64,000 nucleotides of DNA from Streptomyces pseudovenezuelae (GTDB lineage: Bacteria > Actinomycetota > Actinomycetes > Streptomycetales > Streptomycetaceae). Positions 1 through 64,000 of the stretch are shown here, piece by piece. The stretch is from contig NZ_JARXVH010000021.1 in assembly GCF_029892565.1 (NCBI RefSeq), positions 62,001 to 126,000 of the forward strand, written 5' to 3'. The notes beneath the pieces are model-generated. The model saw only the letters and a list, made by a program, of their open reading frames with translations, searched no databases and was not told the DNA's origin. Position 1 is the stretch's first letter, and every line of letters begins with the position of its first letter. The position numbers were made by a program, and so were the translations under genes.

Positions 1-363
1 GGCCGAGGCGATGTTGCCGCCCAGGGTGCCCGCGTTGCGGATCTGCGGCGGCCCTGCGGCGCGGGCCGCGGCGGCCAGCGCCGGGATCAGGGCGGCGAAG
101 TCGGGGCGGCCCATACGCGCGTGCGTGAGGCCCGCGCCGAGCAGTGCGTGGCCGTCCTGGTACTGCCAGCCGCGGATCTCGCTGATCCGGCCGAGGCCGA
201 CCAGCGCGGCGGGCCTGAGCTGTCCGGAGTTGACGGCGGCCATGAGGTCGGTGCCGCCGGCCACGGGCACGGCGGCGGGCATGGCGGCCAGGGCCGCCAC
301 GGCTTCGTCCAGCGTCGTGGGCAGCGTGACGGACTGCGCCGACTGCGGTGCTTGCGTGGTCAA
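1..363 (-). CDS. Xanthine dehydrogenase-type FAD-binding subunit, 3' truncated by window
   Basis: The first 121 residues of a molybdopterin dehydrogenase FAD-binding subunit (CoxM/XdhB type) are visible. This subunit passes electrons between the Fe-S and molybdenum subunits and FAD. The FAD pyrophosphate-binding motif VAGGTDLMAAV is at about residues 34-44, and the second family motif IRNAGTLGGNIAS is at 108-120. The gene leaves the window at its left edge. The TTG at 363 is preferred because GGGAAGGGG lies about 8 nt upstream. An in-frame GTG at 390 is the alternative. The other subunits would be expected further left. The substrate cannot be inferred from this fragment. Confidence 0.85.
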   Translation of the reverse strand, partial: MTTQAPQSAQSVTLPTTLDEAVAALAAMPAAVPVAGGTDLMAAVNSGQLRPAALVGLGRISEIRGWQYQDGHALLGAGLTHARMGRPDFAALIPALAAAARAAGPPQIRNAGTLGGNIASA

Positions 364-525
364 ACCGGCTGCCCCTTCCCGCTGCCCCACCTGGTCCCAC
401 CTGTGCTGCCGTACGGTACGTGCTGACAGGGCGGACGTGGCAACTCTGGCACATCTTCGCCGGGGCCGAAGACAGGGGTCCGCTAGGCGGCATTCGCCCG
501 CCTCACCAGCGAGATGACCCGTTTT

Positions 526-576
526 CGCACAGCATCACCGGAGCATGCGAATTGGCACTCTTCGGTGATGCTTGCG
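526..576. repeat. Imperfect inverted repeat in the leader before the FAD subunit gene
   Basis: CGCACAGCATCACCG (526-540) pairs with CGGTGATGCTTGCG (563-576): ten consecutive pairs, a one-base bulge, then four more, around a 22-nt loop. On the plus strand it is followed by a T6 run at 580-585. It lies between the hexosaminidase stop and the start of the FAD subunit gene, so on the minus strand it is either the hexosaminidase terminator or a leader structure. I found no convincing gene in 364-630. Confidence 0.5.
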
Positions 577-588
577 ACGTTTTTTCCC

Positions 589-651
589 CTACCTGTTCGG
601 CAGGGGCGGCTACTTGTTCGGCGGGGTGGGCTACCTGTGCGGCGGCTGCCC
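589..651. repeat. Three imperfect 21-bp tandem repeats spanning the hexosaminidase stop codon
   Basis: Units at 589-609, 610-630 and 631-651 each begin CTACYTGT and continue with CGGC. On the minus strand each 21-nt unit ends in MAGGTAG or CAAGTAG, so in the hexosaminidase frame each unit supplies a stop codon (633-631, then two more in frame). The period is exactly seven codons. Confidence 0.7.
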
Positions 652-2262
652 TTCGATCGGGCGGCCGAGCACACCGGGGCGTCGCTGCCACGGCAGCGGT
701 CCGGCCGGCGGGCGGTAGGCGACGCCCAGGGCGTCGAGGCGCGCGTAGTGGACGGCCATCCGCCGCTCGAAGTCGGCGAAGTCCCGTTCCGCCGGGGCCG
801 GCAGGGCGCTCCAGGCCACCTCGGCGAAGGCGGCGAGGCGCGGGAACGTCTGGTAGTCCACGCGTGCCTGATCCTCCATCACCTCGGTCCAGACGTTGGC
901 CTGCGTACCGAGGACGTGCTTCGCCTCGTCCGGAGTCAGCTCCGCCGGAACCGGCTCGAAGCGGTAGACGTCCTCCAGGGTGCGCACGAACCCGATGGGC
1001 ACGGGCTCGTCGGGGCCGCCGTGCTGACGGTGGTCCAAGTACACGTACTGCTCGGGGCACATGACGACGTCGTGGCCGGCCCGCGCGGCGGCGATCCCGC
1101 CCCCGTAGCCCCGCCAGGAGGAGACGGCCGCGCCCTCGGCGAGGCCGCCCTCCAGGATCTCGTCCCAGCCGATCAGCCGACGCCCGCGCGCGGTCAGCCA
1201 CTTGTCGAAGTGCCGGACGAACCAGGACTGCAACGCGTCCTCGTCGTCGAGGTCGAGTTCCTTGATGCGGTTCTGCGCGGTGTGCGACTCCCGCCACTGG
1301 TCCTTGGGGCATTCGTCGCCCCCGATGTGGATGAACTCCGAGGGGAAGAGATCGAGCACTTCCTCGAACACCCCCTCGTAGAAGCTCAGGGTGTTGTCAG
1401 TGGGGGCCAGTACGTTGGGATTGATCCCCCAGGTGTCCCAGACGGAGAGGGCGGTGGTGTCGATGACGTCGGTGTTGCCGAGTTCCGCGTACGCGGCGAT
1501 GGCGGCCTGCGAGTGGCCCGGTACGTCGATTTCGGGGACGACGGTGATATGCCGCTCGGCGGCGTACGCGACGATCTCCCGGATGTCGTCCTGGGTGTAG
1601 AAGCCCCCGTGCGGCTTCTCGTCCCACAGCGGCGAGGCCCGGTGGCCGAATTTCGTGCGCGACCGCCAGGACGCGGTCTCCGTCAGTTTCGGGTACCGCT
1701 TGATCTCGACGCGCCAGCCCTGGTCGTCCGTCAAGTGGAAGTGGAAGACGTTGAGTTTGTGCGCGGCCAGCAGGTCCAGGTAGCGCAGGACGCCTTCCTT
1801 CGGCATGAAGTGCCGGGCGACGTCGAGCATGAGGCCGCGCCAGCGGAAGCGGGGCGCGTCGTCGATGGTCTGGTGCGGCACGCCGTAGGTCGTGTCGGGG
1901 TGGATCGGCGCGCGGCGGAAGGCCGCGGGGCCCAGCAGTTGACGCAGCGTCTGGGCGCCCCAGAACACGCCGGCCGGGCTGCCGCCCTTGATCACGGCAC
2001 CCCACTCGGCGACCACCTCCAGGCGGTACGCCTCCGATGCCAGGGTGTCGTCGAGGCGCAGCGCGATGGTGTTGCGGTCGCCTTCCTTGCCCGGCGGCAG
2101 CGGCAGTCCGAGGGCCGCGCCGAGCGTGGATCGCAGCCAACGCTGTGTGCCCTCGGTGCCGGCCTCCCCCCACAGGGCGGTGTCCGTCTCGAACAGGAAG
2201 CCGCACCGGGTGGGGCCCTCGACGGCCGTGGGCGCCGGGATCAGTTCCGTCTCTGAAGTCAC
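631..2262 (-). CDS. Cytoplasmic GH20 beta-N-acetylhexosaminidase
   Basis: This 543-residue glycoside hydrolase family 20 enzyme releases terminal beta-linked GlcNAc or GalNAc by substrate-assisted catalysis. Residues 1-130 form the small alpha/beta domain and the TIM barrel follows. Catalytic Asp316-Glu317 sit in HIGGDECPKDQW, and HFHLTDDQGWR (174-184) and PEIDVPGHSQA are family blocks. There is no signal peptide, so it should act on imported oligosaccharides. It is the last gene of an operon with an ABC importer. The GTG start at 2262 lies 1 nt after the permease stop, with AAGGAC upstream. This suggests uptake then cleavage of chitobiose-like or glycan-derived sugars. The exact substrate is inferred. 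Confidence 0.93.
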   Translation of the reverse strand: MTSETELIPAPTAVEGPTRCGFLFETDTALWGEAGTEGTQRWLRSTLGAALGLPLPPGKEGDRNTIALRLDDTLASEAYRLEVVAEWGAVIKGGSPAGVFWGAQTLRQLLGPAAFRRAPIHPDTTYGVPHQTIDDAPRFRWRGLMLDVARHFMPKEGVLRYLDLLAAHKLNVFHFHLTDDQGWRVEIKRYPKLTETASWRSRTKFGHRASPLWDEKPHGGFYTQDDIREIVAYAAERHITVVPEIDVPGHSQAAIAAYAELGNTDVIDTTALSVWDTWGINPNVLAPTDNTLSFYEGVFEEVLDLFPSEFIHIGGDECPKDQWRESHTAQNRIKELDLDDEDALQSWFVRHFDKWLTARGRRLIGWDEILEGGLAEGAAVSSWRGYGGGIAAARAGHDVVMCPEQYVYLDHRQHGGPDEPVPIGFVRTLEDVYRFEPVPAELTPDEAKHVLGTQANVWTEVMEDQARVDYQTFPRLAAFAEVAWSALPAPAERDFADFERRMAVHYARLDALGVAYRPPAGPLPWQRRPGVLGRPIEGQPPHR

Positions 2263-2263
2263 G

Positions 2264-3109
2264 TCAGTCCTTAACCGCTCCGCCCAGCCCCGAGACCAGG
2301 CGTCGCTGCACGAGTACGAAGAACACCAGCACCGGAATCGTCATCACCGTGGAGGCCGCCATCACGCCGCCCCAGTCCGGCTCGTCCGGTTTGAAGAAGA
2401 CCAGCAGGGCCATCGGCAGGGTCGACTGGGACGTGTCGCTGATGATGAAGGACTTGGCGAACAGGAAGTCGTTCCAGGCCGAGATGAAGGAAAACACGCT
2501 CGTGGCGACGAGCCCCGGGAAGACCAGCGGGAAAAGGATCTGCCACAGGAATCGCGCGCGGCTCGCCCCGTCCATGTACGCGGCCTCCTCCAGCGCGTCC
2601 GGCACGGCTTTCACGAACCCCCGCAGCATCCAGATCGCGAAGGGCAGCGAGAAGGCGATGTGCGGCAGGATCAGCGAGCCCAGCGTGTTCAGTTGGTCGA
2701 AGTCCCGCATGAGGAAGAACAAGGGGATCGTGAGGGCTTCGACCGGCACCATCTGGGCCACCAGAAACATGATCAGCAGCGTGGTCCGGAAGCGGAACCG
2801 GAATCGCGTCACGGCGATCGCGGCGAGAAACGCGATGAGCGCCGAGGCGATCACGACACTGCCCGCGACGACAAGGCTGTTGACGAAATACCGACCGAAA
2901 TCCTGCTGCCCGAACACGCGCCGGAAGGAATCCAGCGAGGGCGCCAGCGTCCAGGGCCGCGGCTCGCTGGACTCGATCTCGCCGGCCGGTTTGAAGGCGC
3001 CGAGCACCATCCAGTAGAGGGGGAAGGCGACGACGACGGCGACGAGCAGCGCCGACAGTTCGGCCGCCAGCCGCCAGGGGCGCTGCAGTTGGGCCCGTAC
3101 GAGATTCAC
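2264..3109 (-). CDS. Sugar ABC transporter permease (MalG-like)
   Basis: This 281-residue CUT1 inner-membrane permease has about six membrane segments. The EAA loop EEAAYMDGASRARFLWQILFP contacts the ATPase. The C-terminus LVSGLGGAVKD is typical of the MalG branch. The GTG start at 3109 overlaps the preceding permease stop by 4 nt (GTGA), so translation is coupled. A longer reading upstream runs into the first permease and lacks family similarity. No ATPase is encoded in the operon. In Streptomyces one shared MsiK-type ATPase usually energises such systems. Confidence 0.92.
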   Translation of the reverse strand: MNLVRAQLQRPWRLAAELSALLVAVVVAFPLYWMVLGAFKPAGEIESSEPRPWTLAPSLDSFRRVFGQQDFGRYFVNSLVVAGSVVIASALIAFLAAIAVTRFRFRFRTTLLIMFLVAQMVPVEALTIPLFFLMRDFDQLNTLGSLILPHIAFSLPFAIWMLRGFVKAVPDALEEAAYMDGASRARFLWQILFPLVFPGLVATSVFSFISAWNDFLFAKSFIISDTSQSTLPMALLVFFKPDEPDWGGVMAASTVMTIPVLVFFVLVQRRLVSGLGGAVKD

Positions 3110-4053
3110 AGTTCCTCCCCCTGCCGGCGCAGCAGCCGCAGGTACACGAGCGTCACGGCGAGCAGCATCAGCAGCATCACGACGCCGATCGCCGAGCCGA
3201 GGCTGTACTGCGAGGACGCGAACGCCTGTTGGTAGGCGTACACGTTCAGGACGAGGTTCTGGCCCGCGATGCCGCCGCCGTTGGTCATGACGTAGATCTG
3301 GGTGAAGACCTTGAAGTCCCAGATGACGGACTGGATGGTCACCACGGTCAGGATCGGCCGCAGCATCGGCGCCAGCACGGACCGCCAGATGCGCCACTGC
3401 GAGGCGCCGTCCAGGGCGGCGGCCTCCAGCACCTCGGCCGGTACGGCGCGGATGCCGGCGTAGACCGTGACCATCACGAACGGGAAGGAGCACCACACCA
3501 CTTCGAGCAGGACCAGGAAGAACGCGCTGATCCGCCCGTACGTCCAGGAGTGGTCACCGAGTCCGAGGATCCGGTTCACCGGCCCGAAGTCCGGGTCGAA
3601 GAGGAACAGCCAGACCGTGGAGCCGGTGACGGCCGGGGTCGCCCACGCGCCGAGCGCGGCCAGCATCAGCGCCAGCCGCGGCACGGCACGCACCCGGGTC
3701 AGCAGCACGGCGAGCGCGCAGCCGACGGCGAGGGTCGACACCACGCACCCGGCCGCGAACACCACGGTCGCCAGCAGCACTTGCCAGAACTCGGGGTCCG
3801 AGAAGAGCGCCGAGTAGTTGCCGAATCCCTCGAAGGTGGTCGGTTCCCCACCACTCACCTGAGCCTGCGTGTAATGGAAGAACGAGATCAGGCCGAGCTG
3901 GTAGATCGGGTAGACGAGCAGCCCGCCGAGCACGACGAGGGCGGGGGCGAGATAGAGCCAGGGTGTCCAGCCGGCGCGGTTACGGCGGCCGGGCTTGCGG
4001 GGCGTGGTCGTGGAGATGGCCCTCCTCTCCACGACCGTGTCCTGTGCGACCAC
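3106..4053 (-). CDS. Sugar ABC transporter permease (MalF-like)
   Basis: This 315-residue CUT1 permease forms the membrane channel with the downstream MalG-like protein. A basic cytoplasmic N-terminus precedes the first membrane span (WLYLAPALVVLGGLLVYPIY, about residues 33-52). The EAA loop reads LEAAALDGASQWRIWRSVLAP. The GTG start at 4053 is 4 nt after the binding-protein stop. It is the second of four co-directional genes ending in a hexosaminidase, which suggests that GlcNAc-containing oligosaccharides are imported. Confidence 0.92.
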   Translation of the reverse strand: MVAQDTVVERRAISTTTPRKPGRRNRAGWTPWLYLAPALVVLGGLLVYPIYQLGLISFFHYTQAQVSGGEPTTFEGFGNYSALFSDPEFWQVLLATVVFAAGCVVSTLAVGCALAVLLTRVRAVPRLALMLAALGAWATPAVTGSTVWLFLFDPDFGPVNRILGLGDHSWTYGRISAFFLVLLEVVWCSFPFVMVTVYAGIRAVPAEVLEAAALDGASQWRIWRSVLAPMLRPILTVVTIQSVIWDFKVFTQIYVMTNGGGIAGQNLVLNVYAYQQAFASSQYSLGSAIGVVMLLMLLAVTLVYLRLLRRQGEEL

Positions 4054-4057
4054 TGGC

Positions 4058-5350
4058 TCAACCCGCGGAGGCGAACGAGTCGTTCATCTTCTGCGCCGCG
4101 TCCTTGGCAGCCGCCGCCACACCCTTCTTCCCGCTGATGACCTCCTGGAGGAGGTTCGGCAGCACCAGCTGGGAGTCGATCTGCGACCACGCCGGCGACG
4201 CGGGCACGAACTTCGTCCCGGCACCCAGCGTCTGCACGAACGGCTTCTCGAACGGCACCTTCGCGGCGGCGGCGTCCCGGACGTCGGTGAACGTCGGCAG
4301 GAAGCCCATCGCGTCGAACATCGCGCTCTGTGTCTTCTTCGAGGTGAGCTGTTCCATCAGGTCGACCGCGAGGCTGCGGTGCGAAGTGCTCTTCAGGACG
4401 CCGATGTTGTTGCCGCCCGCGAAGGCCGGCGCGATCGAGCCGGAGGCCACACCGGGCAGCGGCACCACCGCGTACTTGCCCTTCACCTTGCCCGCCTCGA
4501 CCGCCGTGTGGCTGAAGTCGCCGCCGATCGCCATGCCCGCCTTGCCGGCCGCGAACGCGGTGATGGTGTCGTTGCCGCCCATCCCGGCGCACTTGGCGGC
4601 CGGACAGTTGTCGGCGGTGAACAGGGACGTGTAGGCCTTGATGCCCTTCTGGGCGGCCGCGCCGTCGATGGCGGAGGTGTACGAGTCGCCCTCGCCGGTG
4701 GCGAGTTCGCCGCCGTTGGCCCAGACGAAGGGCATCGCGCCGTACGTGTAGGCGCCGCCGACGACCAGGCCGTACAGGTCGGGCTTCTCGGCGCGGATCT
4801 TGCGGGCCGTGGTGGCCAACTCGGCCATGGTCTTCGGGGGTTGCAGGCCCAGGTCCTGGAACACGTCGGTGCGGTAGTACAGGGCGCGGACACCGACGTA
4901 GAAGGGGGAGCCGTACAGCTTCCCGTCGACGGTGACCGACTGCTTGGCGGTGGGGTCGCTGTCCTTGGCCTCGCTCCAGGCGCCGAACTCCTTGGTGACG
5001 TCGAGGAGTCCGCCGTCGTGGACGTAGCCGGCGGTGTCGGTGTTGCCGTACTCCATCACGTCGGGCGCGGACTTCGGGTCGTTGAAGGCGGCCTTGACGC
5101 GCTGGGCGCGGGTCTCGATCGGGATGTACTCGACGTCGACCTTGGTGCCCTTGTGCGCCTTCTGGAAGGCGTCGACCACGGAGTCGACGACCTTCTCCTT
5201 CGGCTTGTTTCCGACCTCCTGGAACAGCCACACCCGCAGGGTGCCGCTCTTGTCGTCCTTCTCGGAGGAGGAGTTGGAAGACGTCTGGGGGGCGCAGGCG
5301 GTGACGACCAGGGCGGTCAGCACGACGGCGAGTCTGGGGGAGAGCTTCAT
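4058..5350 (-). CDS. Extracellular sugar-binding lipoprotein of ABC transporter
   Basis: This 430-residue family 1 solute-binding protein captures sugar outside the cell and delivers it to the two permeases encoded just downstream. A type II signal peptide ends in the lipobox VTAC, with the lipidated Cys at about residue 19, followed by a Ser/Lys/Asp-rich linker. The mature domain starts GTLRVWLFQEVG and contains the usual PDVMEYGNTD block. The ATG at 5350 is preceded by GGAGG. The gene heads the amino-sugar operon, and a short palindrome lies upstream at 5373-5387. The ligand is inferred from the terminal GH20 gene. Confidence 0.92.
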   Translation of the reverse strand: MKLSPRLAVVLTALVVTACAPQTSSNSSSEKDDKSGTLRVWLFQEVGNKPKEKVVDSVVDAFQKAHKGTKVDVEYIPIETRAQRVKAAFNDPKSAPDVMEYGNTDTAGYVHDGGLLDVTKEFGAWSEAKDSDPTAKQSVTVDGKLYGSPFYVGVRALYYRTDVFQDLGLQPPKTMAELATTARKIRAEKPDLYGLVVGGAYTYGAMPFVWANGGELATGEGDSYTSAIDGAAAQKGIKAYTSLFTADNCPAAKCAGMGGNDTITAFAAGKAGMAIGGDFSHTAVEAGKVKGKYAVVPLPGVASGSIAPAFAGGNNIGVLKSTSHRSLAVDLMEQLTSKKTQSAMFDAMGFLPTFTDVRDAAAAKVPFEKPFVQTLGAGTKFVPASPAWSQIDSQLVLPNLLQEVISGKKGVAAAAKDAAQKMNDSFASAG

Positions 5351-5372
5351 GGAGTGAACCTCCGAGAGTGCG

Positions 5373-5387
5373 TTGCAACATATGCAA
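5373..5387. promoter_or_regulatory. Candidate operator palindrome of the hexosaminidase operon
   Basis: TTGCA-ACATA-TGCAA has perfect 5-bp arms with a 5-bp spacer, 23 nt upstream of the binding-protein start. Further upstream on the minus strand, TTGTGG and TAGTCT with an 18-bp gap could be the promoter, which would place this palindrome in the early transcribed region as expected for a repressor site. It does not resemble the DasR consensus (TGGTCTAGACCA). The regulator is unknown. Confidence 0.4.
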
Positions 5388-5475
5388 TGGCTGTTTCGCT
5401 CTGCACAACGATCCGGAGACTAGGGACAACATGAACACGCCCACAAGAGGTCTCAACCACTTCGTGACATGCAAA

Positions 5476-5512
5476 AGGCCCCCGGGGCGCGCCCAACGCG
5501 CCCCAAGGGCCT
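5476..5512 (-). terminator. Intrinsic terminator after the DUF3039 gene
   Basis: A GC-rich hairpin pairs GGCCC-CC-GGGGCGCG with CGCGCCCC-AA-GGGCC around a 4-nt loop. On the minus strand it is followed by TTTT. It lies 45 nt past the stop of the minus-strand DUF3039 gene and before the sugar operon promoter. Confidence 0.75.
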
Positions 5513-5556
5513 CAGAAAGCCGAGGTACTACACAGCCGAGCTAGTGCACAGGCGGG

Positions 5557-5841
5557 TTACTTGTCGCCCTTGCCCTTGTCGTCGTCGCCACCGCTGCCCA
5601 TGGACTCGTAGATCTCCTTGCACATGGGACACACGGGGTACTTCTTCGGATCGCGGCCCGGCACCCAGACCTTGCCGCACAGCGCCACGACGGGAGTCCC
5701 GTCGAGGGCGCTCGCCATGATCTTGTCCTTCTGGACGTAGTGGGCGAAGCGCTCGTGGTCGCCGTCGCCGTGGGACACCTGTGGCGTCGGCTCTACGAGG
5801 GTCCCCGTACCAGTCCCGCGCTCGGGCTCAAGAGTGCTCAT
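5557..5841 (-). CDS. DUF3039 small zinc-ribbon-like protein
   Basis: This conserved actinobacterial protein of 94 residues has unknown function. The N-terminus is Thr/Gly/Pro-rich. The conserved part runs from about residue 30 (ERFAHYVQKDKIMASAL) through the block VVALCGKVWVPGRDP to CPMCKEIY. The three cysteines (one in ALCGK, two in CPMC) suggest metal binding. The C-terminus is a charged Gly/Asp/Lys tail. The start MSTLEPE at 5841 is chosen because upstream residues in the same frame belong to the promoter region. It sits alone between yqgE and the sugar operon. Confidence 0.85.
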   Translation of the reverse strand: MSTLEPERGTGTGTLVEPTPQVSHGDGDHERFAHYVQKDKIMASALDGTPVVALCGKVWVPGRDPKKYPVCPMCKEIYESMGSGGDDDKGKGDK

Positions 5842-5870
5842 AGCGCCAAGGGTACTGAAGCTCACACGCA

Positions 5871-6443
5871 TCAGTTGAGCGAAGGGTCGTCCGGGTACGT
5901 GGCCACCATCGCGAGCTCGTTGCGCTGGCGGCGCAGGACCGCGCGCCAGAGTCTCTCCGGGGACGGCGAGGAGACGTCGCCGGGCTCCGACTCGACGACG
6001 TACCAGGCGCCCTCCACCAGCTCGTCCTCCAGCTGACCGGGGCCCCAGCCGGCGTATCCGGCGAAGATCCGCAGCGAACCGAGGGCCGAGGCGAGCAGTT
6101 CCGGCGGGGCCTCCAGGTCGACCAGGCCGATCGCACCGTGCACCCGGCGCCAGCCCAGCGGGGCGCGCTCGGCGGAGGAGCCGCCGGGGATGACGGCGAC
6201 GCCGAGGGCGGAGTCCAGGGAGACCGGGCCGCCCTGGAAGACGACGCCGGGCTCGCCGGCCAGGTCGCCCCAGCCGTCCAGGATGTCGCCGACGTCCACC
6301 GGGGTCGGTCGGTTGAGGACGACACCGAGGGAGCCCTCCTCGTCGTGGTCGAGAAGGAGCACCACCGCACGGTCGAAGTTCGGGTCCGCCAGGGCGGGCG
6401 TGGCCACGAGCAGCCGCCCTGTGAGCGAGGACACCTCGGTCAT
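5871..6443 (-). CDS. YqgE/AlgH family protein (UPF0301)
   Basis: This 190-residue UPF0301 protein has an unknown biochemical role. Family hallmarks are LLVATPALADPNFDRAVV near the N-terminus, the HDEEGSLGVVLNRP block and GPVSLDSALGV. The C-terminus ends ATYPDDPSLN, as in Streptomyces orthologues I recall. The ATG at 6443 (MTEVSS) is preferred. ATG at 6452 (MSGMTEV) is the alternative. It is transcribed divergently from murA. The 6444-6694 interval holds no gene and presumably both promoters. Confidence 0.9.
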   Translation of the reverse strand: MTEVSSLTGRLLVATPALADPNFDRAVVLLLDHDEEGSLGVVLNRPTPVDVGDILDGWGDLAGEPGVVFQGGPVSLDSALGVAVIPGGSSAERAPLGWRRVHGAIGLVDLEAPPELLASALGSLRIFAGYAGWGPGQLEDELVEGAWYVVESEPGDVSSPSPERLWRAVLRRQRNELAMVATYPDDPSLN

Positions 6444-6694
6444 GCCTGACATGATCCCGCATCTTCCCTCCGCATGGGGAGGCAATGGGCGTTCGCGGGT
6501 GAATGCAGCTCAGGGCGCACAGGTGCGTCCCGAGCGCACGGGAGCGGCGGTGACCCCATGTGTCCGACGGGCAGCGGTTCGTGTTGTGACAGAGCTATGA
6601 CGTGGCTGGGGCGTGCCTGGGCTTACAGAAGGGGGGTAGGCGGCGATTACGCTTGCCCCTCTGGCCCTGCCCCCCTCACCGGAACGCGAGATAC

Positions 6695-8041
6695 ATGACC
6701 GTCAACGGCTCTGACGACGTACTGCTTGTCCACGGTGGAACCCCGTTGGAAGGCGAGATCCGGGTCCGCGGTGCGAAGAACCTCGTGCCGAAGGCCATGG
6801 TCGCCGCCCTGCTGGGCAGTGGGCCGAGTCGACTGCGCAACGTTCCGGACATCCGTGACGTGCGTGTCGTACGCGGCCTGCTGCAACTGCACGGGGTGAC
6901 GGTCCGTCCGGGTGAGGAGCCGGGCGAGTTGGTGATGGACCCCTCCCACGTGGAGAGCGCGAACGTCGCCGACATCGACGCGCACGCGGGCTCCAGCCGT
7001 ATCCCGATCCTGTTCTGCGGCCCACTGCTGCACCGCCTGGGCCACGCGTTCATCCCGGGCCTGGGCGGCTGCGACATCGGCGGCCGGCCGATCGACTTCC
7101 ACTTCGAGGTGCTGCGGCAGTTCGGCGCGAAGATCGAGAAGCGCGCGGACGGCCAGTACCTGGAAGCGCCGCAGCGGCTGCGCGGTACGAAGATCCAGCT
7201 GCCGTACCCGTCCGTGGGCGCGACCGAGCAGGTGCTGTTGACGGCCGTCCTCGCGGAGGGCGTCACGGAACTCTCGAACGCGGCCGTGGAGCCGGAGATC
7301 GAGGATCTGATCTGCGTCCTGCAGAAGATGGGCGCCATCATCGCGATGGACACCGACCGCACGATCCGCGTCACCGGCGTGGACCGGCTGGACGGCTACA
7401 ACCACCGCGCCCTCCCGGACCGCCTGGAGGCCGCCTCGTGGGCGTCCGCGGCGCTGGCGACCGAGGGCAACATCTACGTCCGCGGCGCCCTGCAGCGCTC
7501 GATGATGACGTTCCTGAACACCTACCGGAAGGTGGGCGGGGCCTTCGAGATCGACGACGAGGGCATCCGGTTCTGGCATCCGGGTGGCCAGTTGAAGTCC
7601 ATCGCCCTCGAAACGGACGTGCACCCTGGCTTCCAGACGGACTGGCAGCAGCCGCTCGTCGTGGCCCTGACCCAGGCGACCGGCCTGTCGATCGTCCACG
7701 AGACGGTGTACGAGTCGCGCCTCGGATTCACCTCCGCACTCAACCAGATGGGTGCTCACATCCAGCTGTACCGCGAGTGCCTGGGCGGCTCGAACTGCCG
7801 CTTCGGCCAGCGCAACTTCCTCCACTCGGCCGTGGTGTCCGGCCCGACCCGCCTCCAGGGCGCCGACCTGGTCATCCCCGACCTGCGCGGCGGCTTCTCG
7901 TACCTCATCGCCGCGTTGGCGGCCCAGGGCACCTCCCGGGTCCACGGCATCGACCTCATCAACCGCGGCTACGAGAACTTCATGGAGAAGTTGGTGGAGC
8001 TCGGCGCGAAGGTGGAACTGCCGGGCAAGGCACTCGGATAG
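6695..8041 (+). CDS. murA: UDP-N-acetylglucosamine 1-carboxyvinyltransferase
   Basis: MurA catalyses the first committed step of peptidoglycan synthesis in the cytoplasm, moving enolpyruvate from PEP to UDP-GlcNAc. The protein has 448 residues and two EPSP-synthase-like lobes. The substrate-binding RGAKNL motif carries Lys28-Asn29. The catalytic loop GLGGCDIGGRPID retains Cys126, the residue attacked by fosfomycin, next to an Asp. GATEQVLL and NRGYENFMEKL are further family blocks. The ATG at 6695 (MTVNGSDD) gives the expected N-terminus. A longer in-frame ATG at 6602 would add a tail unlike the family. A strong hairpin follows the gene. Confidence 0.96.
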   Translation: MTVNGSDDVLLVHGGTPLEGEIRVRGAKNLVPKAMVAALLGSGPSRLRNVPDIRDVRVVRGLLQLHGVTVRPGEEPGELVMDPSHVESANVADIDAHAGSSRIPILFCGPLLHRLGHAFIPGLGGCDIGGRPIDFHFEVLRQFGAKIEKRADGQYLEAPQRLRGTKIQLPYPSVGATEQVLLTAVLAEGVTELSNAAVEPEIEDLICVLQKMGAIIAMDTDRTIRVTGVDRLDGYNHRALPDRLEAASWASAALATEGNIYVRGALQRSMMTFLNTYRKVGGAFEIDDEGIRFWHPGGQLKSIALETDVHPGFQTDWQQPLVVALTQATGLSIVHETVYESRLGFTSALNQMGAHIQLYRECLGGSNCRFGQRNFLHSAVVSGPTRLQGADLVIPDLRGGFSYLIAALAAQGTSRVHGIDLINRGYENFMEKLVELGAKVELPGKALG

Positions 8042-8080
8042 CCCTGCGGGGAACACCGAAAGAAGCGCTTCCACGACGAT

Positions 8081-8111
8081 GGGGCGGCCACCCTGACCGG
8101 GTGGCCGCCCC
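8081..8111. terminator. Bidirectional terminator hairpin between murA and hupA
   Basis: GGGGCGGCCACCC pairs perfectly with GGGTGGCCGCCCC around the loop TGACC (13-bp stem). It lies between convergent murA (ends 8041) and hupA (ends 8160) and could stop transcription from both sides. Confidence 0.8.
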
Positions 8112-8159
8112 ATTCGCGTTGCTGAGCCTCGTACGCAATACCGTCGCGTACGCGAAGGC

Positions 8160-8441
8160 TTACTTGCCCTTGGCGGCTTCCTTGAGCTTCGAGCCCGCGG
8201 ACACCTTGACGCTGTAGCCGGCGGGGATGTTGATCGGGTCACCGGTCTGCGGGTTGCGCGCGGTGCGAGCGGCACGGTGGGTGCGCTCGAAGGTCAGGAA
8301 GCCGGGGATGGTGACCTTCTCGTCGCCCTTGGCCACGATCTCGCCGACGGTCTCGGCGAACGCCGCCAGAACGGCGTCGGCGTCCTTGCGGGTCACCTCG
8401 GCGCGGTCGGCCAGCGCGGCAACCAGCTCACTGCGGTTCAT
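8160..8441 (-). CDS. hupA: HU-family DNA-binding protein (short form)
   Basis: This 93-residue histone-like protein bends and compacts DNA in the nucleoid. It consists only of the HU core, without the Lys/Ala-rich tail of the second Streptomyces HU. The N-terminal helices MNRSELVAALADRA are followed by the family signature GFLTFERTHRAARTARNP and a DNA-binding arm with the conserved NPQTG. It is convergent with murA. The 8442-8802 interval upstream (361 bp) must hold its promoter. I saw no gene or clear motif there beyond short hairpins. Confidence 0.95.
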   Translation of the reverse strand: MNRSELVAALADRAEVTRKDADAVLAAFAETVGEIVAKGDEKVTIPGFLTFERTHRAARTARNPQTGDPINIPAGYSVKVSAGSKLKEAAKGK

Positions 8442-8802
8442 GTCGTTACTCCCGTGTTCTTCTTGCTGTTGGGGCGTGCCCGCTGCGGAGCCGCATATCG
8501 GGCACAGTCAAGCCGATGCTGCCAGGGTCCTCGGAAGGCCCCCGGACCCGGGTCCGTCGTCAGACCCTCGCGCCCAGAGACGCATCCTGCCCCTACCTGC
8601 GGCGGGAAAGCCAATCCGGCGCTCGGAGGAATCGAGCGAACACCCTTGGGTGTCACACGAAAAGAGGCCTGAGCCTGGCCGACACCTTAAAGGGCGACAA
8701 ACGGCCCGAGTCCTCGCGACGCGCCGGTGGGGGTCAGGGTGGCGATCCTCACAGCCCAAGCACCGTACGCCATGCCACCCGGTCGGGCCCATGGCGCCGT
8801 CC
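8442..8802. other. Gene-free interval between malic enzyme and hupA
   Basis: This 361-bp interval has no ORF with family features on either strand. It contains the 3' flank of the malic enzyme gene and presumably the hupA promoter on the minus strand. A perfect ACCCTTGGGT palindrome lies at about 8642-8651. I cannot assign a confident -10/-35 pair. Confidence 0.5.
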
Positions 8803-10218
8803 CTACGAGGCCGCGGCCGCCGCCTTCGCCGCATCCCGGACCGCTCCGGCCACCGCGCCGGCGACCTTGTCGTTGAAGACGCTCGGGATGATGTAGTTCG
8901 GGTTCAGCTCGTCGCTGGTCACCACGTCCGCGAGGGCGGTCGCCGCGGCCAGCATCATCTCGGTGTTGACGGTGCGGGACTGGGCGTCCAGCAGGCCGCG
9001 GAAGACACCCGGGAAGACCAGCACGTTGTTGATCTGGTTCGGGAAGTCGGAGCGGCCGGTGGCCACGACGGCCGCCGTCTGGCGGGCGATCGCCGGGTCG
9101 ACCTCGGGGTCCGGGTTCGCGAGCGCGAACACGATGGCGCCCTCGGCCATGGCGGCCACGTCGTCCCCGTCCAGCACGTTCGGGGCGGAGACGCCGATGA
9201 AGACATCCGCTCCGCGAACGGCTTCCTTCAGCGTGCCCGTCAGGTTCTCGGGGTTGGTGTTGTCGGCGATCCAGCGCAGCGGCGAGTCGGCCGCGGCGTC
9301 CACCAGGTCCTCGCGGCCTGAGTGCACGACGCCGTGGATGTCGGCGACGACGGCGTTCTTCACGCCCGCGGCGATCAGCAGCTTGAGGATGGCCGTACCG
9401 GCCGCGCCCGCGCCGGACATGACGACCCGGATGTTCTCGATCTCCTTGCCCGCCACACGCAGCGCGTTCGTCAGCGCGGCCAGCACCACGATCGCCGTGC
9501 CGTGCTGGTCGTCGTGGAAGACGGGGATGTCGAGGGCCTCGCGCAGCCGGGCCTCGATCTCGAAGCAGCGCGGCGCGGAGATGTCCTCCAGGTTGATGCC
9601 GGCGAAGCCCGGGGCGATCGCCTTGACGATCGCGACGATCGCGTCGGTGTCCTGGGTGTCCAGGCACAGCGGCCAGGCGTCGATGCCGGCGAAGCGCTTG
9701 AAGAGGGCCGCCTTGCCCTCCATGACCGGCAGGGCGGCCTTGGGGCCGATGTTCCCGAGGCCGAGGACCGCGGAACCGTCCGTCACGACCGCAACGGAGT
9801 TGCGCTTGATGGTGAGGCGGCGGGCGTCCTCGGGGTTCTCGGCGATCGCCATGCACACACGGGCCACGCCCGGGGTGTAGATCATGGACAGGTCGTCACG
9901 GTTGCGGATGGGGTGCTTGGACTGCATCTCGATCTTGCCGCCGAGGTGCATCAGGAACGTACGGTCCGAGACCTTGCCGAGGGTGACGCCCTCGATGCCG
10001 CGCAGCTGCTGGACGATCTCGTCGGCGTGCGCGGTGGAGGTCGCGGCGATGGTGACGTCGATCCGGAGCGTCTCGTGCCCGGACGCGGTCACGTCGAGGC
10101 CGGTCACCGAGCCTCCGTGGGACTCCACGGCGGTGGTGATCTGGGAGACCGCCGTTCCGCTCGCGGGCACCTCCAGACGGACCGTGATCGAGTAGGAGAC
10201 GCTGGGCGCCGTTGCCAT
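8803..10218 (-). CDS. NAD(P)-dependent malic enzyme with N-terminal ACT domain
   Basis: This 471-residue oxidative decarboxylase converts malate to pyruvate and feeds C4 carbon to pyruvate and lipid precursors. Residues 1-85 form an ACT regulatory domain (SITVRLEVPASGTAV). The malic domain has YTPGVARVC (about 113-121), the metal site DDQHGTA and the Rossmann GAGAAGTAI. The C-terminal phosphotransacetylase domain of long MaeB enzymes is absent. The ATG at 10218 is used. Upstream on the same strand lies a structured RNA with a terminator (10366-10506), so this gene may be controlled by attenuation or carry an sRNA in its leader. The preference for NAD or NADP is not readable. Confidence 0.94.
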   Translation of the reverse strand: MATAPSVSYSITVRLEVPASGTAVSQITTAVESHGGSVTGLDVTASGHETLRIDVTIAATSTAHADEIVQQLRGIEGVTLGKVSDRTFLMHLGGKIEMQSKHPIRNRDDLSMIYTPGVARVCMAIAENPEDARRLTIKRNSVAVVTDGSAVLGLGNIGPKAALPVMEGKAALFKRFAGIDAWPLCLDTQDTDAIVAIVKAIAPGFAGINLEDISAPRCFEIEARLREALDIPVFHDDQHGTAIVVLAALTNALRVAGKEIENIRVVMSGAGAAGTAILKLLIAAGVKNAVVADIHGVVHSGREDLVDAAADSPLRWIADNTNPENLTGTLKEAVRGADVFIGVSAPNVLDGDDVAAMAEGAIVFALANPDPEVDPAIARQTAAVVATGRSDFPNQINNVLVFPGVFRGLLDAQSRTVNTEMMLAAATALADVVTSDELNPNYIIPSVFNDKVAGAVAGAVRDAAKAAAAAS

Positions 10219-10323
10219 GTCCGACTTCCTCTGCTTTCACCGTGGAGCTGGGTATGCCGTACAGCTGGGTACGCCATCCGATCGTCGCACCTACTGCCCG
10301 GTAGGCGTTAGCCGCCCCCGATT

Positions 10324-10340
10324 GCGAACGTTGTGTTCGC
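10324..10340. promoter_or_regulatory. Short palindrome upstream of malic enzyme
   Basis: GCGAAC-GTTGT-GTTCGC has 6-bp perfect arms and lies 106-122 nt upstream of the malic enzyme start, between the RNA terminator and the gene. It could be an operator or a leader hairpin. No regulator is assigned. Confidence 0.3.
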
Positions 10341-10345
10341 GGGAG

Positions 10346-10369
10346 GCGGTGCGAAAAGCGGTGCGAAAA
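10346..10369. repeat. Tandem 12-bp repeat overlapping the terminator T-run
   Basis: Two exact copies of GCGGTGCGAAAA lie at 10346-10357 and 10358-10369. On the minus strand each reads TTTTCGCACCGC, and the first T4 is the U-tract of the intrinsic terminator at 10370-10404. The second copy supplies another T4 immediately downstream. Confidence 0.8.
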
Positions 10370-10506
10370 GAGGCCCCCGTCACCTTTCGGGTGACGGAGG
10401 CCTCTCCGACGATCAATGACACCGACCCGCCATGCTCGCCTCGCGGCAAGTGGTCGCTCGTAGCGACGAAGGTTGGGCCCGGGGGCTTGGATCGGGCCGG
10501 TGTCAC
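10366..10506 (-). ncRNA. Candidate structured RNA with intrinsic terminator (sRNA or malic enzyme leader)
   Basis: Read on the minus strand, the segment folds as follows. A 13-bp closing helix pairs UGACACCGGCCCG (10505-10493) with CGGGUCGGUGUCA (10429-10417). Inside it are a hairpin GUCGCU-ACG-AGCGAC (10467-10453) and a hairpin CUUGCC-GCGA-GGCGAG (10450-10435) with a GNRA tetraloop, plus a C-rich single strand. A 15-bp terminator hairpin (10404-10370) and UUUU follow. The helix, the GNRA hairpin and the terminator each contain one G-U wobble that would be an A-C mismatch on the other strand, so the RNA is minus-sense. It starts about 85 nt after the helD stop and ends 147 nt before the malic enzyme start. 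Whether it is a free sRNA, a helD 3'UTR product or a cis leader is undecided. Confidence 0.65.
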
Positions 10507-10590
10507 ATCCAGGCTAACAAACAGATCCCGTAAGACCATTCCCGTACGGGGAGTTCACAGGAATCAGTCCGGTGGCCGGTCCCTCGGCAG

Positions 10591-13020
10591 TCAGTCCCTC
10601 AGCAGGTCGGGCACCCCTGACGCGTCCGGCTCGTCCCGCTCGGCGGAGACGATCGTGAGCTGCTGGGTCGCCCGGGTGAGGGCCACGTACAGCACCCGCA
10701 GGCCGGCCGGTGACTCGTCCGCGATCTCGGCCGGGGAGACGACGACCGTCGCGTCGTACTCCAGCCCCTTGGCCTCCAGGCTGCCCAGGGCCACCACCCG
10801 GTCGCCGAGCCCGGTGAGCCAGCGTGCGGCCTCCTCGCGCCGGTTCATCGCGACGACCACGCCGACCGTGCCGTCGACGAGGCCGAGCAGCCGGGCGGCC
10901 TCCTCACGGACGGTGTGGGCGAGGGATTCGCGGGCGCCGCCGTGTTCGTGCCTCGTGGCCACGAAACGGGGCTGTACGCCGGTGGAGCGCACCGCCCGTG
11001 GTGACTCGGAGCCGGGCATGGCCAGCGCCAGCACCTTCGCGGCGAGGTCGGCGATCTCGGAGGGGTTGCGGTAGTTGACGGTGAGCTGGAAGCGGCGGCG
11101 CGGACGGGTGCCCAGGGCCTCGTCGCGGGCCTCCGCCGCCTCGTCCACGTCGGACCAGGAGGACTGGGCCGGGTCGCCGACGACCGTCCAGGTGGCGTGC
11201 CGGCCGCGGCGGCCGACCATGCGCCACTGCATCGGGGTGACGTCCTGGGCCTCGTCGACGATGACGTGCGCGTACTCGGTGCGCTCCTGGGCGAGCCGCT
11301 CGGCCCGCTCCCACTGGGACTCCTCGCGGGTCGGCATCAGCTCCTCCAGGCCGGTCAGGTGGTCCAGCGGGTCCAGCTCGCGCCGCTTCCGCGGGCGGGC
11401 GGGGACGCCGAGGATCGACTGGAGCTCGTCGAGCATGGCGATGTCGTGCACGGAGTAGCCGTCGCGGCGCAGCGAGCGGGCCACCCGGCGGATCTCGCCG
11501 GGGTTGAGGATCCGGCGGGCCCAGCGGCCCAGGCGTCGCTCGTCGGCCATCGCGTCCAGCACGGCCCTGGGGGTCAGCTCGGGCCACCAGGCGTCCAGGA
11601 ACGCCGTGAACGCGTCCTCCGAGGCGACGTCCTCGTCGAAGGAGGAGCGCAGCTCGGCGGCGAGTTCCGGGTCGGTGTGCCGGGTGCCCGCGCCGGACCG
11701 CGCCCACAGGGCGTCCAGGAGGAGCTTGCGGGCACGCGGGCGGAGCAGGTTCACGGGGGCGGTGCCGCTGAGGGCGCTCTGGCGGATACGTTCCAGCGCG
11801 TCCGCCTCCAGCTCCAGGCGGCGCCCGAAGGCGACGACGCGCAGCCGGGAGGTCGAGACCGGCCCGCGCGGGTCGGTCTCGGCGGAGTCGCCGCCCGGGC
11901 CGTCGCCGAAGTCGTCGCCGAAGGAGAGCTGACCGGACGCGGGCCGACTGGACCCGGAGGCACCCGGCCGTCCCTGCTCCAGCGCCCCGCGGGCGGCCTT
12001 CCGCAGCACCTTGAGCATGCGGTAGGAGCCCTTGGCGCGGGCCACGGCCGGGGCGTCGTACAGCGTGGCCTCGGCGCCGTCGACCAGCGAGCCGATCGCC
12101 CGGATCGCGACCTGGCCCTCCTCGCCGAGGGAGGGCAGGACGCCCTCGGTGTAGGCGACCAGCAAAGGCGTGGGCGAGACGATGAGGATGCCGCCCGCGT
12201 ACCGGCGCCGGTCCTGGTAGAGCAGGTAGGCGGCACGGTGCAGCGCCACCGCCGTCTTCCCCGTCCCCGGGCCGCCCTCGACATACGTCACGGAGGCGGC
12301 GGGGGCGCGGATGACCAGGTCCTGCTCGGCCTGGATGGAGGCGACGATGTCCCGCATGGTGTGCCCGCGGGCCTGGCCGAGGGCGGCCATCAGGGCGCCG
12401 TCGCCGATGACGGGCAGCTCCTGGCCGTCCAGGAGGGCGGTGAGCTCGGGACGCATGAGGTCGTCCTCGACGCCGAGCACCTTGCGCCCCTTGGAGCGGA
12501 TGACCCGGCGCCGCACGACCCGTCCCGGGTCCACCGGGGTGGACCGGTAGAACGGCGCCGCCGCGGGCGCCCGCCAGTCGATGACCAGCGGGGCGTACTC
12601 GGAGTCCAGGACACCGATGCGACCGATGTGCAGGGTCTCCGCGATGTCGGCGGTGTTGTCGTCCCGTACGGCGCCTTCGGCGGGTTCCACGGCGGTGTAG
12701 GCGCCGTCGGGACCCTTCTGGCCGTCCTTGCCGAGGAGCAGGTCGATCCGGCCGAAGAGGAAGTCCTCGAACTCGTTGTTGAGCCTGTTGAGATGGATGC
12801 CGGCCCGGAAGACCTGCGCATCCCGCTCGGCGAGCGCGCCGGGCGTGCCGACCTGGCCACGCTTGGCCGCGTCGTTCATCAGAAACTCGGCCTCGTGGAT
12901 CTTCTCCTCAAGGCGCCGGTACACCCGGTCGAGATGTTTCTGTTCGACGCTGATCTCTCGATCGCGGACCGAATCCGCTGCGGCGTCGACCGCGGTTTCC
13001 TGCTGAGCCTGTGCGGCCAC
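10591..13020 (-). CDS. helD: HelD-type RNA polymerase-associated UvrD-like helicase
   Basis: This 809-residue superfamily 1 ATPase is of the actinobacterial HelD class. Such proteins bind RNA polymerase and release it from stalled or DNA-bound states, and some protect against rifamycins. The long N-terminal arm (about 1-100) is helical. Walker A is GGPGTGKTAVALH (Lys255), Walker B is VIVDEAQDVTPMQW, and motifs VVGDPAQSSW, LTVNYRNPSEI and LYVALTRATQQL complete the helicase core. A Ser/Gly/Asp-rich linker at about 370-400 interrupts the 1A region. The gene lies just after sigU-rsuA and before the structured RNA. A role in antibiotic tolerance is possible but unproven here. Confidence 0.92.
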   Translation of the reverse strand: MAAQAQQETAVDAAADSVRDREISVEQKHLDRVYRRLEEKIHEAEFLMNDAAKRGQVGTPGALAERDAQVFRAGIHLNRLNNEFEDFLFGRIDLLLGKDGQKGPDGAYTAVEPAEGAVRDDNTADIAETLHIGRIGVLDSEYAPLVIDWRAPAAAPFYRSTPVDPGRVVRRRVIRSKGRKVLGVEDDLMRPELTALLDGQELPVIGDGALMAALGQARGHTMRDIVASIQAEQDLVIRAPAASVTYVEGGPGTGKTAVALHRAAYLLYQDRRRYAGGILIVSPTPLLVAYTEGVLPSLGEEGQVAIRAIGSLVDGAEATLYDAPAVARAKGSYRMLKVLRKAARGALEQGRPGASGSSRPASGQLSFGDDFGDGPGGDSAETDPRGPVSTSRLRVVAFGRRLELEADALERIRQSALSGTAPVNLLRPRARKLLLDALWARSGAGTRHTDPELAAELRSSFDEDVASEDAFTAFLDAWWPELTPRAVLDAMADERRLGRWARRILNPGEIRRVARSLRRDGYSVHDIAMLDELQSILGVPARPRKRRELDPLDHLTGLEELMPTREESQWERAERLAQERTEYAHVIVDEAQDVTPMQWRMVGRRGRHATWTVVGDPAQSSWSDVDEAAEARDEALGTRPRRRFQLTVNYRNPSEIADLAAKVLALAMPGSESPRAVRSTGVQPRFVATRHEHGGARESLAHTVREEAARLLGLVDGTVGVVVAMNRREEAARWLTGLGDRVVALGSLEAKGLEYDATVVVSPAEIADESPAGLRVLYVALTRATQQLTIVSAERDEPDASGVPDLLRD

Positions 13021-13089
13021 CGGGCCCCCTTCTGACGTGCTGGGCAGCCGTCAACCGTACGCGAAGGGGGCCGGTGGAAGCTACGTACA

Positions 13090-13905
13090 CTACGCGTCTA
13101 CTGCCACGAGCTTCTTGCCGTCGAAGGTCATGACCTCGAAATGGTCGATCTCATTGGGCTGGAAAGCGGCGCCGCCCTGGGCGTAGAGGGGTGCCTTGGC
13201 CTGCTCGGTCTTGGCGTTCGGGATGCCGTAGCCCCACTTCGGGACCGACCAGGTGGACATCGTCTCGCGCTCGCCGTTCTTGCCGACGGCGATGAGCGAG
13301 CACTTCAACGGGCCCTTGACGTTACTCAGTTCGACGACACCCCAGGTGCCCCAGTCCTTCTTCTCCATCGCGACGGTCGCCTGGACCCTGGTGGAGGAGT
13401 CGGTCGCGGAGACCTTGTCGGAGATGGTGGTGAAGGCCGCCTTGGCGCCGGCCTCGTCCGACTTGCCGGCGCCCGAGTCGCCGCCGTTCACCGCGATCGC
13501 CGCCAGCGGACCGGCGATGATCAGCGCGGCCGCGGCCGCCACCATGTAGAAGCTGCGCCGCCGCTTGAGGGCACGGCGCTCGCCGATGTCGTCGACCAGC
13601 TTCTCCACGAGCCGAGGGCTCGGCTTGGCGGAGAGGGACTCGCCGATGGCGGGCGTCCCGGTGCCGGGCAGGTCCGCGAGGGCGGCCAGCATCGGTTCCA
13701 TCCCGGCCAGCTCGTCGAGCTGCTGGGCGCACCATTCGCAGGTGGCGAGGTGGATTTCGAAGGCGGTGGCCTCGGAGTCGTCGAGGATGCCGAGGGCGTA
13801 GGCTCCGACGGTTTCGTGCTCGTTCGGGCCCGGAGATCCCATCATGGAGCCAGACATACCCGAACCACCTGTGCCGAATCCCTGGTTTCCCCCGTAAACA
13901 CTCAT
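13090..13905 (-). CDS. rsuA: Zinc-containing anti-sigma factor of SigU
   Basis: This 271-residue membrane anti-sigma factor has an N-terminal ZAS-type domain with His52, Cys56 and Cys59 (HLATCEWC). A single membrane span lies at about 119-139, and an extracytoplasmic sensor domain of about 130 residues follows. It should hold SigU at the membrane until a signal triggers release or proteolysis. The ATG at 13905 overlaps the sigU stop by one base (TGATG), so the pair is translationally coupled. Synteny with the S. coelicolor SigU locus (recalled) supports the name. The C-terminal domain resembles anti-sigma-K type sensors. Confidence 0.9.
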   Translation of the reverse strand: MSVYGGNQGFGTGGSGMSGSMMGSPGPNEHETVGAYALGILDDSEATAFEIHLATCEWCAQQLDELAGMEPMLAALADLPGTGTPAIGESLSAKPSPRLVEKLVDDIGERRALKRRRSFYMVAAAAALIIAGPLAAIAVNGGDSGAGKSDEAGAKAAFTTISDKVSATDSSTRVQATVAMEKKDWGTWGVVELSNVKGPLKCSLIAVGKNGERETMSTWSVPKWGYGIPNAKTEQAKAPLYAQGGAAFQPNEIDHFEVMTFDGKKLVAVDA

Positions 13906-14426
13906 CACGCCGTCACCCCCCGCTCCTCCAGTGCCAGCTTCATCGAGCGCAACGCGTAGAACACCCGCGAGCGCACGGTGCCACTGGGAATGCCGAGCGT
14001 CTCAGCCGCCTCATTGACGGTACGCCCCTTGAAGTAGGTCTCGACGAGCACCTCCCGGTGGGCCGGGGTCAGGTCGTCGAGCGCGTCCGACAGCGTCATC
14101 AGCCACAGCGCCTTGTCGATCTCGTCCTCCGCGGGGATGACCTCCAGCGGCGACGGATCGACCTCCTGCGGCCGGGCCTGCCGGCTGCGGTGGCCGTCGA
14201 TGACGATGCGGCGAGCGACCGTCACCAGCCAGGGGCGTACCGATCCGGTCGCTCGATTGAGCTGACCGGCGTTCTTCCAGGCACGGATGAGTGTCTCCTG
14301 CACGACGTCCTCTGCTCGCTGCCGATCTCCGGCGACCAGCCTGAGTACGTACGCAAGGAGAGGTCCGGCATGCTCTCTATAGAGGGCACGCATCAGCTCC
14401 TCATCAGGTTCCGAGGGCTGGGACAT
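13905..14426 (-). CDS. sigU: ECF sigma factor SigU
   Basis: This 173-residue extracytoplasmic-function sigma factor directs RNA polymerase to envelope-related promoters. Region 2 (about 8-75) includes LLAYVLRLVAGDRQRAEDVVQETLIRAWKN, listed here as a landmark only in part: AEDVVQETLIRAW. Region 4 (about 112-165) has the HTH VNEAAETLGIPSGTVRSRV. The ATG at 14426 (MSQPSEPDEEL) begins just before region 2. Longer in-frame starts exist upstream (to 14735) but add residues without family similarity. Its partner rsuA follows with a 1-nt overlap. Regulation is probably autogenous. I could not fix a promoter. Confidence 0.92.
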   Translation of the reverse strand: MSQPSEPDEELMRALYREHAGPLLAYVLRLVAGDRQRAEDVVQETLIRAWKNAGQLNRATGSVRPWLVTVARRIVIDGHRSRQARPQEVDPSPLEVIPAEDEIDKALWLMTLSDALDDLTPAHREVLVETYFKGRTVNEAAETLGIPSGTVRSRVFYALRSMKLALEERGVTA

Positions 14427-14755
14427 GCGATGTCGGGCCCTCGATCCACGTTCATTGGCCACGACGGAATCCTTGCGCACGCCCACCTCCGGTGTCCGGG
14501 GGATCCCCCAGTCGGTCGCTCCCCCACGGGTACGGATGTGGTCTCCGTCATGTTCAACAGGGGGCGACAGTTTTCTCCGGGGTGTCATGACGAGGGGGAC
14601 ATGGGTGCACATTCCTACCGCGCGATCTTTACATTTCCACCACATCGACCCGATCGCGCCAAGTGCCGATGGCATATTCAGTCCAAACGGAGTGTTGTCG
14701 AAATCACTTCGACAACTCCGCTTCACTCCCCCCACAGAAGCCGCGTACCGGACAC
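14427..14755. other. sigU upstream interval with one strong inverted repeat
   Basis: This 329-bp interval between the CGNR gene end and the sigU start has no convincing gene. It contains the inverted repeat at 14688-14720 and should hold the sigU promoter on the minus strand. In-frame extension of sigU through most of it is possible in principle but not favoured. Confidence 0.5.
14688..14720. terminator. Inverted repeat downstream of the CGNR gene
   Basis: CGGAG-TG-TTGTCGAA pairs with TTCGACAA-CTCCG around ATCAC (13 pairs, one 2-nt bulge). It lies 36-68 nt past the CGNR gene stop on the minus strand, with TTT after it. A terminator is most likely. An operator for sigU is the alternative. Confidence 0.5.
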
Positions 14756-15352
14756 CTAGGCTCGGGCGAGTGCCGCCCGCCGACGGTGCCGGGCCACTCT
14801 TTCGCGGTTTCCGCAGACCTCACTGGAGCACCAGCGCCTCCTGCGCCCCCGGGACGAATCGACATAAAAGATCGGGCAGTTGTCGCCCTCGCACTGGCGC
14901 AGTCCGGCCCGCGCGACCGGGTCGGTGAGCAGTTCCACGGCGTCCCGCGCGATCGCCCCGAGCAGCGCCGCGCACCCGGGCGGCCCGTCCAACTCCCGCA
15001 CCAGCGAGCCGTCCTCGCCGCGCACGGCTCTGGGAGCGGGCGGCGCGATACGGGCGATCTCGTTCACGCGGGCGAGCGCGATGTCGTACGCCGGCCTGGG
15101 CGGGGCCGTCACCGCGCCGCTCACCAACTGACCGATATGTCCGCGCAGTTCACGGAAGTCGACCAGCCAGGAGGGGCCGGCGTGGGTCAGCGGGGCACCC
15201 GGTGGGACCAGGTCCGCGCCGGTGATCCACGCGCACAGAACCTCCACGGAGTCGAACCGTTCCTCGGGGTGGGAGGTCGCGAGCAGGTCGAGGCAGACCC
15301 GCCCGGCGTCGTACCGGAGTTCGTACGCGACCGTGGCCGTACCCAGTGCCAT
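14756..15352 (-). CDS. CGNR zinc-finger (ABATE domain) regulator-like protein
   Basis: This 198-residue protein has an N-terminal ABATE domain (about 10-145) and a C-terminal CGNR zinc finger (CEGDNCPIFYVDSSR then WCSSEVCGNRERVARHRRR). Four cysteines of the pattern C-x4-C ... C-x4-C-G-N-R bind zinc and probably nucleic acid. Members are presumed stress-induced transcription regulators. ATG at 15352 is chosen. It is divergent from the DUF1772 gene with about 210 bp between them. Confidence 0.88.
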   Translation of the reverse strand: MALGTATVAYELRYDAGRVCLDLLATSHPEERFDSVEVLCAWITGADLVPPGAPLTHAGPSWLVDFRELRGHIGQLVSGAVTAPPRPAYDIALARVNEIARIAPPAPRAVRGEDGSLVRELDGPPGCAALLGAIARDAVELLTDPVARAGLRQCEGDNCPIFYVDSSRGRRRRWCSSEVCGNRERVARHRRRAALARA

Positions 15353-15562
15353 GTGCCTGTCACCGCCTGGCTCGGGAAGCTGAGGGCAGAGGAACCGTTC
15401 CCTCATACAGTGCCTTCCCGCTCTCCCGGCCGGAACCCCTCCTACCGGCGGGACGGGCGGAAGGGCGGACCGAAGGGCGGAGGAAGGGGCGGTGGACGAG
15501 CGCTTATGCGGGTGCGCGTCTCGGCGATGTCCGGGGCGGGGCGGCGGCCGTTGACTGGAGGC

Positions 15563-16090
15563 ATGACACAGAACAGGACTGCTTCCGGACTCGTACTGGG
15601 CGCGGCCACGGTCGCCATGGGCCTGATCGCCGGGCTCTTCTACACCTTCGCCTGCGCGATCATGCCCGCGCTGGCCCGCAGCGACGACCGGGTCTTCGTC
15701 GAGGTCATGCGGGACATCAACGACGTGATCCAGAACCCGGTGTTCTTCCTCAGCTTCATGGGCGCGCTGCTGCTGGCCGCGGTTTCGGCGTGGCAGTTGC
15801 GCGGGCAGCCGTACCGGTGGTGGGTGTGGGCGGGCCTGGCCGCCTACGCCCTGGTCTTCCTCATCACCGTCGTCGTCAACATCCCGCTCAACAACGACCT
15901 CGCGGACATGACCGATCCGGCGGCGGCACGCGAGCACTTCGAGGATCCGTGGGTGGCGTGGAACATCGTGCGGGCGGTGGGGTCGACGGTGGCGATGGGG
16001 CTTCTGGCCCGGGGGTTGGTGCTGTACGGCCGTGGTGGTCAGACGTCGGCGTACTTGGCGTCTGCCGCCGGGTCCAACGCCAACCGGTAA
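15563..16090 (+). CDS. DUF1772 (anthrone oxygenase-like) membrane protein
   Basis: This 175-residue integral membrane protein has four predicted spans (about 9-34, 56-75, 84-106, 138-160). DUF1772 includes anthrone oxygenase-related proteins, but most bacterial members have no known reaction. The conserved VFVEVMRDINDVIQNP block and the polar NIPLNNDLADMTDP segment are family features. ATG at 15563 follows GGAGG. The 3' end overlaps the convergent nnaR gene by 52 bp. Confidence 0.82.
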   Translation: MTQNRTASGLVLGAATVAMGLIAGLFYTFACAIMPALARSDDRVFVEVMRDINDVIQNPVFFLSFMGALLLAAVSAWQLRGQPYRWWVWAGLAAYALVFLITVVVNIPLNNDLADMTDPAAAREHFEDPWVAWNIVRAVGSTVAMGLLARGLVLYGRGGQTSAYLASAAGSNANR

Positions 16091-17199
16091 CCCCTCTTGA
16101 CCACCGTCTGGATCAGCTTCGGTGCGCCGAGTGCCGTTCGCAGGCGAGCCATTGCCGTCTCCACGGCGTGCTCGTCGCGGCCGGCGCCCGGCAGGGCCCG
16201 CAGGAGTTCCGAGCGGGCCACCACCCAGCCCGGGCGGCGGGACAGGGCCCGCAACAACGACATGCCGGCGGGCGGTACGGGGCGCAGGGCGTCGTCGACC
16301 AGGACCGCGTGGCCGCGGATCTCCACGCGGTGGCCGGCGATCGGCAACGACCGCGCCCGGGCCGGGAGTTCCTGGCACAGCACCTGTACGAGGGGGCCGA
16401 GCCGGAAGCGTTCCGGCGAGACCGTGGCGACGCCCTGCGCCTGGAGGGGCAGCGCGGTGACCGGGCCGACGCAGGCCGACAGGACGTCATGGTGAAGGGC
16501 GGCGAGGAGCTCGGGCAGCAGCCCGCGCTTCTCGGCCCGGTTCAGCAGGGAGGCGGCGGCCGGCGCGCTGGTGAAGGTCAGCGCGTCCACACCCCGGGAG
16601 ACGGCGGCGTCGAGGAGCCGGTCCACCGGCCCGATGTCCTCCGGCGGCATCCACCGGTACACCGGCACGCCCACCACCTCGGCGCCCGCGGCCCGCAGCG
16701 CCTCGACGAACCCGGGCAGCGGCTCGCCGTGCAGCTGTACGGCGATACGGCGCCCGTCGACGCCCTCCTCCAGCAGCCGGTCCAGCACCTCGGCCATCGA
16801 CTCGCTCGACGGCGACCACTCCTCGGTCAGCCCGGCCGCCCGTATCGAACCCTTGACCTTGGGCCCGCGGGCGAGCAACTCCACCCCGCGCAGCCGGTCC
16901 AGGAGCGCCTCCCCGAGCCCCCACCCGTCGGCCGCCTCGACCCAGCCGCGGAAGCCGATGGCGGTGGTCGCCACCACGACGTCCGGCGCCCGGTCGATCA
17001 GCCCCTTCGTCGCGGCCAGCAGTTCGCTGTCGTCGGCGACCGGCACGATCCGCAGGGCGGGCGCGTGCAGCACGGCGGCGCCACGACGCTGGAGCAGCGC
17101 GCCCAGCTCGTCGGCGCGACGCGCGGCCGTCACACCCACGGTGAACCCCGCGAGGGGGCCGTGCGGGGCGGGATCCGGCGGCTGCTGTTGCTCGTACAT
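16039..17199 (-). CDS. nnaR: NnaR-type regulator: HemD-like domain fused to winged helix
   Basis: This 386-residue protein has an N-terminal uroporphyrinogen-III synthase-like domain (about 15-265; FTVGVTAARRADEL, ALTFTSAPAAASLL) joined to a C-terminal OmpR-type winged helix (about 295-375; RPGWVVARSELLRALPG, KLIQTVVKRGYRL). In S. coelicolor the homologue NnaR acts with GlnR on nitrate/nitrite assimilation genes. The adjacent narK transporter fits that role. The ATG at 17199 follows AGGAGATCC. Its 3' end overlaps the DUF1772 gene. Whether the HemD domain is enzymatically active cannot be judged. Confidence 0.9.
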   Translation of the reverse strand: MYEQQQPPDPAPHGPLAGFTVGVTAARRADELGALLQRRGAAVLHAPALRIVPVADDSELLAATKGLIDRAPDVVVATTAIGFRGWVEAADGWGLGEALLDRLRGVELLARGPKVKGSIRAAGLTEEWSPSSESMAEVLDRLLEEGVDGRRIAVQLHGEPLPGFVEALRAAGAEVVGVPVYRWMPPEDIGPVDRLLDAAVSRGVDALTFTSAPAAASLLNRAEKRGLLPELLAALHHDVLSACVGPVTALPLQAQGVATVSPERFRLGPLVQVLCQELPARARSLPIAGHRVEIRGHAVLVDDALRPVPPAGMSLLRALSRRPGWVVARSELLRALPGAGRDEHAVETAMARLRTALGAPKLIQTVVKRGYRLALDPAADAKYADV

Positions 17200-17249
17200 G
17201 GATCTCCTAGGGCCTGTCTTTCGGCTCAGGTCGGCTGGCCCGCATGACG

Positions 17250-17283
17250 ACCGAGCCTGTCAACCGCTCGTGACAGGCTCGGT
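17250..17283 (-). terminator. Hairpin between narK and nnaR
   Basis: ACCGAGCCTGTCA pairs perfectly with TGACAGGCTCGGT around an 8-nt loop (13-bp stem). It lies 26-59 nt past the narK stop and 51 nt before the nnaR start on the same strand, so the two genes may be separately transcribed or the operon attenuated. Confidence 0.7.
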
Positions 17284-17308
17284 TCGGCTTCATGTCGCCG
17301 GTGTTACG

Positions 17309-18691
17309 TCACACCTCGGCATAGCTGAGCTGGGGCTTCGACTCTGCGGCAGCCGTGGCGCGGGCCGCGTCGGCCGGGCGGCGAAGGTATACGGCCCACG
17401 TCACCGCGAAGCACGCGGCGTAGAAGGCGAGGAAGACCACGAAGGCGCCGGTGCCGGAGCCGGAGCTGAGGAAGGACTGGCGGAAGGCGAGGTTGATGCC
17501 GACCCCGCCGAGCGCGCCCACCGCGCCGATGAGACCCATCGAGGCCCCGGAGAGCCGGCGCCCGTAGGCAGCCGCCGCCTCGCCTTCCAGCCCCTTGGCG
17601 AGGGCCTTGGTCTGGAAGATTCCGGGGATCATCTTGTACGTCGACCCGTTGCCGAGCCCGCTGAGCACGAACAGGACGATGAACACGGTCACGAACAGCG
17701 GCAGCGACTTCTGCATGCTGGCGACGATCAGGACGGCGGTCGCGGCGGCCATGCCGACGTAGTTGTAGAGGGTGATCTTCGCGCCGCCGTACTTGTCGGC
17801 GAGCCAGCCGCCCAGCGGCCGGATCAGGGAGCCGAGCAGCGGGCCGATGAAGGTGAGGTACGCGGCCTGCAGCGGGGTCCGCCCGAACTGGACCTGGAGC
17901 ACCTGGCCGAAGGCGAAGGCGTAGCCGATGAACGACCCGAACGTGCCGACGTAGAGGAAGGACATGATCCAGGTGTGCGCGTCCCGCGCCGCGTCCTTGG
18001 CGGCCCCGGTGTCGTTCTTCACGTTCTCCAGGTTGTCCATGTACAGCGCGGCGAGCGTGGCCGCGACGACGATGAGCGGGATGTAGATCCCGAGCAGCAC
18101 GCGCGGACCGCCGCTGGCGCCGATGACGGCGAGGGCCACGAGCTGGATGACGGGTACGCCGATGTTTCCGCCGCCCGCGTTGAGCCCGAGCGCCCAGCCC
18201 TTCTTCCGCAGCGGGAAGAAGGCGTTGATGTTGGTCATGGAGGAGGCGAAGTTGCCGCCGCCGACGCCCGCGAGGAGGCCGACCCACAGGAAGGTGGAGA
18301 AGGACGTGCCCGGCTCCATGACGACGAACGCGGCGATCGTCGGGACGAGGAGCAGGCCCGCCGAGACGATGGTCCAGTTGCGCCCGCCGAAGATCGCGAC
18401 CGCGAACGTGTAGGGCACGCGGGCGACGGCGCCGACCAGGGTGACCACCGAGGTCAGCAGGAACTTGTCGGCCGGGGTGAGCCCGTACTCCGGGCCCATG
18501 AAGAGTACAAGGACGGACCACAGGGTCCAGATCGAGAAGCCGATGTGCTCGGACAGGACGGAGAAGAGGAGATTGCGCCGGGCGACCTTCTCCCCCTTCT
18601 CGCGCCAGAAGGTCTCGTCCTCCGGATCCCATTCCTGGATCCAGCGGCCGCCCCTGCTCGGGGGTGCGGGGGCTGTGCTCGGGGCTGTCAT
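17309..18691 (-). CDS. narK: NarK-type nitrate/nitrite transporter (MFS)
   Basis: This 460-residue major facilitator has about 12 membrane segments. The two nitrate signatures are visible: GVGGGNFASSMTNINAFFP and NAGGGNIGVPVIQL. The long hydrophilic N-terminus (WIQEWDPEDETFWREKGEKV) is typical of actinobacterial NarK/NasA-like proteins. It should import nitrate for assimilation or export nitrite. Linkage to nnaR and a GlnR-box-like site 77-103 nt upstream of the start suggest nitrogen control. ATG at 18691. Confidence 0.92.
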   Translation of the reverse strand: MTAPSTAPAPPSRGGRWIQEWDPEDETFWREKGEKVARRNLLFSVLSEHIGFSIWTLWSVLVLFMGPEYGLTPADKFLLTSVVTLVGAVARVPYTFAVAIFGGRNWTIVSAGLLLVPTIAAFVVMEPGTSFSTFLWVGLLAGVGGGNFASSMTNINAFFPLRKKGWALGLNAGGGNIGVPVIQLVALAVIGASGGPRVLLGIYIPLIVVAATLAALYMDNLENVKNDTGAAKDAARDAHTWIMSFLYVGTFGSFIGYAFAFGQVLQVQFGRTPLQAAYLTFIGPLLGSLIRPLGGWLADKYGGAKITLYNYVGMAAATAVLIVASMQKSLPLFVTVFIVLFVLSGLGNGSTYKMIPGIFQTKALAKGLEGEAAAAYGRRLSGASMGLIGAVGALGGVGINLAFRQSFLSSGSGTGAFVVFLAFYAACFAVTWAVYLRRPADAARATAAAESKPQLSYAEV

Positions 18692-18767
18692 GACGCCTCC
18701 ACGGGGCTCCGGGGCTCGGGTATGCCCCTGAAGGTAGGGAGAGCGCGTTTCCGGCCCGTGGCACTGG

Positions 18768-18794
18768 GTGACCGGAAAGGAACGTTGCTCTCAC
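18768..18794. promoter_or_regulatory. GlnR-box-like site upstream of narK
   Basis: GTGAC-CGGAAA-GGAAC matches the GlnR half-box GTnAC-n6-GaAAC at nine of ten informative positions. It is followed at the correct 6-nt spacing by CTCAC (a second a-site with one mismatch). The final b-site position reads CGGGC and is poor. It is 77-103 nt upstream of the narK start. Confidence 0.5.
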
Positions 18795-18866
18795 CTGGCG
18801 CGGGCAGGGAGTGAGAGGTTCCCGGCGGCTATCCTCTAGCGGACCCCCACACCAGCAGGAGAGCCC

Positions 18867-19385
18867 ATGTCCGCCGAGCCCGGCCCCGGACGCCCGAACG
18901 CGCGGCGTCCGCAGCGCTCCCAGCGGTCCATCGGTGGAGACGTCGCCTTCGCGGCCGGGTTCTTCGTCGTGCTGGCGACCACGCTGCTCGGCGCCTTCGC
19001 GCTGGTGGCGCTGCTCCTGGCCGCGGCAGACGCGGCGCCCCTGTCCTCGATCGTCCCCGCCGACGGACGCAACGCCCTGGTGGTCGGGGGCATCGCGGCC
19101 GGCGGGGTCACCGGACTCGTACTGCCGTTGGTGTTGTTCGGGATGGCGAAGGGCGACGAGGAGACGCCGCGGGTCGGCGCCGGTGCGGCCGGGCGCAAGC
19201 TGCTCGCGCTGCCGGCCTTCGACGTGTACGTGCTGGTGCTCGCGGTGGTGGTGGCCCAGCTCGGGTGGGTGCTCCCGAAGGCGGTCACGACCACCATCGC
19301 CGTGTTCGCCGTCGGTTTCAGCTGGATGCCGCTGGCGATGATCCCGCGGGAGCGGCTCGGGCTGGCCTCACGCCAGGGTGACTGA
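18867..19385 (+). CDS. Hypothetical four-span membrane protein
   Basis: This 172-residue protein has an Arg/Pro-rich cytoplasmic N-terminus and four hydrophobic segments (about 26-55, 70-92, 112-133, 137-155). I recognise no enzymatic motif. A Streptomyces-specific conserved protein is likely. ATG at 18867 follows AGGAGAGCCC. It is divergent from narK, and its last 18 bp overlap the convergent acidic protein gene, which suggests compact termination. Confidence 0.7.
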   Translation: MSAEPGPGRPNARRPQRSQRSIGGDVAFAAGFFVVLATTLLGAFALVALLLAAADAAPLSSIVPADGRNALVVGGIAAGGVTGLVLPLVLFGMAKGDEETPRVGAGAAGRKLLALPAFDVYVLVLAVVVAQLGWVLPKAVTTTIAVFAVGFSWMPLAMIPRERLGLASRQGD

Positions 19386-19967
19386 CCGCGCCAACTCGTC
19401 GGCCACCTTCTCCAGTTCCTCGCCGAAGCCGAGCGTCGACCACAGCAGCCGGCACTCCAGCGCCGTCGGGTACCGGCTCGGCAGGACGTAGTGGGCGACG
19501 CCTTCCGTGATGCCGCCGGTGTCGGACTCGGGCTCCGTGGGTTCCAGTCGGTGCACACGCAACGCCGGTCCCAACGGGAGGTCGACCTCCGTGAGGTCCT
19601 GGGAGCCGAAGAACGGCCCCTCCGCGAGCGCCACTTCGGCGCGCAACGCGGCGACGCTCAGGTACTCCGCCGGAAGCTTCAGCTCCCGCACGGTGTAGCT
19701 CGCCATGACCGCGCCGTCGGCCGGCGCCAGCACGGCCGCGCACAGGGCGCCCTGCCGTCGGGCCGCGCCCCAGTACCAGAGCAGGTCCGCCGCGAAGGCC
19801 TCGCACCACTCCGGGCGGGCCCCGCTGTCGAGGTGCTCGGCGGCCAGCGCGCGGGCCCAGGGCTCGGGGTCCTCGGTGGCCAGGTCCAGGACCAGCCAGT
19901 TCTGCAGCGCGGGCAGCGCCACCTGGCACTCGGTCCAGTCCGCGGTGGGTTCCATGGCGGCGCTCAC
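19368..19967 (-). CDS. Hypothetical protein of the type VII-like module
   Basis: This 199-residue soluble protein is acidic and Ala/Leu/Glu-rich, with no signal peptide or span. I recognise no domain. It is the last of four coupled minus-strand genes: its ATG (19967) overlaps the stop of the T7SS-signal protein by 4 nt (ATGA). A chaperone, partner or immunity-like role for the preceding secreted protein is a guess from position. The C-terminal block ALECRLLWSTLGFGEEL looks amphipathic. Confidence 0.7.
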   Translation of the reverse strand: MSAAMEPTADWTECQVALPALQNWLVLDLATEDPEPWARALAAEHLDSGARPEWCEAFAADLLWYWGAARRQGALCAAVLAPADGAVMASYTVRELKLPAEYLSVAALRAEVALAEGPFFGSQDLTEVDLPLGPALRVHRLEPTEPESDTGGITEGVAHYVLPSRYPTALECRLLWSTLGFGEELEKVADELARSVTLA

Positions 19968-21355
19968 TTCCCGGCCAGGGACGCGTCAGGGCCGGTGACG
20001 GAGGGCTGCTCGTCGCCGCCGAACAGCCCGGCGAACTGGTAGCTGTCGGCCGCCGCGCCCACCCCGGTGCCGCCCAGGGCGAGGGAGTTGTAGTTCATGG
20101 CCTGCTTGAAGGCGTCCGGCGTACCGATGAAACCCAGGTCCGTCGGGTCGATGTTCTTGACGCGGGCCAGTTCGTCGACCATGCCGGGCCCGGCGTACAT
20201 GCTGGCCAGGCCGCGCGGACCGGCCGCGGAGTAGGCGTCGCGGGCCGCGGACAGGTTGTCGCCGAACTTGAAGGCCTGGCGCCAGTTGCCGCGGACGGCG
20301 CCCAGGTCCTCCGCGAAGGAGCGCGGCAGCCCCCGGAAGGCGGCCGAGAGCGACACGTCGGGCAGGGCCGCGCGGGCGGTGGCGCCGGCCCGCGGGCCGA
20401 CCATCGACTCGACGAGCACCCGGCGCGCGGCGGAGGACATCGCGGGGTTCCAGCCGCGGACGTACTGCGTCGCCGCCGTCCAGACCCGGCTGCGCCCGAC
20501 CACGGCGGCGGCCTTGCCGCCCGCGGAGAAGACGCGCCCGACGCCGAAGGTGGCGAGGCTGAGGACGTCCATCGCGACATCGCCCCAGGAACCGTCGCCG
20601 TTGATGGCGAGCAGGACGTGACAGACCAGCGATACGCACGTCGCCACCAGGGCGATGGTGCCGAGCACCCCGGCCAGGGCCTGGCCGATCACCGGGATCC
20701 AGCCGACCAGCAGCGCGAGCACCCCGCAGACCGCGGCGACGGCTCCCGCGATGTCGGCGACGAGATTGAGGGTGTCGCGCAGGTCGTCCAGCCACGAGTC
20801 GTTGAGGCCGTCGCGCTCGGTGGTGTCGTGGATGGCCCGGGCCGCCTTGTCGCCCGCGTCCTTGTGCCGGGTCTTCAGCGGCGGGAGCTGATCGCGCAGC
20901 CCGTCCAGCCCCTTCTGGAGGTCGGTCACCGACTTGTCGAGCGTCTTCTGCCCGGCCTCGTCGGTGCCCTTGGGCGGGCTGCCGGCCTTGGACCTGGCCG
21001 TCGTCAGGTCGCCGCTCTTCGTCTCGGCCTGGTGCAGGAGCTTGTCGGCCTCGGTCTGCACCGAATCGAGCTCGGTGTAGTACGTCTTCAGGGCGGAGGA
21101 GGCGTCGGCATAGCGGTCGTGCGCCTTGCTGACCGTCTTCGCCGTGTCGGTCGCCTTCTCGGCGAAGGCGCGGCCCGCCTTGGAGTCCCAGCTCTCCAGG
21201 TTCCCGAGCCGGCGCAGCGCCTCGGCGGTGTCGGAGATGGTCTTCGCCGTGAGTTCGAACCGGCGGGACAGGGCCTTGAGGTCCGTGACGTCGCCGGGCA
21301 CCGGGTCGGCGGGCTCCCCCAGTGCCTCCCAGCGCTGGTCCGCGGGCCGGGTCAC
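19964..21355 (-). CDS. Putative type VII secretion substrate with T7SS-signal domain
   Basis: This 463-residue protein has an N-terminal helical T7SS-signal-like domain (about 1-130; starts with RWEALGEPADPVPGDVTDL and holds SWDSKAGRAF, the W-x-x-x-x-G variant of the helix-turn). A coiled segment to about 185 follows, then a hydrophobic stretch at about 195-258 (GVLALLVGWIPVIGQALAG) and a 200-residue C-terminal region without a recognised toxin motif. GTG at 21355 overlaps the WXG-like gene stop by 4 nt. It is probably secreted or membrane-inserted by a type VII system encoded elsewhere. The function of the C-terminus is unknown. Confidence 0.75.
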   Translation of the reverse strand: MTRPADQRWEALGEPADPVPGDVTDLKALSRRFELTAKTISDTAEALRRLGNLESWDSKAGRAFAEKATDTAKTVSKAHDRYADASSALKTYYTELDSVQTEADKLLHQAETKSGDLTTARSKAGSPPKGTDEAGQKTLDKSVTDLQKGLDGLRDQLPPLKTRHKDAGDKAARAIHDTTERDGLNDSWLDDLRDTLNLVADIAGAVAAVCGVLALLVGWIPVIGQALAGVLGTIALVATCVSLVCHVLLAINGDGSWGDVAMDVLSLATFGVGRVFSAGGKAAAVVGRSRVWTAATQYVRGWNPAMSSAARRVLVESMVGPRAGATARAALPDVSLSAAFRGLPRSFAEDLGAVRGNWRQAFKFGDNLSAARDAYSAAGPRGLASMYAGPGMVDELARVKNIDPTDLGFIGTPDAFKQAMNYNSLALGGTGVGAAADSYQFAGLFGGDEQPSVTGPDASLAGK

Positions 21356-21663
21356 TGCTTCTTCCCCTTGCCCACGAGCGCGTCGTACAGCGCGGTGTCG
21401 ACTTCCTTGTAGGCCTTGCCGGCCTCGTGGGCGAGGGTGCCCAGGCCCTGGATCTCCTCGATCATCTTCTTGCGGTTGTCGTCCCAGCCGTCCGAGAAGT
21501 CCTGCAGCCGCTCGTGCAGTGTCTTGTGCCCGACCGTGCGCAGGTCGTAGGCGTCCATCAGCTTGTCGAGCCCGTCGAGCTCGGTCGCCACCGTCCGCAG
21601 GCCGACCCCGGCCGTGTGCAGATCGTCCGTGGAGACCTTGAGCTTCCCCTCGTCGCCGCTCAC
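21352..21663 (-). CDS. WXG100-like small helical protein
   Basis: This 103-residue all-helical protein has the size of WXG100/ESX proteins. A helix-turn-helix is centred on FSDGWDDNRKKM, where a canonical WxG is replaced by GWDDN. It starts LKVSTDDLHTAGVGLRTVA, typical of ESX-like proteins. Start and stop overlap its neighbours by 4 nt on both sides (ATGA upstream, GTGA downstream), so it is coupled with the putative substrate. It may form a heterodimer with it or with another small partner. Confidence 0.75.
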   Translation of the reverse strand: MSGDEGKLKVSTDDLHTAGVGLRTVATELDGLDKLMDAYDLRTVGHKTLHERLQDFSDGWDDNRKKMIEEIQGLGTLAHEAGKAYKEVDTALYDALVGKGKKQ

Positions 21664-22325
21664 TCCCGTTCCCCCTTCGTCTCCTCGCTCGGGCGCTGCC
21701 AGCGCAGGGTTTCGGCCACCGCGTCGAACAGTCCCACCATGGCGTCCGCGATGGGCTCCAGCGGTGTGCTGAAGGTCAGCATCAGCACCTCGTCGCGGTC
21801 CGGCACCTGGACGAAGTACTCGACGACGGTGTCCTCGAACTCGGAGCCCAGCTTCCGTGCCTGCTTGGTGCGCTGCCGCCGCAGCAGCCGGGCCGCCCGC
21901 CCCGCCTCGGGCAGCGTGACCACACCGACCTCGCCGGTGCCGGCCAGCGCGACGACGGCGTCGAGGCTGTCGAACTTCCGGTGCAGGTGGGAGACGAGCA
22001 GCGAGGCGGAGAGCGGGATGCCGCCGGCTTCGAGGAAGGACAGGTACAGCACCACGCCGCCCTGTTCGACCCCCGCCTCGGCGGTGCCGCGCAGCTGCTC
22101 CTCCGCCTTCCGGCGCAGGATCGGCTGGTCGTCGACGCCCGCGAACTGCCGCTTGATCAGCGCGCTCATGGACGCCTCACGGCGCTCCCGCGGCTGCAGC
22201 GGAATGCGGTACCAGTCCCCGGGTGTGATCAGCCCGAACACCGGGACCGCCCGGCCGGACGCCCTCACGGACGGCTCGTCCGCGCCCGGCTCTCCACCCG
22301 ACTCCGTACTCGACACCTGTCTCAC
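21660..22325 (-). CDS. Conserved hypothetical protein heading the type VII-like module
   Basis: This 221-residue soluble protein has no recognised enzymatic motif. The central part alternates hydrophobic strands and helices (GGVVLYLSFLEAGGIPL, VVALAGTGEVGVVTLP, EVLMLTFSTPLEPIAD), giving an alpha/beta appearance somewhat like ESX accessory proteins. That comparison is only structural intuition. GTG at 22325 is selected because GGAG lies 8 nt upstream. An ATG at 22394 in the same frame would add an Arg-rich tail. It is first in a four-gene operon and divergent from the DUF2975 gene. Confidence 0.7.
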   Translation of the reverse strand: MRQVSSTESGGEPGADEPSVRASGRAVPVFGLITPGDWYRIPLQPRERREASMSALIKRQFAGVDDQPILRRKAEEQLRGTAEAGVEQGGVVLYLSFLEAGGIPLSASLLVSHLHRKFDSLDAVVALAGTGEVGVVTLPEAGRAARLLRRQRTKQARKLGSEFEDTVVEYFVQVPDRDEVLMLTFSTPLEPIADAMVGLFDAVAETLRWQRPSEETKGERE

Positions 22326-22450
22326 TGTGGTTCTCCTGCCCCCGTCATGCCTCGCGCATCTTAGCGATCGGCGGCCGGAACGCGCCGGTCGCACATGAAT
22401 CCGTCACGCCTTCCGACGCCCTTCCCTACCCGGGTTGCGCCGGGCCTCTC

Positions 22451-22990
22451 GTGACGGCGGGGCTGATCTCCAGCGTCGTGCACGGCGGTTGGGCGGACGT
22501 CAGCGTCTGCGTCACCGACGACTCGGCCACCAGCTCGGCCGCCCCCGCCGGCCTCCTCCCCGAGCCAGGAGCGCAGCTCGGCTCCGTCCCCCGCTACTGC
22601 GCCGAGAACCCCGGCACAACCCTGCGGCTGCTGAACCAGCTCGGCGATCTGCCGTCGACGCTGCTGCTGATCAGCGGTCTCTTCCTGCTGCACCGGCTCC
22701 TCCAAGGGGCGGCGCGGGACGGCGTATACACGGCACAGACGGCGTCCCGGCTCCGGCTGCTCGTCTGGTGGCTGCTGCTCGGGAGCCTGGTCGCCGAGAT
22801 CATCGAGTCCAACGCCAGAGCGGCCGTGCTCGCGGACCTCGCCCGGACGGCGGACTTCACGGCCGGGACCTGGCTGGGCCTGTGGTCGCCCCCTTGGCTT
22901 GCCGTCCTGACCGGCCTCGGCCTGCTCACCTTCGCCCGGATCACCCGGGCCGGCGCGGCCATGCGCGAGGACCTCGAAGGGGTCGTCTGA
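22451..22990 (+). CDS. DUF2975 membrane protein
   Basis: This protein of about 179 residues resembles DUF2975 proteins, which occur with small XRE regulators. Three clear membrane spans are seen (about 72-90, 104-122, 145-163). The first span expected in this family is short or missing, so the GTG start at 22451 may be too far downstream. No in-frame ATG is available just upstream. Its TGA overlaps the ATG of the next gene by one base. The function of this pair is not known. Confidence 0.72.
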   Translation: MTAGLISSVVHGGWADVSVCVTDDSATSSAAPAGLLPEPGAQLGSVPRYCAENPGTTLRLLNQLGDLPSTLLLISGLFLLHRLLQGAARDGVYTAQTASRLRLLVWWLLLGSLVAEIIESNARAAVLADLARTADFTAGTWLGLWSPPWLAVLTGLGLLTFARITRAGAAMREDLEGVV

Positions 22991-23250
22991 TGGCGGGCGA
23001 CGCGCACGAGGGCCAGGAGGGGGCCGAGGGCCACGACATCGAGGTCCACCTCGACAGGCTCCTCAGCGAGCGCGGCATGACCCTCACCGAACTCGCCCAC
23101 CAGGTCGGCGTGACCAACGTGAATCTGTCCGTCCTCAAGAACGGCCGCGCCAAGGCGATCCGGTTCACCACCCTCACCCGAATCTGTGAAGTGCTGGGGT
23201 GCCAGCCGGGAGACCTGTTGACCTGTCGGAAGAGTCCGCCGGCCCCCTGA
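22990..23250 (+). CDS. Small XRE-family (YozG-like) regulator
   Basis: This 86-residue helix-turn-helix protein has its HTH at about residues 19-75 (LDRLLSERGMTLTELAHQ ... NVNLSVLKNGRAKAIRF), ending in CEVLGCQPGDLLTC as in YozG-like regulators. A 17-residue acidic N-terminus precedes it. It is translationally coupled (TGATG) to the DUF2975 membrane protein, the usual partner, and may autoregulate the pair. Confidence 0.88.
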   Translation: MAGDAHEGQEGAEGHDIEVHLDRLLSERGMTLTELAHQVGVTNVNLSVLKNGRAKAIRFTTLTRICEVLGCQPGDLLTCRKSPPAP

Positions 23251-23264
23251 ACGACCCGTAAGGC

Positions 23265-23292
23265 GGCCGGGAGTTCGGCGAAACTCCCGGCC
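23265..23292. terminator. Bidirectional terminator between the XRE gene and matB
   Basis: GGCCGGGAGTT pairs with AACTCCCGGCC around a 6-nt loop. It lies 15 nt after the XRE gene stop and 28 nt beyond the convergent matB stop. Confidence 0.75.
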
Positions 23293-23319
23293 GGCCGTCT
23301 CACAGATGCATCACGGAGT

Positions 23320-24642
23320 TCACCTGTGCTTGTGAGCAGGCTTGTTCTGATGCCCGTCCGGCCACACTTGCGGACTGCGCTTCGCCGCCACGTCCTCCAT
23401 CCAGCCGAAGCTGACGATGCAGGTGGCGATGAGCATCCAGACGAGGACCAGGACCGGCCACGAGCTGTTCAGCAGCCACGCGTAGTGCTCCCCCAGCGCG
23501 TCGAAGCCCCAGAGCCGGTCCCAGAGGGTCGCGGCGATGAGGATGCAGAGGTTGTGCCACAAGTAGATGGTCACCGCGCGGGAGTTGAGCAGGGTGATCA
23601 GTCTGTCGAAGCGGCGCAGCGGCCGTGGCCACTCGGACCACGAGGGGCTGATGTGCAGGAGCAGCAGCACGGTGGCGAAGGACCACAGGGACTGGGCGAA
23701 CGGGATGTCGTCCAGGTCGTGCCCCGCCTTGAACCCGTGCGTCAGCGCGTACCAGAGACCGAGAGCGGCGACGAACGGCACCAAAGACGGCACGACATAG
23801 CGCGGGAGGCGCTTCAGGATGCCTTCCTGGTGGGCCATGCCGAGGATCCAGCACGCTCCGAAGGTGCTGAAGTCGGTGACCGCCGAGTCGATCCGCACGC
23901 TCGGGATGTGCACCCAGCCGAACTCCAGGGCCGCGGCCAGCGCGATGGGCGACAGGATCGTCGACCAGGGCAGCGCCCGCAGCGCCTTGAGGATGAACGG
24001 CGACAGGAGTACGTACCAGAGGTACGCGCGGATGTACCAGAGCGGTCCCGCGAGTTCGGCGCCCCAGTCCTCGCCGAGGATGTGGTGAAAGCCGGGCAGG
24101 CCGTCGGCGTAGGGCGGGTCGCTCAGCGGGACGATCCAGTAGGTGAGGTGGAGCCACCACCAGCCGGGGTGTCCCTCCGAGTTGGGCCCCCAGCCCTGGA
24201 GCACCATGCCTGTGACGCCGATCGCGCCGAGCAGCCACAGCGGAGGCAGCAGGCGGCGCATCCGGCTGCGTATGACCTGGGTGGCCGGGCGCTTGAGCGA
24301 GCGGGCCATGAGGTTGCCCGCGAGCGCGAACATCACACCCATGGACGGGAAGACCACCGGGAGCCAGGACCAGCCCATGAGGTGGTAGAAGACGACCCGG
24401 AACAGGGCCACCGCGCGCAGCAGGTCGAAGTAGCGGTCGCGGACGGGTGCCCGCTTCGGCGGGGCGTCGGCGGTGGGAGCGGAGGCGGGCGCCGCGGGCG
24501 GTGCCGGGTCCGTGCGCACGGCCGTGTCCGTGAACAGGGTGCCGTTCGTGGCCCGCCCCGGGTGGGCCCGGGACGGCGGCAGGTCGGCCATGGGCCCCCC
24601 GGCACTCGGTGGCCACGGGGACTGCGGGGGCAGCGCGCTCAT
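23320..24642 (-). CDS. matB: Membrane acyltransferase of the mat aminoglycan operon
   Basis: This 440-residue acyltransferase-3 protein has a disordered Pro/Ala-rich N-terminus of about 65 residues and about ten membrane spans. The catalytic region is RYFDLLRAVALFRVVFYHLMG, shown here as RYFDLLRAVALFRVV; its His is in the FYHLMGW block. It may O- or N-acylate the polymer made by the preceding protein. The ATG overlaps that gene's stop by 4 nt. The matA/matB assignment follows operon order and S. coelicolor synteny from memory. That pair makes a poly-GlcNAc-like polymer needed for pellet formation. Confidence 0.85.
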   Translation of the reverse strand: MSALPPQSPWPPSAGGPMADLPPSRAHPGRATNGTLFTDTAVRTDPAPPAAPASAPTADAPPKRAPVRDRYFDLLRAVALFRVVFYHLMGWSWLPVVFPSMGVMFALAGNLMARSLKRPATQVIRSRMRRLLPPLWLLGAIGVTGMVLQGWGPNSEGHPGWWWLHLTYWIVPLSDPPYADGLPGFHHILGEDWGAELAGPLWYIRAYLWYVLLSPFILKALRALPWSTILSPIALAAALEFGWVHIPSVRIDSAVTDFSTFGACWILGMAHQEGILKRLPRYVVPSLVPFVAALGLWYALTHGFKAGHDLDDIPFAQSLWSFATVLLLLHISPSWSEWPRPLRRFDRLITLLNSRAVTIYLWHNLCILIAATLWDRLWGFDALGEHYAWLLNSSWPVLVLVWMLIATCIVSFGWMEDVAAKRSPQVWPDGHQNKPAHKHR

Positions 24643-26837
24643 CGGATGGACTCCCGTTCCTCGTGCGCGACGCGTCGGCGCTGTGTCGGCACACCCCCGG
24701 GGGTGGCCACCTGTCCGCTGCGGCGGAGTTTCTGCCAGCGAAGCCGGCCGCCGGTGAGCGCGGTGATCCAGGACTGCAGCAGCACGACGTACATGAGCTG
24801 GCGGTAGAGGATCTGCTGCAACGGCATGGAGATGAGCGGTGTGAGGCGCTCGCGGTCCAGCGTGAAGGCGTACGCCGCGCACACCGCCTGCAGCATGAGG
24901 ACGCCCAGCCAGGCCAGGATCGTCTTCTCGGTCGGGCCGAAGACGACCCCGTACAGCAGGAAGATGTCGATCAGCGGGGCCAGCAGCGGGGCCAGGACCA
25001 TGAACAGCGACACCAGCGGCAGGCCCACGCGGCCGAAGCGGCCCGAGGGGCCCTTCTCGACGATCGCGCGGCGGTGCTTCCAGATCGCCTGCATGGTGCC
25101 GTAGGACCAGCGGTAGCGCTGGGACCACAGCTGTTGCACCGACTCCGGGGCCTCGGTCCAGGCCCGCGCCTTCTCGGCGTAGACGACGCGCCAGCCGTCG
25201 CGGTGCATCGCCATCGTGATGTCGGTGTCCTCGGCGAGCGTGTCGTCGCTCATGCCGCCGACCCGCTCCAGCGCCGAGCGCCGGAAGGCGCCGACCGCGC
25301 CGGGGATGGTCGGCATGCAGCGCAGCAGGTTGTACATACGGCGGTCGAGGTTGAAGCCCATCACGTACTCGATGTGCTGCCAGGCGCCGATGAGGGTGTC
25401 GCGGTTGCCGACCTTCGCGTTGCCGGCGACGGCGCCGACGCGCGGGTCGCCGAAGGGCTGGACGAGTTCGCGGACGGTGGCCGGTTCGAAGACCGTGTCG
25501 CCGTCCATCATCACGATGATGTCGTGACTGGCGTTGGCCAGACCGCGGTTGAGGGCGGCCGGCTTGCCCGCGTTGAGCTGGCGCACCACCCGCACATTGG
25601 GCAGGCCCATCGCCTCGACGATCCGTGCCGTGCCGTCGCCTGAACCGTCGTCGATGACGATCACCTCGACGGGGTGCTCGCTCGCCATCAGTGAACGCAC
25701 GGTGTTCTCAATGCACTTGGCCTCGTTGTACGCCGGCACGAGCACCGTCACCGGTTCGGTGACCGGTGGGCCCCAGCTGAAGTCCTTGCGCCGCACCCGG
25801 CGGGCGTGCGCGCCGGACAGCACGAGCATCAGCACGAAGCGGCCGATGACCAGGGAGCCGATCACCGAGAGGCCGACCACCATCGCACCGGTGATGCCGT
25901 CGGAGGCACCGACCAGGAAGATCCACGCCTTGCCCTTCCACAGCTCGGCGCCGGTGACCGGGGTCGAGGCGCTGGGGGCGTCGAGGGCCTCGGTGAGGTT
26001 GTCGAACTCGTAGCCCTGCTTCTGCATCCGGGGCAGGAAGGTGTCCAGGGCCTGGACCGTCTGGTGCCGGTCGCCGCCGGAGTCGTGCATCAGGACGATG
26101 GCGCCCTTGCCGCCCTTCGGGGTGGCGTTGCGGACGATCTCGCGCACGCCGGGCTTGCGCCAGTCCTCGCTGTCGGTGTTGTTGACGACGGTGATGTAGC
26201 CCTTGGTGCCGATGTACCGCGTCACCGGCCAGGACTTGTTGTCCATGGCGTCGGCGAAGGACGAGTACGGCGGCCGGAAGATCGAGCTGCGGATGCCGGC
26301 CGCGCCCGCGAGCGCCAACTGGCTCTGGGACAGCTCCCAGTCGATTCGTTTCTTCGACTGATAGGAGAGATCGGGGTGGTTGAAGGTGTGCAGGCCCACC
26401 TCGTGGCCCTCGGCCACCATCCGCCTGACCAGACCGGGGTAACGCGAGGTCATGGTGCCGGTGACGAAGAAGACCGCGTGGGCGTGGTGCTTCTTCAGCA
26501 CGTCCAGGACCTTCGGGGTCCAGGTCGGGTCCGGGCCGTCGTCGAAGGTGAGGACCATCCGGTGGTCGGGCACGTTCAGGCTGGTGGTGCGGCCGCTGCG
26601 GGTGTCGATGACGGGGCCGCCGTCGATGATCTTCTCCGGCACCTTGTCGGTGGAGGCCTCGGGCTGGACTCGGTGGTCGGCGAGGATCTCGCTGTGCACG
26701 TAGCCGCGCAGCATCAGCATCGCGACGAGCGCGACCAGCAGGAGCATGGGCAGCAACAGGCGCATGGGCAGGCGGCGGCGCGGAGAGCCGTCAGGGGCTC
26801 CGTGCGCGGCCCCCTGACGGCGGGTGCGGGATGCCAT
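24639..26837 (-). CDS. matA: Bifunctional polysaccharide deacetylase / processive GT2 synthase
   Basis: This 732-residue membrane protein combines two activities. One span (about 25-44) leads to an extracytoplasmic NodB deacetylase with TFDDGP (Asp99-Asp100), HTFNH (His150, His154), RPPYSS and LMHDSGG. A span at about 315-340 leads to a cytoplasmic GT2 domain with DDGS (396), DGD (445-447), AEDTD (535-539) and QRYRW (573-577), the signature of processive synthases, then three or more spans. It should polymerise UDP-GlcNAc and partly deacetylate the exported chain. Neighbours are a PST-rich membrane protein upstream (1-nt overlap) and an acyltransferase downstream. Confidence 0.92.
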   Translation of the reverse strand: MASRTRRQGAAHGAPDGSPRRRLPMRLLLPMLLLVALVAMLMLRGYVHSEILADHRVQPEASTDKVPEKIIDGGPVIDTRSGRTTSLNVPDHRMVLTFDDGPDPTWTPKVLDVLKKHHAHAVFFVTGTMTSRYPGLVRRMVAEGHEVGLHTFNHPDLSYQSKKRIDWELSQSQLALAGAAGIRSSIFRPPYSSFADAMDNKSWPVTRYIGTKGYITVVNNTDSEDWRKPGVREIVRNATPKGGKGAIVLMHDSGGDRHQTVQALDTFLPRMQKQGYEFDNLTEALDAPSASTPVTGAELWKGKAWIFLVGASDGITGAMVVGLSVIGSLVIGRFVLMLVLSGAHARRVRRKDFSWGPPVTEPVTVLVPAYNEAKCIENTVRSLMASEHPVEVIVIDDGSGDGTARIVEAMGLPNVRVVRQLNAGKPAALNRGLANASHDIIVMMDGDTVFEPATVRELVQPFGDPRVGAVAGNAKVGNRDTLIGAWQHIEYVMGFNLDRRMYNLLRCMPTIPGAVGAFRRSALERVGGMSDDTLAEDTDITMAMHRDGWRVVYAEKARAWTEAPESVQQLWSQRYRWSYGTMQAIWKHRRAIVEKGPSGRFGRVGLPLVSLFMVLAPLLAPLIDIFLLYGVVFGPTEKTILAWLGVLMLQAVCAAYAFTLDRERLTPLISMPLQQILYRQLMYVVLLQSWITALTGGRLRWQKLRRSGQVATPGGVPTQRRRVAHEERESIR

Positions 26838-27931
26838 CAGAGGATGTGCTCCGGGGACGGTGAGTGGGACGCCGGACCGGACGGGTCGACGGCGATCGGG
26901 CTGGGCTCGCTCGGACCGTCCGCGACGGGGCCTGGGCCGCCCCCGCCGATGGAGGGGCTGGGGTCGGGCGAGGTGGTGGCCGGGCCGCTGGGATCGGGCG
27001 ACGTGCTGACCGACGGATCGACCACCGGGTCCGAGGAGGCGGGGCCGCTGGGGCCGGTGCCCGGGTCGGTGGTGGTCTTGGTCGCGGTCGGCCCGGGGTC
27101 GGCCGAGGTGCCGGGGCGGGTGCCGTTGCCGCCGGTGCTGGTGCCGGTTCCGGGAGCGGTGCCGCTGGCACCCGGCGTCGGGACGATGCCGTCGACGGCG
27201 GTCGGGGTCGTACCGGGTACGACGCCGGCGGCCCCGGAGGGTATGACCGAACGCGTCGGCTGCGGCGAGGTGTCGACCTTGCCGGCCGGCTGGTCGTCCT
27301 TCTGACCCGGCACGGGCAGCCAGGGCGCGTCCGAACTGCCGGACAGCAGGGTGACGACGATGACGACGGCGTACACCGCGCAGGCCAGGCCGACGGCTAT
27401 GCCGAGACGGCGGAACCGGCGGCTGCGGCGACCGGACTCGTCCACGAAGACCGGCGCGTCGGACGCGTCCGCACCGGCGGCCGAAGCACTGCCCGGAGCA
27501 CTCCCCGGAGCACCGGCCGCAGAGCCGTCCGCCTCCTTCAGGCGCTGGTCCCGCTGGAGAGCGACGCCGTCGAGCTGAACGGTCACCTCGTGCGGGTCAT
27601 GGGCGTGATCGGCGTCGGCCGAACTCCCCCAGGGATCACGGAGAGCGGCCGGACGACCGGTCTCCGGGAGACCGTCAGTGGCCGAAAACCGGCCTGCCTC
27701 ACGAGCCTCCGCAGGCGCCTTCAGCACCTCGGCCTCGTCTGCGTCGGCGAGGCTTCCGCCCCGCCCTCCGGTTCTCCTTGTCTCAGAGATCACCTCCGGG
27801 AGATCCGAGAACGTCGTCTCGGGAAACTCCTGGGTGGTACCCCCGGGTTGCACCCCGGGCCGGGGCCCTGATGCGGACTCGGGCCACTCCGGTTGGGTGT
27901 CTTCTCGCCACTTCTCCACGCGCACGCTCAT
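26837..27931 (-). CDS. Single-span Pro/Ser/Thr-rich membrane protein heading the mat operon
   Basis: This 364-residue protein has a charged, probably disordered cytoplasmic part (1-175), an Arg-rich stop (RRSRRFRRLG), one span (about 182-203; VGLACAVYAVVIVVTLL) and an extracytoplasmic low-complexity region of about 160 residues rich in Pro, Ser, Thr, Gly and Asp. No catalytic domain is visible. Its TGA overlaps the ATG of the synthase gene by one base, so it is tightly coupled with PNAG-type synthesis. It may be a wall-spanning or assembly partner. The exact role is unknown. Confidence 0.8.
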   Translation of the reverse strand: MSVRVEKWREDTQPEWPESASGPRPGVQPGGTTQEFPETTFSDLPEVISETRRTGGRGGSLADADEAEVLKAPAEAREAGRFSATDGLPETGRPAALRDPWGSSADADHAHDPHEVTVQLDGVALQRDQRLKEADGSAAGAPGSAPGSASAAGADASDAPVFVDESGRRSRRFRRLGIAVGLACAVYAVVIVVTLLSGSSDAPWLPVPGQKDDQPAGKVDTSPQPTRSVIPSGAAGVVPGTTPTAVDGIVPTPGASGTAPGTGTSTGGNGTRPGTSADPGPTATKTTTDPGTGPSGPASSDPVVDPSVSTSPDPSGPATTSPDPSPSIGGGGPGPVADGPSEPSPIAVDPSGPASHSPSPEHIL

Positions 27932-28076
27932 CCCCCCACGGGACTGTTCCGGGTGCGCCTACGACTCAAGCACCCGCCGTCCGAACCGGGCCCCCACCCG
28001 GCCCGAGCGCCCCCTTTACCACACGGTGCTCAGGCCACGAATGTAGCGCACGCGCGGGTCCTGTGTTCGCAATGTG

Positions 28077-29042
28077 TCAATTGTGGGTCCGAACAGTGTA
28101 CGAATCCGTGGCTGGAATCCATCCATCATCTGGCTTGCACAGCCACCCCTCAGCCGCGGCAAGCTCGGCCGCCGCCCGCCGAAGCGCCGCAAATCCCGGG
28201 TGCACCAGCCCCTTCCGCCACACCAGTGACACGAGCGACAAAGGAACGGGATCGACCAAGGGACGCACGACGGTCCGAGGCATGGCCGGAAAATCCACCA
28301 CGGCCAGAATCGGATTCCGCATCTTGGCCATGATCCGCTCGAACTCCTCGTCACCGACCGCGAGCGGCACCGGTGGCGCGATCTGTATGCTCCGTCCTTC
28401 GAAAAGGCGGCGCGCGAGATCGGTCCACTCCGGCGTACGGGGATTGCCCGCACCGGCGTACACCGTCTCCCCCGCCAGCTCGGCCAACGGCACCGCCGCG
28501 AGCGAGGCCAGCCGGTGGTCCTCGGGCAGCACGACCGCCATCGGCTCGTACCGCACGGGCTGCTGCTCCAACTGCGCCCGCAGCACCGGATCAAGACCCG
28601 CGAACCGCCCGAAGGACGCGTCGAGCCGCCCGGCGAGCAACTCACCGGCCGCGCCGGTCAGACCGCTCTCGAAGCGGGCCATCAGCTCGCACTCGGGGGC
28701 GAGCTCCCGGGCCCGGTGCAGCACCCGACGCCCCGTGACAAGGCCCGGGGAGTTCAGATCGACCAGCAGCGGCCGGGCCTCACCGAACGCGGCGAGCAAC
28801 TCGTCCTGCGCCTCAAGAACCCGCCGCGCATACGGCAGCAGCCGCTCGCCGTCGGCCGTCAGCGTCACCTGCCGGGTGGTCCGTACGAACAGGTCGGCGC
28901 CCAGCTCCCGCTCCAGCCGCCGCACATCCCGACTGAGCGCCTGCTGGGCGATGAAGAGCCGGGCCGCGGCCCGCGTGAAGTGCAGTTCCTCGGCAACGGC
29001 GACGAAGGCGCGCAGCAGGCGGGTGTCAAGGTGAGCGGACAT
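28077..29042 (-). CDS. LysR-family transcriptional regulator
   Basis: This 321-residue regulator has an N-terminal winged HTH (LRAFVAVAEELHFTRAAARL, then QQALSRDVRRLERELGADLF) and a C-terminal periplasmic-binding-like effector domain from about residue 90. It is divergent from an MFS exporter gene across 93 bp, the classic arrangement of a LysR regulator and its target. The effector is unknown. Confidence 0.9.
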   Translation of the reverse strand: MSAHLDTRLLRAFVAVAEELHFTRAAARLFIAQQALSRDVRRLERELGADLFVRTTRQVTLTADGERLLPYARRVLEAQDELLAAFGEARPLLVDLNSPGLVTGRRVLHRARELAPECELMARFESGLTGAAGELLAGRLDASFGRFAGLDPVLRAQLEQQPVRYEPMAVVLPEDHRLASLAAVPLAELAGETVYAGAGNPRTPEWTDLARRLFEGRSIQIAPPVPLAVGDEEFERIMAKMRNPILAVVDFPAMPRTVVRPLVDPVPLSLVSLVWRKGLVHPGFAALRRAAAELAAAEGWLCKPDDGWIPATDSYTVRTHN

Positions 29043-29135
29043 CCGGCGAACGTACAGCGGCCCAACTCACAACGGAAGTGCGTGAATCGGCCCGGAGAAG
29101 GTGTTGGACCCGGTGCTCGGCCGGGGGCGACGGTG

Positions 29136-30476
29136 ATGCCCATGCCGCAACCGACTCCGCCACGGCCCGGGGACGCCCCGAACCGCCCGAACCCCCGCGA
29201 TCCCCGCCAACCCCTCTACACCGTGACGGCCGACGCCCTCGTCGCCGTCGACTTCGGCCCCCGCTTCGGCAACCGCAGCCGGCGCACCCGCCCACCCGGC
29301 CCCTACCGCCGCCTGTTCACCGTCCCCGGCGCCCGCGCCTTCACCCTCGGGAACCTCCTGGCCCGCCTCCCGATGGGCATGTTCGGCATCAGCGCGGTGG
29401 TGATGATCGCCGGTACGCGCGGCTCGTACGCCCTGGCCGGCGCCGTCACCGCGACGGGCCTCGCGGCCACGGCCCTCGTCGCCCCGTGGACCGCACGGCT
29501 CGTCGACCGGTACGGCCAGGCCCGGATCGCCGTACCCGCGACGGCGATCGCCGCGCTCGGCTCCCTCGCGCTCCTGCTGTGCGTGCACTACGAGGCCCCC
29601 GCCTGGACCCTCTTCGCCTCCTACGCCGCCACCGCGACGACCCCGAACACCGGCGGCATGTCCCGCGCCCGCTGGTCCCACCTGCTCAAGGGCGACGACG
29701 ACGCCCTGCACACCGCGAACTCCTTCGAGCAGGCCGCCGACGAACTGTGCTTCATGCTGGGCCCGGTCCTCGCGGCCTTCCTGTGCACGGCGTTCTTCCC
29801 GGAGGCGGGCACGCTGGTCGGGGCGGTGCTGCTGCTGACGGGCGTGCTCCTGTTCGCCGCACAACGCTCGACGGAACCGCCGGTGCACGCGCGCGTACTC
29901 GCCAGGTCCCCCCTCCGGGCCCCCGGAATACCGCCCCTCCTCGCCACCTGCCTGGCCATGGGCGCGGTATTCGGCTCGATGGAGGTCGCCACGATCGCGT
30001 TCGCGGACGCGGAGGGCCACCGGGCGGCGGCGGGGGTGATCCTCGCGCTCCAGGCGGCGGGTTCGTGCGCGGCGGGCCTGCTGTTCGGAGCGCTCCGCCC
30101 GACGGGCCCCGCGGAACACCGCCTCCCCTGGTGCGTGGCGGCGATGACAACCCTCCTGACCCTCCCTCTCCTGGCCGCCGCCCGCACGAACTCGCTGCCG
30201 CTCCTGGCACTGGCCCTCCTGATCTCCGGCATGGCAACGGCCCCGACGATGATCACCACCATGACGCTGGTCCAACAACGCACCCCCGAGGCCCACTTGA
30301 ACGAGGGCATGACCCTCGCGGTGACAGGCCTCCTGGCGGGCATCGCCTGCGGCTCGGCAACGGGCGGCTGGATGACGGACCACGCCTCAGCGACGGCGGC
30401 CTTCGGAGTACCGGTGACGGCGGCGGCAACGGCTCTGATGATCAGCCTGACGTGGCGGACGCCGCCAACCGGTTGA
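29136..30476 (+). CDS. MFS transporter, drug-efflux type
   Basis: This 446-residue integral membrane protein has about 12 spans after a 60-residue Pro/Arg-rich cytoplasmic N-terminus. The motif-A-like WTARLVDRYGQARIAV lies between spans 2 and 3. ATG at 29136 is taken. A second in-frame ATG lies two codons later. It is divergent from the LysR gene, which probably controls it. Substrate unknown. Export of an inhibitor or metabolite is likely from family and context. Confidence 0.88.
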   Translation: MPMPQPTPPRPGDAPNRPNPRDPRQPLYTVTADALVAVDFGPRFGNRSRRTRPPGPYRRLFTVPGARAFTLGNLLARLPMGMFGISAVVMIAGTRGSYALAGAVTATGLAATALVAPWTARLVDRYGQARIAVPATAIAALGSLALLLCVHYEAPAWTLFASYAATATTPNTGGMSRARWSHLLKGDDDALHTANSFEQAADELCFMLGPVLAAFLCTAFFPEAGTLVGAVLLLTGVLLFAAQRSTEPPVHARVLARSPLRAPGIPPLLATCLAMGAVFGSMEVATIAFADAEGHRAAAGVILALQAAGSCAAGLLFGALRPTGPAEHRLPWCVAAMTTLLTLPLLAAARTNSLPLLALALLISGMATAPTMITTMTLVQQRTPEAHLNEGMTLAVTGLLAGIACGSATGGWMTDHASATAAFGVPVTAAATALMISLTWRTPPTG

Positions 30477-30519
30477 TGACACCAGCGGCGCATCCGAAGA
30501 CGCGATCGGCAAACCGACC

Positions 30520-30551
30520 CAGGGGCGCGGGGAACCGCGCGACCAGCCCCC
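30520..30551. repeat. Streptomyces dispersed GC-rich hairpin repeat
   Basis: AGGGGCGCGGGGAACCGCGCGACCAGCCCC-type sequence: a hairpin in which GGGGC and GCGCGG arms face CCGCGC and GCCCC. I recognise it as a short intergenic repeat common in Streptomyces chromosomes. It lies after the MFS gene and upstream of the xyloside operon promoter and may act as a terminator. Confidence 0.65.
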
Positions 30552-30601
30552 ACCGACCCGCACCCGACCAAGCCCCCGCCAACCGAATCCCGTCCAATCC
30601 A

Positions 30602-30630
30602 TTGACGCGCTCGCAACCCCCACATACCTT
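30602..30630 (+). promoter_or_regulatory. Promoter of the alpha-xyloside operon
   Basis: TTGACG (30602-30607) and TACCTT (30625-30630) are separated by exactly 17 bp, a good match to the principal sigma factor pattern. Transcription would start near 30637, inside the first palindrome at 30635-30652. Confidence 0.65.
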
Positions 30631-30634
30631 CCCC

Positions 30635-30652
30635 CGTCGAAGCGCTTCGACG
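30635..30652. promoter_or_regulatory. Candidate LacI-family operator O1
   Basis: An 18-bp perfect palindrome, CGTCGAAGCGCTTCGACG, has its centre at 30643.5. It overlaps the predicted transcription start, where a repressor would block RNA polymerase. It shares the core TCGAA-n4-TTCGA with O2. Confidence 0.7.
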
Positions 30653-30659
30653 TCACCCA

Positions 30660-30673
30660 TCGAATCGATTCGA
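30660..30673. promoter_or_regulatory. Candidate LacI-family operator O2
   Basis: A 14-bp perfect palindrome, TCGAATCGATTCGA, is centred 23 bp downstream of O1 with the same TCGAA-n4-TTCGA core. Paired sites allow cooperative binding. The likely ligand is the LacI protein encoded at 36101-37108. Confidence 0.68.
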
Positions 30674-30725
30674 CGACCGATGGACGTGACGCCCCGATAC
30701 CCATCCGACTCCCCGGAGGCACTGG

Positions 30726-32054
30726 ATGTTGACGGCAAGAAGGCGTAGCGCACGAAGGCGTACGGCACGGAGTGCGATGACGCTCACGGCACTGGCCATC
30801 ACCGGCTCACTGCTCCTCACCGCATGCGGCGGCGACTCGGACGGCGGCGGGTCAGGCGACGCCAAGACCCTCCGCCTCTGGCACTACGAGGGCCCCGACA
30901 GCGCGATGGGCGCGGCCTGGACCGAGGCGATCAAGGAGTTCGAGGCCCAACACCCGGGCGTCAAGGTCAAGTTCGAGGAGAAGGGCTTCGAACAGATCCA
31001 GAAGACGGCCCCCATGGTCCTGAACTCCTCGGACGCCCCCGACCTCATGGAATACAACAAGGGCAACGCCACCGCGGGCCAACTCTCCAAACAAGGCCTG
31101 CTGACCGACCTCACCGCCGAAGCCACCAAGCGCGGCTGGGACAAGAAACTCAGCGCGGCCGTCCGCACGACAAGCACCTACGACACCAACGGCGTGATGG
31201 GCTCCGGCAAGTGGTACGGCGTCCCCAACTACGCCGAGTACACGATGGTCTTCTACAACAAGGCCCTGTTCAAGCGGTACGGCATCGCCCAGCCGAAGAC
31301 CTTCGACGAACTCACCGCCGCCATGGACCAGTTCGTCGCCAAGGGCGTCACCCCGCTCGCCAACGCGGGCGCGGAGTACATGGCCCAGCAGTACCTCTAC
31401 CAACTCGCTCTCTCCAAGGCCGACCGCTCCTGGGTCGACAAGTACGAGCTGTACAAGGGCAAGACGGACTTCCACGACGCGGCCTGGACGTACGCCGCCA
31501 ACACCTTCGCCGACTGGGTGAAGAAGGGCTACATCAGCAAGAAGACGACCAGTACCAAGGCCGAGGACGCGGGCGTGTCCTGGATCCAGGGCAAGGCGCC
31601 GATCCTGTTCTCCGGCAGCTGGTGGTACGGCCGCTTCCAGACCGAGGCCAAGTTCGACTGGGACACCGCCCTGTGGCCCGGCTCGAACCTCACCCTCGGC
31701 TCGGGCGGCAACCTCTGGGTGGTCCCCAAGAACGCCAAGAACAAGGACCTCGCCTACGACTTCATCGACATCACCATGTCGAAGAAGATCCAGAACCTGC
31801 TCGGCAACAAGGGCGGAGTCCCCGTCGCCGCCGACCCGGCGGCCATCACCGACCCCAAGTCCAAGGCCCTGATCGAGAACTTCAACACCCTCTCCACCAA
31901 GGACGGCCTGGCCTTCTACCCGGACTGGCCGGTGACCGGCTTCTACGACGTCCTCACCTCCGAGACCCAGAAGCTCATGACCGGCGGCGAAAAACCGGAC
32001 GCCTACCTCAGCGCCCTCCAACAGGCGTACGACAAGGGCGTACCGGACCAATGA
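30726..32054 (+). CDS. Xyloside/xylo-oligosaccharide-binding lipoprotein
   Basis: This 442-residue family 1 extracellular solute-binding protein has an Arg-rich signal peptide ending in lipobox LLTAC (Cys about 35), then a Gly/Ser/Asp linker. The mature domain begins KTLRLWHYEGPDS and contains WYGVPNYAEYTMVFYNK, like xylobiose-binding BxlE-type proteins as I recall them. It is the first gene of a six-gene operon. The TGA overlaps the next ATG (ATGA). The ligand is inferred from the GH31 alpha-xylosidase downstream. Confidence 0.9.
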   Translation: MLTARRRSARRRTARSAMTLTALAITGSLLLTACGGDSDGGGSGDAKTLRLWHYEGPDSAMGAAWTEAIKEFEAQHPGVKVKFEEKGFEQIQKTAPMVLNSSDAPDLMEYNKGNATAGQLSKQGLLTDLTAEATKRGWDKKLSAAVRTTSTYDTNGVMGSGKWYGVPNYAEYTMVFYNKALFKRYGIAQPKTFDELTAAMDQFVAKGVTPLANAGAEYMAQQYLYQLALSKADRSWVDKYELYKGKTDFHDAAWTYAANTFADWVKKGYISKKTTSTKAEDAGVSWIQGKAPILFSGSWWYGRFQTEAKFDWDTALWPGSNLTLGSGGNLWVVPKNAKNKDLAYDFIDITMSKKIQNLLGNKGGVPVAADPAAITDPKSKALIENFNTLSTKDGLAFYPDWPVTGFYDVLTSETQKLMTGGEKPDAYLSALQQAYDKGVPDQ

Positions 32055-33022
32055 CGGTCACCGTCGAACGGGGCACGCGAGCCGCCGGCAGCCACCGGCA
32101 CACCGGCCCGCGCCGCCCCCGCCCACGCGAGTCGTACGCCCTGTTCCTGCTGCCCGGGATCCTCGCCTTCCTGGTCGTCATCGTCGTGCCGTTCCTGATG
32201 AACACCGGGGTGAGCTTCACCGAGTGGCAGGGCGTGGGCACCCCGAAGTGGACCGGCCTCGCCAACTACCGTGAGCTGCTGGACGACTCGGAGTTCTGGG
32301 CGTCCTTCCGGCACAGCCTGTTCATGGTGGTCGCCATGGCGGCGGTCCCGACGGTCCTCGGACTCGTCCTGGCCGCCGCCCTGTTCGACTACGTCGCCAA
32401 GCACTTCGGCACCCGGATCGCCGCCGTCCTGCGCGCCTGCTTCTACCTCCCGCAGGTGCTGCCGATCGCGGTCGCCGGCATCGTCTGGAGCTGGATCCTG
32501 GCCCCCGACAACGGTTCCCTGAACGCCCTGTTGAAAGCGGTGGGCCTCGGCTCCTGGCAGCAGGACTGGCTCGGCGACCCCGACCTCGCGCTCTACAGCG
32601 TCATGGGCGTGATGGTCTGGGTCCAGCTCGGCTTCCCGCTGGTCGTCTTCATGGCCGGACTCCAGCGCGTGGACCCGCAGTTGTACGAGGCGGCCGAGCT
32701 GGACGGGGCCGGCTGGTGGCGCCGCTTCTGGCACATCACGCTGCCGCAGATCCGCCCGGAGATCTACGTCGTCCTGACCTGGTGCACGATCGCCGCGCTG
32801 AAGGTGTTCGGCGCGGTGTACGTCCTGACGAAGGGCGGTCCCGGCGGCGTGACCGACGTGCCGTCCTACTTCTCCTTCACCACGTTCTTCGAGAAGACGC
32901 AGGTCGGCTACGGCGCCGCGATCTCCACCGTCCTCACCGTGATCATCCTCGTCCTCTCGCTGGTCTTCCTGAAACTCCAGACCCGCACGGAGGACGCGGA
33001 GGAAGGAGCCCGAGCCGCATGA
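32051..33022 (+). CDS. Sugar ABC transporter permease (MalF-like), xyloside operon
   Basis: This 323-residue CUT1 permease has six spans. A Pro/Arg-rich cytoplasmic N-terminus precedes YALFLLPGILAFLVVIVV. The EAA loop is YEAAELDGAGWWRRFWHITLP. The loop with WSWILAPDNGSLNALL is the normal short extracytoplasmic loop, in contrast with the expanded one at 55723-57072. It overlaps both neighbours by ATGA. Confidence 0.93.
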   Translation: MTVTVERGTRAAGSHRHTGPRRPRPRESYALFLLPGILAFLVVIVVPFLMNTGVSFTEWQGVGTPKWTGLANYRELLDDSEFWASFRHSLFMVVAMAAVPTVLGLVLAAALFDYVAKHFGTRIAAVLRACFYLPQVLPIAVAGIVWSWILAPDNGSLNALLKAVGLGSWQQDWLGDPDLALYSVMGVMVWVQLGFPLVVFMAGLQRVDPQLYEAAELDGAGWWRRFWHITLPQIRPEIYVVLTWCTIAALKVFGAVYVLTKGGPGGVTDVPSYFSFTTFFEKTQVGYGAAISTVLTVIILVLSLVFLKLQTRTEDAEEGARAA

Positions 33023-33840
33023 CCGCCGTACGCCGTTACCCGGTCCTCGTGGCCCTGTGCCTGGCCGCCCTCTTCATGGTCGTCCCGTTCCTGATCGTGG
33101 CGGTCAACGCGGTCAAGTCCCCCACGGAGTACAGCCAGCACGGCCCGCTCAGCCTTCCCAAGGACGTCTATCTGGACGGCCTGAAGGACTTCTGGGAACG
33201 CGTCGACTACAGCCAGAAACTCGTCAACTCGGTACTGATCAGCGGGTCGGTGGCGATCCTGGCGGTCGTCCTGTCCGTGCTGAACGCGTACGCGATCGGC
33301 ATCGGCCGGATCAGGGGCCGCACTTGGGTCCTGGCCTTCTTCGTCCTGGCGAACATGCTGCCGCAGGAGGCGCTGGTCTACCCGATCTACTACCTGAGCA
33401 AGCAGGCCGGTCTCTACGACACCCGCCTCAGCGTGATCATCGTCTTCACGGTGGTCCAGGCGGCCTTCGGCACCTACCTCCTCTCGTCGGTGCTGAGCCG
33501 GTTCCCGAAGGAGATCATCGAGGCGGCCCGTATCGACGGCGCCAACAAGTGGCAGGTGCTGTGGCGGGTCGTCGTCCCGGTCAGCCGCCCGACCCTCGGC
33601 GTGCTCCTGGTCTTCTTCTTCATCTGGACCTGGAACGAGTTCCTGCTCCCGCTGGTCATGCTGATCTCCAACGACAACCAGACGGTGTCCGTAGCCCTCG
33701 GCGTCCTCCAGGGCCAACGTCTGATGGACGCCACGATGACCAACGCGGCAGCCCTGCTCGGCGTGTTGCCCGCCCTCGTCTTCTTCCTCGTCTTCCAGCG
33801 GACCCTCACCCGCGGCATCGCCGTGGGCGCGGTCAAGTAA
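33019..33840 (+). CDS. Sugar ABC transporter permease (MalG-like), xyloside operon
   Basis: This 273-residue CUT1 permease has six spans and the EAA loop IEAARIDGANKWQVLWRVVVP. The C-terminus is GIAVGAVK. The ATG at 33019 overlaps the preceding stop by 4 nt. No ATPase gene follows, so it should share a common MsiK-type ATPase. Confidence 0.93.
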   Translation: MTAVRRYPVLVALCLAALFMVVPFLIVAVNAVKSPTEYSQHGPLSLPKDVYLDGLKDFWERVDYSQKLVNSVLISGSVAILAVVLSVLNAYAIGIGRIRGRTWVLAFFVLANMLPQEALVYPIYYLSKQAGLYDTRLSVIIVFTVVQAAFGTYLLSSVLSRFPKEIIEAARIDGANKWQVLWRVVVPVSRPTLGVLLVFFFIWTWNEFLLPLVMLISNDNQTVSVALGVLQGQRLMDATMTNAAALLGVLPALVFFLVFQRTLTRGIAVGAVK

Positions 33841-33851
33841 GGACCCGCCAC

Positions 33852-36107
33852 GTGAAGTTCACCGACGGTTACTGGCTGCTGCGCGAGGGCGTCACCGCGG
33901 CCCACCCGGCCGAGGTGCTCGATGTCAGCGCGGTGGACGGCGAGTTGGAGATCCACGCGCCGACGCAGCCCGTCCGCCACCGTGGCGACCTGCTGAAGGG
34001 ACCGGTCGTGACGATCAGCGCCCACGCCCCGCTGCCCGACGTCATCGGCGTCACCTTCACCCACTTCGAGGGCGAGCAACCGCGCGGCCCCGAATTCGAC
34101 CTGCACCGCACGGAGTTCAGCCCCCAGGTCTCCTACGACGACGAGCACGCGACCCTGACCGCCGGCGCGCTGTCGGTCCGGGTGGCCCGCACCGGCCCCT
34201 GGCGCGTCGACTTCCTCGCCCACGGCCGCGTCCTCACCTCCAGCGGCCCCAAGGGCATGGGCATCATGCGGGACGCGACCGGCGCCCACTACCTGCTGGA
34301 GCAACTCGGCCTCGGCGTCGGCACCTCCGTCTACGGCCTCGGTGAGCGCTTCGGCCCGCTGGTCAAGAACGGCCAGGTCGTGGACATCTGGAACGCCGAC
34401 GGCGGCACGGCCACCGAACAGGCCTACAAGAACGTGCCGTTCTATCTGACCGACGCGGGCTACGGCGTCTTCGTCGACCACCCGGGCAAGGTGTCCTTCG
34501 AGGTGGGCTCGGAGGCGGTGTCCAGGGTCCAGTTCAGCGCGGAGACACAGGAGTTGACGTACTACGTCATCCACGGCCCGAGCCCGAAGGACATCCTGCG
34601 CAAGTACACCGAGCTCACCGGCCGCCCCGCGCTCCCGCCCGCCTGGTCGTTCGGCCTGTGGCTGTCGACCTCCTTCACCACCTCCTACGACGAGCGGACG
34701 GTGACCTCGTTCATCGAGGGCATGCGGGAGCGCGAACTGCCCCTGTCCGTCTTCCACTTCGACTGCTTCTGGATGCGCGAGTACAACTGGTGCGACTTCG
34801 AGTGGGACCCGCGGGTCTTCCCCGACCCGGAGGGCATGCTGGCCCGGCTGAAGGAGCGCGGCCTGCACGTCAGCGTCTGGATCAACCCGTACATCGCCCA
34901 GCGCTCACCGATGTTCGCGGAGGGCAAGGCGCTCGGGCATCTGCTGCGCAGGCCCGACGGCAGCGTCTGGCAGTGGGACCTGTGGCAACCCGGCATGGCC
35001 CTGGTCGACTTCACCAGCCCGGCCGCCCGCGACTGGTACGCCGGCAAGCTGGAGGCGCTGCTCGCGCAGGGCGTCGACTGCTTCAAGACCGACTTCGGCG
35101 AGCGCGTCCCGGTCGACGTGGCCTGGTCCGACGGCTCCGACCCGGAGCGGATGCACAACTACTACGCGTACCTCTACAACCGCACGGTCTTCGACGTGCT
35201 GCGCAAACACCGCGGCGAGGGCGAGGCCGTCGTCTTCGCCCGCTCGGCGACCGCCGGCAGCCAGCGGTTCCCGGTGCACTGGGGCGGCGACTGCGAGGCG
35301 ACGTACGAGTCGATGGCGGAGTCGCTGCGCGGCGGACTCTCCCTTGGCCTGTCCGGCTTCGGGTACTGGAGCCACGACATCGGCGGCTTCGAAGGCACCC
35401 CCACCCCGGCCCTGTTCAAGCGCTGGCTCGCCTTCGGCATGCTCTCCTCGCACAGCCGCCTGCACGGCAGCTCCTCCTACCGCGTGCCGTGGCTCTTCGA
35501 CGACGAATCCGTCGACGTGCTACGCCTGTTCACCCGCCTCAAGCTCCAGCTCATGCCCTACCTCTACGAGTCCGCCCGCACCGCCCACACCGAGGGCACG
35601 CCGGTCATGCGGGCGATGGTCCTGGAGTTCCCGGACGACCCCGGGTGCGCGCACCTGGAACGGCAGTACATGCTCGGCCCCGACCTGCTGGTCGCACCGG
35701 TCTTCAGCGACGAGGGAGACGTCTCCTACTACGTGCCGGAGGGCGACTGGACCCATTTCCTGACCGGCCGTACCGTCACCGGCCCGCGCTGGGTGCGCGA
35801 GCAACACGGCTTCCTGAGCGTTCCGTTGCTGGTCAGGCCGGGGGCGGTGATCCCGGTGGGCGCGGTGGCGGACCGGCCCGACTACGACTTCGCCGACGGG
35901 GTGACGGTCCGGGCGTACGGCCTCGCGCGCGGCGCCCAAGTGACCGTACCCGTCGGCGACTTGACCTTCACCGTCGTCCGCGAGGGCGACACCCTGCGCG
36001 CCTCGTGCAGCGACCCGTCGGCGCCGTGGAACCTGGCCGTCGGGGAACGGACGGCGAGCGCGCCGGCCGGCACCGGCTTCCTCTCCCTGGAGCTGGGCCG
36101 ATGGTGA
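33852..36107 (+). CDS. GH31 alpha-xylosidase (YicI-like)
   Basis: This 751-residue cytoplasmic retaining glycosidase removes alpha-linked xylose, for example from isoprimeverose derived from xyloglucan. Signature blocks match E. coli YicI very closely: FHFDCFWM (301-308) and WCDFEWDP (313-320), nucleophile Asp414 in FKTDFGERVP and acid/base Asp480 in WGGDCEATYESM, followed by SGFGYWSHDIGGFEG. YicI uses Asp416 and Asp482. There is no signal peptide. GTG at 33852 follows AAGGAC. Its last 7 nt overlap the LacI gene, which couples enzyme and regulator. Confidence 0.95.
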   Translation: MKFTDGYWLLREGVTAAHPAEVLDVSAVDGELEIHAPTQPVRHRGDLLKGPVVTISAHAPLPDVIGVTFTHFEGEQPRGPEFDLHRTEFSPQVSYDDEHATLTAGALSVRVARTGPWRVDFLAHGRVLTSSGPKGMGIMRDATGAHYLLEQLGLGVGTSVYGLGERFGPLVKNGQVVDIWNADGGTATEQAYKNVPFYLTDAGYGVFVDHPGKVSFEVGSEAVSRVQFSAETQELTYYVIHGPSPKDILRKYTELTGRPALPPAWSFGLWLSTSFTTSYDERTVTSFIEGMRERELPLSVFHFDCFWMREYNWCDFEWDPRVFPDPEGMLARLKERGLHVSVWINPYIAQRSPMFAEGKALGHLLRRPDGSVWQWDLWQPGMALVDFTSPAARDWYAGKLEALLAQGVDCFKTDFGERVPVDVAWSDGSDPERMHNYYAYLYNRTVFDVLRKHRGEGEAVVFARSATAGSQRFPVHWGGDCEATYESMAESLRGGLSLGLSGFGYWSHDIGGFEGTPTPALFKRWLAFGMLSSHSRLHGSSSYRVPWLFDDESVDVLRLFTRLKLQLMPYLYESARTAHTEGTPVMRAMVLEFPDDPGCAHLERQYMLGPDLLVAPVFSDEGDVSYYVPEGDWTHFLTGRTVTGPRWVREQHGFLSVPLLVRPGAVIPVGAVADRPDYDFADGVTVRAYGLARGAQVTVPVGDLTFTVVREGDTLRASCSDPSAPWNLAVGERTASAPAGTGFLSLELGRW

Positions 36108-37108
36108 AGATCACCGATGTGGCCCGGCACGCCGGCGTCTCCCCCAGCACCGTCTCCTACGCCCTCAGCGGCAAACGGCCCATCTCCGAGGAGACCCGGC
36201 AACGCGTCGAGGCCTCCATCCGCGAACTCGGCTACCGCCCGCACGCCGGCGCCCGGGCCCTGGCCAGCAGCCGCTCGAACGTCCTCGCCCTGGTCGTCCC
36301 CCTCCGCACCGGCATCCACGTCCCGGTCGTCATGCAGTTCGCGGTCTCGGTGGTGACGACGGCCCGCCGCTACGACCACGACGTGCTGCTGCTCACCCAG
36401 GAGGAGGGCGAGGACGGACTGCGCCGGGTCGCCGACACGGCACTCGTGGACGCCCTGATCGTCATGGACGTCCAACTCCACGACCCCCGGCTGCCGTTGC
36501 TGCGCTCCCTGGACCGCCCGTCCGTACTGATCGGCTTCCCCGCCGAACCCGCCGGGCTGACCTGCATCGACCTCGACTTCATGGCGGCCGGCGAGGTGTG
36601 CGTGGAACGGCTCGCGGGACTCGGCCACCGGGTGGTGGCGCTGGTCGGCTCGCCGCCCGAGGTGTACGTACGCCAGACCGCGTTCGCCCAGCGGGTGGTG
36701 CAGGGCTTCACGGCCGCCGCCGACCGGAACGGCCTGGCCTCCTCCGTCCACCCCTGCGAGGCCTCCCCCGCCGCCGCCCGCCGGATCGCGGAGCAACTGC
36801 TGCGCGAACACCCCGCGTTGACGGGCGTCGTCGTCCACAACGAGCCGATCCTGGAGCCGTTGATCGACGCCTTCGAGCAACTCGGCCTGCGCGTCCCCGG
36901 CGACCTCTCCGTCACCGCCATCTGCCCCGACGAACTCGCCGAGTCCCTCCGCGTCCCCGTCACCTCCGTCGCCCTGCCGTCCGCCGAGGTGGGCGAGCGG
37001 GCGGTGGGACTGCTGATGAAGAAGCTGGGCGGGACGGCCGTACCGGAGGCGACCCTGCTGCCACCGCGGCTGACGGAGCGCGGAAGCACGGCGCCACGGG
37101 ATGCCTGA
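36101..37108 (+). CDS. LacI-family repressor of the xyloside operon
   Basis: This 335-residue regulator has the N-terminal HTH VKITDVARHAGVSPSTVSYA, hinge helix RPHAGARALASSRS and a sugar-binding domain. Unlike catabolite regulators it is encoded inside the operon, overlapping the alpha-xylosidase gene by 7 nt. It probably binds the twin palindromes at 30635-30673 and is released by a xyloside or xylose. The order ABC genes-hydrolase-LacI-GH3 resembles the bxlEFGRA-type xylobiose operons of Streptomyces. Confidence 0.93.
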   Translation: MVKITDVARHAGVSPSTVSYALSGKRPISEETRQRVEASIRELGYRPHAGARALASSRSNVLALVVPLRTGIHVPVVMQFAVSVVTTARRYDHDVLLLTQEEGEDGLRRVADTALVDALIVMDVQLHDPRLPLLRSLDRPSVLIGFPAEPAGLTCIDLDFMAAGEVCVERLAGLGHRVVALVGSPPEVYVRQTAFAQRVVQGFTAAADRNGLASSVHPCEASPAAARRIAEQLLREHPALTGVVVHNEPILEPLIDAFEQLGLRVPGDLSVTAICPDELAESLRVPVTSVALPSAEVGERAVGLLMKKLGGTAVPEATLLPPRLTERGSTAPRDA

Positions 37109-37155
37109 TTTCCGACAAGTCCCCTGTGCAAGGCCCTACTTGAAGGAGCCGTGAC

Positions 37156-40056
37156 ATGAAAGGCAAGAGAAGAGGACACAGAACCACGCTCGTCGTGGCG
37201 TTCGCGCTGATCGCCGGTCTGGGAGCGACCGTTCCGGCGACGGCCGAGACGCCGTACCCCTTCCGCGACCCGAGCCTCTCCGTCCACCAGCGTGTCGACG
37301 ACCTCGTGGGCCGCCTGACTCTCCCAGAGAAGGTCTCCCTCCTCCACCAGTACGAGCCCGCGATCCCCCGCCTCGGCATCCAGCCCTTCCGCACCGGCAC
37401 CGAGGCCCTGCACGGTGTCGCCTGGCTCGGCAAGGCCACCGTCTTCCCGCAGGCGATCGGGCTCGCCTCCACCTGGGACCCGGCGCTGATGGAGCAGGTC
37501 GGCTCGGCGGTCGGCGACGAGGCGCGCGGCTTCCAGCAGGAACGCCCCGACGGCTGGGGCCTCAACCTCTGGGCACCGGTGGTGAATCTGCTGCGCGACC
37601 CGCGCTGGGGCCGCAACGAGGAGGGCTACAGCGAGGACCCGGAACTGACCGGCGCGCTGTCGACCGCGTACGGCGAGGGCCTGACCGGCGGCGACCCGGA
37701 CCACCTCAAGACCGCCCCGACCCTCAAGCACTACCTCGCCAACAACAACGAGTACCAGCGCACCACCACCTCCTCCGACCTGCGGCCACGCGTCGCGAAG
37801 GAGTACGACGAGGCGGCCTTCGAACCGGCGATCGCGGCGGACGCGGCGACGGGCGTGATGTCCTCGTACAACCTGGTCAACGGCCGCCCCAACACCGTCA
37901 ATCCGGACCTGAACGACCTCGTACGCTCCTGGACCTCCCGCGACCTCCTGAACGTCACCGACGCCTTCGCCCCCGGCAACCTCCCCGGCGACCAGCGCTA
38001 CTACCCCACCCTCGCGGAGGGCGACGCGGCAGCCCTGAAGGCCGGCATCGACAGCTTCACGGACAACAGCGCGGATGCCGGACCGACGGTGGCCGCCGTC
38101 AACGCGGCCTTGCAGCAAGGCCTGTTGAAGGAGAAGGACATCGACACCGCGGTGTCCCATATCCTCTCCATCCGTGTCCGGCTGGGCGAGTTCGACCCGG
38201 GCGGCGGCAAGTACGGCTCGATCGACCGCTCGGTGATCGACAGCCCGGCCCACCGGAAACTGGCGCGCAAGGCGGCGGCCGAGGGCACCGTCCTGCTGAA
38301 GAACTCCGGCCAACTGCCCCTGAGGAAGGCGGACAAGGACGTGGCCGTGGTCGGCCCCCTCGCCGACACCCTCTACACCGACTGGTACTCCGGCACCCTC
38401 CCCTACGCCGTCACCCCCGCCGAGGGCATCGCGGCCAAGCTCGGCACGGACGTCACGAGCAGCGAGGGCGTCGACCGCATCGCGCTCAGGAACACGGCGA
38501 CCGGCAAGTACGTGACGGCGGGGACGGGCGACGCGGGAACTCCCCTGAAGGAGACGGCGGATACCGGAACCCCGACCCAGTTCGACGCCTTCGACTGGGG
38601 CTCGGGCATCGTGACCCTGCGCTCCGCCGCCAACGGGAAGTACGTCGGGTACAACTGGTCGACCTTCGTCAACGACCAGGCACAGCCCAATGGTTGGTAC
38701 GTCCAGCAGCAGTTCAAGCTGGAGCAGCAGGACGACGGCACGTACCTGCTCCGCTACGCCGGTTACGAGACCGAGGAGCCCTGGTGGGCCGGCCCGGTCT
38801 ACCTCGGCCCGGTCGATGCCGACGGCACCTTGGGCCTGGTCGCCAAGGACCAGGCCGCGCACTACACCAAGGACGTCGTCCGCAGCGGCACGGCCGAGGC
38901 GGTGGCGGCCGTCAAGGGCAAGGACACGGCGGTGGTCGTGATCGGCTCCAACCCGTCGATCAACGGCCGCGAGGCCCACGACCGCACGGACATGGGCCTC
39001 GCCCCTTCCCAGGAGTCCCTGGTCAAAGCGGTGAAGGCAGCCAACCCGCACACCGTGGTGATCGTCGAGAACAGCTACCCGACCACCCTCGGCGCCCTCC
39101 AGCAGGAGACCCCGGCCCTCCTGTGGACGTCCCACGCCGGCCAGGAGACGGGCAACGCGCTCGCCGACGTCCTCTACGGCGACGTCAACCCGTCGGGGCG
39201 CCTCACCCAGACCTGGTACCGCTCCACCGCCGACCTCCCGTCGATCCTCGACTACGACATCATCAAGTCCGACCGCACGTACCAGTACTTCAAGGGCCGG
39301 CCCCTCTACCCCTTCGGCTACGGCCTTTCGTACACGACCTTCCGCTACGGCGACCTGAAGCGCGTGAACGGCGGCTACGAGGTGCGGGTCACCAACACCG
39401 GCACCCGGCCCGGCGACGAGGTCGTCCAGCTCTACACCCACCAGCGCACGTCCCGCGACAAACAGCCCCTGAAGCAACTGAAGGCGTTCCAGCGGGTGTC
39501 GTTGAAGCCGGGCGAGACGAGAACGGTCCGCCTGAAGCTGACGCCGAAGGACCTCGCCCACTGGGACGTCACCCGCTCGAAGTGGGTCGTGGAGAGCGGC
39601 ATGTACGACGTCCTGGCCGGCTCCTCCTCCACCGACGTCCGCGCCCGCGCCACCTGGCAGGTGCACGGGGAGACCATCCCGCCCCGCGACCTGTCGAAGC
39701 CGACCCGCGCCGAGAACTTCGACGACTACTCCGGGACCCGCCTGGCCGACGAGTCGAAGGAGCGGGGTACGGCGGTGTCGGCGTCGTCGGCCGGGGCGTG
39801 GCTGAAGTTCGCGGACGCGCGCCTGAAGGCGGGCGGGTTCAGCGCACGCGTCGCCGGAACGGCCGCCGGCACGATCGAGATACGCCTGGGCTCGCCGACC
39901 GGCACCCTCGCGGGCACGGCACACTTCTCGGGCACGTCATCGGCGTACGACTACACGACGGTGACCGGCGAGCTGTCGGGCGGGGCGAAGGGTCGTACGG
40001 ACGTGTATCTGGTCCTGAGCGAAGGCATGCGCATATCGACCTTCTCGCTCCGGTAA
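37156..40056 (+). CDS. Secreted GH3 glycosidase with internal beta-trefoil-like insertion and C-terminal CBM
   Basis: This 966-residue exported beta-glycosidase, likely a beta-xylosidase or beta-glucosidase, has signal peptide residues 1-31 (VPATAETP cleavage region). The GH3 N-domain (about 40-340) has KHY (191-193) and the nucleophile candidate Asp269 in NVTDAFAP. The C-domain starts near 370. At about 438-575 an insertion carries two fascin-like repeats (LRNTATGKYVTAG, LRSAANGKYVGYN) where other GH3 enzymes hold PA14. A fibronectin-III-like segment (about 720-840) and a CBM6/35-like C-terminus (about 848-966) follow. It is the last gene of the xyloside operon and feeds the importer with trimmed sugars. 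Confidence 0.9.
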   Translation: MKGKRRGHRTTLVVAFALIAGLGATVPATAETPYPFRDPSLSVHQRVDDLVGRLTLPEKVSLLHQYEPAIPRLGIQPFRTGTEALHGVAWLGKATVFPQAIGLASTWDPALMEQVGSAVGDEARGFQQERPDGWGLNLWAPVVNLLRDPRWGRNEEGYSEDPELTGALSTAYGEGLTGGDPDHLKTAPTLKHYLANNNEYQRTTTSSDLRPRVAKEYDEAAFEPAIAADAATGVMSSYNLVNGRPNTVNPDLNDLVRSWTSRDLLNVTDAFAPGNLPGDQRYYPTLAEGDAAALKAGIDSFTDNSADAGPTVAAVNAALQQGLLKEKDIDTAVSHILSIRVRLGEFDPGGGKYGSIDRSVIDSPAHRKLARKAAAEGTVLLKNSGQLPLRKADKDVAVVGPLADTLYTDWYSGTLPYAVTPAEGIAAKLGTDVTSSEGVDRIALRNTATGKYVTAGTGDAGTPLKETADTGTPTQFDAFDWGSGIVTLRSAANGKYVGYNWSTFVNDQAQPNGWYVQQQFKLEQQDDGTYLLRYAGYETEEPWWAGPVYLGPVDADGTLGLVAKDQAAHYTKDVVRSGTAEAVAAVKGKDTAVVVIGSNPSINGREAHDRTDMGLAPSQESLVKAVKAANPHTVVIVENSYPTTLGALQQETPALLWTSHAGQETGNALADVLYGDVNPSGRLTQTWYRSTADLPSILDYDIIKSDRTYQYFKGRPLYPFGYGLSYTTFRYGDLKRVNGGYEVRVTNTGTRPGDEVVQLYTHQRTSRDKQPLKQLKAFQRVSLKPGETRTVRLKLTPKDLAHWDVTRSKWVVESGMYDVLAGSSSTDVRARATWQVHGETIPPRDLSKPTRAENFDDYSGTRLADESKERGTAVSASSAGAWLKFADARLKAGGFSARVAGTAAGTIEIRLGSPTGTLAGTAHFSGTSSAYDYTTVTGELSGGAKGRTDVYLVLSEGMRISTFSLR

Positions 40057-40062
40057 AAGGAA

Positions 40063-40092
40063 AAAGCCCCGCTGCCGAAGCAGCGGGGCTTT
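40063..40092. terminator. Bidirectional terminator between GH3 gene and tmRNA
   Basis: AAAGCCCCGCTGC pairs perfectly with GCAGCGGGGCTTT around CGAA. Flanking A and T tracts make it work in both directions. It is 6 nt after the GH3 stop and 24 nt beyond the tmRNA 3' end. Confidence 0.9.
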
Positions 40093-40115
40093 ACCACTGT
40101 ATTCAATTAGAAACA

Positions 40116-40508
40116 TGGGATGAGTGGAGATGGCGGGAATCGAACCCGCGTCCACCGGTGCAGAATCAGGGCTTCTCCGTGTGCAGTTCGCTGTGATTTT
40201 CTCGGCCCCGGTGATCACGCGAACAAGTCGCCGACGGGCCCAGTCACTGTTTGATTTCCCATCGAACCCCGTGACCGGGCTCGATGGTTTAGTTCCCTAG
40301 ATTATGCCAGGGTCCGGGTCGGGAACACTCCCGGGCTGACACCCTTTTAGGGTCCTTCAGTCGCTGTTATTAGGCAGCGAGGGCGAAGGACTGGGAATCG
40401 CTCTTGGAATTGGCGATTATTGGTTGCGACATATGGTTTACGAGATCATTGCCGCTTCCTCGACACGCTTCACCTGCTTCGACAGCCGCTGTCGAAACCG
40501 ATCATCCC
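40116..40508 (-). ncRNA. ssrA: tmRNA (ssrA)
   Basis: Transfer-messenger RNA rescues stalled ribosomes with SmpB. The 5' end GGGATGATCGGTTTCGACAG (from 40508) and the 3' tRNA-like part with GGTTCGATTCCCGCC (about 40131-40145) are classic. The acceptor stem GGGATGA pairs with TCATCCC, followed by A. The CCA is not encoded. The tag reading frame at 40414-40370 encodes ANSKSDSQSFALAA and a TAA stop, with the usual Streptomyces FALAA degron. smpB lies 130 nt upstream on the same strand. A TATGAT -10-like hexamer is at 40576-40571. Confidence 0.95.
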
Positions 40509-40637
40509 CATGTTGTTTTTTCAAGCCCCCCGTGAAGAGGGCGCCACACCCGCTGTGGGGTGCAGTTGCCATCATACGTGAACAACGCACGCCGATGCCA
40601 CCGTATTCCGGGCGGACACCCGGGGGCCGCCCGGCGG

Positions 40638-41180
40638 CTACTCGCCGCGCTGCTTGCGCTTCGCCGACGCGATCGCCCGGTCCGACTCCCGCCGGTCCTG
40701 CTTCTCGCGCAGGGTCTGGCGCTTGTCGTACTCCTTCTTGCCGCGCGCGAGCGCGATCTCGGCCTTCGCGCGGCCGTCCTTGAAGTACAGGGCGAGGGGC
40801 ACGATCGTGTGGCCCGTCTCCTCCGACTTGGACGCCAGCTTGTCGATCTCCTCGCGGTGCAGGAGCAGCTTGCGCTTGCGGCGGACCGTGTGGTTGGTCC
40901 AGGTGCCCTGGCTGTACTCCGGGATGTGGGCGTTGTGCAGCCACGCCTCGTTCCCGTCGATCTGGACGAAGCCGTCGGTCAGGGAGGCGCGCCCCTGGCG
41001 CAGCGACTTCACCTCGGTGCCGGTGAGCACGAGCCCGGCCTCGTAGGTGTCGATGATCGCGTAGTCGTGCCGTGCCTTCTTGTTCTGCGCGACGATCTTG
41101 CGCTTGCCGTCCTTGGCCTTCGCGGCCCCTCCGCCCTGCTTGGGCTGGGACTCCTTGGGTACGTACATTCCCTTGCTCAT
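40638..41180 (-). CDS. smpB: SsrA-binding protein SmpB
   Basis: SmpB is a small RNA-binding partner of tmRNA in trans-translation. The protein has 180 residues. The N-terminus is a short lysine-rich lead ([14 protein letters not shown]). The OB-fold core holds [34 protein letters not shown] and [13 protein letters not shown], and a basic C-terminal tail ([16 protein letters not shown]) enters the ribosomal A site. ATG at 41180 is preferred over ATG at 41192 because the family starts MSK or similar. It lies directly before ssrA. Confidence 0.95.
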
Positions 41181-41226
41181 AGTGCCGTCCATTTTCGCAC
41201 TACGGAGGGGTCCGAGGGAAAGTCGA

Positions 41227-42405
41227 TTACGAAGCGTCCCCGAGCCCGCCCAGTACGGTCTCGGCCCGCTCGACGGCGGCCTGTCCCTGGGAGGTGACGT
41301 CCAGGTCGGGAGTGATGCCCCGGCCGTCGACGCTGTGGCCGGAGGGGGTGCGGTAGTGACCGACGGTCAGCTCCGCGACCCCGCCGCCGGGCAGCTTGCT
41401 CGGCATCTGGACCGAGCCCTTGCCGAAGGTGCGGCTGCCCACGACCACCGCACGGCCGCGGTCCTGGAGCGCTCCGGTGAGCAGTTCGGCCGCGCTCATC
41501 GTGCCGCCGTCGACGAGCGCGACCAGGGGTCTGGTGGTGTCGCCGCCGGGATCGGCGTGCAGGGCGCGCTGCTCGCCGTCCACGTCGTACGTGGCGACGA
41601 GGCCGCCGTCGAGGAAGGCGGAGGCGGCGGTGACGGCCTCGGTGACCAGGCCGCCGGAGTTGCCGCGCAGGTCGAGGATGACGCCGGCGTCGGCGGAGGC
41701 CTGCTGCACGGCGGTGCGGACGACGTCCCCGGAGCCCTTGGTGAAGGCGGCGATCTTGATGACGGTGATCCCGCCGGCCAGCCGCTGGACGGTGACCGAG
41801 TCGGTGGACAGCTTGGCCCGGTGCACGGTCTCGCTCCACGCGTGCGTGCCGCGCTCCAGACCGAGCTTCACCGCCGTACCGGCCGCCGCGTCCGTGGTGT
41901 CGCCGCGCAGTAAGGAGACGACCTCGGTGACCGGGCGCCCGTCGACGTACGCGCCGTCGACGCTGCGCAGCCGGTCGCCCTTGTGGATCCCGGCGGCGGC
42001 CGCGGGCGACCCGGACTGCACCTTGGTCACCTCGATCCGCCCGTCCCGCTCCCGGCGGGCCCACAGCCCGACGCCGGTGTACTGCCCGTCGAGGGCCTCC
42101 TCGAACTCCTCGTACTCCCCCTCGGAGTACACGGCCCCCCACCGGTCCCCACTCCGACTGACCGCCCGCTCGGCGGCCTCCATGGGTGACTTCCCGTCAG
42201 CCATGGCATCGGCGGCGGCCTTGGCCACGTCCTCATGATGACTGGCGGGAACCGTCGAACGGTCTTGCCCGGCAGCGGACTTCCGCTCACCCTCGGGCAG
42301 GGAACCCGTCGCCGCCCCGGCCACCAGCACACTCGCGAAAACCAATGTCAGAGCGGCCCCGCGGCGCCTGCGGCGGGGCTGACAGAACAGGTCTCGACCT
42401 GACAT
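41227..42405 (-). CDS. S41 (CtpA-type) carboxy-terminal processing protease
   Basis: This 392-residue secreted or anchored serine protease has a hydrophobic signal segment (about 16-34). A PDZ domain (about 105-175; [33 protein letters not shown]) precedes the S41 core with catalytic Ser in [14 protein letters not shown] and Lys in RTFGKGSVQ. It trims C-termini of exported proteins. It sits 46 bp upstream of smpB and downstream of ftsEX, a conserved actinobacterial order. ATG at 42405. Confidence 0.92.
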
Positions 42406-42429
42406 GCCGGTGAGTCTAGGACAAGCCGA

Positions 42430-42461
42430 AGGGCCGTACGGGCGGTTGACCGTACGGCCCT
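42430..42461. terminator. Hairpin after ftsX
   Basis: AGGGCCGTACGG pairs with CCGTACGGCCCT around GCGGTTGA. It is 12 nt past the ftsX stop on the minus strand and 25 nt before the protease start. Confidence 0.7.
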
Positions 42462-42472
42462 CTTGTCGTGCG

Positions 42473-43393
42473 TCACACCTTGAGGTACTTGCGCAGCGCG
42501 AAGAACGCAGCCAGCGCCGGCATCAGCAGGCTCGTGGCGAGGATGAGCGGGAGCTTCGTCAGTACGGCGTCCCAGCCGATGAAGTTGATGAGGTTCAGCT
42601 TCTCGGACAGGGCCAGGCCGTGGTCAATGATGAAGTACCGGGCGACCACCAGGAATCCGCACGCGACCGAGCCGCCGATCAGTCCGGCGACGGCGGCCTC
42701 CATGATGAACGGCGCCTGGATGTAGAAGCCCGAGGCGCCGACCAGGCGCATGATGCCGGTTTCGCGCCGACGGCTGAACGCGGAGACGCGCACCGTGTTG
42801 ACGATGAGCATCAGGGCGACGACGAGCATCAGGGCCATCACCGCGCGGGCGGCCCAGTTCATGCCGTTGAGGAGCCCGAAGAGGTTGTCCAGGATGCCCT
42901 TCTGGTCCTGCACGGACTGCACACCGTCACGGCCGTCGAAGGCGGTCGCGATGACCTGGTACTTCTCCGGGTCCTTCAGCTTGATGCGGTACGACTCCTG
43001 CATCTGGTCCGGCGTCAGGGAGCTGGCCAGCGGCGAGTCGCCGAACTGCTGCTTGTAGTGCTTGTACGCCTCGTCCTGCGACTCGTACGTCACCTGCTGG
43101 ACGACCGTGGTCATCTTGTCCAGGTCGGAGAGGATGTCCTTCTTCTGGTCGTCGGTCACCGCGCCCTTGGCGCAGTTGGGGTCCGACTCGGCGTCGCTCT
43201 TGTTGCAGAGGAACACCGAGACGTTGACCTTGTCGTACCAGTAGCCCTTCATCGTGCTGACCTGATCACTCATCAGCAGCGACCCGCCGAACAGGGCGAG
43301 CGACAGGGCGACGGAGACGATGACGGCGAACGTCATGGTCAGGTTGCGGCGGAGACCGACACCGATCTCGGAGAGTACGAACTGGGCGCGCAT
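42473..43393 (-). CDS. ftsX: Cell-division ABC transporter membrane protein FtsX
   Basis: This 306-residue FtsX has four spans (about 22-43, 178-205, 232-258, 275-297). A large extracytoplasmic domain (about 44-175) contains two cysteines (FLCNKSDAESDPNCA) likely forming a disulfide. With FtsE it regulates peptidoglycan hydrolases at division or sporulation septa. ATG at 43393 is 36 nt after the ftsE stop. Confidence 0.95.
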   Translation of the reverse strand: MRAQFVLSEIGVGLRRNLTMTFAVIVSVALSLALFGGSLLMSDQVSTMKGYWYDKVNVSVFLCNKSDAESDPNCAKGAVTDDQKKDILSDLDKMTTVVQQVTYESQDEAYKHYKQQFGDSPLASSLTPDQMQESYRIKLKDPEKYQVIATAFDGRDGVQSVQDQKGILDNLFGLLNGMNWAARAVMALMLVVALMLIVNTVRVSAFSRRRETGIMRLVGASGFYIQAPFIMEAAVAGLIGGSVACGFLVVARYFIIDHGLALSEKLNLINFIGWDAVLTKLPLILATSLLMPALAAFFALRKYLKV

Positions 43394-43429
43394 GGCGTCT
43401 TCTTCAGGCCTTTCCGTGGACGGTCGCGG

Positions 43430-44119
43430 TCAGTGCTGGTAGCCGTAGACGCCGCGTGCCTGGTCTCGGACGAGGCGGCCCTGCTCCAGCTCGATGACGC
43501 GCTTGCGCATCTGGTCCACGATGTTCTGGTCGTGCGTGGCCATGAGCACGGTCGTTCCCGTCCGGTTGATCCGGTCGAGCAGCTTCATGATGCCGACCGA
43601 GGTCTGCGGGTCGAGGTTTCCGGTCGGCTCGTCGGCGATCAGCAGCTTGGGCCGGTTGACGAACGCGCGCGCGATGGCCACGCGCTGCTGCTCACCACCG
43701 GACAGCTCGCCGGGCATCCGGTCCTCCTTGCCGCCGAGCCCGACGAGGTCGAGCACCTGCGGCACGGACTTGCGGATCTCGCCCTTGGACTTGCCGATGA
43801 CCTCCTGCGCGAAGGCGACGTTCTCCGCCACCGTCTTGTTCGGCAGCAGCCGGAAGTCCTGGAACACCGTCCCCAGCTGGCGCCGCATCTGCGGCACCTT
43901 CCAGTTGGACAGGCGCGCGAGGTCCTTGCCCAGAACGTGCACCTGACCGTGGCTGGTCCGCTCCTCACGGAGCACCAGCCGCAGGAAGGTGGACTTTCCG
44001 GAGCCCGAGGACCCCACAAGAAACACGAACTCGCCCTTCTCCACTTCCAGGGACACATCCCTGAGTGCGGGGCGGGTCTGCTTGGGGTAGACCTTGGAGA
44101 CGTTGTCGAATCGGATCAC
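43430..44119 (-). CDS. ftsE: Cell-division ABC transporter ATPase FtsE
   Basis: This 229-residue ABC ATPase has Walker [10 protein letters not shown], signature [14 protein letters not shown], Walker [14 protein letters not shown] and H-loop MATHDQNIV. It starts GTG ATC CGA TTC GAC ([15 protein letters not shown]). Longer starts to 44626 are unlike the family. It forms FtsEX with the next gene. Confidence 0.95.
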
Positions 44120-44360
44120 GGGTGCACCACGGGTCGCCGGGGGTAGATGAGCGTGACCATACGCGAGTCGGGTGTGCGAGCGCAGGCGCGGGAGTGGGTT
44201 GCGTATCGGATGTGCCCATATGTGCACGCCGGTACGGGCGCGGGGCCGTGATGCGACCCCCGCGCGCCCTTCGGAGGAACCTGGCAGAGTAGTGAGTGGG
44301 GGAACGTTCGCGGACCGGCGGGCGTTCTCCACTAGGAACCATTGGGCAAGGAGGGCGCGC

Positions 44361-44552
44361 ATGACGTACGACCGGCTGGTGTGCGCGAACTGCGCGTCGC
44401 CCGTGAGTGAGGGCCGGTGCCACGTGTGCCGAGCCAACCGCGAGCGGCTGCAGCAGGAGAACTTCTTCGCGGGACTGAACCCCATGGCGCTGATCGCACT
44501 GCTCGCGGTGCTGATCGCGGCGCTCGCGCTGGTGGCGCACCAGACCGCGTAG
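44361..44552 (+). CDS. Small zinc-ribbon-like membrane protein
   Basis: This 63-residue protein has two CxxC pairs (VCANCAS and CHVCRAN, about residues 8-11 and 20-23) that could bind zinc, then a single C-terminal span (about 40-60). The ATG at 44361 is preceded by AAGGAGGGC. It is divergent from ftsE. A conserved Streptomyces small protein, function unknown. Confidence 0.8.
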
Positions 44553-44572
44553 CGCGGGACCTCAGACACCCC

Positions 44573-44609
44573 GAGGGGCCCGGAGCGAGTGTGTCGCTCC
44601 GGGCCCCTC
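44573..44609. terminator. Bidirectional terminator between the zinc-ribbon gene and the LAETG gene
   Basis: GAGGGGCCCGGAGCG pairs perfectly with CGCTCCGGGCCCCTC (15 bp) around AGTGTGT. It lies between convergent genes. Confidence 0.85.
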
Positions 44610-44651
44610 GTCGTACGTCGGTGCACACGCTGTGTGTGCGTGCGACTACCG

Positions 44652-45257
44652 TCAGGCAGCAGCGCCGCCCCGGCCGCTCGCGAGGCGCGGCAGGAAACGG
44701 AAGCCGATGCCGCCGGCGATCATCGTCGCGGCGCCGATCAGCAGGAACGCGGTCTGGCCGGCACCGGTCTCGGCGAGCTCGTCGCCGCCACCCTGGGCCG
44801 TGGTGTCCGAGCCCGTGTCGGTGAGGGCCGAGGAGCCCTCCTCCTGCGCGGAGGCGTCGGAGCCGCCGTCGGGGTCGGTGTTGTTGTTGCCGGTCCCGGT
44901 GCCGCTGCTCTCGGTGGGCGTGGCGGTCGGGTCGTCCGTCGGGTCCTCGGTGGGCTCCGTCGGGTCCCCGGTGGGCTCGGTCGGGTCGTCCGTGGTCGGC
45001 GGGTCCGTCGGCACCTCGGTGGTCGGCGGGTCCGTGGGCTCTTCCGGGGTGGTCGGCGGGTCCGTGGGCAGCTCGGTCGCCGGCGGAGTGGTCTCGTCGT
45101 CGAGGCCGGTGTTGACGTTCACAGCGACGCCGCTGTCGTCCACACTCGCGGTGATGTCCAGCGCCGAGGCGGCACCGGCGGCGGTCAGCGAGGCACCGGC
45201 GGCGATCACCGCGCCCGCGGCTATCCGTGCGACACGGATCCGCGTCTTCTTCGTCAT
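44652..45257 (-). CDS. LAETG-anchored cell-wall protein
   Basis: This 201-residue sortase substrate has an N-terminal signal peptide (about 1-33; [18 protein letters not shown]) and a short mature start [17 protein letters not shown] long Pro/Thr/Glu/Asp repeat region (about 55-115) with PTDPPTT units follows, then sorting signal LAETG (near residue 165), a hydrophobic span and a basic tail. It should be covalently linked to peptidoglycan by class E sortase (LAXTG). No functional domain is seen, so it may be a spacer or adhesin-like stalk. Confidence 0.88.
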
Positions 45258-45490
45258 ATGCTTGCTACCCCCAGTAGCTGATCGTCGGTGAGGCGGCGCC
45301 CGGGGCGGTGATCGACAGGGACGGCTCGTTGAGAGCCCCCCGGTTCACATGCGCCCCAGAGATACGCATGCCACCCTTCACCCTTCCCATTTTTCAGAGC
45401 AACGTCAAGGCCGTTGCGTGCGCAATGTCCAACTAAGGGCTCTATGCGATGGGTTGGAGCCTGTGAGTGTGATGTAAAACCCAGACATAA

Positions 45491-45521
45491 AGCAACTGCC
45501 GCCCATCGGGCGGCAGTTGCC
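45491..45521 (-). terminator. Terminator after prfB
   Basis: GCAACTGCCGCCC pairs perfectly with GGGCGGCAGTTGC around ATC (minus-strand loop GAT), followed on the minus strand by TTTATG. It is 23 nt after the prfB stop. The interval 45258-45490 holds the LAETG gene promoter. I saw a TTGACG (minus strand, about 45411-45406) but no clear -10. Confidence 0.85.
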
Positions 45522-45543
45522 TGGGATTACCAAGTCGACAAAA

Positions 45544-46650
45544 TTACTTCTCTTGCTGCTTGCGCCAGCGAATTCCGGCCTCCAGGAACCCGTCGATCTC
45601 ACCGTTGAAAACGGCCTCCGGGTTGCCGACCTCGAAGTCGGTGCGCAGGTCCTTGACCATCTGGTACGGGTGCAGCACGTACGACCGCATCTGGTTGCCC
45701 CACGAGTTGCCGCCGTCGCCCTTGAGGGCGTCCATCTTGGCCTGCTCCTCCTGGCGGCGCCGGGCGAGGAGCTTGGCCTGCAGCACGTTCATCGCGGACG
45801 CCTTGTTCTGGATCTGCGAGCGCTCGTTCTGGCAGGAGACGACGATGCCGGTGGGGAGGTGGGTCAGGCGGACCGCGGAGTCGGTGGTGTTGACGCCCTG
45901 GCCGCCGGGGCCGGAGGACCGGTAGACGTCCACGCGCAGCTCGGACTCGTCGATCTCGATGTGGTCGGTCTGCTCGACGACCGGCAGGATCTCGACACCG
46001 GCGAAGGAGGTCTGGCGGCGGCCCTGGTTGTCGAAGGGCGAGATGCGCACCAGGCGGTGGGTGCCCTGCTCGACGGAGAGCGTGCCGTAGGCGTACGGCA
46101 CCTGGACCGCGAAGGTGGTCGACTTGATGCCGGCCTCTTCCGCGTACGAGGTCTCGTAGATCTCGGTCTTGTAGCCCTTCTGCTCGGCCCACCGCAGGTA
46201 CATCCGCTGGAGCTTCTCGGCGAAGTCGGCGGCATCGACGCCGCCTGCCTCGGCGCGGATGTTGACCAGGGCCTCGCGGGAGTCGTACTCACCGCTGAGC
46301 AGCGTCCGGACCTCCATCTCGTCCAGTGCCTTCTTGACGGACGTGAGCTCGGACTCGGCCTCGGCGCGGGTGTCCGGGTCGTCCTCCTCCTCGGCCATCT
46401 CGAAGAGCACGGAGAGATCGTCGATCCGACCGCGCAGTGCCTCGGCCTTCCTGACCTCGGCCTGCAGGTGGCTCAGCTTGCTGGTGATCTTCTGCGCCTC
46501 GTCCGGGTTGTCCCACAGGGACGGCGCGGCCGCCTGCTCCTCGAGCACGGCGATGTCTGCCCTCAGCTTGTCGAGGTCCAGAACGGCCTCGATCGACTCC
46601 ATGGTCGAGGAGAGGGACTTGAGCTCTTCGGATACATCGACGACTGCCAC
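45544..46650 (-). CDS. prfB: Peptide chain release factor 2
   Basis: RF2 recognises UGA and UAA stops. The protein has 368 residues. The SPF tripeptide is in [17 protein letters not shown], and the catalytic GGQ is in [15 protein letters not shown]. The reading frame is uninterrupted, so it lacks the programmed +1 frameshift of E. coli prfB, as is common in actinobacteria where UGA is the dominant stop. GTG/ATG at 46650 gives [11 protein letters not shown]. It is upstream of the LAETG gene. Confidence 0.96.
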
Positions 46651-46730
46651 GTCACCAGCCTAACGGCTGTGGCAACCGGGGTCTGTCGTGAGGCGTCCCT
46701 GAGCTGTGACCGGGGCTTTCGTGGCCGTCT

Positions 46731-46802
46731 GCCGGGGGCTGCCGCCCCCAGACCCCCGCTTCGGCCTGGACGGCCTCGCCCTCAGACGCCGGACGGGCTG
46801 AA
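46731..46802 (-). repeat. Streptomyces dispersed intergenic repeat, copy 1
   Basis: On the minus strand it reads CAGCCCGTCCGGCGTCTGAG, then GCGAGGCC and a C/G-rich stem GGGGGTCTGGGGGC...GCCCCC. It is the same family as the plus-strand copy at 54105-54173. It lies between prfB and pkaB and slightly overlaps nothing coding. Confidence 0.8.
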
Positions 46803-46819
46803 AGATGCGGACCCCGGCG

Positions 46820-48064
46820 TCATGGCGTCGCCGGTGCCGACGTCCTCGTGTCCTGCGGGGTCGCCCCGGCGTCGTCTCCCGATGTCGCCCACCACGCGCC
46901 CGCACCCACCGCCGCGACCAGGACCACCGTGCCCGCGCTCAACGCGATCCGGCGGCGGCGGGCGATGGCCTTGTGGCGGGCGGAGCCGGGGCGGCGGGCG
47001 CCCGCGGGGCGGGGGACTCGGGCCGTGCCGCGGGCGCCGCCGGCGAGTTCGTCGGGGGCCGGGACGCGCATCGAGGTGTGGGTGTCGCGGTTGGAGTCGG
47101 CCGGTTTGGCGCCGGGGACCAGGGGGACCGCACCGCGGCGGCGGACCGGCTCGCCCGAGGGCGGGGGCTGTTCGCCGGTGGGCGTCTCCGGTTCCTCGTC
47201 GAGCTCCGGGTCGGGCTCGTCGACGTCCAGTGGGGGCATTCCGGCGAGCATGGGCAGCAACTCGCGCAGGCGCGCGGCCAGTTCCGAGGCGCGCAGCCGG
47301 GAGGCGGGGGCCTTGGCGAGGCACTGGACGAGGAGTTGCCAGAGTTCGTCGGGGATGCCGGGGAGCGGGGCGACCGTCTCCGTGACATGGCGGCGCAGCA
47401 CCGCGCCGGGGTGGCCGCCGCCGAAGGGGGTGAAGCCCGCCAGGAGTTCGTAGAGGACGGTCGCCAGGGCGTAGATGTCGACCGCCGCGCGCGGCGGGAG
47501 GCCCTCGACGATCTCGGGAGCCAGGTAGTCCGGCGTGCCGATGATCTTCGTGGCGCGGGTGCGGCGCGGTGAGTCGATGAGTTTCGCCACTCCGAAGTCG
47601 GTCAGGAGGGCGGGGTGCGCGCCGCCGGGGCCCAGCGGGCCCTGCATGTCGAGCAGGATGTTCTCCGGCTTGACGTCCCGGTGCACGATCCCGGCCGCGT
47701 GCGCGGCGGCGAGGCCGTCGGCGACGTCGGCGACGATCGCGACCGCCGCCTCGGGTGCCAGTCGCCGGTCGCGGTCCAGGCGGGTGCGCAGGTCGGTGCC
47801 GCGGACCAGGTTCATGACCAGCGCGAGGTCGTTGCCGTCGACCACGAGGTCGCGGACGGAGACGACGTTCGGGTGGTCGAGGCCGAGCAGTGCCGTGCGC
47901 TCCTGCACGAAGCGTCCGACGAGTTCCTGGTCGGACGCGAGGTCCTCGCGCAGCAGCTTCACGGCGACGGGTCCCTCGGGTCCCTCGCCCAGCCACACCG
48001 TGCCGGCGCTGCCCCGCCCCAGGATCTGGTTCGCGGTGTACCGGCTGCCGATCTTCCGTGCCAA
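46820..48064 (-). CDS. pkaB: Serine/threonine protein kinase (PkaB-like)
   Basis: This 414-residue Hanks-type kinase has its kinase domain at about 9-265: glycine loop LGRGSAGTVWLG, VAVKLL lysine, catalytic HRDVKPENILL, DFGVAKLIDSP and GTPDYLAPE. A Pro/Glu-rich linker (about 275-375) is followed by one span (about 378-398; IALSAGTVVLVAAVGAGAWW) and a short extracytoplasmic tail of Asp/Thr/Pro. It lies next to pkaA, in the arrangement I recall for S. coelicolor. Substrates may include the FHA protein encoded beyond pkaA. Confidence 0.92.
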   Translation of the reverse strand: MARKIGSRYTANQILGRGSAGTVWLGEGPEGPVAVKLLREDLASDQELVGRFVQERTALLGLDHPNVVSVRDLVVDGNDLALVMNLVRGTDLRTRLDRDRRLAPEAAVAIVADVADGLAAAHAAGIVHRDVKPENILLDMQGPLGPGGAHPALLTDFGVAKLIDSPRRTRATKIIGTPDYLAPEIVEGLPPRAAVDIYALATVLYELLAGFTPFGGGHPGAVLRRHVTETVAPLPGIPDELWQLLVQCLAKAPASRLRASELAARLRELLPMLAGMPPLDVDEPDPELDEEPETPTGEQPPPSGEPVRRRGAVPLVPGAKPADSNRDTHTSMRVPAPDELAGGARGTARVPRPAGARRPGSARHKAIARRRRIALSAGTVVLVAAVGAGAWWATSGDDAGATPQDTRTSAPATP

Positions 48065-48255
48065 GACTGCTCCTACCGACGCGTGTTGTCGCTAAAACTA
48101 CGCGTCCGAGGGGTCAACCTTCACTGCGGAGGCGGAAATCACCCGCCAGATGTCGACAAGTCACCAACCCTGTCGTCGGTTCGTCCAGTTCGACTGATTC
48201 GCTCGCCTGGTTCGGCCGGTTCGCGCGCCCGTTGGAGGAGGTGCCGCCGGTTCGA

Positions 48256-49938
48256 CTAGTTCGAGGAGGTTCCGCCGAGGTCCCCGATCCAGCCCGTCAC
48301 CGTGTCGAACCAGTCGCTGAGCTGCGCCCAGTAGCCCTTGCCGGTGCCGATCCAGTCCTGCAGCGGGCTCAGTTCCCAGATCAGCCAGCTGGCGACGAAG
48401 AGGATGACGATCGTGAACAGGCATCCCTTGAGGCAGCCGAGACCCGGGATCTTCATCGGGTTGGCGCCGCGCTGCCGCGGCTCCCTGGGCTCACGCTGGG
48501 GCTGCTGCGGCGGCGGGGCGTAGCGCTGGGGCTGCGGCTCCTGGGGGCGCCGGCCCTGCTGGTGCTGCGGCGGGCCGTACTGCTGCGGCTGTTGCTGCTG
48601 CGGATAGCCGTAGCCGGGTCCGGGCTGCTGTCGCTGCGGCGGGCGCTGCTGCTGGGGGCGTTGCTGCTGCGGCTGCTGCTGGCCCCGGGAGACCTGCCGC
48701 TGGGGGCGGCGGCGCAGCGGGTCCTCGTTGGGGTCGAGGTACTGGACCTGGGTCTGCTCGTTGCGGTCGCGGGCCGCGCGCAGCTGGTTCTGCCAGGGGT
48801 GCGGCTGCTCGGGCTGCTGGCCGGGCTGCCCGGGCGGCACCGGCGGCAGGACCGCGGTCGGGTCGGCCGCGCCCGTGTTCGGCAGTACGGCGGTGGGGTC
48901 GGCGGCGCCGGCCGGGCCGGGTGCGCCGGTGTGCGGCAGGTAGCTGGTCGCCGCGTTCGGGTCGTACGCGCCCTGGCCGTGCTGCAGTACCTGGGTCGGG
49001 TCGGCCGAACCGGGGACCGCGGCGGGCATGGCTTCGGGGATCAGCAGCGCCCCGACGGAATCGGCGGCGGCGATCTGCGCGGCGTTCGCGTGCACGCCGA
49101 CGCCCTCGGCGACGACACGGAGGCCTCGCGCGAGGTTCTCGGCGCTGGGCCGCTCCTCCGGGTTCTTGCGCAGGCAGCGCTCGATGACCGTCCACAGCGG
49201 GTCGGGGACCGTGGAGGGACGGCGCGGCTCGGCGCTCAGGTGCTGGTGCAGCACTTCGAGGGCGGAGCCGCCGGAGAACGGCGGGCGGCCGGTGACGAGT
49301 TCGTAGATCAGGATGCCGGCGCCGTAGATGTCGACCGCGGAGGTCTGCGGGCGGCCCTCGGCGGACTCCGGCGCGATGTACGCGGGCGTGCCGACGAATT
49401 CGTGGGTGCGGGTGAGGCCCGGGGAGTCGGCGAGGCGCGCGATGCCGAAGTCGGTGAGCATCGGGTGCATCTGGCCGCCCTGATACGCGAGCAGGACGTT
49501 GGCCGGCTTCAGGTCGCGGTGGACTACGCCGTCGGCGTGACTGGCGGCGAGCGCGTCCGCGATCTGGGCGGTGAGCAGGGAGGCGCCGACCGGCGAGAAC
49601 GGGCCGTTCTCCCGCAGGTAGCGGTGCAGGTCGGGGCCGTCGACGAGGTCCATGACCAGGGCCAGCAGATCGCCCTCGACGACCAGGTCGCGCACTCGGA
49701 CGATGTTCGGGTGGGTCAGGCGCAGCAGGACGGAGCGCTCCCGCAGGAACCGCATCACGATGTCCGCGTCGCTGGCGAGCTCCTCCTTGAGGACCTTGAT
49801 CGCGACGGTCTCGCCGGGCTGACCGGCCACGGCCGCCTCGGCGCCCGCGGTCTCTCGCTGGCGGGCTCGCCAGACGGTCCCCGTGGCGCCGCGTCCGAGC
49901 GGCTCCTCGAGGATGTACTTGCTGCCTACCGGCCGCAC
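48256..49938 (-). CDS. pkaA: Serine/threonine protein kinase (PkaA-like)
   Basis: This 560-residue Hanks-type kinase has kinase domain residues about 6-275 with GRGATGTVWRAR, VAIKVLKEEL, HRDLKPANVLL, LTDFGIARLADSPG and GTPAYIAPESAEG. Then comes a long linker (about 290-500) with repeats such as ADPTAVLP and a Gln/Pro/Arg-rich tract, many threonines that could be autophosphorylated, and a single span near the C-terminus (GCLFTIVILFVASWLIW) leaving about 35 residues outside. GTG at 49938 has GGGAG 8 nt upstream and fits the family. GTG at 49977 is the alternative. Divergent from the FHA ATPase gene. Confidence 0.92.
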   Translation of the reverse strand: MRPVGSKYILEEPLGRGATGTVWRARQRETAGAEAAVAGQPGETVAIKVLKEELASDADIVMRFLRERSVLLRLTHPNIVRVRDLVVEGDLLALVMDLVDGPDLHRYLRENGPFSPVGASLLTAQIADALAASHADGVVHRDLKPANVLLAYQGGQMHPMLTDFGIARLADSPGLTRTHEFVGTPAYIAPESAEGRPQTSAVDIYGAGILIYELVTGRPPFSGGSALEVLHQHLSAEPRRPSTVPDPLWTVIERCLRKNPEERPSAENLARGLRVVAEGVGVHANAAQIAAADSVGALLIPEAMPAAVPGSADPTQVLQHGQGAYDPNAATSYLPHTGAPGPAGAADPTAVLPNTGAADPTAVLPPVPPGQPGQQPEQPHPWQNQLRAARDRNEQTQVQYLDPNEDPLRRRPQRQVSRGQQQPQQQRPQQQRPPQRQQPGPGYGYPQQQQPQQYGPPQHQQGRRPQEPQPQRYAPPPQQPQREPREPRQRGANPMKIPGLGCLKGCLFTIVILFVASWLIWELSPLQDWIGTGKGYWAQLSDWFDTVTGWIGDLGGTSSN

Positions 49939-50305
49939 GTCATGCGCTCCCTGTCGATTGCCTACGTTCCGACCCACTGTAGTGCCGACACCCTCGGCAC
50001 CGACTTCTCAACTTTCCGTGCGTCTTACGTACCGCTTGTCGTACATGTTCGAAGGAAAGACGCTCGACTCGGTCCCTCCGGTTGCCCGATCCGCGCGTGA
50101 CCGATCTCAAGCGGTCGTCAGTGAAGTACTGATCAGGCACTTTTGAGGGCAGAGCCGACCAATCAAGATCACTTCTGGCTGGACCGTGGGCGTGTTGTCA
50201 GTGGCAGGTGCGAGGATGCGTGGAGTACTGGCCGACGTGCTCGTGTGGGGTGGGGGGAAAAGTCCGCGCCCGCGCAGACCCGCGCAGAAGGGACCGCTGA
50301 CGGCG
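49939..50305. promoter_or_regulatory. Divergent promoter region between pkaA and the FHA ATPase gene
   Basis: This 367-bp interval without a convincing gene contains a 7-bp-arm palindrome GTGCCGA-CACCC-TCGGCAC (49982-50000) 44 nt upstream of pkaA and a TCAGT-GAAGT-ACTGA repeat (50118-50132). Both promoters should lie here. I could not assign -10/-35 elements with confidence. Confidence 0.45.
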
Positions 50306-53300
50306 ATGCAGATCCGGCTGACCGTCGTAGACCCGCTGGGCCCGCCCGATCGGGTCCGGGGCCGCACCGCGAGCTGCGACGTGCTGGTCACCGCGCCCGC
50401 CGGCACGGCCCTGGCCGAGGTGGCGTCGGCGCTGTCGTCGGCGGTCTCCGGCGACGGAGGCGCGACCCCTCCCGAGCGTGGCCGCGAGGGCGGCGGCCCG
50501 GTGGTGCTGTACGCGGGTGCCGAGCGCCTCGACGACAAGCGCTGCACCCTCGGCGAGCCCCCACTGATCGACGGCGCCGTGCTCTCCCTGGGCGCCCCGG
50601 CCGAGCCCGAGCCGCACCCCGAGCTGGACGACGCCCCGACCCAACTGCACGTCATAACGGGCCCGGACGCGGGCGGCGTCCATCTCCTGCACGGCGGCGA
50701 GATCCGCATCGGCCGCTCCGCCGACGCCGACGTCCCGCTCGACGACCCGGACGTCTCCCGGCTGCACTGCGCGGTGACGGTCGGCACGGACGGCCGCGTC
50801 TCGGTCGCCGACCTCGGCTCGACGAACGGCACGCTCCTGGACGGCACCCGCGTGAGCACCCGCCCCGTGCGGCTCGCCCCCGGCGCCCTCCTGCGCGTCG
50901 GCGAGTCGGCCCTGCGCCTCACTCCGGCCGGCGGCCCGGGCGCACGCGTGCCGACGACTCCGGACGGCGAGGGGCACGTACGCGTGTCCTGCGACGGCCA
51001 GCACCCCGGGACCGACGCGAAGACCTCCGCCACCGACCCCCTCCACGCACGCGTGGCCGACGGCGGCGACACCTCCACCCCCTCCCGAGGCCTGCCCACC
51101 CAGACCCACGGCTCCGCCGACCCGCTCGTGCCCGGACAGGGCGGTGCGCCCCGGATCGAGAGCAGGGGACCGGGCGGATCGACCGGCGGCAGCGGTGACA
51201 CGCACGCCGGACGGTTCGGTGTCGGGGCGTGGGCGCCGAGCGCCGACGCGGACGGGCCGACCGACGCGGGAGCGGCTTCGGCGGAAAGCACCCCTTCTTT
51301 TACGAATACGCCTTTTACGAATACGGCTGCTGCGAATACGGCTGCTGCGACCACCCACGACACGGCCCCGCACGGCGACCCGTCCCGCACGCGCACGCGT
51401 GACGGCATCGAGGACGAGGGCGCCGCGGACTCCCCCGGCGAGGGGCGCAAAGGGACCCCGCTCCGGGGCACCGACATCCCGCACGGCGTGCGCAGGCGCG
51501 GTGGCCTCGCCGGGTGGGCGCGGCGGTTGACCGGCGGGCGCGGGGACTCGGCGGCCGACCAGGACGTGTACGACACGGACGAGACGGACGAGACGGATGC
51601 CGACGCCGACCTGACGGCGGGCCTCGTGTCCACCGCCGGTCGCTCCCAGGCCCCGGAGATCTGGCCGGACCTCGCGGCTCTGCTGCTGACGGCGCTCGGC
51701 CCGGGACCGCGGCTGTGGGAGCGCGAGCCGGGACACCGCGAGGCGCTCACGGTGCGGCTCGGCACGGCCGACCGCACGGCACCCGACGGCTCCGGCCTGC
51801 TGCCGGCCGTGCCGGTGACGGCGGATCTGCGGGAGGCCGGGGCCCTGGGCCTGGCGGGCCCCCGCACCCGGCTGTCCGGGCTGGCCCGCGCGGTAGTGGC
51901 CCAACTCGCCGCGCTGCACTCCCCCGAGGCGCTGGAGATCGTCCTGATCAGCGCCGACCGCGCCCGCCCCGCGGAGGACCGCGCCGCGGAGTGGTCCTGG
52001 CTCGGCTGGCTCCCGCATCTGCGCCCCGGCCACGGCCAGGACTGCGGCCTCCTGCTCGCCTACGACCGCGAACAGGCCACGGCCCGCACCGACGAGCTCC
52101 TACGACGCCTGGAAGAGACCCCGGCGACGGCGCACACCATCCCGGCGGCACGGCGGAGCGAGGTCCGGAGCGCGCCCCGACGCCCCTCCTGGGCGAGGGA
52201 CGACGGAGGCACCGACGAGACCGACGGCTTCGTGGGGCCCTACACCCTGGTGATCGTGGACGGCGACACCGGTGGCGCCGCCGTGCGCGAGGCGGTGGCG
52301 CGGCTGGCCGTGGAGGGACCGCGCGTCGGCATCCACGTGCTGTGCCTGGCCGAGACGGCACCCGCGTCGCCCGCGTCTCCGGTGACGGACACGTACGAGG
52401 CGGCGTGCGCGGTGGCGCCGGCGTTCCGGGAGTGCGGCGCGGTCGCGCTGCTGAGCGGCGATGTGGCGACGGCGCTGCGGTTGATGCGGGTGGCGCGGGG
52501 CGGGGCGTTGACGCCGGCCGGCGTCACGGGGACGACGAAGACCGCGGCCCCGGCGAGCACCGGAAGCGAACGGACCGTCACCACGCACGCGCCCACGTCT
52601 GCGCGCACGCCCAAGGGCACGAGTGCGGGCGTGAACGGCGGCAGCGCGAAACCCTCGGCACCCTCCGATGCCACCCCGCCCGTCTCTCCGACCCTGCCCC
52701 CCGACCAATCCCAATCCGGCCCCGTGGGCCCCGGCACCGTCGCCGCCGTGGACGCCGTCTCGCTCGCCTGGGCCGAGCGGTTCGCGCGGGCGCTGGCGCC
52801 GTTGCGGGTGGACGGCGCCGGACGGGACCGGCACGCGCGCGTGTCCCTGCCGTTGCCTCAAGCGGCGCGGCTGCTGGACGAGTTGGGGCTGGCCAGGGCC
52901 ACCCCGGCGTCGCTGATGGCGCGTTGGGCGGACGCGGCGGACGATACCCAGGCGCTCGGCGGCCGGGCCAGTGCCGTGCTCGGAGCGGGCCCGCGCGGCC
53001 CGGTCGGCGCGGACCTCGTGGTGGACGGACCGCACCTGCTGATCGAGGGCCCGGCGGGCAGTGGACGCACGGAGCTGCTGCGGGCGGTCGTCGCCTCGCT
53101 GGCCGCGGCCGAGCGCCCCGACCGGCTGGGCATCGTCCTGATCGACGGCCGGGACAGCGTGGGCACGGCGGCCGGCCACGGCGAGGGCCTGCGGGTCTGT
53201 ACGGACGTACCGCATGTGACCACCCATCTGGCCGCCAACGACCCCGTGCGGATGCGGGAGTTCGCCCAGTCCCTGAGTGCCGAGCTGAAGCGGCGGGCCG

Positions 53301-54028
53301 AGTTGCTGGGCCGCGGCGACTTCGCCGAGTGGCACGCGAGCCGGGAGATGTCCGGCCGACTGGTGTCACAGCGGGCGGCGACGCGCGGATCGTCGGCGGC
53401 GCAGGGGGCATCCGGCGCGCCCGGCACCTCCGGGGCCGGCGACTTGGACACCCCGCCCAGTTCGACCATGCGACTGCGTCCGGCGGCGGCGCGGCGGCAG
53501 ACGGAGGCGGCACCGCCGTTGCCCCGACTGGTCGTGGTCGTGGACGACTTGGACGCGTTGGTCTCCCCCGCGCTCGGTTCGCCGGGCCGGCCGGCGGCGG
53601 GTTCCGTGATGCGGGCGCTGGAGGCGGTGGCCCGGGAGGGCGAGCGACTCGGCGTCCACCTGGTGGCGGCGGCCAGCCCGGGCGGTCGTACGGCGGAGAC
53701 GGAACCGTCCCGCCGAGCCGCCCTCCGCGTCACCCTGGACGCCCCGACCCCGGGCCCGGACGAACCGTCCCCCGGCCGAGGCCGCCTGACCTGGTCCGAC
53801 GGCAGGGCGACCCCCTTCCAGGGCGGCCGAGTCACCGGCCGCATCCCCCGCACGGCCACCCTCCGCCCCACGGTCGTCCCCGTCGACTGGCGACGCATGG
53901 GCGACCCCCCGACCCGCCGCCACGTCCGCGAACTGGGCAACGGTCCAACGGACTTGGCGTTGCTGGCGAGTGCGCTGGAGCGGGCGACGCGGGAGGTGTC
54001 GGCAACGGCGGTCCCGTCGCTGCTGTAG
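50306..54028 (+). CDS. Giant FHA-domain FtsK/EccC-like ATPase
   Basis: This 1240-residue protein begins with a ubiquitin-like strand segment (MQIRLTVVDPLGPPDR) and an FHA phosphothreonine-binding domain at about 130-190 (IRIGRSADADVPL, SRLHCAVTV, DLGSTNGTLLDG). A 200-residue disordered Thr/Asp/Gly-rich region follows, then a degenerate FtsK-like module (about 490-700) and a second one with intact Walker A GPAGSGRTE (about 914-922) and Walker B VVVVDDLDALVSP (about 1075). No membrane span is evident. It is divergent from pkaA/pkaB, whose products could phosphorylate a partner recognised by the FHA domain. Domain order FHA + FtsK recalls EccC/EssC secretion ATPases, but other T7SS genes are absent nearby. 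Confidence 0.82.
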   Translation: MQIRLTVVDPLGPPDRVRGRTASCDVLVTAPAGTALAEVASALSSAVSGDGGATPPERGREGGGPVVLYAGAERLDDKRCTLGEPPLIDGAVLSLGAPAEPEPHPELDDAPTQLHVITGPDAGGVHLLHGGEIRIGRSADADVPLDDPDVSRLHCAVTVGTDGRVSVADLGSTNGTLLDGTRVSTRPVRLAPGALLRVGESALRLTPAGGPGARVPTTPDGEGHVRVSCDGQHPGTDAKTSATDPLHARVADGGDTSTPSRGLPTQTHGSADPLVPGQGGAPRIESRGPGGSTGGSGDTHAGRFGVGAWAPSADADGPTDAGAASAESTPSFTNTPFTNTAAANTAAATTHDTAPHGDPSRTRTRDGIEDEGAADSPGEGRKGTPLRGTDIPHGVRRRGGLAGWARRLTGGRGDSAADQDVYDTDETDETDADADLTAGLVSTAGRSQAPEIWPDLAALLLTALGPGPRLWEREPGHREALTVRLGTADRTAPDGSGLLPAVPVTADLREAGALGLAGPRTRLSGLARAVVAQLAALHSPEALEIVLISADRARPAEDRAAEWSWLGWLPHLRPGHGQDCGLLLAYDREQATARTDELLRRLEETPATAHTIPAARRSEVRSAPRRPSWARDDGGTDETDGFVGPYTLVIVDGDTGGAAVREAVARLAVEGPRVGIHVLCLAETAPASPASPVTDTYEAACAVAPAFRECGAVALLSGDVATALRLMRVARGGALTPAGVTGTTKTAAPASTGSERTVTTHAPTSARTPKGTSAGVNGGSAKPSAPSDATPPVSPTLPPDQSQSGPVGPGTVAAVDAVSLAWAERFARALAPLRVDGAGRDRHARVSLPLPQAARLLDELGLARATPASLMARWADAADDTQALGGRASAVLGAGPRGPVGADLVVDGPHLLIEGPAGSGRTELLRAVVASLAAAERPDRLGIVLIDGRDSVGTAAGHGEGLRVCTDVPHVTTHLAANDPVRMREFAQSLSAELKRRAELLGRGDFAEWHASREMSGRLVSQRAATRGSSAAQGASGAPGTSGAGDLDTPPSSTMRLRPAAARRQTEAAPPLPRLVVVVDDLDALVSPALGSPGRPAAGSVMRALEAVAREGERLGVHLVAAASPGGRTAETEPSRRAALRVTLDAPTPGPDEPSPGRGRLTWSDGRATPFQGGRVTGRIPRTATLRPTVVPVDWRRMGDPPTRRHVRELGNGPTDLALLASALERATREVSATAVPSLL

Positions 54029-54049
54029 ATGCCGCGGCACCTCTTCGCC

Positions 54050-54074
54050 GGGCGGGCGATCCCGTAGCCCGCCC
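54050..54074 (+). terminator. Terminator after the FHA ATPase gene
   Basis: GGGCGGGC pairs with GCCCGCCC around a 9-nt loop, 22 nt after the stop. No T-tract follows, as is common in high-GC actinobacteria. Confidence 0.55.
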
Positions 54075-54104
54075 CAGGCTCCTTCGACGCCGGTCAGGCA
54101 ATCT

Positions 54105-54173
54105 CAGCCCGTCCGGCGTTCGAGGACGAGGCCCTTCGGGCCGATGGGGGTCCGGGGGCGTAGCCCCGGGGGC
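54105..54173 (+). repeat. Streptomyces dispersed intergenic repeat, copy 2
   Basis: The sequence begins CAGCCCGTCCGGCGTTCGAG and continues with GACGAGGCC, then a G-rich and C-rich hairpin (GGGGGTCCGGGGGC...GCCCCGGGGG). About two thirds of positions match the minus-strand copy at 46731-46802. I recognise the family as widespread in Streptomyces intergenic DNA. Confidence 0.8.
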
Positions 54174-54327
54174 CGCGCACCCCCACCAAGCCGCGCCCCC
54201 ATCACGACGTGGTCACGATCCCCCACTTGACACGGATCGCACTCTTGCCGCCCTCACCCACCCGGCGTAGACCAGATCGCACGGGACAGCGCTGAACGTA
54301 CGACGAAGCTCGATGAACGGGGCAGTC

Positions 54328-55713
54328 ATGCGCAGCACGTGCAGGAAGATCCGGACACGCAGGGCCGCCAAATCCGCAGCCGCCCTCCTCGCGGCAGCAC
54401 TCGCACTCGCACTCACGGGATGCGGCGGCAGCGACGACAAGGACGACAACTCCAGCGCCAGCGGCGGGAGTTCGGAGAGCAGCAGCGGTCTGAAGCTCCC
54501 CAAACTGAACGGCCAGACCCTGGAGGTCGCCGCCGTCTGGACCGGACCCGAGCAGGACAACTTCCTGAAGGTCCTGGACGAGTTCAAGAAACGCACCGGC
54601 GCCAAGGTCGACTTCGTGCCGACCGGCAACAACACCTCCACGTTCCTCGGTACGAAGATCGAGGGCGGCCAGCCGCCGGACGTCGCGTTCCTGCCCCAGG
54701 TGGGCGTGTTGCACCAGTTCGCCGACAAGGGCTGGCTCAAGCCCCTCGGCGCGGACGCGCAGGCCCAGTTGGAGAAGAACTTCTCCAAGGGCTGGGTGGA
54801 CCTGGGGGCCTGGAAGGGCAAGCAGTACGGCATCTACGCCAAGGCCGCCAACAAGTCGCTGGTCTGGTACAACACCGCCGCCTTCGAGGCGGCCGGCATC
54901 ACCGACACCCCGAAGACCTGGAAGGACTTCCTCTCCACCGCGCAGACGCTCTCGGACGCCGGCTCCCCGGCCGTGTCGATCGGCGGCGCGGACGGCTGGA
55001 CGCTGACCGACTGGTTCGAGAACGTCTATCTCTCGCAGGCCGGCCCGGAGAAGTACGACCAGTTGGCCACGCACAAGATCAAGTGGACGGATCCGTCGGT
55101 CAAGGACGCCCTCACCACGCTCGCGCAGCTGTGGGGCAAGGACGACCTGATCGCGGGCGGCCGCAAGGGCGCGCTGAACACCGAGTTCCCGAAGTCGGTC
55201 ACCCAGGCCTTCTCCGGTGACACCCCGGCCGCGATGGTCTACGAGGGCGACTTCGTGACGGCGAACATCAACGCCGACACCAAGGCGAAGCTGGGCACGG
55301 ACGCGAAGGTCTTCCCCTTCCCGGCGGTCGGCAGCGAGTCGCCCGTGGTCAGCGGCGGTGACGTGGCCGTGGCGCTGAAGAGCGGCGCGGGCGCGCAGGC
55401 GCTGCTGACGTTCCTGGCCTCCACGGACGCGGCCGAGATCTGGACGGCGCAGGGCGGTGTCATCTCGCCCAACAAGGAGATGGACCCGGCCAAGTACAAG
55501 GACGCCGTCACCAAGCAGATCGCCCAGGCGCTGATCGCGGCCGGTGACAACTTCCGCTTCGACATGTCCGACCAGGCGCCGGCCGCGTTCGGCGGTACGC
55601 AGGGCGTGGGCGAGTGGAAGGACCTGCAGGACTTCCTGCGCAACCCGACGGACGTGGCCGGCACCCAGAAGAAACTGGAGTCCGACGCGGCCAAGGCTTA
55701 TGCGACCGGCTGA
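54328..55713 (+). CDS. Sugar-binding lipoprotein of third ABC system
   Basis: This 461-residue family 1 solute-binding lipoprotein has a signal peptide with twin basic stretch RKIRTRRAAK and lipobox ALTGC (Cys about 34), then a Ser/Asp/Gly linker. The mature domain contains LEVAAVWTGPEQDNFLKVL and TGNNTSTFLGTKIEGG, as in alpha-glucoside or cyclic-oligosaccharide binding proteins, but the ligand is not determinable. ATG at 54328 has GGGGCA upstream. ATG at 54313 is the alternative start. A TTGACA hexamer at 54227-54232 may be part of the promoter. Two permeases follow. Confidence 0.88.
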   Translation: MRSTCRKIRTRRAAKSAAALLAAALALALTGCGGSDDKDDNSSASGGSSESSSGLKLPKLNGQTLEVAAVWTGPEQDNFLKVLDEFKKRTGAKVDFVPTGNNTSTFLGTKIEGGQPPDVAFLPQVGVLHQFADKGWLKPLGADAQAQLEKNFSKGWVDLGAWKGKQYGIYAKAANKSLVWYNTAAFEAAGITDTPKTWKDFLSTAQTLSDAGSPAVSIGGADGWTLTDWFENVYLSQAGPEKYDQLATHKIKWTDPSVKDALTTLAQLWGKDDLIAGGRKGALNTEFPKSVTQAFSGDTPAAMVYEGDFVTANINADTKAKLGTDAKVFPFPAVGSESPVVSGGDVAVALKSGAGAQALLTFLASTDAAEIWTAQGGVISPNKEMDPAKYKDAVTKQIAQALIAAGDNFRFDMSDQAPAAFGGTQGVGEWKDLQDFLRNPTDVAGTQKKLESDAAKAYATG

Positions 55714-55722
55714 CGCGCGGTC

Positions 55723-57072
55723 ATGACAACCGCCGCGAAGGCGGAGGGCGCCGGCGCACTGCCGACGCCCTCCGCGAAACCGCGCAAGAGCGTGATGGGG
55801 ACCCGGTTGTGGGTGGCGGTGCTGTTCCTGCTGCCCGCGCTGATCCTCCTCGGCGCGCTCGTGGTCTACCCGATCGGGTACTCGATCTGGCGCAGCCTCT
55901 ACGACGCCGACGGCTCGGGCTTCGTCGGTCTCGACAACTACGGCGACATCTTCTCCAACTCCTCCACGCTGACCGCCGTACGCAACACGGCGATCTGGGT
56001 GGCGGTGGCGCCCGCCCTGGTCACCGCGCTCGGTCTGATCTTCGCGGTGATGACCGAACGGGTGCGCTGGGGAACGGCGTTCAAGCTGATCGTCTTCATG
56101 CCGATGGCGATCTCGATGCTCGCGGCCGGCATCATCTTCCGGCTGGTCTACGAGCAGGATCCGAGTCAGGGCGCCGCCAACGCGGTAGCCAAGGCCGTGC
56201 ACGACACCTTCGTGTCGTCGTCGGTCTATCCGAAGGCGCGGCCGAACGCGACGGCGAGCGATCTCAAGGCGTCCGGCGGCGGCTCGTTCACCACGACCGG
56301 CACGGTGCGGGCCGGCACCCCGGCCCTGCTGCCCCTCGTGGGCATCGCCCCCAACAAGCTCCCCGGCACCCCGGAGAACGCGAGGGCGGCGAGCGGTGCC
56401 GGTGTCACCGGCACCGTCTGGCTGGACTTCAAGCTGGGCGGCGGCGGGACGAAGGGGCAGGTCGACCCGGGTGAGAAGGCGCTGAAGGGCGTCAAGGTGG
56501 AGGCCGTGAAGGGCGGCAAGGTGGTCGCCTCCGCCAAGAGCGGCGCCGACGGTGTCTTCACGCTGCCGGCCTCGGCGGACGGGGGCCAACTACGGTTGCC
56601 GGGCTCGAACTTCGCGGCGCCGTACGACGGCATCGACTGGCTCGGGCCGACGCTGGTCACCCCGGCGATCATCGGCAGCTATGTGTGGATGTGGGCGGGC
56701 TTCGCGATGGTGCTGATCGCGGCGGGGCTGGCCGGCGTCGACCGCAATCTGCTGGAGGCGGCCCGGGTGGACGGCGCCAACGAGTGGCAGGTGTTCAGAA
56801 GGATCACCGTGCCGCTGCTCGCGCCGGTCCTGGTCGTCGTCCTCGTCACGCTGATGATCAACGTGATGAAGATCTTCGACCTGGTGTACATCATCGCGCC
56901 ACAGCCCAGTCAGGACGACGCCAACGTCCTTGCCCTGCAACTGTTCCTGTCCTCGTTCGGCGGGGGCGGCAACTACGGCGTGGGCAGTGCGATCGGCGTC
57001 ATCCTGCTGCTGCTCGTGCTGCCGGTGATGTTCGTCAACCTCCGGCGGCTGCGGAAGGAGCGTGAGCGGTGA
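55723..57072 (+). CDS. ABC sugar permease with large extracytoplasmic SdrD-B-like insertion
   Basis: This CUT1 permease has 449 residues, about 140 more than usual. Spans 1-3 (about 28-50, 85-110, 122-145) are normal. The loop that normally holds about 20 residues here runs from about 155 to 305. Inside it, residues 228-300 match an SdrD-B/CNA-B-like beta-sandwich pattern (GTVWLDFKLGGGG, GQVDPGEKALKGVKVEAV, SGADGVFTLP). The rest of the permease then resumes (DGIDWLGPTLVTPAIIGSYVW) with EAA loop LEAARVDGANEWQVFRRITVP. ATG at 55723 is 9 nt after the lipoprotein stop. The inserted domain would face outside, where the binding protein docks. Confidence 0.88.
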   Translation: MTTAAKAEGAGALPTPSAKPRKSVMGTRLWVAVLFLLPALILLGALVVYPIGYSIWRSLYDADGSGFVGLDNYGDIFSNSSTLTAVRNTAIWVAVAPALVTALGLIFAVMTERVRWGTAFKLIVFMPMAISMLAAGIIFRLVYEQDPSQGAANAVAKAVHDTFVSSSVYPKARPNATASDLKASGGGSFTTTGTVRAGTPALLPLVGIAPNKLPGTPENARAASGAGVTGTVWLDFKLGGGGTKGQVDPGEKALKGVKVEAVKGGKVVASAKSGADGVFTLPASADGGQLRLPGSNFAAPYDGIDWLGPTLVTPAIIGSYVWMWAGFAMVLIAAGLAGVDRNLLEAARVDGANEWQVFRRITVPLLAPVLVVVLVTLMINVMKIFDLVYIIAPQPSQDDANVLALQLFLSSFGGGGNYGVGSAIGVILLLLVLPVMFVNLRRLRKERER

Positions 57073-57950
57073 CCGCCCTCGACACGATCGTGCGTGGCAA
57101 GCGCTCCTTCGCCGCCCGGGTGGCGAGCGGGGCGGCGGGCGGGGTGATGCGGGTCTTCCTGATCCTGGTCGCCCTGTTCTGGCTGGTGCCGACCTTCGGG
57201 CTGCTGGTCTCCTCGTTCCGCGACCCGACCGACATCGCCTCCTCGGGCTGGTGGAAGGTGTTCACCGCGCCGAGCCAGCTGACCGCCAAGAGCTATCAGA
57301 CGCTCCTGGAGAAGGACGCGATCACGCACGCGCTGTTCAACACGGTGTGGATCACGGTCCCGGCCACGCTCCTTGTGGTGCTGTTCGGCGCGATGGCCGG
57401 ATACGCCTTCGCCTGGCTGGACTTCAAGGGCCGCGACTGGTGGTTCCTGCTCGTGGTCGCGCTGCTCGTCGTGCCGGTGCAGGTGGCGCTGATCCCGCTC
57501 TCCGATCTCTTCGGCAAGATCGGGATCTTCGGCGACATCATCGGCGTGGTGCTCTTCCACGTCGGCTTCGGGCTGCCGTTCGCCATCTTCCTGCTGCGGA
57601 ACTTCTTCGCGGAGATCCCCCGCGAACTGCTGGAGGCGGCACGGCTGGACGGCGCGAGCGAGACCCGGCTGTTCCTGACGGTCGTCCTGCCGCTGGGCGC
57701 GCCCGCGATCGCGTCCCTCGGCATCTTCCAGTTCCTGTGGGTGTGGAACGACATGCTGGTCGCGCTGGTCTTCTCCAACTCGGAGTCGCAGCCGCTGACG
57801 GTCGCACTGCAGCAGCAGGTACGGCAGTTCGGCAGCAACATCGAGATCCTCGCGCCCGGCGCGTTCATCTCGATGGTGATCCCGCTGGCCGTGTTCTTCG
57901 CGTTCCAGCGGCAGTTCGTGTCCGGTGTGATGGCGGGCGCGGTCAAGTAG
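57069..57950 (+). CDS. ABC sugar permease (MalG-like), third system
   Basis: This 293-residue CUT1 permease has six spans and EAA loop LEAARLDGASETRLFLTVVLP, C-terminus GVMAGAVK. GTG at 57069 overlaps the previous stop by 4 nt. There is no ATPase or hydrolase gene in the operon, so the imported sugar is unknown. Confidence 0.92.
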   Translation: MTALDTIVRGKRSFAARVASGAAGGVMRVFLILVALFWLVPTFGLLVSSFRDPTDIASSGWWKVFTAPSQLTAKSYQTLLEKDAITHALFNTVWITVPATLLVVLFGAMAGYAFAWLDFKGRDWWFLLVVALLVVPVQVALIPLSDLFGKIGIFGDIIGVVLFHVGFGLPFAIFLLRNFFAEIPRELLEAARLDGASETRLFLTVVLPLGAPAIASLGIFQFLWVWNDMLVALVFSNSESQPLTVALQQQVRQFGSNIEILAPGAFISMVIPLAVFFAFQRQFVSGVMAGAVK

Positions 57951-57966
57951 CCGGAAATCAACGGGA

Positions 57967-57998
57967 AAGGGGGACGCCGTTCACCCGGCGTCCCCCTT
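57967..57998 (+). terminator. Terminator after third sugar operon
   Basis: AAGGGGGACGCCG pairs perfectly with CGGCGTCCCCCTT around a 6-nt loop, 16 nt after the permease stop. Confidence 0.85.
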
Positions 57999-58092
57999 AT
58001 GCCGTACGAAACCGTAACCAAGTCACTCCATCGGCCGTTCCCGGGCAAGGCCCGACAGGGCTTATCGCCCGCGCCGACCGACTGGATGTGTC

Positions 58093-60354
58093 TTGCCCAG
58101 GTTCAGTGTCATCGTCCCCGCGCACAAGGTTCAGGCCTACCTGCACGCATGCCTGGAATCGGTGCTGTCGCAGTCGTATCCCGACCTCGAACTGATCGCG
58201 GTCGACGACTGCTCGCCGGACGGATGCGGGGCGATCATCGACGAGTTCGCGGCCCGCGACCCGCGCGTGCACGCCGTGCACCTGCCGGAGAACGCCGGTC
58301 TGGGCCCCGCCCGCAACGCGGGTCTGACCGTCGCGACCGGCGACTACCTGGTCTTCCTGGACGGCGACGACACCCTCACCCCGCACGCACTGCGCGCGAT
58401 CGCCGACCGGGTGAAGGAGACGGGCGAACCGGACGTCCTGGTCTACGACTACGCGCGCGCCTACTGGTCGGGCCGCACCGTCCGCAACCAGGCCGCGGGA
58501 CAACTCACCGAACAGGGCCCGGCCCCCTTCCGGCTGGAGGACCGCCCGGGCCTGCTGCATCTGCTGATGGTGGCCTGGAACAAGGCGTACCGCCGGGAGT
58601 TCGTGCAGGAGCACGGCTTCGAGTTCCCGCCCGGCTACTACGAGGACACCCCCTGGACCTACCCCACCCTGCTGGCCGCCGAGTCGATCGCCACCCTCGA
58701 CCGCGTCTGCGTCCACTACCGCCAGCGCCGGCAGGGCAACATCCTGTCCACCACGAGCCGCAGCCACTTCGACGTCTTCGAGCAGTACGACCGGGTCTTC
58801 GCGTACGTCGCCGAGCGCCCCGAACTGGCCGGCTGGCGCCCGGTGTTGTTCCGCCGCATGGTCGACCACCTGGCGAAGGTCTTCACGCACCGCGACCGGC
58901 TGCCCCGCGCGGCCCGCGCCGAGTTCCTGCGCAAGGCCCGTGCCCACTACCGCCGTTACCGCGTCCCCGGCAGCCCCGTCCCGCTGTCCTCGCGCCTGCG
59001 GCACGCGTTGGTCCGCTGGAGCCTGCACCGCACCTACAACACGCTCCAGTCGGTGTCCGCGCTGAACCGCAGGACGGCCAAGCGCACCGTCAAACTCCTG
59101 CGCGCCGTCCGGGCGTTCACCCTCCGGCTGCACTACCGCGTCCAGCTCCGCCTCCCGCTGCGCGCCGACCGTGCCGTGTTCGCCGCCCACCGTGGCCGCG
59201 GCCACGGCTGCAACCCGGGCGCGCTGGAGGAGGCGTTCCGCGCGCACGCCCCGCACATCCGCACGGCGTGGATCGCCCACCCCGAGCACCACCACACCGT
59301 CCCGACGGCCACCCGCCGGCTGACCCCGGACACGGCCGCGTACTGGACCGCGCTGGCCCGCTCCAAGTACCTCGTCAACAACGCCGACTTCGACCGCAGG
59401 ATGCGCAAGCGGCGCGGTCAGGTCTTCGTGCAGACCCAACACGGCACCCCGCTCAAGCACATGGGCCTCGACCTCCAGGAACGCCCGGCGGCCGCCCGAG
59501 ACATGGACTTCGGTCAACTCCTCGCGGGTGTCGACCAGTGGGACCACGTGGTCTCCGCCAACCGCCACTCCACCCTGACCTGGGAGCGCGTCTTCCCGGG
59601 CACCTACACCACCCTCGAATACGGCTGCCCCCGCAACGACGTGTTCCAGAAGGCGACTTCGGCGGACGTCTCCAGGCTGCGCGCCTCCCTCGGCATCCCC
59701 GACGACACGGTCGCGATCCTCTACGCGCCGACCATTCGCGACTACCGCCGCACCCAGCGCGCCGCCCTCGACCTGGAGCGCGTCCTGCGCCGCCTCGGTC
59801 CGCGCTTCGTCGTGCTGGCCCGCGCCCACTTCCTGCACGGCGGCCCGCTCGCGCCGCACGGCGGCCGGGTCATCGACGTCACCGACCACCCGAGCGTGGA
59901 GTCCCTCTGTCTCGCCTCGGACGCCCTGGTCACCGACTACTCGTCCCTGATGTTCGACTACGCGGGCCTGGACCGCCCGATCGTGATCCACGCCGAGGAC
60001 CGCGAGGCCTACGAGGCGGCCCGCGGCACCTACTTCGACCTGCGCGACTTCCCGCCGGGCGCGGTCGCCCGCAGCGAGGACGAGCTGATCGACATCTTCG
60101 CCAGCGGCCACTGGCGCGGCTCCCGCTCGACCCAGCTGCGGGCCGCGTTCCGCGAGCGCTTCTGCCCGTACGACGACGGCCGCGCCGCCGAACGGGTCGT
60201 ACGCCACGTCGTGTTCGGCGAGAGCGACCTCCCGTCGGTGATCCCGCTCGACGCGCGCCACCCGGTGCCGTCGACCGCCGCGACCCGCGCGCACTCCCCG
60301 CAGGCCACCGTGCCGCAGCCCGCCGGTCCGCTGACCCTCACCGACCGTCTCTGA
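58093..60354 (+). CDS. Bifunctional GT2 / polyglycerolphosphate-type transferase A
   Basis: This 753-residue cytoplasmic enzyme has an N-terminal GT2 domain (about 3-220; FSVIVPAHKVQAYL, VDDCSPDGCG, DGDDTLTP) and a C-terminal TagF-like glycerophosphotransferase domain (about 370-700; FVQTQHGTPLKHMGLD, EYGCPRNDVF, VTDYSSLMFDYAGLDRPIV). Such fusions build teichoic acid or other phosphate-linked wall polymers from nucleotide sugars and CDP-polyols. The TTG start at 58093 (TTG CCC AGG) is chosen by comparison with its two paralogues downstream, which begin (M/V)PRFS. First of three tandem paralogues. Confidence 0.88.
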   Translation: MPRFSVIVPAHKVQAYLHACLESVLSQSYPDLELIAVDDCSPDGCGAIIDEFAARDPRVHAVHLPENAGLGPARNAGLTVATGDYLVFLDGDDTLTPHALRAIADRVKETGEPDVLVYDYARAYWSGRTVRNQAAGQLTEQGPAPFRLEDRPGLLHLLMVAWNKAYRREFVQEHGFEFPPGYYEDTPWTYPTLLAAESIATLDRVCVHYRQRRQGNILSTTSRSHFDVFEQYDRVFAYVAERPELAGWRPVLFRRMVDHLAKVFTHRDRLPRAARAEFLRKARAHYRRYRVPGSPVPLSSRLRHALVRWSLHRTYNTLQSVSALNRRTAKRTVKLLRAVRAFTLRLHYRVQLRLPLRADRAVFAAHRGRGHGCNPGALEEAFRAHAPHIRTAWIAHPEHHHTVPTATRRLTPDTAAYWTALARSKYLVNNADFDRRMRKRRGQVFVQTQHGTPLKHMGLDLQERPAAARDMDFGQLLAGVDQWDHVVSANRHSTLTWERVFPGTYTTLEYGCPRNDVFQKATSADVSRLRASLGIPDDTVAILYAPTIRDYRRTQRAALDLERVLRRLGPRFVVLARAHFLHGGPLAPHGGRVIDVTDHPSVESLCLASDALVTDYSSLMFDYAGLDRPIVIHAEDREAYEAARGTYFDLRDFPPGAVARSEDELIDIFASGHWRGSRSTQLRAAFRERFCPYDDGRAAERVVRHVVFGESDLPSVIPLDARHPVPSTAATRAHSPQATVPQPAGPLTLTDRL

Positions 60355-60381
60355 ACACCGTTCTCACACCGGGGAGTTGAC

Positions 60382-60468
60382 ATGCCTTCCAGCCCGTCGC
60401 GGCCCACGCCGACCCGGCCGACCACGTGGCGCCCGACCGGCCGACCGGGCCGCCGCCCCGCCAACTGA
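60382..60468 (+). CDS. Candidate 28-residue leader ORF
   Basis: This short ORF (MPSSPSRPTPTRPTTW...) has a strong ribosome site GGGGAG 5 nt before its ATG, in the 153-bp gap between the first and second transferase genes. The peptide is Pro/Arg/Thr-rich. It may be a coupled leader for the next gene or simply chance. No family is recognised. Confidence 0.3.
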   Translation: MPSSPSRPTPTRPTTWRPTGRPGRRPAN

Positions 60469-60507
60469 GCGCCGAAGAACCCGCAGCACACTGACAGAAA
60501 GAGCAGA

Positions 60508-62706
60508 ATGCCCCGCTTCAGTATCATCGTCCCGTCCCATGGGGTGGCGGGACGGCTGTCCCTGGCGCTGGACTCGGTCCTCGCGCAGTCCTTCGGCGAC
60601 TTCGAGCTGGTCCCGATCTGCGACGCTCCCGACGCGCCCGCGGCGGACGTCGTCGCCGGGTACGCCGTGCGGGACTCCCGGGTGGCGCCGGTGCACTCGC
60701 CGCCGTCGGCCGGTCTGGCCGGGGCGCGCAACACCGGGATCCGCGCGGCGAACGGCACCCATCTGCTGTTCCTGGACGGCGACGACGTCCTCGTCCCGGG
60801 CGCGCTGGCGGCACTGGACGCCCGCCTGACGGAGACCGGCGACGTCGACATCCTGCACTTCGAGCACGAGCGCACCCCCTGGTGGGAGGGAGAGCCGACC
60901 AACCCGGCCGCGCTGCTGCTGCCGAAGACCCCACCCGGCGTCTTCTCCCCCGACCAGGTACCGCAGTTGACCGGCGTGCAGCTGCCGGCGTGGAGCGCTG
61001 CCTACCGTCGGGCCTTCCTCACAGAACACCGACTCGCCTTCCCCGACGGCCACTTCACCGATGTGGGCTTCTGCGGACTGGCCGCGATGAAGGCGGAGCA
61101 GGTCGCGGTGGAGCGCTCGGTCGTCGTACGGCACCTCGTGCGCCGCCAGGGCAGTCGGCTCGGCCTGCCCGGCGAGCATCACCTCGAACTCCTCGACCAG
61201 ACCGACCTGTTGCTCACGCGGGCGGCTCAACAGGGCTTGTCCGCCGACCGGTTGGTCCCGCTCTTCGAGCAGCTCTTCGCCGCCGCGCTGAAGACGGCCG
61301 CCCACCCGACGCGCCTCGGCGGCAGGGGCCGCGCCTTCTTCCGCCGGGCGAGCCTGCTGTACCGCGGTCACCGCCCCGCCGGCCACCGGCCCCCGGGCGG
61401 CAGCCTCGGCGTGCAGCACCGGCTGCTGGCGAGCGGGTCGTACGCGGCCTTCCGCGCCCTGCGCGTCGCCAACCGCTCGGCGACCCGCGCGGCCGAGCAC
61501 CTCCCGCGCCCACGCGGTCTGCGCACCCGACTGCTGTACGCGCGTGATCTGCGCCGCCCGCTGGACGAGAACCTCGCCGTGTACTGCGCGTACTGGGGCC
61601 GCGGTTACGCCTGCAGCCCGGCCGCGATCCACGCCATGGCGGGCCAACTCGCCCCGCACGTCCGCTCGGTGTTCCTGGTCGAGCCGGACGCGGTGGACTC
61701 GGTGCCGGAGGGGATCGACCACGCCGTGATCGGCAGCCGCCGGTACTGGTCGGTGCTGGCCCGCGCCAAGTACCTGGTCAACAACGCCAACTTCGCGGAG
61801 GGCGTGGTCAAGCGCCCCGGCAGTGTGCACGTCCAGACGCAGCACGGCACCCCGCTGAAGAAGATGGGCGTGGACCAGTCGACGTACCCGGTGGTGGCCG
61901 CCGCGACCGGCAGCTTCGCCAAGCTCCTTGGCCGGGTGGACCGTTGGGACTACAACATCTCCTCCAACAGCCACTCCACCCAGATGTGGGAGCGCGCCTT
62001 CCCGGGCTCGTACGAGCAGCTGGAGTACGGCTATCCGCGCAACGACGTCTTCTACACGGCGACCTCCGACGATGTGGCCCGGATCCGGCGGGAGTTGGGC
62101 GTCCCGGAGGGCAGGACGGCCGTCCTGTACGCCCCCACGCACCGCGACCACCACACCGGCTTCGAGACCGGCCTGGACCTGGAGGCCTTCTGCGACGCGG
62201 CCGGCGAGGACGTGGTGGTGCTGCTGCGCGCCCACTACTTCTACGACCGGGGCCCGGCCCAGGGCAGCGGCCGGATCATCGACGTCACCGCGCACCGCTC
62301 CGCCGAGGACGTGTGCCTGGCCGCCGACGCGCTGGTCACCGACTACTCGTCGATCATGTTCGACTACGCCAACCTGGACCGGCCGATCGTCGTGTACGCC
62401 GACGACTGGGAGGTCTACCAGGAGACGCGGGGCGTCTACTTCGACCTGTTGCAGGCACCGCCGGGCCCGGTGACCCGGACGCCCGAGGAGCTGGCCCGCG
62501 TCTTCCGCGACGGCTCCTGGGCGGGCCCGGAGTCGACGGCCGCGCGGACCGAATTCCGGGACCGCTTCTGCCAGTTCGACGACGGATACGCGGCCGAGCG
62601 TGTCGTACGGCGGGTGTTCCTCGCCCAGCCGCCGGAGGCGATCCCGTCCGTGATCCCGCTCGCGCAGCGCGTCCCGGCCCCCGCCGCCACCCTCGTAAGG
62701 AAGTGA
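60508..62706 (+). CDS. Bifunctional GT2 / polyglycerolphosphate-type transferase B
   Basis: This 732-residue paralogue of the preceding protein has GT2 N-domain FSIIVPSHGVAGRL and LDGDDVLVPG retained, but the usual VDDCSPD nucleotide-binding block is replaced by PICDAPDAPA, so donor binding may differ. The C-terminal TagF-like domain is well kept (VHVQTQHGTPLKKMG, EYGYPRNDVFYTAT, VTDYSSIMFDYANLDRPIV). ATG at 60508 follows AAAGAGCAGA. The stop overlaps the next gene start (GTGA) if the GTG at 62703 is used. Confidence 0.88.
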   Translation: MPRFSIIVPSHGVAGRLSLALDSVLAQSFGDFELVPICDAPDAPAADVVAGYAVRDSRVAPVHSPPSAGLAGARNTGIRAANGTHLLFLDGDDVLVPGALAALDARLTETGDVDILHFEHERTPWWEGEPTNPAALLLPKTPPGVFSPDQVPQLTGVQLPAWSAAYRRAFLTEHRLAFPDGHFTDVGFCGLAAMKAEQVAVERSVVVRHLVRRQGSRLGLPGEHHLELLDQTDLLLTRAAQQGLSADRLVPLFEQLFAAALKTAAHPTRLGGRGRAFFRRASLLYRGHRPAGHRPPGGSLGVQHRLLASGSYAAFRALRVANRSATRAAEHLPRPRGLRTRLLYARDLRRPLDENLAVYCAYWGRGYACSPAAIHAMAGQLAPHVRSVFLVEPDAVDSVPEGIDHAVIGSRRYWSVLARAKYLVNNANFAEGVVKRPGSVHVQTQHGTPLKKMGVDQSTYPVVAAATGSFAKLLGRVDRWDYNISSNSHSTQMWERAFPGSYEQLEYGYPRNDVFYTATSDDVARIRRELGVPEGRTAVLYAPTHRDHHTGFETGLDLEAFCDAAGEDVVVLLRAHYFYDRGPAQGSGRIIDVTAHRSAEDVCLAADALVTDYSSIMFDYANLDRPIVVYADDWEVYQETRGVYFDLLQAPPGPVTRTPEELARVFRDGSWAGPESTAARTEFRDRFCQFDDGYAAERVVRRVFLAQPPEAIPSVIPLAQRVPAPAATLVRK

Positions 62707-64000
62707 CCTCCGCAGTGCCCCGCTTCAGCGTCATCGTCCCCGTCTTCAAGGTGCAGGGCTTTCTGCGCGAGTGCCTCGACTCCGTTCTGGAGCAGTCCTA
62801 TCGGGACATCGAGGTGATCGCCGTCGACGACTGTTCCCCCGACGGCTGCGGCGCGATCCTCGACGAGTACGCGGCCCGCGACCCGCGCGTGCGTGTGCTG
62901 CACCTGCCGGAGAACGTCGGTCTGGGCCGTGCCCGCAACGCCGGAATGCCGCACGCCACCGGCGACTTCCTGTTCTTCCTGGACAGCGACGACACCCTCA
63001 CCCCGGGCGCCCTGCGCGCCCTGGCCGACCGCCTCGACGAGACGTCCGACCCGGACGTCCTGGTCTTCGACTACGCGCGCACGTACTGGTGGGGCGGGAC
63101 ACGCCGGAACGCGCTGGCGCACGTGCTCGCGGAGGCCGCCGACTCGACCTTCACGGTCGCCGAACGCCCGGAGATCCTCGACCTGTTGATGGTCGTGTGG
63201 AACAAGGTCTACCGCCGCGACTTCGTGCACAAGCACGGCTTCGAGTTCCCGCCCGGCTACTACGAGGACACGCCCTGGACCTTCCCGGTCCTGCTCAGCG
63301 CCGACCGGATCGCCACCCTCGACCGGATCTGCCTGAACTACCGCCAGCGCCGCCAGGGCAACATCCTGTCCACCACCAGCCGCAGGCACTTCGACATCCA
63401 CGACCAGTACGAGCGGGTCTTCGCGTTCCTCTCCGGCCGCCCGGAGCCGGCGAGTTGGCAGTCCTACCTGCACGCCAAGATGGGCGAGCACTGTCTGGAC
63501 ATCCTCTCCAAGCCGGACCGGCTGCCGCCCCGCGACAAGGCCGAGTTCTTCCGGCGCACGGCGGAGTTGTTTCGCGCGCATCGGCCCGAGGGTGTCGCCG
63601 TGGCCCCCGAACTCCGGGTCCTGGAAGGGAGTTACGCGGCCTACCGCGCCAAGCGGCAGGCGGGGCGGGCCGGGCGCGAACTGGGGCGGCGGGCAGGGCA
63701 GTTGCGCCGGGCGGCGGGCGTACGCCTCACCCGGGGCCGCACCGCGCCGACCGGGCGCCGCTCCCTCGACCCGGACCTCGTCCTCTACTCGGCCTCCTCG
63801 CACCAGGGCGTCCTCGGCGACCCGGGCGCGATCTACCGCAAGGCCCGCGAGATCGCCCCGCAGCTGCGCGGGGTGTGGGTGGTCCGGGACGAGGAGGCGG
63901 CGGCCCTGCTGCCGCCGGACGTCGAGCACGTCCTGCTCGACTCCCCGCAGTACCGCCAAGTCGCCGCCCGGGCCACGTACTTCGTCAACAACGTCAACTG
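62703..64000 (+). CDS. Bifunctional GT2 / polyglycerolphosphate-type transferase C, truncated by window
   Basis: This is a third paralogue, closest to the first: GT2 domain FSVIVPVFKVQGFL, VDDCSPDGCGAI, LDSDDTLTPG, and the EFPPGYYEDTPWTF block shared with copy A. The C-terminal TagF-like domain has just begun (VNNVN at the window edge). GTG at 62703 overlaps the previous stop by 4 nt. GTG at 62715 (VPRFSVIV) is the alternative and matches the paralogues. About 433 residues are visible. Confidence 0.87.
   Translation, partial: MTSAVPRFSVIVPVFKVQGFLRECLDSVLEQSYRDIEVIAVDDCSPDGCGAILDEYAARDPRVRVLHLPENVGLGRARNAGMPHATGDFLFFLDSDDTLTPGALRALADRLDETSDPDVLVFDYARTYWWGGTRRNALAHVLAEAADSTFTVAERPEILDLLMVVWNKVYRRDFVHKHGFEFPPGYYEDTPWTFPVLLSADRIATLDRICLNYRQRRQGNILSTTSRRHFDIHDQYERVFAFLSGRPEPASWQSYLHAKMGEHCLDILSKPDRLPPRDKAEFFRRTAELFRAHRPEGVAVAPELRVLEGSYAAYRAKRQAGRAGRELGRRAGQLRRAAGVRLTRGRTAPTGRRSLDPDLVLYSASSHQGVLGDPGAIYRKAREIAPQLRGVWVVRDEEAAALLPPDVEHVLLDSPQYRQVAARATYFVNNVN

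Follow-up and report, generated by a model that had tools for sequence, protein, structure and literature searches.

The minus strand of the window (the whole stretch of DNA analysed here, 64,000 nt long) carries a helD-like gene followed by a malic enzyme gene, and between the two lies a highly structured element that is preceded by promoter-like boxes and ends in a putative intrinsic terminator (Table 1). The minimum free energy of the 141-nt interval (10506-10366, minus strand) is -83.3 kcal/mol, compared with -55.8 +/- 4.2 kcal/mol for dinucleotide shuffles (z -6.55), and none of 200 shuffles was equally stable. The parts drawn in the earlier note were recovered exactly, namely a 13-bp closing helix (10505-10493 with 10429-10417; present in both sequence and fold), a GUCGCU-ACG-AGCGAC hairpin, a CUUGCC-GCGA-GGCGAG hairpin with a GNRA loop and a 15-bp terminator stem (10404-10390 with 10384-10370) with its U-tract. 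A fourteenth pair, G-U 10506/10416, is possible in the closing helix (P1), and in the minimum free energy fold the terminator stem extends by three pairs into the U-tract. As the innermost U-A pair of the middle hairpin (H2) is not always kept in relatives, a 5-bp stem with a 5-nt loop is preferable to the earlier 6-bp drawing. The assignment to the minus strand, originally argued from G-U wobbles, is correct because the same G-U pairs recur across 70 family cores (U-G columns 60/71 in 68/70; G-U columns 10/84 in 56/70).

Table 1. Features at the helD/malic enzyme locus of the window
Feature	Position	Strand	Basis
Predicted sRNA transcript, ~141 nt, both ends predicted	10366-10506	-	Fold z -6.55
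Closing helix P1, 5' strand, pairs with 10429-10416	10493-10506	-	Class-wide covariation
Closing helix P1, 3' strand	10416-10429	-	Class-wide covariation
C-rich motif GCCCCCGGGCCCAACC, drawn as short hairpin H1	10471-10486	-	Alignment of 93
Hairpin H2, GUCGC-loop-GCGAC	10453-10467	-	98.9 % of cells paired
Hairpin H3, GNRA loop GCGA (10444-10441)	10435-10450	-	Class-wide alignment, covariation
Putative intrinsic terminator, stem-loop and U-tract 10369-10366	10366-10407	-	Fold; family terminator test
Putative -35 element GGGAAT, ECF SigR/SigH-type promoter	10538-10543	-	Conserved island, 170 aligned family sequences
Putative -10 element GTT, 19 nt after GGAAT	10516-10518	-	Nearly invariant in family alignment
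helD-like gene, upstream neighbour outside the unit	10591-13020	-	SCO2952 = HelD (PMC8655204)
Malic enzyme gene, downstream neighbour outside the unit	8803-10218	-	SCO2951 = malic enzyme (PMC7494193)

The element had not been recognised as a described riboswitch class, and this was borne out by the Rfam 15 search, which returned no family above its gathering threshold at the RNA; the only match in the window was a tmRNA elsewhere (40122-40509, minus strand). A candidate from a permissive search, ctRNA_p42d (21.5 bits against a cut-off of 50), was rejected, as it covers only the terminator. Among 20 class loci, Rfam detected tRNAs and no match to the RNA, and permissive scans of three class loci gave 15 bits or less. 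A simple sigma-70 promoter and terminator scan of the window, whose scope excludes ECF promoters and which requires at least five Ts, likewise returned no match.

DNA searches found the element in 150/150 genomes sampled from the genus, which is Streptomyces judging by its closest named relatives, and in 199/200 genomes of the family, representing 16/17 genera; the single exception, G158, was still negative with a better model. The conserved block comprises the RNA core and ~15 nt upstream, while the terminator sequence diverges. Of 144 distinct family cores, 70 were picked for diversity, and in these 97.7 % of cells pair, with 48 double-change cells against 20.1 +/- 3.3 in shuffles, although, counted by pair, double changes did not exceed chance at this sampling depth (5 pairs against 3.6 shuffled; reached in 53/500 shuffles). 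Variants of H2 in the family replace GUCGC/GCGAC with GUCCC/GGGAC or GGCGC/GCGCC. Close relatives also differ by single-base insertions or deletions at alignment columns 38 and 74-76, with the helices kept. The possibility that the element is a small protein-coding gene draws on a frame opened by GTG at 10506; however, these insertions and deletions would shift any frame, which disfavours a conserved reading frame and makes a coding function extremely unlikely.

Under strict filters, our first covariance model (R1) matched 212/394 genomes of the class, in 65/137 genera; 40 of the matching genomes belong to the window's genus, and 172 of the remaining 354 class genomes match. The other 182 returned no R1 match under these filters. 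The loci retrieved for the class, from part of the matching genomes together with five Rhodococcus plasmid loci (the duplicate locus L326 being omitted), gave 95 R1 matches on 94 loci. Alignment A4, from which the second model (R2) was built, contains 93 sequences (83 of the 95 class matches and 10 family members), twelve matches having been excluded by eye on grounds of insertions, weakness or redundancy (L310, L322, L324, L342, L345, L349, L352, L353, L355, L361, L368 and L370). R2 matches the window at 10412-10506 with 83.8 bits. With laxer filters, it also found matches in 4/19 class genomes that lacked an R1 match (G345, G348, G356 and G376), three of them only at E values of 7.6e-6 to 1.5e-4. 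Across the phylum, R2 matched 27 of 296 genomes searched (E <= 0.01); the five of these that belong to other classes are weak matches with E values of 3.8e-4 to 0.0098, which is near chance.

The compensatory changes that a covariation analysis, proposed in the earlier note, might reveal proved abundant class-wide: A4 contains 282 double-change cells, whereas shuffling gave 115.1 +/- 8.4 and sliding the pairing partners no more than 96, and 87.6 % of its cells pair against 78.3 %. In P1, double changes occur at each of the 14 pairs and 85.2 % of cells pair; its two outermost pairs are the weakest, failing in 31/81 and 35/86, and the outer pair of H3 fails in 38/93. The two outer pairs of H1 form in 59/93 and 50/92 sequences, its two core C-G pairs hold everywhere, and the CCCC and GG of the C-rich motif are invariant in the 93 aligned sequences. 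Column pair 53/66 of H2 is CG in 54, UA in 36 and GC in 3 of 93, while most of the H2 stem and the CC-G-N-GA-GGC in H3 vary little or not at all. A GNRA loop occurs in 93/95 class matches, the remaining two reading GUCA and GACA. As judged by homology and covariation, the element is thus a member of a structured RNA family that extends across much of the actinobacterial class.

Just before P1, the window contains the promoter-like sequence GGAAT-N19-GTT, an element absent from the earlier note. Using a strict rule (GGAA[T/C]-N18/19-GTT within 14 nt of P1), we detected this motif at 119/171 distinct family loci (118 GGAAT, 1 GGAAC). It was present in 119/170 family upstream regions, compared with null rates of 0.29 % in shuffled sequences and 0.35 % at random places, and at 15 of the first 40 class loci (null 0.1-0.2 %). 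Spacers of 15 to 20 were allowed in the search, and every match was 18 or 19. A looser rule (within 30 nt, GGAA[TCG], spacer 15-21) was matched before 50/95 class matches, against 65/9500 random places (0.7 %); 43 of these 50 have a spacer of exactly 18, and their boxes comprise 34 GGAAT, 15 GGAAC and 1 GGAAG. The motif occurs in families f4 (12/13, all GGAAT), f36 (6/6, all GGAAT) and f18 (8/11, all GGAAC), with further occurrences in f14 (4/6), the Rhodococcus plasmids (4/5), f26 (4/15) and f33 (2/3). The remaining 45/95 class matches lack it under the looser rule, including 6/6 in f19, 4/4 in f3 and 11/15 in f26; of these 11 f26 copies, five have sigma-70-like matches and six have neither. 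Five f26 genomes with two copies were fetched (e.g. L288/L289 and L304/L305), four of which have a box at just one of the two copies (L289, L304, L361 and L363) and the fifth at neither; in one case, the copy without a box (L288) follows a sigma-70-like match. Pairs with a single box would be consistent with two versions of the RNA, one induced by stress and the other under different control.

The published consensus for SigR is GGAAT-N18-19-GTT (PMC9205884) or GGAAT-N18-GTT (PMC2375139). In Corynebacterium, SigH is described as reading GGAAt-N18-19-GTT and SigE only GGAAC-N17-18-cGTT (PMC10012870), while the SigE sites described for S. coelicolor carry GGAAC, mostly with CGTC and in a few cases CGTT, at a spacing similar to that of the SigR type (PMC6767563). 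The SigR/SigH type therefore agrees well with members that have GGAAT, among them the copy in the window. For GGAAC boxes the assignment to SigR is weaker because SigE sites are similar in spacing and differ mainly in the -10 element, and a SigE-like factor could also act on the members that carry them. A reading in which the RNA is driven mainly by a housekeeping or other sigma factor (SigE-like for GGAAC), with the SigR match secondary, can point to these SigE sites (PMC6767563, PMC10012870), to TTGNNN-TANNNT matches before 5/15 f26 copies and one f43 copy and to the window itself, where GTT overlaps TAGCCT (10516-10511), a potential sigma-70-type -10 element, so that a housekeeping promoter could also work there. 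We nevertheless regard this reading as unlikely: the GGAA box recurs at N18/19 in 50/95 class matches, 118/119 family boxes and 12/12 f4 boxes are GGAAT, which Corynebacterium SigE is described as not reading (PMC10012870), and many f4 and type II copies (GTTGACA, GTTGAAC) have no TANNNT. From the promoter comparison, we infer SigR/SigH control, with reservations for the GGAAC members and for the copies that lack the motif (f19, f3 and others).

We placed 174 family loci, three of which are repeats, leaving 171 distinct loci, and the orientation of the malic enzyme gene was readable in 165. The element is co-oriented with this gene at 123 loci and opposite to it at 42, counts that describe a non-random sample in which inversions are shared by descent and are not independent events. 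At 34 of the 42, it is also opposite to helD, and at the other 8 helD was not found. In these 34, the RNA again occupies the gap between helD and the malic enzyme gene, facing helD and pointing away from the malic enzyme gene. The inverted loci include Kitasatospora (L041, L057) and some genomes of the window's genus (L170, L182, L199). The strict promoter motif is present at 97/123 co-oriented and 19/42 opposite loci and is therefore less regular in the inverted lineages. A strong terminator (a hairpin of <= -20 kcal/mol with a T-containing tail) follows the RNA at 143/171 distinct family loci, compared with 26/513 random places, and at 110/123 co-oriented and 30/42 opposite loci. A looser test was passed by 151/171 family loci but is weak, since 159/513 random places also pass.

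Outside the family, we surveyed the neighbours of 40 class loci using home-made gene calls (150 nearest neighbour proteins). Adjacent genes vary, with the gene immediately downstream commonly convergent or on the opposite strand, and helD was not found among the 150 proteins. Pfam scans of ten of the proteins returned a 2-oxoglutarate dehydrogenase and an AIRS-domain protein in f18, and WhiB and a carboxyl transferase in f4. At 12/40 loci, a common upstream gene family encodes a protein of ~200 aa (e.g. L288, 3215-3805, minus strand), with no Pfam match in the two members scanned. No common neighbour accounts for the RNA at the 40 loci. At four loci (L295, L314, L317 and L318), the RNA lies 1-283 nt before genes of DUF47/phosphate-transporter type on the same strand; these downstream genes cluster together, Pfam identified DUF47 and a phosphate transporter at L314, the one scanned, and three of the four loci lack a SigR-type motif. 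Because of these same-strand genes downstream, the RNA might have become a leader there.

Two readings that tie the RNA to its neighbours can be weighed against these data. The earlier note had offered an attenuator of malate metabolism, in which the junction would sense a metabolite and the terminator gate the malic enzyme gene, as well as an RNA processed from the 3'UTR of the helD message. The arrangement in the window suits both, with the element ending in a terminator on the same strand as the malic enzyme gene (as at 123/165 loci) and beginning ~85 nt past the helD stop. Both are contradicted by the inverted loci, by a promoter motif and terminator that belong to the RNA and by varying, often convergent neighbours. 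The attenuator appears very improbable given that the RNA is divergent from the malic enzyme gene at 42/165 loci and that downstream genes outside the family are varied and often on the opposite strand. Equally remote is derivation from helD, since the element carries its own promoter motif at a fixed distance in 119/170 family sequences, opposes helD at 34 loci and occurs without helD among the 150 nearest neighbour proteins of 40 class loci. The third option raised there, an sRNA, is supported, as the RNA has its own promoter motif and terminator and is independent of its neighbours. Comparison of sequences across genomes shows its independence from neighbouring genes, its conserved promoter motif and its covarying structure, and the element beside the malic enzyme gene resembles an autonomous small RNA gene, equipped with a stress-type promoter and a terminator.

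R2 found three credible copies in the window's genome, each with a GGAA-N18/19-GTT box: the one described above, a second at C2:135454-135570 (50.5 bits; L393, 1501-1617, minus strand) and a third at C13:191964-192081 (34.9 bits, E 6e-5; L395, 1501-1618, minus strand). Two more places in this genome (E 0.16 and 0.61) look like chance. The second and third copies share P1, CCCCGGGCCUCAC, a hairpin at the place of H3 and an enlarged second hairpin, an architecture that we refer to as type II; in the third, the H3 loop is altered. Of 14 type II loci, 13 have GGAA[T/C] at a spacer of exactly 18, with P1 following after 7-10 nt; the fourteenth reads GGAAG-N16-GTT. Ten of the 13 boxes are GGAAC, also the SigE type, and are less certain as SigR boxes for this reason, while three are GGAAT. 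With laxer filters, extra copies occur in 9/20 genomes of the window's genus, up to four in number. In G090, two type II-length copies of equal score sit near the two chromosome ends on opposite strands (C1:100956-101073 and 10165578-10165695), as expected if they lie within terminal inverted repeats.

Matches also extend to plasmids, with 32 Rhodococcus plasmid records detected by BLAST, one of them (NZ_CP021355) at five places. The five Rhodococcus plasmid loci that we scored with the model (e.g. L321 2990-3083 and L325 2961-3053) comprise three at 36-47 bits and two at only 27-28 bits, and four have a SigR-type promoter motif; at L324, the model match (2250-2341) is away from the BLAST place. 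L313 carries tandem copies (2888-2981 and 3070-3163) 88 nt apart, each with GGAA-N18-GTT. An unannotated 5.7-kb phage record from human faeces (MT838127.1, 72-122) gives an 80 % match over 51 nt.

Taken together, the most probable explanation, which we hold with good confidence, is a family of structured sRNAs that act in trans and are controlled by a thiol-stress sigma factor. The sigma dependence, the transcript ends and the trans action are inferred. Oxidation (disulfide stress) would free SigR in Streptomyces, or SigH in relatives, and RNA polymerase carrying this ECF sigma factor would start at GGAAT-N19-GTT just before P1. The resulting RNA of ~141 nt would adopt a closed four-way junction of P1, the C-rich H1, H2 and the GNRA hairpin H3, with transcription stopping at the intrinsic terminator. 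It would most likely act in trans, using the C-rich segment or the junction, and its targets would be mRNAs or a protein; candidate contacts for a protein or for G-rich mRNA regions are the loops and the invariant C-rich segment. The broader proposal, that this is an uncatalogued ancient RNA arm of the SigR/SigH response, extending over a large part of the class Actinomycetes, duplicated into two types, present on Rhodococcus plasmids and made under disulfide stress, seems to us somewhat better than evenly balanced. In actinobacteria, antibiotic producers and mycobacteria alike, SigR/SigH is a central redox response, and a conserved RNA under such a promoter would, if true, add a post-transcriptional arm to the thiol-stress response; the covariance model makes the RNA family findable in any actinobacterial genome.

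The earlier note also suspected that a Streptomyces sRNA might already be known at this locus, and this is probably right. The S. coelicolor sRNA scr2952 (Vockenhuber et al. 2011) has confirmed expression and is conserved in more than half of the Streptomyces tested (PMC8388888). Its name points to SCO2952, and because SCO2952 is HelD (PMC8655204) and SCO2951 is malic enzyme (PMC7494193), so that the helD/malic enzyme gap matches the SCO2952/SCO2951 gap, the element is probably scr2952 in S. coelicolor, judged only by name and position; the gap that flanks helD at its other end measures just about 70 nt in the window. Although scr2952 is stated to be in Rfam (PMC8388888), the element matches no Rfam 15 family, and the same passage makes no mention of a SigR promoter, a second type or an occurrence across the class. 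Within the literature covered, outside which most subscription papers and supplements lie, we found no description of a class-wide family or of SigR control.

Other known systems resemble the element in part. The SigR/SigH regulon of thiol-oxidative stress shares the promoter GGAAT-N18-19-GTT, whereas the passages on it that we consulted concern protein-coding genes and contain no RNA of this family. The 6C RNA is likewise a widespread actinobacterial sRNA with C-rich loops (PMC8388888), but it has two stem-loops with at least six Cs each, whereas our element has one C-rich segment and no Rfam match. The 6S-like Ms1/scr3559 is also a conserved actinobacterial non-coding RNA and, judged by its name, comes from another locus. 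For C. glutamicum, sRNAs with SigH-type promoters are described, and 44 transcription starts are reported to match the SigH promoter (PMC4046766).
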